Origin: Bacillota bacterium | GTDB taxonomy: Bacteria > Actinomycetota > Aquicultoria > Aquicultorales > Aquicultoraceae | DNA: 37,586 nucleotides | Reading direction: 5' to 3' | NCBI GenBank assembly: GCA_023511485.1 | Contig: JAIMBH010000025.1 | Span: 1 to 37,586 of the forward strand | Shown: piece by piece, positions 1 through 37,586 of the stretch | Position numbering within the stretch: the stretch's first letter is position 1 | How the letters are laid out: each line of letters begins with the position of its first letter | Translations under genes and position numbers: made by a program | The notes under the pieces: generated by a model | Databases searched by the model: none | What the model was told of the DNA's origin: nothing | What the model saw: only the letters and a program-made list of their open reading frames with translations

Positions 1-135
1 TTTAAAGGGTGCTGAGACCACATAGAAAAGGTAATGCCATGCCAGAATTAGGGTGCTGCATTGCGGAAGTCAGGAAAATGATTCATTTTAGCAAGGTATG
101 ATGTCTTGGTTAAAAAGTTAGGAGTAATTTTAAGA

Positions 136-852
136 TTAGAACCGGCCAACACCAAGTATAGAACCAATATAGGTTTCATATACTGAAACCTGCTTTGCCC
201 CGGCAGCTATAAGCGAATTTTTGAGGTCTTGGACAGTAGTAACGTTGTAACTTTTCTTTCTTTCTCGCATGGAGATCAAAAAATTCCAAAACCCCACGGA
301 AGCAAGAGCTAATAGAGAGCTTAAGCGCTTTATTCCTTTAGCTGCCCGCCATTGAGCGACGATTGCACTCCATAATGAAAGAGGGGCAGACGAATTAACT
401 ACTACGATTACGCCCAGGGGTCGAATGACCCTGCGAAGCTCTGAAAAGAAGCGACGATATTCGGCTAGGGTGTAAACGACGTTGATTGAAATCGCCACGT
501 CAAAGCTCTGGCTTTCAAAAGGTAGCGGTTGATTTAAATCATGGGGCAATATTTTTGGTGGACGCCCGTTATTATATGGCAAATTTTTAACTTTGTTTTC
601 GGCTATTTTAATCATGGCCGGAGACGAATCGACCCCGATAACTTGATGGCCTCTTTTAGTAAGTTCTTGAATGTAATTGCCGGTTCCACAGCCAGCATCT
701 AGAATCTTAAGAGGTTGTCCTTGGGCATAATTATCTATGTGGTCGCAAACCTCTTGTACGAGAATTTGATAAGGTATATAGTGCTTGGCTAGCCTATCAT
801 AGCTACCTGCATATTTGTTCCAGAAAACCCGCTCAAGTCTTTCGTTTCTCAT
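136..852 (-). CDS. Class I SAM-dependent methyltransferase
   Basis: The protein has about 238 residues and the class I Rossmann methyltransferase core. The glycine-rich SAM-binding motif I (ILDAGCGTGN) is near residues 51-60, followed by an acidic strand-2 end (VIGVDSS) and a motif IV-like stretch (FDVAISINVVYTL). This is the Methyltransf_11/25 type. The substrate cannot be read from the sequence; the C-terminal half carries a hydrophobic segment (residues about 155-195) that may form a cap over a lipophilic substrate. A GTG and an ATG lie side by side; AGGA sits 5 nt before the ATG at 852, so I prefer that start. The gene lies 68-71 bp downstream of the acyltransferase at 924-1529 on the same strand, so the two may act in one small pathway. 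Family is certain, role is not. Confidence 0.85.
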   Translation of the reverse strand: MRNERLERVFWNKYAGSYDRLAKHYIPYQILVQEVCDHIDNYAQGQPLKILDAGCGTGNYIQELTKRGHQVIGVDSSPAMIKIAENKVKNLPYNNGRPPKILPHDLNQPLPFESQSFDVAISINVVYTLAEYRRFFSELRRVIRPLGVIVVVNSSAPLSLWSAIVAQWRAAKGIKRLSSLLALASVGFWNFLISMRERKKSYNVTTVQDLKNSLIAAGAKQVSVYETYIGSILGVGRF

Positions 853-923
853 CACTATCCTGCACTTTTGTTATTAGTGTCGCTTTCATAAATGGTGATC
901 TACATAAAACGACCTACAAGTGA

Positions 924-1529
924 TTAAATATTATGCATTAACTTAGGCGGCTTTGTGTCCTTTACAAAATAATTATATAAATTTATATTTTTTGCCTTAA
1001 CAGTTCCATGAGCTTGCTCTAACGAGAGCAAATAAGGACTTGTTATATCGCCAAAACAAAACTTTGGCTCTGCTAGCTGCTCAAAAACAAAACCATAGCG
1101 TCTAAATGTTCTATGCAGACGGTTATCCAATATTGCGAACCAATGGCTGATACCATGTCTTTCACTGTAGTTAAAAATGGTTTTATATAGACCAAGGGTT
1201 ATGATTGGGCCAAGTTTCCTGTATTTAGGATGTATGATTAATCTTGAGACCTCCGCAAATGATTTAGTGTTTGCCGGTCGTTCGATATCAAACAAGGATT
1301 CTATTGGAAATCCTAGCGGTGATTCCTTAATGAGTCTTATTGTTGCGATAATTGCGGAATTGTTCTTTGCAATAAATAGTTCAGAGCACGCATCCCACGC
1401 ATCACACTCTAGTCCATCGGGGTAATCCTCAGCCTTAAGATAATTCTTTTCCACGCAATATATATCGTATCGCAGTCGGTATACAGCCAGCTTTTCTTCT
1501 TTTGTCCGAGCCTTTTTGAAGGTGATCAT
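924..1529 (-). CDS. Autoinducer-synthase-like / N-acyl amino acid synthase-like acyltransferase (GNAT fold)
   Basis: A 201-residue protein of the LuxI/FeeM-like GNAT branch, close in layout to the PEP-CTERM/exosortase-associated acyltransferases. The N-terminal LRYDIYC block (R20-Y21) matches the conserved Arg of LuxI enzymes. A central IATIRLI strand carries R65, and FAEVSRLII (E93, R96) corresponds to the E-x-x-R pair that shapes the LuxI active site. The C-terminal block (WFAILDNRLHRTFRRYGF) resembles the 'MEPRLARLLSRFGI' region of the PEP-CTERM-linked enzymes. Such enzymes take an acyl group from acyl-ACP or acyl-CoA and make N-acyl amino acids or acyl-homoserine lactones. No exosortase or LuxR-type receptor lies in the window. 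The start is ATG at 1529 with a weak purine-rich ribosome site. The subfamily call is good; the product is unknown. Confidence 0.72.
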   Translation of the reverse strand: MITFKKARTKEEKLAVYRLRYDIYCVEKNYLKAEDYPDGLECDAWDACSELFIAKNNSAIIATIRLIKESPLGFPIESLFDIERPANTKSFAEVSRLIIHPKYRKLGPIITLGLYKTIFNYSERHGISHWFAILDNRLHRTFRRYGFVFEQLAEPKFCFGDITSPYLLSLEQAHGTVKAKNINLYNYFVKDTKPPKLMHNI

Positions 1530-1899
1530 GGTTCTTTCTTGCTAAAAGGCGATAAATCGCAGATAGGACATGAATTTTACTAATTACCATATTATACCAT
1601 ATTAGCGCTAAGTCGCAATGCTTCCCCTTGGCTATTTGAAAATATAAAGGCTAAGCATGTAATATTATTACGTACGCATGGCTTATTAATAGTATGCATA
1701 TGACTGGTTATTGAGGTATGGTATTCTTGTGCGCTCAGTAGATGATTAATAATGCTGTAGCACTAGAAAAATCTGAATATGCCCTGGTAAAAACATATTC
1801 TCAACCAATTGTTTTAGGAGTATATTATTCTAATCATTATTGTTGTTTAGGCTAGCGGTTGATAATATCCTCATATAGTGGGGGAAGTATATCACTAAA
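1530..1899. other. Divergent intergenic region
   Basis: This 370-bp stretch separates the minus-strand acyltransferase from the plus-strand potassium transporter. It is AT-rich and should hold promoters for both directions. I see no convincing terminator, tRNA or known riboswitch. In particular I do not recognise the ydaO (c-di-AMP) aptamer that controls kimA in Bacillus subtilis. A GGGGGAAG Shine-Dalgarno-like stretch at about 1880-1887 precedes the transporter start. Confidence 0.5.
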
Positions 1900-3723
1900 A
1901 TGGTAACGCAAACTTTAAAGAGAATGCTACTCGGTCAGCCTATTGAGACCGAACGCGACCACGAAGAACGACTTATAAAATTCCTCGCCCTTCCTGTATT
2001 TTCGTCGGATGCAATATCATCTACGGCGTATGCCACCGAAGAAATTCTTCTCGTATTAGTGTTGGCTGGCGCAGGCGCAATTTACTTATCTTTACCTATT
2101 GCTATGGCTATTGTCGGCCTTCTAGCCATCCTGGTTGCTTCATACCGCCAGGTTATAGCCGCTTATCCAAGCGGCGGAGGTGCATATGTTGTTGCACGCG
2201 ACAATCTAGGCTACAAGTTTGGCCTTGTTGCCGGCGCGTCTTTGCTTATAGATTATGTGCTGACTGTAGCAGTAAGTATAGCTTCGGGTGTTGCGGCCAT
2301 CACATCTGCCATACCGGTATTGCATGAACACCGTGTTTTTCTGGGTGTGGTATTTGTTCTGCTAATCATGCTTGCAAATCTTCGAGGCGTAAGAGAGTCC
2401 GGAAAAATATTTGCTATACCGGCCTACTCCTTTATACTTGGTGTTGGCTTGATGCTCATAGTTGGTTTTGCGCATTATTTTTCCGGCCACCCCAATATAG
2501 CACCGGTCAATATCAAGACAACTGCTTTTGAGCCGATAACAATGTTTTTAATCTTAAGGGCATTTTCGTCAGGATGTGCTGCTCTAACCGGTGTTGAGGC
2601 GATTAGCAATGGTGTCCAGGCGTTTAAGAAACCTGAGGCCAGGAATGCAAGGATAACGCTGGTTTGGATGGCTATCATACTGGGATCCATTTTTCTTGGT
2701 GTAACTGAGCTTGCTCGATTTTACCATATAGTACCAATCCAGAATGAAACAGTATTATCACAGCTTGGCAGAAGTATTTTTGGTAGAGGTATAGTCTACT
2801 ATTACATACAGGCCGTTACGGCTTTGCTTCTTGTGGTTGCAGCGAACACAAGCTTTACAGGATTTCCCCGCGTTTCTTCGCTTATGGCAAGAGATGGGTT
2901 TATGCCCAGGCAGTTGATGAATAGAGGCAACAAACTTGCCTTTTCAAACGGTATCTTAATGCTTGCCTTTTTCTCGATAGTTCTACTTGTAATATTTGGA
3001 GGGGATACTCATAGATTGATCCCACTTTATGCGGTGGGTGTTTTCACTAGCTTTACATTATCACAAATGGGTATGGTAAAACACTGGTATATGGATCGTG
3101 GTCAAGGCTGGATGGTTAAAGCTCTTATTAATGGGGCTGGGGCAGCCGCTACCCTTATAGTTCTTGTAGTTATCGGCGCGTCTAAATTTACTCATGGCGC
3201 ATGGATTGTGATAGTTATCGTGCCGGTACTTATCCTCCTTTTTACAAGGATAAAAGCACATTATAACAGTATTGCAGAGCAGTTATCTCTCTGTAACTTA
3301 AGGCCGCCTAAACCGGCAAATAACTGGGTTATTATGTGTATCGGCGGAGTTCATTGCGGAACGTTGCAAGCGCTGCGTTACGCAAAAATGATCTCAAACA
3401 ATGGAGATGTAAGCGTAATTTACGTAAACACTCAGAGCGGCGAACCTACGGATGTGTTGCAAAAGTGGGAAAAGTATGGATTCAGCACGCCTATTGAGGT
3501 AATAAAATCGCCTTATCGCGATGTAATCGGGCCTATAATTAACCGAGTAAGGCAAATACACGACGAGCATCCCGACGACTTCATCACGATAGTTGTTCCC
3601 GAGTTTGTATGTAAAAAGTGGTGGCAGCATCTGCTGCATAACCAAACCGCATTTATCCTTAAAACTAGGCTGATGTTCTGGCCAAATGTGATAATCACAA
3701 GCGTGCCGTATCAGCTTTCTTAG
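1900..3723 (+). CDS. kimA: KimA-like potassium transporter (APC superfamily)
   Basis: 607 residues, the same length as B. subtilis KimA (formerly YdaO), a K+/H+ symporter of the APC superfamily in the cytoplasmic membrane. The match runs end to end. Shared blocks include the SSDAISSTAYATEE segment near residue 35, the YPSGGGAY loop near residue 91, SSGCAALTGVEAISNG near residues 223-238 and AANTSFTGFPR near 310. About 12 membrane helices are followed by a soluble C-terminal domain of some 150 residues ending in a KimA-like ITSVPYQLS tail. The ATG at 1900 has GGGGGAAG upstream at a long spacing of about 13 nt. The gene ends head-on against the PAP2 gene with a 4-bp overlap of stop codons. A close non-potassium APC permease cannot be fully excluded. 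Confidence 0.85.
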   Translation: MVTQTLKRMLLGQPIETERDHEERLIKFLALPVFSSDAISSTAYATEEILLVLVLAGAGAIYLSLPIAMAIVGLLAILVASYRQVIAAYPSGGGAYVVARDNLGYKFGLVAGASLLIDYVLTVAVSIASGVAAITSAIPVLHEHRVFLGVVFVLLIMLANLRGVRESGKIFAIPAYSFILGVGLMLIVGFAHYFSGHPNIAPVNIKTTAFEPITMFLILRAFSSGCAALTGVEAISNGVQAFKKPEARNARITLVWMAIILGSIFLGVTELARFYHIVPIQNETVLSQLGRSIFGRGIVYYYIQAVTALLLVVAANTSFTGFPRVSSLMARDGFMPRQLMNRGNKLAFSNGILMLAFFSIVLLVIFGGDTHRLIPLYAVGVFTSFTLSQMGMVKHWYMDRGQGWMVKALINGAGAAATLIVLVVIGASKFTHGAWIVIVIVPVLILLFTRIKAHYNSIAEQLSLCNLRPPKPANNWVIMCIGGVHCGTLQALRYAKMISNNGDVSVIYVNTQSGEPTDVLQKWEKYGFSTPIEVIKSPYRDVIGPIINRVRQIHDEHPDDFITIVVPEFVCKKWWQHLLHNQTAFILKTRLMFWPNVIITSVPYQLS

Positions 3724-4391
3724 CCAGGTGCCTGCGGCGCATCATCCAATAGTTCAATTGCGCTATCCTTTTTGATGAATGCGTCCCCGAGAAGGCACGC
3801 CAGTAAAATCAAAATTACTGCGGCAAGAAGGTAGCTTCCAAGAGTATCGGTTAGCCAATGCGCACCGCTATACACACGGCCGAAGCCTACTATTAAGGGC
3901 ATAATAAATGAAAATGCCGCCCAGAGATATCCGATTGGCCGCTCCTTAGCGCTTTCAATTGCCATCATCCCAAGGAATCCAAAGATAATCGCATATTCCA
4001 AAGTGTGGCCTGATACAAAGCTAAAGCCGGTTGATGGGTCGTAGATCTTAATCAACCCGGCAGCTGGCCTTGGCCTCGATAACACGTTTTTTATCGCGTA
4101 TGAAATGACCTCAGATATACCGGCGGCTGCTAAGTAGACTATACGCCGGTACCGCCGCGTTACCATAAAGATTACAAAGAGCACAACATAGACGATTCTA
4201 AAAGCTGAAGAGGCAAAAATTGAGTTGGTGGTACGGAGAAAGCTATCCCAGCTCTGGGACTGCATAAATAGCGTAACAGTGGTGTCGAAATTATTTATCG
4301 GGTGTGCCGCAACATAAAACGAGAGGACCGCGAATAGGGTTAAAAGTATTGCGATAGCTGCTAAAGCTTGCATTCTTTTAATCATCGTCAT
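3720..4391 (-). CDS. PAP2-family membrane phosphatase
   Basis: A membrane-embedded phosphatase of the PAP2/undecaprenyl-diphosphatase type, which removes phosphate from lipid phosphates or diphosphates at the outer membrane face. All three signature motifs are present (numbered from a possible TTG start at 4409): K107-x6-R114-P115 (KNVLSRPRP), SGH at 133-135 (with Val in place of the usual Pro before it), and R178-x5-H184-x3-D188 (GRVYSGAHWLTD). About six membrane helices are predicted by eye. The start is uncertain: TTG at 4409 has GGGAG too close, while ATG at 4391 or 4385 follows AGGG. The next gene upstream on the same strand is the cation exchanger, 100 bp away, so the two may be co-transcribed. 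Exact lipid substrate unknown. Confidence 0.87.
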   Translation of the reverse strand: MTMIKRMQALAAIAILLTLFAVLSFYVAAHPINNFDTTVTLFMQSQSWDSFLRTTNSIFASSAFRIVYVVLFVIFMVTRRYRRIVYLAAAGISEVISYAIKNVLSRPRPAAGLIKIYDPSTGFSFVSGHTLEYAIIFGFLGMMAIESAKERPIGYLWAAFSFIMPLIVGFGRVYSGAHWLTDTLGSYLLAAVILILLACLLGDAFIKKDSAIELLDDAPQAPG

Positions 4392-4511
4392 ATGCCCTAT
4401 CAATCTCAACGCTCCCGATTGTAATTTGTTCCTATCATATTACTGGTGATCAAACTTGGCAATTTCAGGTTAAGTAAAATATCTAACTAAAAGTTGCTCA
4501 TAAAAGTTGAT

Positions 4512-5558
4512 CTACAGGCCTAAGATATTGGAGACGGATTTCACTAAAAACCCGTCTCCAAATCTACCCAGCAAGAAGACGTATGCTATAAAGCCAAAAT
4601 AGAATATACCGCTTAAAACCAGATGGACGGCATTAAGTCTACCGTTGATTTTAAGGTTTGCAAGCAGCAATATGCTTGCACCAATTCCCAAGGCTGCTGC
4701 AATGACCGCGGGTTCAGTAAGATGCCATGGCGTGAAAATGATGCCAAATGCAGGCAGAATGCAGCTCTGAAAAACCATGGCCCCGGTAATATTTCCCATC
4801 GCTAAAGTATCTTTCTTGCTGCGAACCCATAAGATGCTATTGAATTTCTCAGGCAGCTCAGTTGCGATTGGAGTAACCAAAAGCGATAGGACAAGTGCGG
4901 AGATAGCAAAATGGGCTGATATAGTAATAACTTGGCTGATAAAGAGATGGGCTCCGTATATGATTACGCCGAGTGCAATTATAAGCTGTAAAACTATAAA
5001 TCGCCAGCGGGGAGGTAAACCCTTTTTTTGAAAATGAAGCGGTCTCAAATTACAGGCCGTATCGCCACAATCAGATATCGTGTTGCGAAAGTAATGGATA
5101 TAAATGCCAAGGAGCGTGGCTGCCAGCGCAAGCTTAACAGGCCGAGACGGCATGACAGCTGCAATTAGTGCAATACTGTAGCTGGAGAGAAAATAGCGAA
5201 GGTCACGAGTCAACGTGTTTATATGCGCGTCGACCTGACGGGAGCGTCCGTTGACAAAAGAGAAGGTAAAGATTCCTGAGCCGACAACAAACATGGCTAA
5301 GGTTGCAAGCATAAAAGATGACCCGATAATAGCACCTATACCGATATGCTCTTCTCCCTTGCTAGAGCCGAAGAGAATTGCAAAGACGGGGATTATAGTC
5401 TCAGGCAAGGCTGTGCCGATTGCCGCAAGAATGCTGCCGACGGCGCCTTCGCCTAGTTCAAGCCGATGACCTAGCCACTCAACTCCGTTGCTAAACAGCT
5501 CACAAGCAGCTAAGATAATCACCAGAGATAAAGCAAAAAGAAGATAAGTAATCAGCAA
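4512..5558 (-). CDS. CaCA-family cation antiporter under Mn-riboswitch control
   Basis: 348 residues, the usual length for bacterial YrbG-like calcium/cation antiporters. Both inverted alpha repeats are visible: GTALPET at residues 48-54 and TPIATELPE at 229-237, the acidic pair that coordinates the ion in this family. Ten or so membrane helices are expected. The start is TTG at 5556-5558; an AAAGGAG site lies 9 nt upstream. The gene is preceded by a yybP-ykoY aptamer and an intrinsic terminator. In other bacteria that riboswitch class turns on Mn2+ exporters and related transporters when Mn2+ is high. From this I infer that the protein exports Mn2+ or Ca2+/Mn2+, although family membership alone would suggest Ca2+. 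Confidence 0.9.
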   Translation of the reverse strand: MLITYLLFALSLVIILAACELFSNGVEWLGHRLELGEGAVGSILAAIGTALPETIIPVFAILFGSSKGEEHIGIGAIIGSSFMLATLAMFVVGSGIFTFSFVNGRSRQVDAHINTLTRDLRYFLSSYSIALIAAVMPSRPVKLALAATLLGIYIHYFRNTISDCGDTACNLRPLHFQKKGLPPRWRFIVLQLIIALGVIIYGAHLFISQVITISAHFAISALVLSLLVTPIATELPEKFNSILWVRSKKDTLAMGNITGAMVFQSCILPAFGIIFTPWHLTEPAVIAAALGIGASILLLANLKINGRLNAVHLVLSGIFYFGFIAYVFLLGRFGDGFLVKSVSNILGL

Positions 5559-5601
5559 ATTTATCTCTCCTTTGACCGAACAAAAACTAACCGCATATTT
5601 A

Positions 5602-5639
5602 AAACAAAAAGACCTTCAATCAAAAAAGATTGAAGGTCT
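5602..5639 (-). terminator. Riboswitch-controlled intrinsic terminator
   Basis: In the minus-strand RNA, AGACCTTCAATC, a six-U loop and GATTGAAGGTCT form a perfect 12-bp stem (5610-5639), followed by a U-rich run (5602-5609). The CCUUC in the 5' arm (5632-5636) is also the 3' strand of the aptamer's P1 helix, so aptamer folding and terminator folding exclude each other. Confidence 0.9.
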
Positions 5640-5733
5640 CGCTAGTTGTTGCCAACTGGCCGTCCGGGCTTTTACGCCGGGTTTGTCGAAACGGCCAACC
5701 TGTACCGTACAGCACAGGTAGCTACTCCCCTTC
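5632..5733 (-). promoter_or_regulatory. yybP-ykoY manganese-sensing riboswitch aptamer
   Basis: Read on the minus strand, the segment opens with GAAGGGGAGUAGC and closes with GCGAGACCUUC. These are the two conserved strands of the yybP-ykoY (Mn2+) aptamer. P1 forms between GAAGG (5729-5733) and CCUUC (5632-5636). In between are an ACCUGU/ACAGGU hairpin, a GGCCGU/ACGGCC helix with a GC-rich tip, and an AGUUG-GCAA-CAACU hairpin, which fit the stacked-arm layout of the class. The P1 strand is shared with the terminator. Ligand binding should therefore block termination and switch on the downstream antiporter. Confidence 0.87.
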
Positions 5734-5750
5734 TGGTTTGTATCGATTTA

Positions 5751-5780
5751 AATATAAATCAGAATGTGTTATCAAATCAA
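5751..5780 (-). promoter_or_regulatory. Candidate promoter for the riboswitch-antiporter transcript
   Basis: On the minus strand, TTGATT (5775-5780) is followed after 18 bp by TATATT (5751-5756), a fair match to sigma-A -35 and -10 boxes. Transcription would begin about 15 nt before the aptamer. The position fits the riboswitch well, but the match is by eye only. Confidence 0.45.
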
Positions 5781-5807
5781 GGTTTACCATGTCATTCGGT
5801 CGGCATT

Positions 5808-5836
5808 AAGTAGCATAAATTTATGCCACTTTTTTC
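5808..5836 (+). terminator. Possible terminator-like hairpin upstream of the riboswitch
   Basis: AAGTAGCATAAA pairs with TTTATGCCACTT across 5808-5831 with one A-C mismatch and is followed by T's on the plus strand. No plus-strand gene lies upstream, so its job is unclear; it could insulate the riboswitch promoter. The rest of 5781-6065 shows nothing else that I recognise. Confidence 0.35.
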
Positions 5837-5965
5837 TAAAAGTTGTATGGTTGTGCCGGATAGGAATCATTTAATTAGTGAAGGCAGGCCTTGTTAAAGA
5901 AACTAGTAACCGATATAATCCGCTTTGAGAGATGCGTAGCCAGCAACCGCATGATCAATAAACCT

Positions 5966-5994
5966 TTGCTAAAACTATAAAAATAAAATAAAAT
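5966..5994 (+). promoter_or_regulatory. Candidate promoter for the TIGR01777-like gene
   Basis: TTGCTA (5966-5971) and TAAAAT (5989-5994) are separated by 17 bp, about 90 bp before the ATG at 6086. The tract is A-rich, which raises the chance of a false match. Confidence 0.4.
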
Positions 5995-6085
5995 TAACGC
6001 TGTAGATAAGTAGTGTTTTTACAGACAAACCGACCATAAAAGAAGTAATCCATAGGATAGTTCATCGCGGAAAGGATAAGAGTAG

Positions 6086-7654
6086 ATGAAAGCAGTAGTA
6101 GTTGGAGCAACCGGTTTCATAGGTGTTGCGTTATGTCACTATTTAAAGCAATGCGGTTGGGAAGTTACGGTTTTAGCAAGAAATGCTAGTAAAGCCGAAA
6201 AGGTATTGGGTGTTGGCTACAACATCATAAGCTGGTCCCCTGATTCAGATATCCCCCAAGAAGCACTCCAAGATAGCGATGCTGTTATAAACCTGGCTGG
6301 TGAACCAATCGGTAATGGAAGATGGACCCGAGAACGCAAACAGCGTATTTTGGAGAGTCGGGTTCAAACTACAAAAAAGCTGGTTGAGGCAATAAAAGGT
6401 CTCGATAAGAGACCGGAAGTATTGATAAACGCCTCAGCGGTTGGATATTATGGCCCACGGGGCGATGAAACGCTCTGTGAGAAAGAAAGGCATGGAAGCG
6501 ATTTCCTGGCCGAAGTTTGTAAGAAATGGGAGGAAGAGGCGTTAAAGGCAAGGCGGCTTCGCGTAAGGGTCGTGCCGGTTCGGATTGGGATAGTCCTTGG
6601 TCGCGGAGGCGCACTTAAGCGCATGTTAACACCGTATAAGCTTTTTGCCGGCGGTAGGATTGGCAATGGAAAGCAATGGATGTCCTGGATACATCGCGAC
6701 GACCTTGTTGGAATAATAAAATTTGTAGCTGAAGACGGTTCCATAAACGGTCCTGTTAACGCGACCGCCCCGCGGCCTGTTACTATGAACGAGTTCTCAC
6801 GGGTGCTGGGGCGGGTTATGCATCGTCCATCATGGCTTCCCCTACCAGGTATTATTGTTAGAATGGGCTTAGGTGAAATGTCTGATATGGTACTTAAAGG
6901 GCAACGGGTTCTTCCCTGCAAGCTGATGGAGGCAGGATATGAATTTAAATTCGAATCGTTGGTGGATGCCTTAAGGGATGTCCTAAGAAAAAGAAAAGAT
7001 AAAAAGCCTGCGCCAGAGGCTATCGCAACTAAGAAAGAATCAGTTAGCTTGAGTTCGGGAATCGATACTGGCGATAATAGTAAAACAAGCGAAGGTAAAA
7101 CAAGCAGCGCCACTTCCAGGCAACGCAAGTCAGACAGCGCTAAGAAAACCGTAAAAAGCAAGTCACACGCAGCAGATAAGAAGCTAGCTAAGAGCAGCCA
7201 AAAATCTCCAAAAACCACTGCATCGTCAAAAAGAGCTAGCCAGGCGAAAACAAAAAACAATGCCGGCACTAACGGCTCAAGTGAAACAGTAGTGGCAGCA
7301 CGCAATGGCAAGTCAGGAAAAATATCGAATAGTGCAAGTAGAGCCTCTAAACATACCAAGCCAAATGGAGTTAAAGTTAGTGCTTCAGGAACTAAGACAA
7401 GCACTCCAGGTAAAGCAAACGGCAATGCTAGGAACAATGGCAGCGGCAAGCTGGCAAAATCAGCAGCACAGGCGAATTCAAATGGCCTGAGTAAGACAAA
7501 AAGCAAAACCAGCACAAATGGTTCTCGCAGCGCTGTAAAGGCCAACAGTGCAAAAGCTTCGATGCAAACCAATGGAGCGGGCAAAACAGTGGCAGACACT
7601 AATGGGGCAAGTAGTACAAGTGGGGCGGGCAAGTCAGCAAGCAAGGCTAAATAG
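6086..7654 (+). CDS. TIGR01777-family epimerase-like protein with long basic disordered tail
   Basis: Residues 1 to about 300 form an extended short-chain dehydrogenase of the TIGR01777/YfcH group. The NAD(P)-binding motif GATGFIG is at residues 8-14, and VINLAGEPIGNGRW and the SAVGYYG block follow. The C-terminal 'epimerase' subdomain carries the MSWIHRDDL and GPVNATAPRPVT blocks. The family is widespread but its reaction is not established. Residues about 302-522 are an extra tail almost wholly of Lys, Ser, Ala, Thr, Asn and Gly with no aromatic core. It resembles histone-H1-like or other basic disordered tails and is unusual for this family, whose members are normally near 300 residues. 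No stop or frameshift separates the parts. It stands alone on the plus strand, and a strong terminator follows. Confidence 0.85.
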   Translation: MKAVVVGATGFIGVALCHYLKQCGWEVTVLARNASKAEKVLGVGYNIISWSPDSDIPQEALQDSDAVINLAGEPIGNGRWTRERKQRILESRVQTTKKLVEAIKGLDKRPEVLINASAVGYYGPRGDETLCEKERHGSDFLAEVCKKWEEEALKARRLRVRVVPVRIGIVLGRGGALKRMLTPYKLFAGGRIGNGKQWMSWIHRDDLVGIIKFVAEDGSINGPVNATAPRPVTMNEFSRVLGRVMHRPSWLPLPGIIVRMGLGEMSDMVLKGQRVLPCKLMEAGYEFKFESLVDALRDVLRKRKDKKPAPEAIATKKESVSLSSGIDTGDNSKTSEGKTSSATSRQRKSDSAKKTVKSKSHAADKKLAKSSQKSPKTTASSKRASQAKTKNNAGTNGSSETVVAARNGKSGKISNSASRASKHTKPNGVKVSASGTKTSTPGKANGNARNNGSGKLAKSAAQANSNGLSKTKSKTSTNGSRSAVKANSAKASMQTNGAGKTVADTNGASSTSGAGKSASKAK

Positions 7655-7704
7655 CATCTAGAAATACTGATAAATCAGCATTCATATCGTATATTTGTGT
7701 ATAT

Positions 7705-7734
7705 AAAATAGCGCCTTTACCAAGGCGCTATTTT
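7705..7734. terminator. Bidirectional intrinsic terminator
   Basis: AAAATAGCGCCTT and AAGGCGCTATTTT form a perfect 13-bp stem around a TACC loop. The A and T ends give a U-run in both directions, so the hairpin can serve the plus-strand epimerase-like gene and the minus-strand lactonase-like gene, which converge here. Confidence 0.9.
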
Positions 7735-7767
7735 ACTTGCCATGCACGATGGTCACGATAGGATGGG

Positions 7768-8523
7768 TTATCCTATCGTATCGACTGACGAGAAGCTTGG
7801 CTCATGCAGTGGTATAATAATATCTGCGATCTCTTTCACGCGAAGAACCTGGTTGTAAGCCGTATAGGAGTTAACGTGCACACCTGGAGCGATCACTTCC
7901 ATTTCCATAGCGCGAACTGCCGCAGGAGGCTCAAAATTTTCCATAATAACACAGAATCCTGTAATTGCTGCCAAACCTTTCTCGGTATTTACCAGCACTG
8001 TTAAACATCCCTCTGTATGAGACGGTGTATGGATAACCTTCAAGCCCTCGGCGATCTCATACTCGTCTCCTTCGATGACGACTATTTTGCCAGCCTTTTC
8101 AATTTCTTCGATGAAATCATACTCGTAGCGAAAATCAAGCGGATGCGGATCGTGAATCGTCTCTAACTCTAGCTTGTGGATGTAGAAAGTTGCATTCTTG
8201 CATTTTACATCGTTCTCACAGTGGTCGTTGTGCAGATGCGTGTGTATAACGATATCTATATCCTCTGGCTTTAGTCCCCACTTAGCCAAACCTTCCTCAA
8301 AAGTATGTATTTTGCCGCCGATTCTTTCTTCCCTTTCCTTTGAAGGTAGCACACCCATGAGCGCTGTATCGACGAGAATCTTCTTGTCTCCTCCCTCTAT
8401 ATACCATACATAAACCGGTATATGGTATTCGGTGCCATAGCCGTGCTGATAAGTCATGATACCTTTATCGATAACTTTACTACCAACAACGATTGGATGA
8501 ATTTTATAGGTTGCCACTATCAT
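7768..8523 (-). CDS. AHL-lactonase-like metallo-beta-lactamase-fold hydrolase
   Basis: 251 residues, the length of AiiA-type N-acyl-homoserine lactonases. The metal site motif H96-x-H98-x-D100-H101 is intact, with further ligands H169 (HTPSHTEGC) and H240 (IIPLHEP). The bridging Asp expected near residues 189-191 is absent: the segment reads ITGFCVIMENFE, where AiiA has Asp and, three residues on, Tyr. This GFC form appears to mark a subfamily, so lactonase activity should not be assumed. The start is ATG with a good AGGAAGG site. The gene is divergent from the GNAT gene at 8849. An acyltransferase of autoinducer-synthase type lies about 6 kb away on the same strand, which makes a link to acyl signals possible but unproven. 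Confidence 0.82.
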   Translation of the reverse strand: MIVATYKIHPIVVGSKVIDKGIMTYQHGYGTEYHIPVYVWYIEGGDKKILVDTALMGVLPSKEREERIGGKIHTFEEGLAKWGLKPEDIDIVIHTHLHNDHCENDVKCKNATFYIHKLELETIHDPHPLDFRYEYDFIEEIEKAGKIVVIEGDEYEIAEGLKVIHTPSHTEGCLTVLVNTEKGLAAITGFCVIMENFEPPAAVRAMEMEVIAPGVHVNSYTAYNQVLRVKEIADIIIPLHEPSFSSVDTIG

Positions 8524-8848
8524 TCACCTTCCTTTTCTTATATGTTAAATAATTATCATATCAAATAAGCGATACTTTTTTAAGTAGGAAATTACCTAAT
8601 TTAGAGTAAGGCATGCTTTTCGGTATGCATAAGTATACCCGGTATGGATTGCTGAATTTAGGCTTATTTAACTTATCTCTCTGCCTTTATTAACACCTGA
8701 GGTCCACGCGTTGTGGTAGTTATATGTAGGCAGGCAAACTTATTAAGGTGGGCAAATAATACATTGCTTAGATAGTTTGTTTAAGATTGGCCTATAAGCG
8801 GTAATAGTTTATACAGGATACTATGCGCAGTCTGGCGGTTAATTGCAG
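8524..8848. other. Divergent intergenic region
   Basis: This 325-bp stretch lies between the minus-strand lactonase-like gene and the plus-strand GNAT gene. It is AT-rich and contains a few short imperfect palindromes near 8612-8640 built on a TATGCATA-like core. I see no RNA gene, clear terminator or known regulatory motif. Confidence 0.4.
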
Positions 8849-9313
8849 ATGGAATTAAGAACTAGAAAAGCTAATCGGGAAGACTTGATGCTTTTATATG
8901 GCTGGGCTAACGATCCGCTTACCCGCAAGATGAGCCTTAATAAAGGTACCGTATCGCTTGAGACATATTACAAGTGGTTTAACATATATTTGCATGATGA
9001 TAATATACTCTTTCTAATTGTCGAAGGTTTGGACAAGGAGGATTGGATTCCGATTGCTCAGGTGCGTTTGCATGCGGACGGAGAAATAAGTTTCTCAGTT
9101 GCAAAGGATTACCGCGGTAAAGGGTTGGCGGCTCGCATAATTATTAACGCTATTGAGTTTGCAAAGTCCTGCTTTCCAGTTAATTGTATAGTCGCAAAAG
9201 TGAAGAAAGACAATCTCGCATCAATTAAATCGTTAGAAAGAGCCGGATTTAATCTAATTGGAGAAGATACAATAAAACGCGAGAGTTGTTATGTGTATGA
9301 GAAGTATTTATAA
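8849..9313 (+). CDS. GNAT-family N-acetyltransferase
   Basis: About 154 residues with a standard GNAT fold. The acetyl-CoA-binding motif A is seen as FSVAKDYRGKGLAARII, followed by the SIKSLERAGF helix typical of RimJ/RimL-like and sugar-amine acetyltransferases. The N-terminal WANDPLTRKMSLN block resembles PseH-like enzymes that acetylate nucleotide-linked amino sugars, but no sugar pathway genes are nearby. An upstream TTG at 8843 is in frame; I prefer the ATG at 8849, although neither has a strong ribosome site. The acceptor substrate is unknown. Confidence 0.8.
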   Translation: MELRTRKANREDLMLLYGWANDPLTRKMSLNKGTVSLETYYKWFNIYLHDDNILFLIVEGLDKEDWIPIAQVRLHADGEISFSVAKDYRGKGLAARIIINAIEFAKSCFPVNCIVAKVKKDNLASIKSLERAGFNLIGEDTIKRESCYVYEKYL

Positions 9314-9389
9314 CAGTTTCTAACCCTTAAATTCTAAAAGTCTGAAGAACATCGGCATGTTTTGAGGCATCTCGTGGTAAAATATAGAT

Positions 9390-9557
9390 ATGGATATAAT
9401 TAAGCGATTGTTTGGGAAGAAACCAATACCTGAAAACCTGGGCCGGAATCAGCCCTGCTGGTGTGGAAGCGGCAAGAAATATAAGCATTGCCACTATGAC
9501 AGGGACCAGAAAAAGTTGTCCACCATAAGAGCCGGCAAATGTAGCCCGAGCGGCTGA
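9390..9557 (+). CDS. Small SEC-C motif protein
   Basis: A 55-codon reading frame from ATG at 9390 to TGA at 9555-9557. Residues about 18-35 read [18 protein letters not shown], an almost perfect SEC-C motif (C-x-C-x8-C-H), the zinc-binding element found at the C-terminus of SecA and in many small proteins. The rest is a basic N-terminus and a short tail. SEC-C proteins bind zinc and often contact SecB or ribosomes; what this one does is unknown. No strong Shine-Dalgarno is visible, which is a weakness of the start. The conserved motif makes the frame convincing. Confidence 0.8.
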
Positions 9558-9713
9558 AGCTCGTAGTGCGTGTGGGTGCACGCTAGTGATTCCGCTCCCC
9601 CATAAACCATGCGGCTATCATTAAGTTGTATGCACGCAGTTTAGTATGCGTAAGTCTGAGGAATATTTATCTAAAGGGTATACTAAGCCGTTTAGCAATC
9701 AAAGGGTGGCCAA

Positions 9714-10817
9714 GTGGTCAAAATATACGGTTTGATTGTGTTAGTTATTTTTATCATAGCCGTGTATAAGTGGGGTACGATATCTACACTTCTTCATCTA
9801 CGGGGATCATCTTTAAGAATAAGAGGTTTTAAGAATCGCAAGGTAATCAAAGAAGAAAAAGATGTCGGCAACAACGAGGGCGGCAGACCTTTATATAACA
9901 GACATTATCACTTCCTTACTCCACCGGCAAAGATGGATCTACAGCAGATAAGCAGACTAGAGAGGCTCCATGCGAGCTTAAAGAATCCAGGGGTACGCCT
10001 AAGTTGGCGGGCACATCGCAAAGCAGCAGACCATAATTACCATTCCACTGATAGGTTTAAAGGGATGACCATTGAAAGTCATAAGGCCGATAATTTTGTC
10101 GCACTTCAGGCAAAAATTGATTCGCTGCTTGAAACGAAAAAGGATGCAAGAATTATAACGCCAGCCGGGATGCGAACACTGATAGCTGCGACGGATAAAA
10201 AATGGCGACCCCTTATTATAACCGCATGCTGCACTGGTATGAGGGCTGTGGAGCTTATAGGTTTACTTTGGGAGGATATTGATTTCTATAGAGGAAGGAT
10301 AAGCGTAAAGCGCATTTTCTGTGACGGTAGGTTTCGCGATACCAAGCCCGAGTCGCAAAATAGATCGATTATAGTTCCGCCGATTGTGATAGACGCTCTT
10401 AAGGAGCACAGAGTTAACCAAATACAAAACGGTATAAGTACCTCAAATAATTTTATTTTTACAAGCTCGACCGGGAAACCTTTGAGCCTGGGTAGCCTTG
10501 AGAAGCGTATTTTGAAACCGGCTTTAGTAAAGGCAGGCATGGGCGAGATTGACTTTGAGGATATTCGCTATAGCTATGCCATGGCTCTTTTAAATTCTGG
10601 GGAGAACGTTACTTTTGTCTACAAACAGCTTGGTCTCCTCGTAACTGAAAGCGATGATCAAGCCTATAGGGAATCTCAAAGTGACATAGAAAAAGGAGCA
10701 AACAGTAGATTAGGCTCTATATTTGGTACAATGCCCTTTGAAAAGGATGCGGCAGTGTTGGGTAACGATATTTATAACAGGGACGATTTACTCTACCCTC
10801 CATGGATGGAAAATTAG
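9714..10817 (+). CDS. Membrane-anchored tyrosine-recombinase-fold protein with altered active site
   Basis: 367 residues from GTG at 9714, supported by an AAGGGTGG site 5 nt upstream. Residues 5-20 are a single hydrophobic helix, then a basic and polar stretch of about 120 residues. From about 145 to 320 a phage-integrase-type catalytic domain follows. Box I is clear (TGMRAVELIGLLWEDID, R177). A beta-hairpin Lys (K211, DTKPESQNRS) and R285 (FEDIRYSYA) are present, and Y318 aligns with the nucleophile. The His of the HxxR motif is Glu (E282), and the His/Trp before the nucleophile is Leu (L308, QLGLLVTE). A normal DNA core-binding domain is not obvious. I infer a domesticated recombinase-like protein, possibly non-catalytic. 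No att sites or phage genes are nearby. Confidence 0.72.
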   Translation: MVKIYGLIVLVIFIIAVYKWGTISTLLHLRGSSLRIRGFKNRKVIKEEKDVGNNEGGRPLYNRHYHFLTPPAKMDLQQISRLERLHASLKNPGVRLSWRAHRKAADHNYHSTDRFKGMTIESHKADNFVALQAKIDSLLETKKDARIITPAGMRTLIAATDKKWRPLIITACCTGMRAVELIGLLWEDIDFYRGRISVKRIFCDGRFRDTKPESQNRSIIVPPIVIDALKEHRVNQIQNGISTSNNFIFTSSTGKPLSLGSLEKRILKPALVKAGMGEIDFEDIRYSYAMALLNSGENVTFVYKQLGLLVTESDDQAYRESQSDIEKGANSRLGSIFGTMPFEKDAAVLGNDIYNRDDLLYPPWMEN

Positions 10818-10890
10818 GATTTATCAAGCGGCTTTTAGCTGCTTATAGCATAAAACTTCAGACTGAAGCAGTCTGGTAAAGTCTGGCAAG

Positions 10891-11175
10891 CTAAGCAGCG
10901 CGAAATTCACCGAATAGCTCATCTAAGACATCGCCCACTGATTTGTATTCCCTATCAGGAAGTTTCTTAGCGAAGTCACAGATGCTTATAGCTTCACCTT
11001 CTTCAAGATCGAGCTCTTCGCATCCTATTGATGCAATAATATCATTTTTACTTGCAGGAAAATGGATTCCTTCCAATACATCTGGCAAAGAACTTAGCCA
11101 ATACCAATTCTCAGAAGATACCGCTTCATCTTCGGGTTTGACCGGCTTTTCCTGCCAATTAACACTGCTGGGCAT
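10891..11175 (-). CDS. DUF2795-like protein
   Basis: 94 residues from ATG at 11175, chosen because GGGGGTG lies 6 nt upstream; an ATG at 11214 in the same frame has no ribosome site. The C-terminal 65 residues match the DUF2795 pattern: VLEGIHFPASKNDIIASI followed by AKKLPDREYKSVGDVLDEL. DUF2795 proteins are small, mostly from actinobacteria and archaea, and of unknown function. The N-terminal 30 residues are acidic and probably flexible. The gene lies just upstream of nothing recognisable on its strand and about 90 bp downstream of the thioredoxin-fold-like gene. Confidence 0.75.
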   Translation of the reverse strand: MPSSVNWQEKPVKPEDEAVSSENWYWLSSLPDVLEGIHFPASKNDIIASIGCEELDLEEGEAISICDFAKKLPDREYKSVGDVLDELFGEFRAA

Positions 11176-11263
11176 AAACAACACCCCCAATTCCTGGATA
11201 CCCATAAATGACATGGGTTAACAAAGAATTTCATTGTGGGCGGGCTTTTGGTAGGCTAGGATG

Positions 11264-11506
11264 TTAAGTACTCCTTAATCCCCGCCTTTCAAGGGCTTTT
11301 ATAATAGCAGACTTATCTATCTGGCCCTCCTGAATTAACTCATCCCCTATAAAGACTGCCGGCAACAAAATAAGGTCTTGCCTAATACGCGTTATGAGAG
11401 GCTCTATTTCGTCTGTATCATCGTATAGGATGTTATACGTATCGATTCTAGCCTGGTCTCCAAATCGCTCTGAAACGGCGCCTGATAGGCTGTTAACAAT
11501 TGCCAT
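11264..11506 (-). CDS. Small thioredoxin-fold-like protein without CXXC
   Basis: 80 residues from ATG at 11506 with AAGGA 4 nt upstream. The pattern of a beta strand (ARIDTYNIL), a helix, then LLPAVFIGDELIQEG with Pro in the cis-Pro position and a final helix (KSAIIKALERRG) resembles small thioredoxin- or glutaredoxin-fold proteins. The expected N-terminal strand and CXXC motif are missing. The frame is open for 12 more codons upstream, encoding one Cys (SCISAS), but contains no start codon, so it may be a shortened relic. It precedes the DUF2795 gene on the same strand. The fold call is tentative. Confidence 0.55.
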   Translation of the reverse strand: MAIVNSLSGAVSERFGDQARIDTYNILYDDTDEIEPLITRIRQDLILLPAVFIGDELIQEGQIDKSAIIKALERRGLRST

Positions 11507-11625
11507 AAATTCCTTATCGCCACTGGCTGATATGCATGACCTTCAGCCGCTAGGAACTGTTGTATAAACAACGATAACATTTAATGGGTTTAAAATACTT
11601 ACCAACCACCTTGCAAACTAAATGA

Positions 11626-11656
11626 ACCGCTTCAAGGCGGTCTTTATTTTTATTTT
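11626..11656 (+). terminator. Possible intrinsic terminator
   Basis: ACCGC (11626-11630) and GCGGT (11637-11641) enclose a TTCAAG loop and are followed by CTTTATTTTTATTTT. The stem is short, but the T-tract is good on the plus strand. It precedes the HMA gene and could stop read-through from the recombinase-like gene. Confidence 0.45.
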
Positions 11657-11755
11657 ACTATCTGACAGCAGATTTAGGGATAGAAACAGCATTCTTTTAT
11701 CATTTTAAAACAATGGCTTGGACGTGGTAAAATAACTTCTATAAAGTACAGCTGG

Positions 11756-11995
11756 ATGGTGAAAATGGCAAAGGAAACGTTAACACTATTTGGAACAGCA
11801 GTTTCGTGCGCTCAGTGTTTGGCCAACATAAAGAATGGTCTGGAAACCTTGCATGGAATATTCAGCCTTTCGGCAGACGTAAAGGCCGATACGCTACAAA
11901 TCGACTACGATTCTGATATTATCGATGAAAATGGCATAAGAGCGAAACTGCGAGCCCTTGGGTTTGGGGCAAAAATGCTCTATTGCATATGTTAA
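11756..11995 (+). CDS. HMA-like heavy-metal-binding protein
   Basis: 79 residues with the beta-alpha-beta-beta-alpha-beta pattern of an HMA (CopZ-like) domain. The metal-binding C-x-x-C is C18-A-Q-C21 in VSCAQCLANIKNGLETL, and the usual IDYDSDIIDENGIRAKLRALGF second half follows. An extra CIC sits at the extreme C-terminus, which is not typical of copper chaperones. ATG at 11756 and ATG at 11765 are both possible starts. No metal ATPase or regulator is adjacent. It ends 4 bp before the convergent protease gene. Confidence 0.82.
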   Translation: MVKMAKETLTLFGTAVSCAQCLANIKNGLETLHGIFSLSADVKADTLQIDYDSDIIDENGIRAKLRALGFGAKMLYCIC

Positions 11996-11999
11996 GGCT

Positions 12000-12965
12000 C
12001 TAAGCCGCCTGGGCTTCGCTTGGCGTTATGACAACATCAATCAGCCTGTTGTTTCTAAATACTTTAAGGTATATTTGTTGGCCGGGTCTCCATGTCCCTA
12101 TGGCGCGGTAGATATCATCAACAGTCAATACTTTTTTTCCATTAACTTCTACCAGCAAGTCATTAGCACGGATGCCCGCCTTATCAGATGGCCCGCCCGG
12201 CTCAACGTTTACAGTCACAACTCCAAATGGCATGTCAAACCCTAAGGATTTAGCAAACTCATTGTCTAAACGCCTTTGCTGAGTAAGCATCCCAAGATGT
12301 GGACGTTGCACACGCCCAAATTCAATAAGTTGGTTTACAACCATTGCCGCAGTATTGGACGGTATGGAAAATCCTATCCCCTGTGCAAACACTATAGCCG
12401 CGGTATTAATCCCGATAATCTGGTTTCTTGAATCTACAAGTGGACCACCTGAGTTTCCCGGGTTAAGAGGCGCGGTATGCTGAATGATATTTTCAATAAG
12501 CTTGCCCTCCACGCCCCTAAAAGCCCGTCCGAGTGCACTAATTATGCCTGTTGAAACCGTCGAGCTAAGTCCTAGCGGGTTGCCTATGGCAATAACCAGC
12601 TGACCGACCCTTAGTCTTGAGGAATCACCCAGCCTGGCATACGGCAGGTCTTTAGCGTCGGCCTGTATTACGGCAACATCGGTGGCCGCATCAGCACCTA
12701 CAAGAGAGCAACGAAGCTCCGTACCGTCTTGCATAAATGCTATGAGTTGTTCACTTTCGTTCACTACATGAGCGTTTGTAAGAATATAACCGTCCGCCGA
12801 TATAATGGAGCCTGAGCCCCCACCGATTATTTCTCCGAAGACCCGATAAGAGGGTCGTTTGACCGTGATACCTGCAACTGTTGACCCAACCTGCTCAACA
12901 ACAGAAATTACCGCCTGTGAATAGGCGTCAAGTATGTCGGAGTGAGATTGTTCTTTGTTTTCCAT
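12000..12965 (-). CDS. HtrA-like S1C serine protease with PDZ domain, no export signal
   Basis: 321 residues. The trypsin-like domain carries the complete triad: H66 (TNAHVV), D96 (ATDVAVI) and S172 (GNSGGP). One C-terminal PDZ domain spans about residues 225-315. HtrA/DegP proteins are normally exported or membrane-anchored; here the N-terminus (MENKEQSHSDILDAY) has neither a signal peptide nor a membrane helix. The protein is therefore probably cytoplasmic, as in some other bacterial and archaeal HtrA-like proteins. GGAGG lies 10 nt before the ATG. The gene stands alone on its strand between a convergent HMA gene and msrB. Confidence 0.9.
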   Translation of the reverse strand: MENKEQSHSDILDAYSQAVISVVEQVGSTVAGITVKRPSYRVFGEIIGGGSGSIISADGYILTNAHVVNESEQLIAFMQDGTELRCSLVGADAATDVAVIQADAKDLPYARLGDSSRLRVGQLVIAIGNPLGLSSTVSTGIISALGRAFRGVEGKLIENIIQHTAPLNPGNSGGPLVDSRNQIIGINTAAIVFAQGIGFSIPSNTAAMVVNQLIEFGRVQRPHLGMLTQQRRLDNEFAKSLGFDMPFGVVTVNVEPGGPSDKAGIRANDLLVEVNGKKVLTVDDIYRAIGTWRPGQQIYLKVFRNNRLIDVVITPSEAQAA

Positions 12966-13221
12966 AAAGACTGTGCCTCCATCATGCGAGCCGATTCCAA
13001 ATACTGATTAACTAACTTTTTAGATAATATCCATTAAGTTGGCTATGTATGCTTTGAATTTTTAAAATTGAATTAAATTATCGATAATTTGCCTGGTAAA
13101 GTAAGAATATATAGCACAGATGCCGTAGCTCGCAGTTCAAGCTATTGCAGCTCTAACAGAAGCAAAGGCTATGATCTGGGTAAGGAGGCGAATGGCAGCT
13201 TTAAACTGAAAAATCAAATTT

Positions 13222-13671
13222 CTACCCTTCAAAGAGCTTTTTATAATTGCCGTATCCCTCTTTTTCTAGATCTTCTTTTGGTATGAACCGCAAGGCAGCC
13301 GAGTTTATACAATACCTTAATCCAGTTGGCGGTGGGCCATCGTTAAAGACATGGCCTAGATGGGAATCCGCATGCTTGCTTCTTACCTCTATCCTGCCAA
13401 AGGGAGCTAGCTCCTTTCTTGTCACAATGTTGTTAGGCTCTAATGGCTTTATAAAGCTTGGCCATCCCGTTCCTGAATCGTACTTGTCTTTTGAGCTAAA
13501 CAATACTTCTCCGGAAACAATATCAACGTAGATACCATCTCTTTTCTCGTTCCAATACTCGTTATTAAAAGGCGGTTCGGTTCCCTCTTCTTGCGTGACC
13601 TCATATTGCTTTGGTGTGAGCATTTTCTTTAATTCCTCTTTTGATGGCTTTTTCAAGGCTTTGTTTTCCAT
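13222..13671 (-). CDS. msrB: Peptide-methionine (R)-S-oxide reductase
   Basis: 149 residues, the usual MsrB length. The conserved GTGWPSF block is at about 67-73, the [14 protein letters not shown] region at 100-112, and [11 protein letters not shown] places the catalytic Cys at C121. It reduces methionine-R-sulfoxide in proteins, using thioredoxin. The two CxxC pairs that hold structural zinc in many MsrBs are absent, so this is the zinc-free type. It stands alone; a 26-bp perfect palindrome lies about 130 bp upstream of the start and could be an operator. Confidence 0.95.
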
Positions 13672-13801
13672 GCCAACACATCCATTCCGCGAAAGTTTTT
13701 AGTGTAGCTTATTTACCCTCTATTGTGCCGATGCTAATGAGTACGATTAAAAACGCGCGGTAATTTATAAATTAAAACAAAGGGAAAGGCAAATGAAAGC
13801 A

Positions 13802-13827
13802 TTTATTGAGTAGCGCTACTCAATAAA
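13802..13827. repeat. 26-bp perfect palindrome upstream of msrB
   Basis: The half-site TTTATTGAGTAGC is followed directly by its exact reverse complement, with no loop. This fits a dimeric repressor operator better than an RNA terminator, although in RNA it could also form a hairpin between the tRNA-Ala terminator and msrB. The flanking DNA is AT-rich. The binding factor is unknown. Confidence 0.6.
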
Positions 13828-13850
13828 AATCATTTATTCAAGAAACGTGC

Positions 13851-13890
13851 CAAAAAACAAAATTAGGCCGTAGTCGGGCCTAATTTTGTT
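13851..13890 (-). terminator. Intrinsic terminator of tRNA-Ala
   Basis: AACAAAATTAGGCC and GGCCTAATTTTGTT form a 14-bp stem around a 7-nt loop (13856-13890). On the minus strand it is followed by a run of T's, immediately after the tRNA 3' end. Confidence 0.9.
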
Positions 13891-13893
13891 GCG

Positions 13894-13966
13894 TGGAGAT
13901 AGGGGGATTCGAACCCCCGGCCTCAGCATTGCGAACGCTGCGCTCTCCCAGCTGAGCTATATCCCC
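13894..13966 (-). tRNA. tRNA-Ala (anticodon CGC)
   Basis: 73 nt that fold as a full cloverleaf. The acceptor stem is GGGGATA/TATCTCC with one G-U pair; the D arm is GCTC/GAGC, the anticodon arm CAGCG-TTCGCAA-TGCTG, and the T arm GGGGG-TTCGAAT-CCCCC. Anticodon CGC reads GCG alanine codons. CCA is not encoded and must be added after transcription. Confidence 0.95.
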
Positions 13967-13996
13967 AATATATTTTGCATATAAGATGATACTACC

Positions 13997-14019
13997 ATCG
14001 GTTTCAATTCTCAACCGAT
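13997..14019 (-). other. Short hairpin between rimM and tRNA-Ala
   Basis: ATCGGTT and AACCGAT form a 7-bp stem with a 9-nt loop in the 105-bp gap. There is no U-run, so it may be a processing or pausing site rather than an intrinsic terminator. Confidence 0.3.
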
Positions 14020-14071
14020 ACGAGTTGCTCAGGCCACAATGTCAGAATTCCGTTACCTAATGCCCAAACAT

Positions 14072-14581
14072 CTAATCCAGAAGTCCTGGTATTGGCTCTA
14101 TAATAATCTTTCGGTCTTTGGCCGATATCTTCTTTATGACATCTTTAATTGCTGGGATCAGGTGCTCTTTTGAGTTTTCAACGACATAAACATCATTGCT
14201 GCCGGTGCGGAGGACGTCTGTCACATGTCCTAAGTGTTCGCCCCCGGTGGTGTAGACGTCCATGCCAATGATCTCATGTATCCAGTACTCGTCTTTGCCC
14301 AGCTTGACCGCTTCCTCGATGGGGACGACAAGGTCGTGCGTGGCGATACGCTCGGCATCTTCTCTGGTATCTATGCCTTTAAATTTAAGAATTAGACCGG
14401 ATGGTCTACTCTCAACTTTTTCAATTACCAAAGACTGTATGCCGGGGATTGGGGGGCTTGGATAAAGAGTTAAGCCTTTTTTAAATCGCTCAGGGTAATC
14501 GGTAAGGCTCAATGCCTCTATATCGCCTCGCAGGCCATGCGGCCGGTTGGCATGAGCAACAACCAGATACTTCGGTCGCAT
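14072..14581 (-). CDS. rimM: Ribosome maturation factor RimM
   Basis: 169 residues from ATG at 14581, chosen because GGAG lies 6 nt upstream; a TTG at 14593 is also in frame. RimM binds S19 and helps mature the 30S head. The N-terminal barrel shows the family pattern (VAHANRPHGLRGDIEALSLTDYPERF), and the C-terminal PRC-barrel carries EYWIHEIIGMDVYT, GHVTDVLRTGSNDVYVV and IKKISAKDRKIIIEPIPGLL. It follows khpA by 19 bp, the usual rpsP-khpA-rimM order. trmD and rplS, which normally follow, are not here; a tRNA gene is. Confidence 0.96.
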   Translation of the reverse strand: MRPKYLVVAHANRPHGLRGDIEALSLTDYPERFKKGLTLYPSPPIPGIQSLVIEKVESRPSGLILKFKGIDTREDAERIATHDLVVPIEEAVKLGKDEYWIHEIIGMDVYTTGGEHLGHVTDVLRTGSNDVYVVENSKEHLIPAIKDVIKKISAKDRKIIIEPIPGLLD

Positions 14582-14600
14582 TATCCGCTCCAAATACTAA

Positions 14601-14831
14601 TCAGTCGATTATTTCGACGATAGCTTTTTTGCCTTCTTTCACGGCCGATGCTTTGACGATAGTTCTAATTGCTTTAGCAATACGTCCCTGCTTGCCTATG
14701 ACTTTACCGAGGTCATCCGGCGCAACATGCAATTGCAGAATGATGGATTTTTCACCTTCGACGACAGAGACTCTTACACTATCCGGGTCATCCACAACAG
14801 CCTTCGCCAATAGCTCTAACAACTCTTTCAC
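14601..14831 (-). CDS. khpA: KH-domain RNA-binding protein KhpA
   Basis: 76 residues, a single type-II KH domain as in KhpA/YlqC. The RNA-contacting GxxG loop is GKQG at residues 46-49 within DLGKVIGKQGRIAKAIRTI. KhpA pairs with KhpB (Jag) in other Gram-positives and affects RNA and cell-division control. The start is GTG with a G-rich site (GGGGG) about 8 nt upstream. It lies 25 bp after rpsP. Confidence 0.94.
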   Translation of the reverse strand: MKELLELLAKAVVDDPDSVRVSVVEGEKSIILQLHVAPDDLGKVIGKQGRIAKAIRTIVKASAVKEGKKAIVEIID

Positions 14832-14856
14832 TAAGATACCCCCTGCTAGATTTTCT

Positions 14857-15102
14857 CTAGCTAAGAACTCCTGATATTTTCAATAGTTTTTTGACCTGCT
14901 CGGTTGGCTGTGCACCTTTCTTTAGCCACTCGGAAGCTCTCTCGTTATTGATTTCAATAGTCGACGGGTCGGTCTGGGGATTGTAACGACCCAGAATTTC
15001 TATAAACCTTCCGTCTCTTGGCGACCTTGAGTCTGCAACAACAACCCTGTAGTGTGGGTTTTTCTTCCCACCTACGCGGGATAGCCGAATTTTGACTGCC
15101 AA
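14857..15102 (-). CDS. rpsP: 30S ribosomal protein S16
   Basis: 81 residues, the normal S16 length, beginning [20 protein letters not shown], with [19 protein letters not shown] further on. It is a 30S assembly protein. The start is TTG, placed by an excellent GGAGGTGA site and by homology. It follows ffh by 65 bp, the common ffh-rpsP arrangement. Confidence 0.97.
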
Positions 15103-15167
15103 ACTGTCACCTCCTTTGCTATTGCCATAACTTTCTATATTTAAACCTTATAATATCAGCGCAAATG

Positions 15168-16505
15168 CTATCCAAAGAACGGAAATCCCATACCCTTGGG
15201 CATCTTTATCCTGCCCTGCATATTGCCGAATTGCTTGATCATCTTCTTTGTTTGGTTAAACTGCTTAAGCAATTGGTTTACCTCATGCGGGTCGGTACCG
15301 CTTCCCTTTGCAATTCTCTCGCGTCTGCTGCCGTTAATCAAGCTTGGGTTGCGGCGCTCCTCGATAGTCATAGACTGTATTATAGCCCTGATTCTAGCAA
15401 GGTCTTTATCGCTCACCTGGATATCCTTTGGTAATTTACCCAGCCCTGGAATCATTTTAATAAGCTGGCTGATTGGACCCATTTGCTGCATTTGCTCCAT
15501 CTGGACTAGAAAGTCCTCAAATGTAAACTCGGCCTTACGCAGCTTCTCTTCCATCTCCCGAGCCTGCTTCTCGTCTATAGCTTTTTGCGCTTTTTCGATA
15601 AGCGTTAATACATCGCCCATACCAAGGATTCTTGAAGCCATACGGTCGGGATGGAACGGCTCGAGGCTGTCCATCTTTTCGCCTACACTTATAAGCTTAA
15701 TTGGCCGGCCTGTTACGGCCTTTATAGATAGCGCGGCTCCCCCACGGGCGTCGCCATCGAGCTTGGTCATAACAACACCGTCAAAATCAAGCTTCTCACG
15801 GAACGTCTGCGCTACGTTTACTGCATCCTGTCCGGTCATCGCGTCGACAACCAAAAGAATTTGATGAGGCTTAATTTCTGACTTAATCTCTTCAAGCTCG
15901 TGCATCATCTGGTCGTCGATATGAAGGCGGCCGGCTGTATCGATTATTATAATGTCAGAGCCATGCTGGTTTGCGGCCTTAATTCCCGCTTTTATTATTT
16001 GAAGCGGCGGTGTTTTTGGATCATCGCTGTAAAATGGGATCTTATTCTCATCCGCAAGCGTCTTTAACTGGTCTATGGCTGCTGGCCGGTAAATATCTGC
16101 ACCGATCAGAAACGGTCTTCTTCCGCTTGACCTCAAAAAGTGCGAAAGTTTTGCCGCTGTGGTTGTTTTACCGGAACCCTGCAGGCCAACAAGCATTATG
16201 ACCGTCGGCGGTCTAGATGCAAAGGTAATCTTGCTCTCCGTCGAGCCCATTAGCTCAGTGAGCTCCTCGTTTACGATTTTAATTACCTGCTGGGCAGGCG
16301 TTAGACTTTCCATAACTTCAACACCAATGGCCCTTTCCTTGACCTTGGCGATGAAATCCTTGACTACTTTGTAGTTGACGTCAGCTTCGAGCAGCGCAAG
16401 GCGGACCTCACGCATAGCCGCATCGACATCTTTCTCGGTAAGCTTGCCGCGAGACCTTAATTTACTGAATATGTCTTGTAGCCTGTTAGACAGGTTATCA
16501 AACAA
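15168..16505 (-). CDS. ffh: Signal recognition particle GTPase Ffh
   Basis: 445 residues from TTG at 16505. This start gives FDNLSNRLQDIF at the N-terminus as in other Ffh proteins and has GGGAG just upstream; the frame also opens at a TTG 21 bp earlier. The N domain is followed by the G domain (P-loop LVGLQGSGKTTTAAKL, DTAGR, TKLDGDARGG) and the Met-rich M domain (LVQMEQMQQMGP, RRERIAKGSGT) that binds SRP RNA and signal sequences. It works with FtsY to target membrane proteins. The 4.5S-type SRP RNA was not found here. A hairpin with a T-rich tail precedes the gene. Confidence 0.97.
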   Translation of the reverse strand: MFDNLSNRLQDIFSKLRSRGKLTEKDVDAAMREVRLALLEADVNYKVVKDFIAKVKERAIGVEVMESLTPAQQVIKIVNEELTELMGSTESKITFASRPPTVIMLVGLQGSGKTTTAAKLSHFLRSSGRRPFLIGADIYRPAAIDQLKTLADENKIPFYSDDPKTPPLQIIKAGIKAANQHGSDIIIIDTAGRLHIDDQMMHELEEIKSEIKPHQILLVVDAMTGQDAVNVAQTFREKLDFDGVVMTKLDGDARGGAALSIKAVTGRPIKLISVGEKMDSLEPFHPDRMASRILGMGDVLTLIEKAQKAIDEKQAREMEEKLRKAEFTFEDFLVQMEQMQQMGPISQLIKMIPGLGKLPKDIQVSDKDLARIRAIIQSMTIEERRNPSLINGSRRERIAKGSGTDPHEVNQLLKQFNQTKKMIKQFGNMQGRIKMPKGMGFPFFG

Positions 16506-16525
16506 AATACTCCCTACTTTTTGCA

Positions 16526-16557
16526 AAATAAAATTCAGCTGGGATTATATTCCCAGC
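16526..16557 (-). terminator. Possible terminator or attenuator before ffh
   Basis: GCTGGGA and TCCCAGC form a perfect 7-bp stem with a 6-nt loop (16538-16557). On the minus strand it is followed by TGAATTTTATTTT. It could end the TPR/membrane-protein transcript or attenuate ffh. Confidence 0.5.
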
Positions 16558-16671
16558 CGTGTAAATATTATACCAGGTAATCGATGCTGTCAAGCTGCGC
16601 AAACTGAGAAACTTATTTACATGCAAGCTTATGCCCCGGTAGATGAGCGGAACCCCAGGTTAAAATCGGTT

Positions 16672-17481
16672 TTAAATATCTGTGGTTTCTTTTACCACCT
16701 CTTTTGAATTATCTTCTATTTTATTGATAAGCTGCTCGCCCTTAGCGGCTCGTACACTCATGTAGGTGGATACCGTTACCACTGCTTCTAGTATCATAAG
16801 TAGCGCTGTGATAAAAAATCTCAATGCTTCCGCATAGTTGCTGTCTGATGGCAGATCTGTCACCACAAGGCTCGGTATTAAAAATACGATTGAGAATTGC
16901 ATTGCAAAAATCGTAAAGAAAAATCCTTGGACAAGCGTTCGGCTTCTGGCAAAAATAGATCTGATACCTCGAATTTCTTCAAGGACGGTGACTGGGATTA
17001 TAAGCGAAAACCAGGTGAAAAAGACCGCGGCTGGTATTAAAAATACAATGCCTATGGAATTAGCAAACATAAGAAGGGCGGGAAAAACCGCAATGACCGA
17101 GATGGTTATTGTCATAGCGGAAATCATATTCACTAATATTATTTTAGGGTAAATTATTGTAGCATTTCGGGCGATAGTAAAAAACTTTGCCCGGCTGCTC
17201 GAAATCTCGTTTTTTACAATGGATGCCACAAAGCCCAGCAGCCAAAGGTCTGCCAACGCAATGATCATATTAGAAACAAATGAACCGTAATCGATCGTTA
17301 TTGGTTTGCCATCAGGACCCATTTCGGTTATTGAGGGAAAGTGCACATAAAGCGGCAGGATCACGCTTATAATCGCAGCCAGACCAATCGATAAGGCTGA
17401 ACCCAGCAAAATCAGTCTCCATTGACGGTCAAACAGTTTATAGGCCTCGCTTAAGATGTTAAAAAACAACAAATCATTCAC
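16672..17481 (-). CDS. Integral membrane protein of unknown function
   Basis: 269 residues with about six membrane helices (around 25-48, 85-103, 115-145, 147-165, 185-210 and 218-245), a polar loop near 50-70, and an acidic-basic cytoplasmic tail. The layout resembles the multi-helix membrane domain found next to glycerophosphodiesterases or DUF-type 'membrane domain' proteins, but no catalytic motif is visible. The start is GTG with a weak ribosome site. It sits between the TPR protein and ffh, so it may belong to the membrane-targeting operon, but its role is unknown. Confidence 0.7.
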   Translation of the reverse strand: MNDLLFFNILSEAYKLFDRQWRLILLGSALSIGLAAIISVILPLYVHFPSITEMGPDGKPITIDYGSFVSNMIIALADLWLLGFVASIVKNEISSSRAKFFTIARNATIIYPKIILVNMISAMTITISVIAVFPALLMFANSIGIVFLIPAAVFFTWFSLIIPVTVLEEIRGIRSIFARSRTLVQGFFFTIFAMQFSIVFLIPSLVVTDLPSDSNYAEALRFFITALLMILEAVVTVSTYMSVRAAKGEQLINKIEDNSKEVVKETTDI

Positions 17482-17585
17482 CGTGAAATAATATGGGTAT
17501 AAAGGCTTATCTGATTATACCGCAAACGGTGTGAGGCAATAAATAAACGGCATCAAAGCCGCCGTTATCAGATCAGCTATATTAA

Positions 17586-18323
17586 CTAAATCAAATCTTT
17601 AAGGGCATCAGCAGCCCCCTCGTAACCGCGCTCCAGCGATTTTGCGAATGCCTCGGCCGCACGCTTTTTATCATTGAGCTGAATGTATGCGTATCCAACC
17701 CAGTAGTACGCATATGCATTATCAGCATCAAGACCCGCGGCCATTTCATGCTCCTTTATTGCCTCTCGGTACATCTCTTTTTCGAGATAGCATGAGCCTA
17801 AGTTATAGTGTGCATTGGCATTCATCGGGTCATGCTCAATGATAGCCCTATACTGTTCAGTGGCTTCCTCGATAGCTCCCCGGTCGAAATAGATCGTACC
17901 CAAGCCGAAGCGGGCCTTTATCATGCCTGGATTAAGCTCGACGGCTTTCTTGAAATATTTGATAGCCTTGTCATTGTCAGACCTCTCGAAATATATCCGC
18001 CCTATCATAAACCAGGCATCCCAATTTCTCCTGTCGATTAAAACAGCCTGTTTAAGGTATTTTAAGCTCTTATTATATTGCTTAAGGTTATAATGAATGA
18101 TGCCAAGCGCATAATAATTCAGGCTATCGCCGGGACTAATGGCTATTGCTTTTTCGATTTCCTCTTTAGCTGCGTGAAAGTTTCCCTGGTTAGCAAATTC
18201 TTGAGCCCGCAGTTGATTTGCGTTGAGCTTTAACCCACTCTGACTGCTTTTTCGTCTCAGTCTAAGGGAAACTGCAACCGTAATCAAAGTAACTATCGCC
18301 AGCGTAATAAATATTAATATCAT
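17586..18323 (-). CDS. Membrane-anchored TPR protein
   Basis: 245 residues from ATG at 18323, which has GGAGG 8 nt upstream; a TTG at 18338 is also in frame. An N-terminal membrane helix (ILIFITLAIVTLITVAVSL) is followed by a basic stop-transfer stretch, then about six tetratricopeptide repeats covering residues 40-240. Typical repeat blocks are NYYALGIIHYNLKQYNKSLKY and AHYNLGSCYLEKEMYREAIK. TPR arrays bind partner proteins; the anchor places it on the inner membrane face or outside the cell. It lies between ftsY and ffh, where many Gram-positives have ylxM, so a link to targeting is possible. Confidence 0.85.
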   Translation of the reverse strand: MILIFITLAIVTLITVAVSLRLRRKSSQSGLKLNANQLRAQEFANQGNFHAAKEEIEKAIAISPGDSLNYYALGIIHYNLKQYNKSLKYLKQAVLIDRRNWDAWFMIGRIYFERSDNDKAIKYFKKAVELNPGMIKARFGLGTIYFDRGAIEEATEQYRAIIEHDPMNANAHYNLGSCYLEKEMYREAIKEHEMAAGLDADNAYAYYWVGYAYIQLNDKKRAAEAFAKSLERGYEGAADALKDLI

Positions 18324-18611
18324 TTGTACGTCCTCCAATATTGCCTGAATGTTTTAGGTAGCGTTGCTAATATGCTCTCTTGGCTTCTTGCGCCCAATAT
18401 CAGCATGAATATCGCTTTACCTAAGTTATATCGGACTAAAAGAAGCAACCTTTAGCAATTAAACCCAAGCCGAATAATGTAAGACGTAATATTATATAAG
18501 TGCTGTTCAGGGACGTCATAGAGATAATATGGTTGATATTACCAGTAAGTAACGTGGTTAAGAGGTGCAGTTTTTGGGCCCTTATAGACTAATAGACCTC
18601 GGTATTTGGTC

Positions 18612-19694
18612 CTATTCTTGCTGTCCCACGAGGGCTTCAACGAATTCTTCAGGGTTGAATTTTTGCAGGTCGTCCATGCCTTCGCCAACGCCAACATAGC
18701 GGATCGGTATTTTAAGCTCATCCTGAATCGCGAGGACAATTCCGCCTTTTGCTGTGCCATCAAGTTTTGTAAGCACGATACCATCAACTTTTAGCGCCTC
18801 ATCGAATAGTCTTGCCTGTGCTATTCCGTTTTGCCCAGTGGTCGCGTCAATTACGAGCAGGGTAATAACTTCTGCATCGCCTTTTTCGCGCTCGGCTATC
18901 CTTTTTATCTTTTTAAGCTCTTCCATGAGATTTACGTAGGTATGCAGTCTTCCAGCAGTATCAATTAGCAAAACATCGGCCTTTCTTGCATGTGCAGCAT
19001 GGATGGCATCGTAAACGACTGCTGCAGGGTCAGCGCCGCGCTCGTGTTTAACAATATCGACGTTTAATCTTTTTGCCCATATATCAAGCTGTTCAACAGC
19101 CGCAGCCCTAAACGTATCCGCTGCGCCAAGCATCACCGATGCACCATCTTTCAAAAATCTTCTTGCAAGCTTTGCGATCGTTGTCGTTTTCCCGGTGCCA
19201 TTTACGCCCACTATAATGTATATACGCCTTGTTGCTGTGTTATGAACGGTTTGCGCTGCCTCTGTTCTGAGAATATTTATGAGTTCTTCTTTTAATAGAC
19301 CAATAATCAGGTTGGCTTCAGTAATCCTTTCCTCGGCAACTCTATCCCTAAGATTATCAATTATCCGCATGGTAGATTGGACTCCGATATCAGCCTGGAT
19401 AAGTATCGCCTCGATATCATCCCAAAGCTCATCGTCAATCTTACCTCTAAGTGTTAGGAGGCTGCTTATCTGACCGACAATATTTTCGCGGCTTTTTAAC
19501 AATCCCTGCTTAAGCCTTTGAAACCAAGACAAAGTTTCTTCCGCTTGCGTTTCTTCAATTATCTCCTCTACCTGCTCAGCGGTCTCTTCTATAGCCTCTT
19601 TGTCGGTTTCTTCAGCTTCCTTAGCTTCCCCAGATTCAAAGCCTTCTGTCTCTTGGATTTCTTCTTGACCTAAACGTTTTCTAAACCAGCGCAT
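18612..19694 (-). CDS. ftsY: Signal recognition particle receptor FtsY
   Basis: 360 residues. An acidic N-terminal A-domain (residues 10-55, mostly Glu, Ala, Thr) precedes the NG domain: P-loop GVNGTGKTTTIAKLA near 163-176, then DTFRAAAVEQLDIWA, DTAGRLHTYVNLMEEL and TKLDGTAKGG. FtsY docks the Ffh-ribosome complex at the membrane. The A-domain is shorter than in E. coli and has no membrane helix. Starts with ATG and a GGGTGA site. It follows smc by 170 bp. Confidence 0.97.
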   Translation of the reverse strand: MRWFRKRLGQEEIQETEGFESGEAKEAEETDKEAIEETAEQVEEIIEETQAEETLSWFQRLKQGLLKSRENIVGQISSLLTLRGKIDDELWDDIEAILIQADIGVQSTMRIIDNLRDRVAEERITEANLIIGLLKEELINILRTEAAQTVHNTATRRIYIIVGVNGTGKTTTIAKLARRFLKDGASVMLGAADTFRAAAVEQLDIWAKRLNVDIVKHERGADPAAVVYDAIHAAHARKADVLLIDTAGRLHTYVNLMEELKKIKRIAEREKGDAEVITLLVIDATTGQNGIAQARLFDEALKVDGIVLTKLDGTAKGGIVLAIQDELKIPIRYVGVGEGMDDLQKFNPEEFVEALVGQQE

Positions 19695-19864
19695 CAGTTA
19701 AATCACCCTATGAATTAATCTTATTCATTCCCATGTTATGAGAAATAATAATAACATACTCGTATTCTTGCGGCGGCACAATATTTACGGGTTAGCCTAC
19801 TTACCGATACTTAGAACTACGTAGTGCGGCGATCGAGATATTGAAAATCGCCCGGCATTGAAAA

Positions 19865-22800
19865 CTACCCAACGCCTATTGTTACCTCACTAAACTTTTG
19901 CGAGATAAGCTTTGAGACGCCGTCGGCTTGCATCGATACCCCATAAAGCGAATCTGCGATCTCCATCGTTCTTCGCTGGTGAGTGATTATGAGGACCTGG
20001 CTTTTCTGTTTTAACTTATTTATGAGGGTTATAAATCGCTGCAGGTTGATATCATCTAGCGCTGCTTCGACCTCGTCGAGGATATAAAATGGGCTTGGCC
20101 TCGTTTGGTAGAGTGCAAATGAGAAGGCCAGTGCAACCAGTGACTTTTCGCCTCCTGAGAGGAGCGAGAGCCTTTGTAGTTTCTTTCCTCCCGGCTGCGC
20201 CACTATATCTATGCCGCTGTTTTTAATATCCTCAGGGTCGGTTAGGATAAGCTCTGCCTGCCCACCAGGAAAGAGCGCTTCAAATACCTTTTGGAAGTTT
20301 TCATTTACTTTCTCAAAGGTCTCACTGAAGCGAATTTTCATTTTTTGTTCGATTGCACTGATTACTTTCATTAAGGCGCGCCTGCTTCGTTGCAGATCTT
20401 CTATCTGATCAACAAAGAATTTATGCCTCTCCTCAAGCTGATTATATTCTTCGACGGCTACTGGGTTTACCGGACCGAGAGCTGCAATACGTTTTCTGAG
20501 GCTCGATATCTCAGCTTCTGCTTCTTCATCAGGGATTGTAATCCGGTAATCCAGTGCTTTCTCAAGAGGTATTCCATATTCATCGACTACTTTTTGGACG
20601 GCCGATGTTACTTTTAACTCAAGCTGGGCTTTTCTTACCTCAGTTTCGTGGATCTGTTTGATTGTAGACTCTATCTGATCGTTAATCTTATTGATATCAA
20701 GCTGATGCTGGCGAAGCAAATTTCTTAAATCCTCAAGTGAGCCCTCCTCAAATGAGGTCATTTCTATTACCTGTTCCTGGCGAAAGGCAATAGATTTCAG
20801 GATATCCTGCAGCACCACCTTAAATGGGCCGAATTTTTCGTTTAGATTTTCTAAAAAATCTAAAAAGGCCCGTTTCTCATCAACGTGAAGATCGAAGTCT
20901 TTAAGTTCGTTGTTTGCTCTTAAGGACCTTCTTGTATTATGCAAAAGTCTTTCGTTTAGCGATTCTATATCGACTTTTAGCTTCTCGATCTCGACTCTTA
21001 ACCTTGATTCTTCTTCGTGGTAAATTTCTCTTTTCTTTGTCGCTTCGTCTAGATTATATTGCAAAGTATAAAGTTTATCCCTTTGCGCCTTGGACTCTTG
21101 TTTTAACCTTGAAATGCTATCCATATCTTCTTTCAGTTTTGCCTCAAGCTTGAGTATTTTCTCGCGAACGAGTTTTTCGTGCGATATTTCAAGCGAAAGC
21201 TCCGGCTCGATATCGCTTATCGTCTGTCTGATATTTTTTTGCTCAACTTTTCTTGCTTGCAATCTTGTCCAGAAATCATCTTTTTGCACGTTAAACGATT
21301 CGAGCCGCATTTCAATATCGGCTTGGATTTTTTTAGACGCCTCGATTTCATCTTCGAGGTCGTTCAATTTACTGTTGAGTTCTTGAAGCTCCCTCTGATA
21401 TCCCAGGATTCCTACTGATTCGTTTGCTGCACCAAAGATAACTTTGCCATTGGGTAGGATAACTTCGCCGCTAAGCGTTACTAGCACCTCATTTTCTACC
21501 TTGTCCTGCAGAAGAAGTGCCGTATTAAAATCTGAGACAATATAGACATGGCTTAAAAGCGCACTTACCGCATATTTGAACTTATCAGGGTAAGATACCA
21601 CATCAAGGGCCCAAGTAGTAAAGGGCAGTTTTGCGGAAGGCAGGCTGAACCTAGCCCGGTCGCTTGCTATAAAAGAGGCCATACCCAATGAGTCTTTATG
21701 CCTCTCGTTTGCAAGTTTTTTTAAATTATTAGAGTTCTCAAGGACAACGCAGAAGATATCGCCACCAAGTGCCGCTTCGATTGCCCGCTCAAATTCTGGC
21801 TTTACCGCTATTGCGTCTTTCAGGAGACCTAGAAACTCCTGCATATCTACTATATCCAGTGCGTTTGTTATGTCATCTAATGACGGAAAAGAATCGATTA
21901 TATCTTCAAGAGCTTTGATTCTTGCCTTAATGCCCGCAAATTCTTGCTTTAGTTCGCTGTCACGTTTGCGTATATCTTCTAGCTCGCGCTTAAGCTGCTC
22001 AGTGAGCATATTAAGTTCATTGAACTGGAACTCTAGCTTGGTTAATTCGATACCAACAAGCTCTGCATCTCTTTTCTTTTGCTCAAGCTTTTGATATAGC
22101 TCGTTTTTCTTTTTTGTTGTTTTATCATACTCTTCTCTTAGAAAATTTAGTTGGTTCTCATTGGTCTGTACAGCTAGCTGCAACCCATGGAGCTCAACCT
22201 GATAACTCTCTGCAATATTGCTCTCATTCTGGATTTTTGCCTTTAGCCTATTTATATTCTCTTCTAACTCAAGCCGTTTTGCTTTGGTTTCCTCCATCTC
22301 TTGCTCAAGGCTTGCCAGCGAGGATGCGTTGTTTTTAAGGTTTTCTTGGAGAGAGGCTTTTTCTTTGCTTAACCAATCGCGCTGTTCGGCAAGGCCGGCT
22401 TTTCTTTGCTCTGCCTGCGAGATATTGTGTTTTGCTTCGCTAATCCTCTGCTCGATGTTCTTTTGCTTTTCTGCTAACAAATCTATATTCGAGCGAATAC
22501 GTTCTTCGGCAGATTGAAGCCTTCTTCTTTTCTCGTTTATGTCGCCTGAATAGAAATTCTTCGCCTCAAATTCTACCTGCAGTTTCTCGTAGCCATCGTG
22601 CATATCTGAGAGCTGGGTTTTAAGGTCACTTAATTTCTCACGTAGTTCCGACTCCAGCGTTATCACATTCTGCCAATCGTCTTGTAGTTTATGCAGGTGG
22701 GTTATCGCAAGCCCGACCTCAAGTGTTTTAAGTCTATCGGTTAGGGTGACGTACTCCTGGGCTTTAATGGCTTGGTTTTTTAAAGGTTTTAGTTGTCTAC

Positions 22801-23395
22801 TGATCTCCTGCACTATATCTTTTGCGCGCTGAAGGTTTTGATCCATTGAGGCCAGCCTTTTCACAGCGCGCTCTTTTCGCTTCTTGTGCTTTAGTATTCC
22901 TGCTGCTTCTTCTATTAATAGTCGTTTGTCTTCAGGCTTGCTGTTTAGTACTTCTTCCAAGCGGCCCTGTCCGATAATGGAATAGAGGCCTTTGCCAAGA
23001 CCGGAATCTAAAAGCAGTTCCTGTATGTCAAGGAGTCTGCAAGGTGAGTTGTTAATATAATAATCGCTCTCTCCTGAACGAAAGAGTCGTCTCGTAATCG
23101 TTACTTCGCTAAATTCGATAGGTAGCAGTCCATCTGTATTGCTTAAAGTAAGTGAAACTTCTGCCATTCCTAGCGCTGGCCTGGCCGCGCTTCCGGCAAA
23201 GATGACATCATCCATAGAGCCGCTCCGCAGCGACCTTGCGCTTTGTTCTCCAAGCACCCACATTACGGCATCGCTTATATTGCTTTTGCCACTCCCATTG
23301 GGCCCAACTATAGATGTGACCCCTGGTTCGAATCTTATAACAGTTCTGTCGGCAAACGATTTAAATCCTCTCAGGGTCAACGACTTTAAGTACAA
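19865..23395 (-). CDS. smc: Chromosome partition protein SMC
   Basis: 1176 residues, standard SMC length. The N-terminal ATPase half has GPNGSGKSNISDAV (about 32-45). Two long coiled coils flank a hinge at roughly 500-650. The C-terminal half has the signature LSLLSGGEKSLVAL near 1076-1089 and Walker B FYILDEVEAALDD near 1103-1115. SMC forms the condensin complex with ScpA and ScpB, which are not in this window. The start is TTG, fixed by AAGGAG 6-7 nt upstream and by the family N-terminus (MYLKSLTLRGFKSF). A candidate promoter lies about 60 bp upstream. Confidence 0.98.
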   Translation of the reverse strand: MYLKSLTLRGFKSFADRTVIRFEPGVTSIVGPNGSGKSNISDAVMWVLGEQSARSLRSGSMDDVIFAGSAARPALGMAEVSLTLSNTDGLLPIEFSEVTITRRLFRSGESDYYINNSPCRLLDIQELLLDSGLGKGLYSIIGQGRLEEVLNSKPEDKRLLIEEAAGILKHKKRKERAVKRLASMDQNLQRAKDIVQEISRQLKPLKNQAIKAQEYVTLTDRLKTLEVGLAITHLHKLQDDWQNVITLESELREKLSDLKTQLSDMHDGYEKLQVEFEAKNFYSGDINEKRRRLQSAEERIRSNIDLLAEKQKNIEQRISEAKHNISQAEQRKAGLAEQRDWLSKEKASLQENLKNNASSLASLEQEMEETKAKRLELEENINRLKAKIQNESNIAESYQVELHGLQLAVQTNENQLNFLREEYDKTTKKKNELYQKLEQKKRDAELVGIELTKLEFQFNELNMLTEQLKRELEDIRKRDSELKQEFAGIKARIKALEDIIDSFPSLDDITNALDIVDMQEFLGLLKDAIAVKPEFERAIEAALGGDIFCVVLENSNNLKKLANERHKDSLGMASFIASDRARFSLPSAKLPFTTWALDVVSYPDKFKYAVSALLSHVYIVSDFNTALLLQDKVENEVLVTLSGEVILPNGKVIFGAANESVGILGYQRELQELNSKLNDLEDEIEASKKIQADIEMRLESFNVQKDDFWTRLQARKVEQKNIRQTISDIEPELSLEISHEKLVREKILKLEAKLKEDMDSISRLKQESKAQRDKLYTLQYNLDEATKKREIYHEEESRLRVEIEKLKVDIESLNERLLHNTRRSLRANNELKDFDLHVDEKRAFLDFLENLNEKFGPFKVVLQDILKSIAFRQEQVIEMTSFEEGSLEDLRNLLRQHQLDINKINDQIESTIKQIHETEVRKAQLELKVTSAVQKVVDEYGIPLEKALDYRITIPDEEAEAEISSLRKRIAALGPVNPVAVEEYNQLEERHKFFVDQIEDLQRSRRALMKVISAIEQKMKIRFSETFEKVNENFQKVFEALFPGGQAELILTDPEDIKNSGIDIVAQPGGKKLQRLSLLSGGEKSLVALAFSFALYQTRPSPFYILDEVEAALDDINLQRFITLINKLKQKSQVLIITHQRRTMEIADSLYGVSMQADGVSKLISQKFSEVTIGVG

Positions 23396-23430
23396 TTATG
23401 GCTCCTTGAATATTCGTTCGTGTTTCGGTC

Positions 23431-23457
23431 ACTAGATATAATGTTACTAGATATAAT
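23431..23457. repeat. Two-copy direct repeat upstream of smc
   Basis: ACTAGATATAAT occurs at 23431-23442 and again at 23446-23457, a 15-bp period. It lies between the candidate -10 box and the smc start and could be a regulator site. Confidence 0.5.
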
Positions 23458-23484
23458 ATAGCGGTAAAGATATGAAAGTGACAA
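23455..23484 (-). promoter_or_regulatory. Candidate smc promoter
   Basis: On the minus strand, TTGTCA (23479-23484) and TATATT (23455-23460) are separated by 18 bp. This suggests smc-ftsY can be transcribed apart from the rnc operon. Confidence 0.45.
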
Positions 23485-23642
23485 CTTTAAGTAAGGTTAC
23501 TTAGTTATCGGTGCTGCAGTTAAGTGTGGGTAAGTAGTAAGGGCAATAAGTTTACTATAAGCCGCGCCCTGCTTCCTCGCAATAACACGGTTATCTTTGT
23601 AGACACCCGAACTGCGCCACTGCAGCATTGATAATCGCGGCG

Positions 23643-24350
23643 CTATTGTTTCCTCACTTCACTCTCAAACTTAGCCAAAGCCTCTTTGGCAGCTTCTTGT
23701 TCGGCTTTTTTCTTGCTTTTGCCCACACCTTGACCCCAGACCTTATCGTTTATATAAACTTTGACTACAAAGCTTCTATCATGCACAGGTCCGAATTCGT
23801 CTACGGTGCGGTATCGTGGAATGTTGCCATACCGGGCCATGACGAGCTCTTGCAATCTCGTCTTTGGATCTCCAAATTGCCCCAAGGACTCTCTCTCATC
23901 TATAAGCCTTTTGAAGTTTTTAAGGATGAATTCCTTAGCTGCCTCCATCCCCTGGTCAAGATAAATAGCCCCTATTATAGCTTCAAGCGCATCTCCCAAT
24001 ATTGAGACCCTTGTTCTTCCCCCGGTTTGCTCAGCCCCTTTTCCCATTAGAAGGCATTCACCAATATTGAGTTTCTTGGCGATCTCTGCGAGGAAGTTAG
24101 CGTTAACAATGTTAGCCCTTAATTTTGCAAGATCGCCTTCAGTTAGCTCTGGAAATCTATGATAAATGTACTCTGTAACCACAAGGTTAAGTACCGAATC
24201 ACCCAAGAATTCCAGTTTTTCATTCGTTACCGAAAGGCCTTGCTCAAAACTATAAGACCGATGGGTTAACGCCTGAAACAACAACTCTTTATTCTTAAAA
24301 TGAAAGCCGAGCTTATCCTCTGCTTTAAAAACGTTATCTGGTAGCGACAT
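23643..24350 (-). CDS. rnc: Ribonuclease III
   Basis: About 235 residues. The RNase III signature NEKLEFLGDSVL is at about 44-55, with the acidic metal ligands further on (GDALEAIIGAIYLDQG), and a C-terminal double-stranded RNA-binding domain spans about 165-232 (DPKTRLQELVMARYG to KKKAEQEAAKEAL). It cuts double-stranded RNA, including rRNA precursors. GTG (24353) and ATG (24350) are adjacent; GAGG at 8 nt favours the ATG. The stop codon of fabF abuts the GTG, so translation is probably coupled. Confidence 0.97.
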   Translation of the reverse strand: MSLPDNVFKAEDKLGFHFKNKELLFQALTHRSYSFEQGLSVTNEKLEFLGDSVLNLVVTEYIYHRFPELTEGDLAKLRANIVNANFLAEIAKKLNIGECLLMGKGAEQTGGRTRVSILGDALEAIIGAIYLDQGMEAAKEFILKNFKRLIDERESLGQFGDPKTRLQELVMARYGNIPRYRTVDEFGPVHDRSFVVKVYINDKVWGQGVGKSKKKAEQEAAKEALAKFESEVRKQ

Positions 24351-24353
24351 CAC

Positions 24354-25595
24354 CTAATCCTCGTACTTTTTTATAAGTAAGCTAGCGTTATGTCCGCCAA
24401 ATCCGAATGAGTTTGAGAGGGCAGTGCTTATATCTTGTTTAATTGAATGGTTTGGCACATAGTTAAGGTCACATTCGGGGTCCGGATTCGTAAGATTAAT
24501 TGTAGGAGGGACTATGCTATCTTTTAGTGCGAGAGCACAAGCTGCAAGCTCGATAGCTCCTGCGGCTCCAAGCAGATGCCCTGTCATGGATTTAGTCGAA
24601 CTTACCAAAAGTTTGTATGCATGCTCGCCAAAAAGACCTTTTATAGCCTTTGTTTCGGCGATATCTCCTATTTCAGTAGATGTACCGTGTGCATTTATGT
24701 AATCGACCTTTTCTTTCTCGATTCCTGATTCTTCAATGGCCATTTCCATCGCCCGCATGGCTCCCCTGCCGGTTGGATCCGGTTGGGTTATGTGATAAGC
24801 GTCTGCGGTCACGCCGTATCCTACTATTTCAGCATATATATCGGCACCTCTTTTTACCGCATGGCTCAACTCTTCAAGGATTAAGATACCCGCTCCTTCG
24901 CCCATAACAAAGCCGTCGCGCTCGGCGTCAAACGGCCTACTAGCCAGCTCAGGCTCATCATTTCGCGTCGACAGGGTTCTTGCTCCGCAAAAAGCTGCAA
25001 CTCCTAGCGGTGTTATGGAAGCCTCCGCACCGCCTGTTATCATGATGTCGGCCGTACCGCGTTTTATTGCTTCGAAAGCTTCTCCGATGGCATGACTGCT
25101 TGATGCGCATGCGGATGTTGTGCAAAAATTAGGCCCTTTAGCCCCAAACAATATTGAGATATGCCCTGCGGCAAGGTCTGTTATCATCATGGGAACGACA
25201 AACGGGCCAACTCTCCGTGGGCCTTTTTCAAGAAGAATCTTCATTGACTCCTCCATCGTTCCGAGACCGCCAATGCCAGAAGCAACGATAACACCCGTCA
25301 TATCAGCATTTTCCGGTGTTATTTCAAGCTTAGCATCCTTTAGGGCAAGTGACGCGCCAGCAACTGCAAACTGTTGGAAGCGATCCATGCGTCTTGCCTC
25401 TTTTCGGTCAAGAAACGTGGCTGGGTCAAAGTCGGGCACCTCTCCTGCTATAGTTGTCGGATAATCAGAGCAGTTGAAACCTTGAATCCGTCTTATCCCT
25501 GATTTTCCATTTACAAGGCTGGACCAAAATACTTCCTTCCCTACTCCAAAGGGCGATATAATTCCTAACCCGGTTATGACTACTCTTCTAACCAT
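24354..25595 (-). CDS. fabF: 3-oxoacyl-ACP synthase II (FabF)
   Basis: 413 residues, the normal KAS II length. It elongates acyl-ACP by condensing with malonyl-ACP. The catalytic Cys is C163 (TTSACASSSHAIGEAF), with H303 (NAHGTSTEIGD), K335 and H340 (STKSMTGHLLGAAG) completing the Cys-His-His site. The glycine-rich C-terminal SFGFGGHNASL is present. It overlaps the upstream nitronate-monooxygenase-like gene by 8 bp and abuts rnc, so the three are likely co-translated. Confidence 0.98.
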   Translation of the reverse strand: MVRRVVITGLGIISPFGVGKEVFWSSLVNGKSGIRRIQGFNCSDYPTTIAGEVPDFDPATFLDRKEARRMDRFQQFAVAGASLALKDAKLEITPENADMTGVIVASGIGGLGTMEESMKILLEKGPRRVGPFVVPMMITDLAAGHISILFGAKGPNFCTTSACASSSHAIGEAFEAIKRGTADIMITGGAEASITPLGVAAFCGARTLSTRNDEPELASRPFDAERDGFVMGEGAGILILEELSHAVKRGADIYAEIVGYGVTADAYHITQPDPTGRGAMRAMEMAIEESGIEKEKVDYINAHGTSTEIGDIAETKAIKGLFGEHAYKLLVSSTKSMTGHLLGAAGAIELAACALALKDSIVPPTINLTNPDPECDLNYVPNHSIKQDISTALSNSFGFGGHNASLLIKKYED

Positions 25596-26559
25596 AGCTT
25601 CCCACCGGGCTTACTGCATTTTCATACTCTCTCACGAGCCTTTTGAATATCTCCTTTACTGATAAGATGTCTTTTATCTCACCGATACGCTCACCGCAAA
25701 ATATTAGACCGTTATCAAGGTCCCCTACTCTGCCCCTTTCAAGAGCGTCAAATATACAATAGTTCCTTTTGCATTCTTTTAAGCATTTGACACAGCGCAC
25801 CTTTATCTTCTCTTTGCCAGTAGCCATTATTCGCTTAACAAAACTGTTTTTTAGAGCGCGGCCCGGCATTCCGACGGGGCTTTCCACCAAGACCACATCT
25901 TCAGGTTTTGCATTTACGCAAGCCATTTTCCATGCAATATCAGCGTTCGCTTCATTGCTAAGGGCGAATCGCGATCCCATCTGCACGCCGCTTGCTCCTG
26001 CATGCAAGGCCCTCGCTATATCTTCCCCGTGTAAAATACCGCCTGCGGCAATTACAGGTATTCTGACTGATTTTACTATCCTTGGCAGAACATCAAACAT
26101 CGGCTCTAGGGTTCCGAGATGGCCGCCTGCCTCTTTTCCCTCTAAAATAACTGCAGCTGCGCCTGATTTTTCTGCAAGCTTCGCTGCTTTTTCAGAAGAT
26201 ACTATCGGCACTAAAGGTATTTTGGCCTCGGAACACCACTTGTACGCGTCTCTTGATATTCCAGCGCCGGTTACTATAAGATCAATGCCTTCCTGAATTG
26301 CAGCTTTTACAAGGTTAGCAAATTCAAGTACGGCTACCATGACATTAATACCGATTATGCCGTCGCTCTGCCGCCGAGCCGCTCTTATATTTTCAACTAA
26401 TTCTGGAGGCTTTATGCCAGACGCAGCTATTAGCCCTATGCCTCCCTCGTTTGCTACTGCCGATGCAAGCTTGGCCATCGATATTCTAACAGCCATGCCT
26501 CCTTGTATTATCGGCAATTTAGCCACTAAATCGCCTATTCTAAGGCTTGGTAAATTCAT
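25588..26559 (-). CDS. Second FabK/nitronate monooxygenase-like flavin enzyme with Cys cluster
   Basis: 323 residues with an FMN-binding TIM barrel of the NPD/FabK family: PIIQGGMAVRIS at the N-terminus, EGKEAGGHLGT with the active-site His near 147, and IPVIAAGGILHGEDIARAL and GVQMGSRFAL for the phosphate. Unlike FabK, the C-terminal part carries five Cys (C256, C259, C263, C268, C288) in a CVKCLKEC...YC...FCGER arrangement seen in one branch of the family; a metal or redox role is possible but unproven. It sits between acpP and fabF, so it may be an alternative enoyl-ACP reductase or detoxify a side product. ATG with AAGGA 6 nt upstream. Confidence 0.85.
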   Translation of the reverse strand: MNLPSLRIGDLVAKLPIIQGGMAVRISMAKLASAVANEGGIGLIAASGIKPPELVENIRAARRQSDGIIGINVMVAVLEFANLVKAAIQEGIDLIVTGAGISRDAYKWCSEAKIPLVPIVSSEKAAKLAEKSGAAAVILEGKEAGGHLGTLEPMFDVLPRIVKSVRIPVIAAGGILHGEDIARALHAGASGVQMGSRFALSNEANADIAWKMACVNAKPEDVVLVESPVGMPGRALKNSFVKRIMATGKEKIKVRCVKCLKECKRNYCIFDALERGRVGDLDNGLIFCGERIGEIKDILSVKEIFKRLVREYENAVSPVGSYG

Positions 26560-26598
26560 TTTAATTCCTTCTATTAACCAGGTTGTAAACCTTCAAAA

Positions 26599-26838
26599 CT
26601 ATACCTTGTGCTCGATATACTCGATTACATCCTCTACGGTGCTAATAGAAGCAGCATCCTCATCTGGAATCTCAATATCGAACTCCTCTTCCATAGCCAT
26701 GATCAACTCAACGATATCTAGGCTATCTGCTCCAAGATCGTCAATAAAGGATGTTGTCGGCTTTACTTCATCCTCATCGCAGCCTAACTGCTCAACTATA
26801 ATATCCTTTACTTTTGCAAAAATCTGACTGTCAGCCAT
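26599..26838 (-). CDS. acpP: Acyl carrier protein
   Basis: 79 residues from ATG at 26838, chosen because GGGGGTG lies 5 nt upstream; an ATG at 26856 would add six residues and overlap that site. The phosphopantetheine attachment Ser is S39 in [15 protein letters not shown]. Strongly acidic, as expected. It carries growing acyl chains for the Fab enzymes encoded around it. A 212-bp gap with repeats separates it from fabG. Confidence 0.97.
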
Positions 26839-26888
26839 TTTAGCACCCCCTTTCATATATAGGATGCAGAGGTCTCAGGCCAGGGGTG

Positions 26889-27052
26889 AAGGGTTTAAAT
26901 AACCCTTCTGGACCCTGCGGTAACTTTCAACCGTGCACCCTAGAAATTACTTATATATTATTTGAGTTTTTAAATCCAGCCTATCAGCGATAGTTTCTTA
27001 AAAGCTTAAGAGTTTAAATAACCCTGCCCCAGGTATCTGGTTTCTGCACCCT
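26889..27052. repeat. Imperfect repeats between fabG and acpP
   Basis: The 14-bp core GTTTAAATAACCCT occurs at 26893-26906 and 27012-27025, each followed after 20-30 bp by TGCACCCT-like sequence. The first copy is also a hairpin, AAGGGTT-TAAAT-AACCCTT (26889-26907). The second copy runs into the fabG stop codon. They could be operators, processing sites or remnants of a small repeat family. Confidence 0.55.
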
Positions 27053-27791
27053 ACATAATCATGCCACCGTCTACAACCAGAACCTGTCCGGTTATGTAAC
27101 GTGCATCATCAGAAGCCAAAAAGACCACAGAAGCCGCAACATCATCTGGCTTGCCAAAAAACCCTAGGGGTATCTGCAGCCGGGCCTTCTCACGTACATC
27201 GTCGGAAAGTTTCTTTGTCATATCCGTTTCGATAAATCCCGGCGCGACTGCATTTACTCTTATATTTCGGTTCGAAAACTCCTTTGCTAGAGCTTTTGTA
27301 AGTCCGATGATACCGGCCTTTGATGCTGCGTAGTTGGCCTGCCCAGGGTTTCCAGCTAAACCAATAACTGAGGATATGTTAATAATTGAACCTCTTTTCT
27401 TCCTAAGCATTGTCTTGGCAACCGCTTGGGTAACATTGAATATTCCTGTAAGGTTAGTATCGATAACCGCTTGCCAATCTTCTTCTTTCATCCTTATAAA
27501 GAGATTGTCCCGCGTAATTCCCGCATTATTTACAAGGATATCTATGGGCCCGAGCTGTTTTTCGATGTCGGATACAGCCGCAACAACCCTGTCCTTATCC
27601 GTAACGTCTGCCTCTAAGAAAAGCGCCCTTTTGCCAAGATTGCTGATAGCGGAGATGACATTTTTGGCGGCGTCTTGATCGTGGCCTGTAAAGGCAATAT
27701 CTGCACCCTCTTTGGCTAGCCTTATGCAAATTGCCTCACCGATACCACGAGTTCCGCCTGTTACAAGGGCTATTTTTCTATTTAATCTCAT
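27051..27791 (-). CDS. fabG: 3-oxoacyl-ACP reductase (FabG)
   Basis: 246 residues. SDR fold with TGGTRGIG at 11-18, NNAGI at 88-92, and the catalytic S141, Y154 and K158 (ISSVIGLAGNPGQANYAASKAG). It reduces 3-oxoacyl-ACP with NADPH. The C-terminus ITGQVLVVDGGM is typical. GGAG lies 8 nt before the ATG. It lies between fabD and acpP in the standard order. Confidence 0.97.
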   Translation of the reverse strand: MRLNRKIALVTGGTRGIGEAICIRLAKEGADIAFTGHDQDAAKNVISAISNLGKRALFLEADVTDKDRVVAAVSDIEKQLGPIDILVNNAGITRDNLFIRMKEEDWQAVIDTNLTGIFNVTQAVAKTMLRKKRGSIINISSVIGLAGNPGQANYAASKAGIIGLTKALAKEFSNRNIRVNAVAPGFIETDMTKKLSDDVREKARLQIPLGFFGKPDDVAASVVFLASDDARYITGQVLVVDGGMIM

Positions 27792-27866
27792 TAAATTAAC
27801 TCCTAATTTTATAGCCTCTAGTCCTTAGCCACTAACTGCTAACTATCAGCTTTATTTATATGTTTT

Positions 27867-27893
27867 AGGCCGACTGCTGACAGCTGTTGGCCT
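27867..27893. repeat. Inverted repeat between fabD and fabG
   Basis: AGGCCGAC and GTTGGCCT form an imperfect stem around a CTGCTGACAGC-like centre in the 111-bp gap. Next to it is a TAGCCACTAACTGCTAAC stretch of similar low-complexity character. No U-run, so not a typical terminator. Confidence 0.4.
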
Positions 27894-27902
27894 ACGGCTG
27901 AA

Positions 27903-28847
27903 CTAACAATTCTTTAAATGCTCAATAACTTTATCTAATAATTCCGGCGTTTCGGTTGGCAACACTTCAACCTGCTTATCGATTCTCTTAATAATTTTTG
28001 AGAGAACTTGCCCCGGCCCCACTTCAATAAAGGTTCTTATCCCCAAACCTATCATTTGCTCTATTGATTGTTGCCACTTAACAGATGTAGACATCTGCGT
28101 TTGAAGCGCTGCCCTTAATTCTATAGCTTCCATGGCTGGCTTTGCTAGCGTATTCGGCACAATAGGTATATCAGCGCTTAAGAAAATATAATTATCGAGA
28201 AACTTTGTAAACTGGTTCTCTGCATTTGTCATCATTGCAGAATGAAATGCTCCGCTTACAGGCAACTCGACTACCTTTTTAACACCGATATCCTTAAGCG
28301 CTTTGATAGCCATCTCCTCTATATAAGCTTCGACCGATATCACAATCTGTCCGGGACAGTTATAGTTTGCCACCGATATGGTACCATGCTCAGACAATTC
28401 GCTTACCATAGCGTCAACATCTCGCATATCGGCACCTAGAACCGCAAACATTTTACCGGGATATTTATCGGCTTCTTTGCCCATTAACTCAGCTCTTTTA
28501 GCAACTATACGCAATCCGTCAGAGAATTTCAAAGCTCTTGCTGCTGTTAGCGCTGTGTACTCACCCAGGCTATGTCCGGCCATAATTTGCGGTTTAAATC
28601 CATAGTTATCAATGACCCTAAAGATGCCCATGCTGAGTATATAGATGCACGGTTGCGTATGTACAGTATTGTTTAGCTTTTCTGCAGGCCCGTTAAGGCA
28701 TATATCAAGATAATCCACGCCTGATATTTCTTTTGCACGGTTAAAGGTATGCTCGATATCATGGTATTTATCGACCATATCCTTACCCATGCCTATATAT
28801 TGGGAGCCTTGCCCTGGGAAAACAAAAGCTATTCCGTTCATTGCCAT
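27903..28847 (-). CDS. fabD: Malonyl-CoA:ACP transacylase (FabD)
   Basis: 314 residues. The nucleophile is S93 in AGHSLGEYTAL and the catalytic His is H202 in VSGAFHSAMM; the N-terminal FVFPGQGSQ block is intact. It loads malonyl groups onto ACP. The ATG at 28847 has AGGGA 9 nt upstream; a second ATG two codons on is less likely. A 148-bp gap with a hairpin separates it from fabK. Confidence 0.97.
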   Translation of the reverse strand: MAMNGIAFVFPGQGSQYIGMGKDMVDKYHDIEHTFNRAKEISGVDYLDICLNGPAEKLNNTVHTQPCIYILSMGIFRVIDNYGFKPQIMAGHSLGEYTALTAARALKFSDGLRIVAKRAELMGKEADKYPGKMFAVLGADMRDVDAMVSELSEHGTISVANYNCPGQIVISVEAYIEEMAIKALKDIGVKKVVELPVSGAFHSAMMTNAENQFTKFLDNYIFLSADIPIVPNTLAKPAMEAIELRAALQTQMSTSVKWQQSIEQMIGLGIRTFIEVGPGQVLSKIIKRIDKQVEVLPTETPELLDKVIEHLKNC

Positions 28848-28942
28848 AAAATCAGTCCCTGAAAGCTTTGTAATTTATGGGTTAACAGGCAAACAATGCC
28901 ATACCAAAATCCAGGAGTTAGGAGATTTCTAACCCATCACAG

Positions 28943-28965
28943 GTTCTCCCTCGCAGGAGGAGAAC
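28943..28965. repeat. Hairpin between fabK and fabD
   Basis: GTTCTCCCTC pairs with GAGGAGAAC around a GCAG loop, with one bulged C. There is no U-run. It may be a processing site or a REP-like element inside the fab operon. Confidence 0.45.
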
Positions 28966-28995
28966 ACTTAATTGGTAATTGAAGATTGACAATCC

Positions 28996-29955
28996 TCACG
29001 CATTTACCGGTTTAGCTATAATATCTTGCAGTCCGGTTATTATAGCCTCTGCATCATTTACCATTTCTTTGATAATCTCGGCGGCCGGTTTGATTTCTTT
29101 TACAAGACCTGCAATTTGTCCCGCCATTACGCTGCCATGATCAACATCGCCGTCTTTAGCCGCCAGCCTTAACTTTCCAGCTCCAAATTTTTCAAGCTCT
29201 TCAATCGAATATCCTTCTTTTTCCATACGGTCGAACTCTCTTGATAGCTTGTTTTTTATTACTCTTACCGGATGACCGGTCGAACGGCCTGTTACCGTGG
29301 TATCTCTATCTTTTGCCGCGATAATTTTTTGTTTATATCTTTCATGTACTGTGCACTCAGTTGCACACAGGAACCTTGTCCCTACTTGTACTCCCTCTGC
29401 ACCAAGGGAAAGCGCCGCAGCAAGGCCCCGGCCATCTGCGATACCCCCCGCTGCGATAACTGGTATGCTAATCGCATCAACAACTTGTGGAACCAGCGCC
29501 ATCGTAGTTAATTCGCCTATATGACCGCCTGCTTCTGTCCCTTCCGCAATAACTGCGTCTGCGCCTGCCTTCTCCATTCTTTGCGCCAACGCGATAGAAG
29601 GAATAACAGGAATCACTTTCGTTCCTATTTCTTTAAAGCGCTTAATAAGAGAACCCGCATTACCAGCACCGGTCGTGACGACTGGTACATGCTCCTCGTA
29701 GGTCACTTCAATTAATTCGTCTATGTGAGGTGTAAGCAGCATTAGATTAACGCCAAAGGGCTTTTTGGTTAACTCCTTCGTTTGCTTAATCTGTTCGCGA
29801 AGGACATCTGTGGGCATATGGCCGGCCCCGATTATGCCAAGGCCTCCTGCATTAGATACTGCAGCCACTAGCTCAGCGGTTGATACCCAGGCCATCCCAC
29901 CTTGAATAATGGGGTACTCTATCCCCAACAAATCACAAAGTTGAGTTCTTATCAC
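28996..29955 (-). CDS. fabK: Enoyl-ACP reductase II (FabK)
   Basis: 319 residues, closely following the pneumococcal FabK pattern: YPIIQGGMAWVS at the N-terminus, KPFGVNLMLLTPHIDEL, TTGAGNAGSLI, EGTEAGGHIGELTTMALVPQV with the active-site His, IPVIAAGGIADGRG, GVQVGTRFLCATE and DGDVDHGSVMAGQIAGL near the end. FMN-dependent and NADH-using in characterised members, it performs the last step of each elongation cycle. The start is GTG with GGAGG 8 nt upstream. It follows fabH by 12 bp. No FabI or FabL is present in the window. Confidence 0.96.
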   Translation of the reverse strand: MIRTQLCDLLGIEYPIIQGGMAWVSTAELVAAVSNAGGLGIIGAGHMPTDVLREQIKQTKELTKKPFGVNLMLLTPHIDELIEVTYEEHVPVVTTGAGNAGSLIKRFKEIGTKVIPVIPSIALAQRMEKAGADAVIAEGTEAGGHIGELTTMALVPQVVDAISIPVIAAGGIADGRGLAAALSLGAEGVQVGTRFLCATECTVHERYKQKIIAAKDRDTTVTGRSTGHPVRVIKNKLSREFDRMEKEGYSIEELEKFGAGKLRLAAKDGDVDHGSVMAGQIAGLVKEIKPAAEIIKEMVNDAEAIITGLQDIIAKPVNA

Positions 29956-29967
29956 TACCCTTCCCTC

Positions 29968-30957
29968 CTAATGCCACCTAATAACATTGGCCCCCCATGT
30001 AAGACCGGCTCCAAACCCAACAAATACTACAATATCGTCCCGTTTAAGCTTGCCTGTTTTGTACAGGTCAAAAAATGCCAATGGAATAGATGCTGTCGAT
30101 GTATTACCGTATTTCTCTAAGTTTACAATTATTTTCTCTTTACTGATACCAAGCCTGTCAGCTGCGGAGTTTATAATTCTGATATTGGCTTGATGAGGTA
30201 CCAGATAATCTATATCAGCAACCGTTAGCCCAGCTTTGTCTAAAGCTTTGATGACTGCTTCCGGTAAAATTCTAACCGCGAATTTAAATACTTCGTTGCC
30301 GTTCATCTGAACGTAGTGAAGACCATTATGAACCGTATCTTCGCTTCCCGGATTTGCCGATCCTCCAGCCGGAATCTTAAGCAAATCAGCTCCGGAACCA
30401 TCTGCAGCGAGGTAGCTTGATATCAATCCATAACCTTCATCAACCGCCTTAAGGACAACCGCACCAGCCCCATCGCCAAAAAGTATACAGGTGGACCTAT
30501 CTTTCCAGTTGATATGCCTTGTAAAAGCATCAGCTCCTATTAAGAGAACGGTCTTGTACATACCGGATTCTATAAACTGGGAAGCTATAGTCATGCCATA
30601 AATGAAACCTGTGCATGCCGCTTGCAAATCAAAAGCAGCTGCGCCGCTGGAATTAAGTTTTTTCTGCACAAGGCAAGCGGTAGATGGAAATATCATATCA
30701 GGTGTTGAAGTAGTGACCAAGATAAGTTCGACTTCACTTATGTCGATACCTGCGTCTTCCAGAGCCAACCTTACCGCAGGTACTGCCAGATCGGAGGTTG
30801 CGGTGTTGCCATCTACTACTCTGCGTTCTGCGATACCGGTTCTGGTCATTATCCATTCGTTGCTTGTATCAACTATTTTCTCAAGGTCGAAATTTGTGAG
30901 TATTTTTTCAGGAGTATAGACTCCCATGCCAACTATCCCGGCAGAACTTTTAAACAT
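29968..30957 (-). CDS. fabH: 3-oxoacyl-ACP synthase III (FabH)
   Basis: 329 residues. The Cys-His-Asn triad is C115 (QAACTGFIYGM), H255 (LVPHQANIRII) and N285 (KYGNTSTASIPLA). It starts fatty-acid synthesis by condensing acyl-CoA with malonyl-ACP; the chain preferred cannot be read here. The ATG lies inside plsX: the two genes overlap by 8 bp. Confidence 0.98.
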   Translation of the reverse strand: MFKSSAGIVGMGVYTPEKILTNFDLEKIVDTSNEWIMTRTGIAERRVVDGNTATSDLAVPAVRLALEDAGIDISEVELILVTTSTPDMIFPSTACLVQKKLNSSGAAAFDLQAACTGFIYGMTIASQFIESGMYKTVLLIGADAFTRHINWKDRSTCILFGDGAGAVVLKAVDEGYGLISSYLAADGSGADLLKIPAGGSANPGSEDTVHNGLHYVQMNGNEVFKFAVRILPEAVIKALDKAGLTVADIDYLVPHQANIRIINSAADRLGISKEKIIVNLEKYGNTSTASIPLAFFDLYKTGKLKRDDIVVFVGFGAGLTWGANVIRWH

Positions 30958-31963
30958 GAACCGACGTTTTTCCTTTCAAATCCTCTTTTATTTTCGACAC
31001 CACTCTGCCTTCAACTGCATTTACGGCCTGCAAAATAGCGTTTGTAATCGCCTTTGCCGATGAGCTGCCGTGACAGATGACGCATACACCATTGACGCCA
31101 AGTAGAAGCGTACCCCCATATTCCTCATAATCAAGCCGTTTAATCATTTTCCTTAGGCTCGGCTTTAGAAGAAGGCTTCCGATTTTTGCTGGAAGTGAAC
31201 TATTTGCAACATCTTTTAATTCTTTAAAGACCTCTTTAACAAGACTCTCTGACAATTTCAAAACAATGTTCCCTGTGTATCCGTCACAAACAATTATATC
31301 AACTGTCCCGCGTGCGATATCGCTACCCTGGACGTTTCCATAAAAATTAAGACCCGATCTCTCGAGAAGCGAATAAGCTTCTTTTACAAGGTCATTTCCC
31401 TTTGTCTTCTCCTCGCCTATGCTAAGAAGGCCAATTGATGGATTATCTATCTTTAGAACAGAGCTGAGATAAGAGTTTGCCATAATGGCAAACTCCAGCA
31501 GATTCTCAGGTTTGCATTCAGCATTTGCTCCTGCATCCAGAACGTAAGTGTTTCTCTTCTTAATAGGAAATCTAACTAGTATTGCAGGTCTGGATATCCC
31601 CTTTATCCTACCCATTATCAACAAAGCCGCCGCCATAACAGCGCCTGTGTTTCCTGGAGTTACTAGCGCCTGGGCTTTTCTTTCCCTGACCAACTTACTG
31701 CCCACAACGATTGTCGACTGGCTTTTGTTTCGCACTGCCCAGGCAGGCTCTTCATCCATTTCAATTACTTCTGGTGCATTCTCTATCCTTATATTGCCTG
31801 GATGCCCTGTCTTATCAAGCTCTGCTCCGATTAGATCTTCTGGTCCCAATAACACAATGTCTACGTTACCGACGAGCGAAGCTGCATTTACGCAACCCTT
31901 AATAATCTCTGCCGGGCCACGGTCACTGCCCATCACATCAACTAGTATTGCTGACTTCTCCAT
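30950..31963 (-). CDS. plsX: Phosphate acyltransferase PlsX
   Basis: 337 residues, the normal PlsX length. It turns acyl-ACP into acyl-phosphate for phospholipid synthesis at the membrane surface. The family blocks VDVMGSDRGPAEIIKG at the N-terminus, TPGNTGAVMAAALL, RPAILVRFPIKK, LDAGANAECKPENLL and GFTGNIVLK-like CDGYTGNIVLKLSES are clear. The gene leads the fab cluster and overlaps fabH. It is preceded by a 400-bp gap, which probably holds the operon promoter. Confidence 0.97.
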   Translation of the reverse strand: MEKSAILVDVMGSDRGPAEIIKGCVNAASLVGNVDIVLLGPEDLIGAELDKTGHPGNIRIENAPEVIEMDEEPAWAVRNKSQSTIVVGSKLVRERKAQALVTPGNTGAVMAAALLIMGRIKGISRPAILVRFPIKKRNTYVLDAGANAECKPENLLEFAIMANSYLSSVLKIDNPSIGLLSIGEEKTKGNDLVKEAYSLLERSGLNFYGNVQGSDIARGTVDIIVCDGYTGNIVLKLSESLVKEVFKELKDVANSSLPAKIGSLLLKPSLRKMIKRLDYEEYGGTLLLGVNGVCVICHGSSSAKAITNAILQAVNAVEGRVVSKIKEDLKGKTSVHV

Positions 31964-32365
31964 GCGTATTGGTACCTTATTTCCTCGTTCTGTTTATTGA
32001 AATAAGCTGTCACTACGATATCTGGTTCGACTGTTAAGAAATTTACTTTTAAGGCCGTTCTTTACACCTGATTCTATTAAACCTCAAAAGCATGTATTAG
32101 CAAAACCCGTTAATATAATAGGATAACATGATATCAGTTATCTAGTGGGGGTCTACTTTTCAGGCTTTAGCCTGTAAGCAGTTGCTAAATATTAAGATTA
32201 CAGGATTTGCATGTACCGAGGCAATAGTAACTAGCTGCAGATTCATCTACGGATTCATGCTTTATATATAAGCTGGTTTCGAGCTCCCGCCTAGCACAGA
32301 CCGCCGACCGGCAAACTCTATTACCCGAGCTGCTGCTGAGAGAGTGTTATCAAATTTAGAAATAT
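31964..32365. other. Intergenic region upstream of plsX
   Basis: 402 bp without a gene. It probably carries the plsX-fab promoter; a weak TTGAGG/TAAAGA pair with 17-bp spacing lies roughly 110 bp upstream of plsX on the minus strand. A CAGGC-TTTA-GCCTG mini-hairpin is at about 32161-32174, and AATTTAGA/TCTAAATT pair around the stop codon of the next gene at 32353-32372. I do not recognise a FapR or other known lipid-regulator operator. Confidence 0.45.
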
Positions 32366-33424
32366 CTAAATTCCAATATCGTTAAAGAGCGCACTATAGT
32401 CAACGGTAGACTTTACAAGATCGTATACCCTCTGAACCTTTTGGGCTTGGTGTATTCGTACTTTTCCGATTAGCTCGTCAGTTTTTTCTACTGCGGCTGC
32501 AGTATCCATATCTACCAGTATCATCGGGACGCCTAAATCTTCGGCCCTGGCTAAAACAATTGGGCTTGGTTGGAGATTACCGGTAAGTATTAAGGCTTTT
32601 GTAGGCGTCTCAAGTGCCGCAAGTTGGACGTCAGCACGGTCTCCTCCGGTTATAACCGCCTTATTGGCCGTCCTTTGAAAGAACCTTAAAGCTTTTTCTT
32701 GCCCCATGGCGCCCACCATAAAGTTTTCTACAAACTCATCCATTTTGTCGCTGGCAGTTAAAACCGTTCCGTGGAGGGTTTCGGCTATCTCCCCAACTGT
32801 AACTGACATAAGCACCCGATCTTTAGGTATGATACCGTACGTTTTAATATCCCTGGTGATAAGGTATGACTCTATCATATCCACTACAGGTCTTTGGCTG
32901 CTTTCTACCTGGTTAAAAATAACTCCCTTAAATTTATCTCCGATTAAATCACGTGCTTCTAGGATGTCATCGACTACAAGCTCGGAGCGGTATTTTACAA
33001 TCAATACAACATTTGTGTTTAAAAGTGAAGATATCTGAAAAGCAGCTGCATTTATAAAACGACCCTCGTTAACGTCGGCCCCATTTTCGAGTAATACGAC
33101 ATCTTTTCCCTGCGATATCTTAGTAAACGCTTGCTTAATTATCCCAGCGCTATCAATTCCTTCTCCTTTTAGATGGTCGTGCATGAACTTACGTGTGAGG
33201 GAAATCGGCGCAACGTCCTCTATGTCGTTTGCTATGTCAAGACGCTTGAGGACGTAATAAGCATCCAGGTCAACCGTTTTATCGTCAACACGTCCTGGAG
33301 TTGTGCCTATTGGTTTCATATAACCGATTTTCTGTCCTGCCTCTTTCATTAAAAGGCCAAGACTTAGACATATGCCTGTCTTTCCCGCATATGCTTCAGT
33401 CGAAATAACATATAGGGTAACCAT
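32366..33424 (-). CDS. BioD-like P-loop/DRTGG-domain protein (phosphotransacetylase N-terminal-like)
   Basis: About 352 residues. The N-terminal half is a BioD/CobQ-type P-loop domain (YVISTEAYAGKTGICLSLG at about 5-23). The central and C-terminal part, about 215-320, is a DRTGG domain (KAVITGGDRADVQLAALE). The same two domains form the N-terminal half of long phosphotransacetylases, but the catalytic PTA domain is missing here. In other bacteria and archaea such stand-alone proteins occur next to ADP-forming acetyl-CoA synthetase, suggesting a sensor or regulator of acetyl-CoA or acetyl-phosphate flux. The GTG at 33433 overlaps the stop of the synthetase; I prefer the ATG at 33424, with AGGAG 10 nt upstream. 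Confidence 0.85.
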   Translation of the reverse strand: MVTLYVISTEAYAGKTGICLSLGLLMKEAGQKIGYMKPIGTTPGRVDDKTVDLDAYYVLKRLDIANDIEDVAPISLTRKFMHDHLKGEGIDSAGIIKQAFTKISQGKDVVLLENGADVNEGRFINAAAFQISSLLNTNVVLIVKYRSELVVDDILEARDLIGDKFKGVIFNQVESSQRPVVDMIESYLITRDIKTYGIIPKDRVLMSVTVGEIAETLHGTVLTASDKMDEFVENFMVGAMGQEKALRFFQRTANKAVITGGDRADVQLAALETPTKALILTGNLQPSPIVLARAEDLGVPMILVDMDTAAAVEKTDELIGKVRIHQAQKVQRVYDLVKSTVDYSALFNDIGI

Positions 33425-33429
33425 CTCCC

Positions 33430-35526
33430 TCACTCTCCTATCGTAATTCTTACGTCGGCCGCCACACCACCCAGTCCTTTGTTTAGCACCATAAAAGGAT
33501 TGATATCCATCTCTATTATCTCAGGAAAATCAGTGACCAGTTGCGAGACCTTAAGTATTGTATCTGCAATAGCATCGATATCGGCGCTGGGTTGTCCTCT
33601 CACTCCACGCAAAAGTGCATATGCATTTATCTCCTGTATCATCCTAATGGCTTCTTGTTTTGAAACAGGTGCAACCCTAAATGATACATCTTTTAGGACC
33701 TCAACGTATATGCCGCCAAGACCAAAGAGGATTAAATGTCCAAACTGTGGGTCTCTATTGACTCCGATAATCGTCTCGCGAGCGCCCGTTACCATCTCTT
33801 GGATACATATGCCCCAGACTATTGCCTGCGGCATGAATCTCGCTACATTGTTTAAAATGCGATTGAAGGCCGCGACGAGTTCTTCCTCATTTTTCACGCC
33901 AACAGCAATACCGCCTACATCGCTTTTATGAAGAATATCCGGTGAAGCGATTTTTAAGACAAGCGGGAATCCAATATGTTTGCTTACCTTAAGGGCTTCG
34001 TCAACATCGTGGGCGAGAACGCACCTTGCTATATTGATGCCGTAGGCATCAACGACTTGGGATGCCTGGATATCCGGGAGATTTCGCCTGCCCAATTTTC
34101 TTGTTTCATCAAATATCTCGCGCACAGTGTTTTTACGGACCTTAAAAGTCTCGTAAGTTTTCGGTGGCTCTAAGCGATAGCTCATGTGTGATAGTACTGC
34201 TGCTACTGTGCCGATAGCTCGCTCAGGATAGTAATAATTAGGAATCTTGTTCTCGGTAAGAATTCTTACACCTGAGTAGACATCGGATCTCCCCATAAAA
34301 CATGCGTAAATAGGCTTATCTGGATATTGTTGAGACATAGTTGCGATAGAGCGCGCCGTTTCATCTATCTCGGTCATTGCCTGTGGCGTTAGGATGACAA
34401 GCATAGACGAAACATTCTCATCTTTTAGAACAATCTCCATTGCTGACCTGTATCTGTCAGCTTTAGCGTCACCTAAAACATCAACCGGATTATACAGGCC
34501 CGCTGCTGGTGGTAATATCTCACGCAGGGCATCAATGGTCTCTCTGTTAAAAGATGCAAGCGGCACACCGTATTTCTCGCATGCATCAGTTGCCATGATC
34601 CCTGGGCCTCCTGCATTGGTCAGTATTGCTATGTTTCGGCCCTTGGGTAACGGCTGGTAGGCAAATCCGACAGCATAGTCAAACAGGTCCTCAACAGAAT
34701 TTGCCCTAATTATTCCACTCTGCCGAAATGCACTTTCAAACGCTTGTTCAGAACCAGCAAGAGTTCCTGTATGAGATGATACTGCCCTTGCACCGGCATC
34801 GGTTACGCCTGATTTTATGGCTATAATTGGTTTTTGCTTAGAAACCTTAGCCGCAATATTCATAAACTCACGGCCATGGCTTATTCCTTCCATATAGATG
34901 CTTATGACCCTGGTCTGCTCGTCGTCTCTTAAAGCCTGCAGGAGGTCTATCTCATCTATGTCTGCTTTATTGCCTAAACTTATAAATTTTGAAAAGCCTA
35001 TTTGCTCGGCTTTTGCCCAATCAAGAATTGCTGTAAGAAGAGCGCCCGATTGCGATATCATCGCTATATTGCCAGTGTACGGCATTTCTTTAGCAAACGT
35101 TGCATTTAAGCTGCATCCTGTATTGGCAGCCCCTAAGCAGTTTGGGCCCAAAACTCTAATACCGTAGCGGTTTGAGATATCGATAACTTCTTTCTCAAGA
35201 CGCGCGCCCTCAATGCCGGTTTCTTTAAATCCTGCAGAAATAATAACCGCCACCTTAACTCCCTTCTCGCCCGCTTCCTCCATAACCTGGGGAACCAGCC
35301 TGCTCGGGACTACGATGACGGCAAGGTCAACTCTATCTTGGATATCTTTTATAGATGCATAAACGGGCTCGCCATGGATTTCCTTTGCTTTTGGATTTAC
35401 GGCGAAATATTTGCCCTTAAAGCCGGCTTCTCTTATGTTATCAAAAATTTCGTGGCCGACATTTCCCTCTTCACGGCCTACTCCAATAACCGCAACTCCA
35501 GCCGGACAAAATAAATTCTCTAGCAT
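33430..35526 (-). CDS. ADP-forming acetate-CoA ligase, fused alpha-beta subunits
   Basis: 698 residues. The N-terminal CoA-binding domain (AVIGVGREEGNVGHEIFDN) and succinyl-CoA-ligase-like domains carry the phosphohistidine H252 in SSHTGTLAGSEQAF. The C-terminal ATP-grasp half begins near 475 (QASQVVDAYGI, KIASPDILHKSDVGGI). Enzymes of this type interconvert acyl-CoA, ADP and phosphate with acid, CoA and ATP, and serve energy conservation in anaerobes and archaea. Acid specificity is not readable. An AGGTGG site lies 5 nt before the ATG. It follows rpmF by 39 bp and is coupled to the DRTGG gene. Confidence 0.93.
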   Translation of the reverse strand: MLENLFCPAGVAVIGVGREEGNVGHEIFDNIREAGFKGKYFAVNPKAKEIHGEPVYASIKDIQDRVDLAVIVVPSRLVPQVMEEAGEKGVKVAVIISAGFKETGIEGARLEKEVIDISNRYGIRVLGPNCLGAANTGCSLNATFAKEMPYTGNIAMISQSGALLTAILDWAKAEQIGFSKFISLGNKADIDEIDLLQALRDDEQTRVISIYMEGISHGREFMNIAAKVSKQKPIIAIKSGVTDAGARAVSSHTGTLAGSEQAFESAFRQSGIIRANSVEDLFDYAVGFAYQPLPKGRNIAILTNAGGPGIMATDACEKYGVPLASFNRETIDALREILPPAAGLYNPVDVLGDAKADRYRSAMEIVLKDENVSSMLVILTPQAMTEIDETARSIATMSQQYPDKPIYACFMGRSDVYSGVRILTENKIPNYYYPERAIGTVAAVLSHMSYRLEPPKTYETFKVRKNTVREIFDETRKLGRRNLPDIQASQVVDAYGINIARCVLAHDVDEALKVSKHIGFPLVLKIASPDILHKSDVGGIAVGVKNEEELVAAFNRILNNVARFMPQAIVWGICIQEMVTGARETIIGVNRDPQFGHLILFGLGGIYVEVLKDVSFRVAPVSKQEAIRMIQEINAYALLRGVRGQPSADIDAIADTILKVSQLVTDFPEIIEMDINPFMVLNKGLGGVAADVRITIGE

Positions 35527-35565
35527 CTATACCACCTAAAGAGGGTTTATAGTGCTTATTCCCAA

Positions 35566-35745
35566 TTATTCTACTTCAAGAACTTCTCTTTTGTTGTAAT
35601 ATCCGCATGATGAGCAAACGCGGTGGGGTAGTTTTGGCTCATGGCATTGCGGACACTCAACCAGCGTCGGGCCTGATATGGCTTTCCAATGGGCCTTTCT
35701 TGAGTTCTTGCGTGCATGCGAGGTTCTCCTCTTTGGTACTGCCAT
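35566..35745 (-). CDS. rpmF: 50S ribosomal protein L32
   Basis: 59 residues from ATG at 35743-35745 to TAA at 35566-35568. The N-terminus [20 protein letters not shown] is classical L32, and two Cys pairs (C31-x2-C34 and C44-x2-C47, in [10 protein letters not shown] and RVCSSCGYY) form the zinc ribbon. GGGGGAGGTG lies about 8 nt upstream. It starts the lipid block as in many bacteria (rpmF-plsX-fabH), but here two extra genes lie between it and plsX, and the usual DUF177 (YceD) partner is not upstream. A longer overlapping frame in another register is a shadow. Confidence 0.97.
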
Positions 35746-35790
35746 TTATATAGCACCTCCCCCAATAAATTTGCCTATGCTTGGCTTCAT

Positions 35791-35818
35791 ATAATATAGA
35801 CTAATATTAATAGAACAA
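35791..35818 (-). promoter_or_regulatory. Candidate rpmF promoter
   Basis: On the minus strand, TTGTTC (35813-35818) and TATTAT (35791-35796) are separated by 16 bp, about 45 bp before the rpmF start. It lies downstream of the terminator at 35842-35867. Confidence 0.4.
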
Positions 35819-35841
35819 GAAAACACTATACATCTAAAGAT

Positions 35842-35867
35842 AAAAGCCTGCAATTTGGCAGGCTTTT
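35842..35867 (-). terminator. Intrinsic terminator upstream of rpmF
   Basis: AAAAGCCTGC and GCAGGCTTTT form a perfect 10-bp stem with a 6-nt loop. The A and T ends make it work in both directions. No minus-strand gene lies within 870 bp upstream, so it either ends a non-coding transcript or acts as an attenuator for rpmF. Confidence 0.8.
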
Positions 35868-36090
35868 GCTAGCATGCAAATAACAGCATTATTTTACATG
35901 CGCACGTGCTATATGTCCAGAAATCCCGGAAAATTTCTAATTGCCTGGCCTTATAGAGTAAGAGTGCCGATGCCTTAAAGTGCGAACGTTAACCAGCAAA
36001 AATTTTGCGCTTTAAGAGCCCCAGGTCTTGCCAGCTTACCAATCGATCTCATGTTTTTACCAGTATTTGCCGATATTATAGAAGAACCAT
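35868..36090 (-). ncRNA. Possible leader RNA or small RNA upstream of rpmF
   Basis: A gene-free stretch that ends in the terminator at 35842-35867. CTTAAAGTGC (35974-35983) and GCGCTTTAAG (36007-36016) form a 10-bp stem with one G-U pair, and a TATAAT box lies on the minus strand at 36075-36080 without a good -35 box. The layout of structured RNA, terminator, then rpmF fits an attenuator, but I recognise no known RNA family. This is an inference from structure only. Confidence 0.3.
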
Positions 36091-36160
36091 GGATATTAAG
36101 GCCTTCTTGTCATTTGTTCTGAGCGGCCAGTTTAGTTCTTAAAGTAAAAGAGGTTGCCGC

Positions 36161-36736
36161 ATGGCATTTTTTGAAGATGTTGAGGTCTTCCAACAAAGAA
36201 GGCGCCAGCAAGCTGAATATATCCGACGGCTGCAAGAGGAAAAAGAACTTTTTGTGGCTTCCTCAACATCGAAGGTTGTCGAGATACTCAGGGAATTTGC
36301 CAGCAAGGCCCCGCTTGTTGTTCCCCATAAATTTGTTCTAACCCCAACTCATAGGAGGAAACTGGCCTTTTTTGACGGGTCTCATTCTTACAGGCCGGTT
36401 ATTGAAATGCCCGATGTGATGCTCGTTGAATTTGGGGTTGGCCTTGCCAAAATTGAGAGCAGTATACGTGATTGGAATGAGGTATATCTAGATAAGGCAG
36501 GCCGTTATCACTGCTGTGAACGTATAGTCGTTCCTTACGGCGAGGGATCTCAGAAATCATTCAGTTTATATAAAGGGATTCTGTACGAACGAAACCTTGC
36601 AAGATCCCTGCTTGAAGCGCATATTGAGAACAATATTCTCGAATATTCCCAAATCAACAACAACTGGACAGACCTTAATACGTTCTTAGACTTCCTAGTA
36701 GAACAGCTTGATGCCTATTTGGCCGATGATAGGTAA
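36161..36736 (+). CDS. Conserved-looking protein of unknown function
   Basis: 191 residues from ATG at 36161 with AGAGG 7 nt upstream. I do not recognise the family. The N-terminus (residues 10-35, rich in Gln, Arg and Glu) is likely a helix or coiled coil; the middle (about 70-150) alternates beta strands and loops and includes a CCERIVVPYGEG block; the end is an acidic helix. No membrane segment or signal peptide is visible, so it is probably cytoplasmic. It is a single plus-strand gene that ends 3 bp before the convergent secreted protein. Confidence 0.75.
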   Translation: MAFFEDVEVFQQRRRQQAEYIRRLQEEKELFVASSTSKVVEILREFASKAPLVVPHKFVLTPTHRRKLAFFDGSHSYRPVIEMPDVMLVEFGVGLAKIESSIRDWNEVYLDKAGRYHCCERIVVPYGEGSQKSFSLYKGILYERNLARSLLEAHIENNILEYSQINNNWTDLNTFLDFLVEQLDAYLADDR

Positions 36737-36739
36737 ACT

Positions 36740-37273
36740 TTAATACCAGCCTCTTCTTTGGTGGAAAGCCTTAGCTGCAAGCGGTGTTCCGTAGCGGCGT
36801 TTAATATATTCACATCCGGCTTTAGTTTCGCTTGCTGCATCACCGAGCACCATCCAGTGTGGCGGGTTTGCAAGCTGGAATAGACCCTTCCACTTTCCAT
36901 TTTTGCTAATAGTTCCAGGGACCGTAGCTTCATGTGCGCATATCCAAACAAGCGCATCAAGCTGTGCAGGGTCAGGCCAGTATTCAGCCCCAACTTGTCT
37001 AATTATGGGCTCTACGCTTACGGTTCTTTGCGCGCCTCTCGAAATAGAGATTCTTCTTTTTGCCAGGCTACGGCGTCTCCGATAACGTTTGCGTTTCTTC
37101 TTTAGCTTTTTAGATTTTTTGTAACTTGTTTTAATATGCTTGGCGGAACTTGCGACCGTTTTTACTGGAGCCGCTTCAGCAAAGCCTCCTGTTAAAGTTG
37201 CTAGGAAACAGAAACTGGCAAAAACGGCTGTGGCAATAAACTTCTTGCTTTTCTTACTGCTGCTTAATTCCAT
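36740..37273 (-). CDS. Secreted lytic-transglycosylase-like protein
   Basis: 177 residues from ATG at 37273, which has GGAGGT 7 nt upstream; an in-frame start at 37288 is less likely. A signal peptide (residues about 10-36, cleaved near AEA/APV) is followed by a linker of about 40 residues extremely rich in Lys and Arg. The C-terminal 80 residues resemble the transglycosylase-like or resuscitation-factor-like domains of Gram-positives: WPDPAQLDALVWICAHEA with a candidate catalytic Glu, GLFQL, and the typical ending YIKRRYGTPLAAKAFHQRRGWY-like block (quoted in part: RRYGTPLAAKAF). It probably acts on peptidoglycan; the basic linker may bind wall polymers. Confidence 0.75.
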   Translation of the reverse strand: MELSSSKKSKKFIATAVFASFCFLATLTGGFAEAAPVKTVASSAKHIKTSYKKSKKLKKKRKRYRRRRSLAKRRISISRGAQRTVSVEPIIRQVGAEYWPDPAQLDALVWICAHEATVPGTISKNGKWKGLFQLANPPHWMVLGDAASETKAGCEYIKRRYGTPLAAKAFHQRRGWY

Positions 37274-37586
37274 AAATCTTACCTCCACTTTGTAAACGAC
37301 TCATATTATTCCGATTGAACTTTCTTTAAACAGTAGGCTTTATGGCTTTTACGCTTCCTCCAAAACGACCTTATTGAGCAAGCGCAGCCGCCTATATTTA
37401 GCCTTGATGCCGGCTGCCTTATATGCATAGACATCAACCAAGGCCACGCTAAAGCAATAATTAACACATGGATTTTACTGCCCAGGGATTAATAAAAAAT
37501 TTATTAGGTTTTGTCTAAGGCTTTGACCTGGATATGTTGAGGTGCTAACAGTTGTGGTGAATCTATTGCTGGGGTGAATTTACTGC
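37274..37586. other. Region beyond the last gene
   Basis: 313 bp to the window edge. It should contain the promoter of the secreted protein on the minus strand. I see no other gene, tRNA or strong hairpin, and the window may cut a neighbouring gene's upstream region. Confidence 0.4.

Follow-up and report, generated by a model that had tools for sequence, protein, structure and literature searches.

As a rule, tyrosine recombinases are soluble enzymes that cut DNA. Members of the phage integrase family (PF00589), among them XerA (5hxy), an MRSA integrase (3nkh) and the integrase of Tn1549, share catalytic-domain fold and sequence with the three proteins described here, whose nearest relatives are two class-specific integrases (L009 and L010). 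Unlike the PF00589 integrases, these proteins have an N-terminal membrane helix and lack a detectable core-binding or arm domain; the catalytic histidines are replaced in the protein described first below, and the active site is further lost in its relatives. A membrane-linked catalytic domain is also found in the complex of the XerD C-terminal domain with FtsK gamma (5dcf), but there the link is made by a partner and XerD is soluble and active, whereas the anchored proteins carry the anchor in the same chain. Host reuse of a mobile-element recombinase is likewise described for Crypton-derived genes (PMC3212892), which are however eukaryotic. No description of a membrane-bound or inactive tyrosine recombinase was found in the open-access literature searched. 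In one small lineage of bacteria, what was a DNA-cutting enzyme of mobile elements appears to have become a membrane-anchored protein which, judging from its family, probably no longer cuts DNA. If true, this would be an unusual bacterial exaptation, in which a recombinase became anchored in the membrane while losing its chemistry, and a natural test of the role of the catalytic domain without cutting.

The window, meaning the whole stretch of 37,586 nucleotides analysed (contig JAIMBH010000025.1), carries one anchored gene with the following features.

9714 to 10817, plus strand: membrane-anchored tyrosine-recombinase-fold protein with an altered active site, 367 amino acids (open reading frame, Pfam, model)
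9701 to 9709, plus strand: ribosome-binding-site-like AAAGGGTGG ahead of the GTG start (read from the sequence)
9714 to 9794, plus strand: N-terminal membrane helix, residues 1-27 (hydropathy and model)
9795 to 10139, plus strand: linker, residues 28-142, in place of a core-binding domain (Pfam, model)
10140 to 10733, plus strand: tyrosine-recombinase catalytic domain, residues 143-340 (Pfam, pLDDT, Foldseek)
10557 to 10559, plus strand: codon of E282, at the HxxR histidine position (histidine in 31 of 31 aligned integrases)
10635 to 10637, plus strand: codon of L308, at the His/Trp-III position (histidine in 31 of 31 aligned integrases)
10665 to 10667, plus strand: codon of Y318, at the nucleophile position, its spacing from residue 308 kept (alignment)

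The preliminary description had proposed a well-placed start and a membrane helix at residues 5-20, and both were borne out. The frame of 367 amino acids is real, lies on the plus strand and opens with GTG preceded by AAAGGGTGG-CCAA; the corresponding place before the start of a paralogue on contig C42 is occupied by AAGGGGG. Residues 1-19 have a mean Kyte-Doolittle hydropathy of 2.36, and an AlphaFold2 model built from a 35-row alignment (mean pLDDT 74) contains a single N-terminal helix at residues 2-27. Positive residues come after the helix in all three copies and, based on the positive-inside rule, the catalytic domain is therefore predicted to face the cytoplasm. A CadC/ToxR-like one-component sensor was considered and rejected, because a helix at the extreme N-terminus leaves no extracytoplasmic domain. 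The linker was modelled mostly with low confidence, with a helix at residues 120-141 right ahead of the catalytic domain. That a core-binding domain is not evident, as the preliminary description had it, agrees with Pfam, which returned no match to a SAM-like core-binding family in the window protein and such matches in six of six ordinary integrases tested. A weak match to PF14177 (YkyB) at residues 63-102 was below the cut-off and was treated as chance.

The recombinase fold was confirmed by comparison with known structures. PF00589 matched residues 153-307 at 7e-13, and the ten-residue mean pLDDT was 92-98 over most of residues 151-310 and 82-87 in residues 311-340. The best Foldseek match of the model was XerA (5hxy, E 3e-8), and 3nkh and Tn1549 Int were found as well. 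With phmmer the window protein matched the PDB integrases and XerA only marginally (E 0.006-0.01); a profile of the three anchored sequences reached 4e-8 against the PDB. In the 35-row alignment the active site of the window protein reads R177, K211, E282, R285, L308 and Y318, just as the preliminary description had read it, with both histidines replaced. The complete set R, K, H, R, H, Y, together with the lack of an N-terminal helix, was found in 31 of 31 ordinary integrases of the alignment. The pentad R, K, H, R, H/W plus the tyrosine nucleophile was found neither in the window protein (R, K, E, R, L, Y) nor in its two relatives, and all three have tyrosine instead of histidine after HxxR (position 286). 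Four of six catalytic residues remain in the window copy, so that on its own it cannot with certainty be called dead. R177, K211, R285 and Y318 at correct spacing would accord with a recombinase that is still wholly or partly active (nicking) at the membrane, for example on incoming DNA, with activity lost in the relatives. We rate this reading as quite improbable: both catalytic histidines are replaced (by glutamate and leucine), as many as five of the six positions are altered in the relatives, the core-binding domain is absent and no att-like structure was seen alongside the gene.

The anchored family is known from three loci in two genera. A second copy (L002:1300-2262, 320 amino acids) lies on contig C42 of the same genome (G000) and is 42-43% identical to the window protein over residues 91-347, and a third (L008:1174-2157) was found in G004, which belongs to another genus. 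For L008 the second ATG, five codons in and after GGAGGTG, is on sequence grounds the likelier start, and the helix is unaffected by this choice. N-terminal membrane helices are present in both L002 (hydropathy 2.97) and L008 (2.54), and neither gave a Pfam match to a SAM-like core-binding domain. The catalytic positions are T, S, D, R, Y, Q in L002, the nucleophile tyrosine being replaced by glutamine, and K, E, G, R, D in L008, followed by a tyrosine two residues out of register (a two-residue gap). Of the features whose conservation the preliminary description had asked about, the helix recurs, and both catalytic histidines are replaced again, by other residues than E282/L308 (D/Y in L002, G/D in L008). 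Homologues which start after the helix and carry normal histidines were seen only among more distant outgroup integrases. L002 and L008 can be aligned through the linker too (36% over 320 columns). For the window copy, similarity to these two lies mostly in the catalytic part; it may thus represent an older paralogue.

The combination of N-terminal helix, linker and altered catalytic domain was found in one clade. Among about 60 other integrase frames, none had both an N-terminal hydropathy above 1.9 and a changed active site; the highest hydropathy among them (L124, 1.87) belongs to a frame with a normal active site. A scan with the family alignment of a contig collection that may omit records close to the window brought up ordinary integrases alone, all of them distant (identity of about 33% or below across at least 100 residues). 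Viral contigs gave no relative of L002 and, with the family alignment, only distant integrases, and phage and plasmid records searched with the recombinase yielded only ordinary integrases. No operator-like repeat shared by the regions upstream of the three anchored genes was found.

A tree of the catalytic domain, from which the catalytic columns and position 286 were excluded, separated the anchored proteins from the others by a branch supported at 100/99. The anchored group, on a long stem (0.72), sits inside the class-specific integrase group with L009 and L010; the branching order within it is weakly supported (86/20). On this tree the anchored architecture has a single origin. The anchored proteins keep 18-21 of 26 conserved non-catalytic columns (ordinary integrases: mean 92%, minimum 69%), while of the catalytic columns the window copy keeps 4/6, L002 1/6 and L008 2/6. 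When catalytic columns were compared with the other conserved columns (Fisher test), p was 0.006 for L002, 0.12 for L008 and 0.63 for the window copy, whose two altered positions alone would accordingly not establish a specific loss of catalysis. Since the contrast is significant for L002 only, the case for lost catalysis is made by the family and not by the window copy on its own.

Lost catalytic residues, and the existence of genuinely decayed integrases in the same genome, could also point to a decaying integrase remnant with an accidentally hydrophobic start. This reading is disfavoured and has only a slight probability in our estimation, as the helix and domain layout is common to three diverged copies and the frames are intact at about 0.7 changes per site, where roughly 15 stops would be expected without selection (a rough figure, from branch length). 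Purifying selection in an allele pair also opposes it. The end of contig C42 and the start of contig C16 share an 828-bp overlap of 93% identity, in which the stretches at either end are identical; the two probably represent unmerged strain variants of one locus and not two genes. Over 140 codons pN/pS was 0.40 (15 nonsynonymous changes in 325 sites versus 11 synonymous in 95; Fisher p = 0.017), and nine of the 14 amino-acid differences fall in L002 residues 282-300, the former tyrosine loop. By these measures the anchored frames are intact and under selection, and the shared architecture argues likewise against a merely degenerate integrase, the outcome that would have spoken against the original proposal.

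That proposal, a recombinase fold reused at the membrane, agrees with nearest homologues that share the helix, have more altered active sites and form one clade. We give an even chance to a lineage-specific family in which a class-specific integrase became a membrane-anchored, non-cutting protein at the cytoplasmic face of the inner membrane. A phage- or ICE-type integrase of the same class would have lost its arm- and core-binding domains and gained an N-terminal membrane anchor, and active-site residues would have been lost afterwards, leaving a non-cutting protein at that membrane face. Both roles suggested earlier, DNA tethering and non-cutting regulation, would be compatible with the data.

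The DNA clamp of ordinary recombinases requires the core-binding domain, and because this domain is missing the usual clamp cannot form. The net charges of the anchored catalytic domains are low (+4, -2 and +3; ordinary integrases -4 to +11) and hence lend no support to DNA binding, which for both reasons can be called possible and no more. The C-terminal helix is moderately conserved, with 5-9 of 18 residues identical to L009. Pentad mutants of Cre and Flp have been followed through target binding and synapsis ahead of cleavage (PMC4381057), and in XerA-type enzymes the C-terminal helix mediates protomer-protomer contacts (PMC3646895). By analogy, either property could be retained in the anchored proteins. 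In the most likely mechanism the catalytic domain would still contact DNA, dock on recombinase protomers through the C-terminal helix, or both, so that the anchor would tether either DNA or an integrase complex to the membrane.

We favour such a non-cutting membrane tether, its main rivals being a dominant-negative regulator and a pure scaffold. As a dominant-negative or sequestering regulator, the anchored domain would pair, via the C-terminal helix groove, with protomers of an integrase, invading or resident, and tie them to the membrane, with integration or excision limited as a result. The C-terminal helix region is partly kept relative to L009/L010 (9/18 in the window copy, 5/18 in the others) and little of the tyrosine loop is left (1/15, 1/15 and 4/13, where L009/L010 keep 11/15), which would favour this reading; its patchy distribution among relatives fits as well, as do the decayed fragments of integrases (L004/L049, L007, L042) in its genome and genus. 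However, an intact integrase of the L009/L010 type was not found in G000 and no defence-system match was obtained, and we consider this regulator unlikely.

A further gene adjoins the recombinase gene at two of the three loci, beside L002 at L170:14708-15595 and beside L008 at L171:10184-11023. The order of the two genes differs: the further gene lies upstream of the recombinase in one genome, downstream of it in the other. It is absent next to the window copy and from the rest of the window. The product has 279-295 amino acids, is 44% identical over 255 residues between the two genera and has seven invariant cysteines; its model is all-helical with low confidence (pLDDT 59). In searches of 148 relatives and 396 members of the phylum, two sets that overlap, it occurs only in these two genomes; the single further match was marginal (E 0.003) and covered 68 residues of a longer frame. 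No match to this protein family came from the libraries searched: there was none in viral contigs, phages, plasmids, NCBIfam, PHROGs or PADLOC, none above the cut-off in Pfam, and no meaningful one by fold or sequence in the PDB. Because the genes are adjacent, the partner is taken to act together with the anchored recombinase. More tentatively than the membrane family itself, and at somewhat less than an even chance, we propose a new two-gene system, in which an integrase domain exapted once, a dead, membrane-tethered holder of DNA or recombinase, would work with this undescribed helical, cysteine-rich partner. The same adjacency at two loci, the low net charge and the absent core-binding domain would suit a purely structural protein, its fold serving as a scaffold, for the partner or for a complex in the membrane, and binding neither DNA nor recombinases. 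Against it, R217, R285 and the DLRYSYA motif region remain conserved and the window copy has no partner nearby; we consider this scaffold as unlikely as the regulator.

Element genes were not recognised beside any of the three anchored copies. Around the window gene, where the preliminary description had reported no phage genes, inspection of the open reading frames by eye gave the same picture. The nearest tRNA is at 13893. When synteny around the window was searched, HtrA homologues were located but the empty site did not show up. The integrase fragments in the window's genome and genus (L004/L049, L007, L042) are decayed or truncated, and one of them has an internal TAG and HDLIHSY instead of HxxR. 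Just upstream of the anchored gene, positions 9390-9557 (plus strand) encode a 55-residue frame with a SEC-C-like zinc motif, as judged by eye. Positions 6086-7654 (plus strand) encode what appears by eye to be an SDR-type epimerase whose histone-H1-like tail, about 200 residues long, is rich in Lys, Ser, Ala and Asn.
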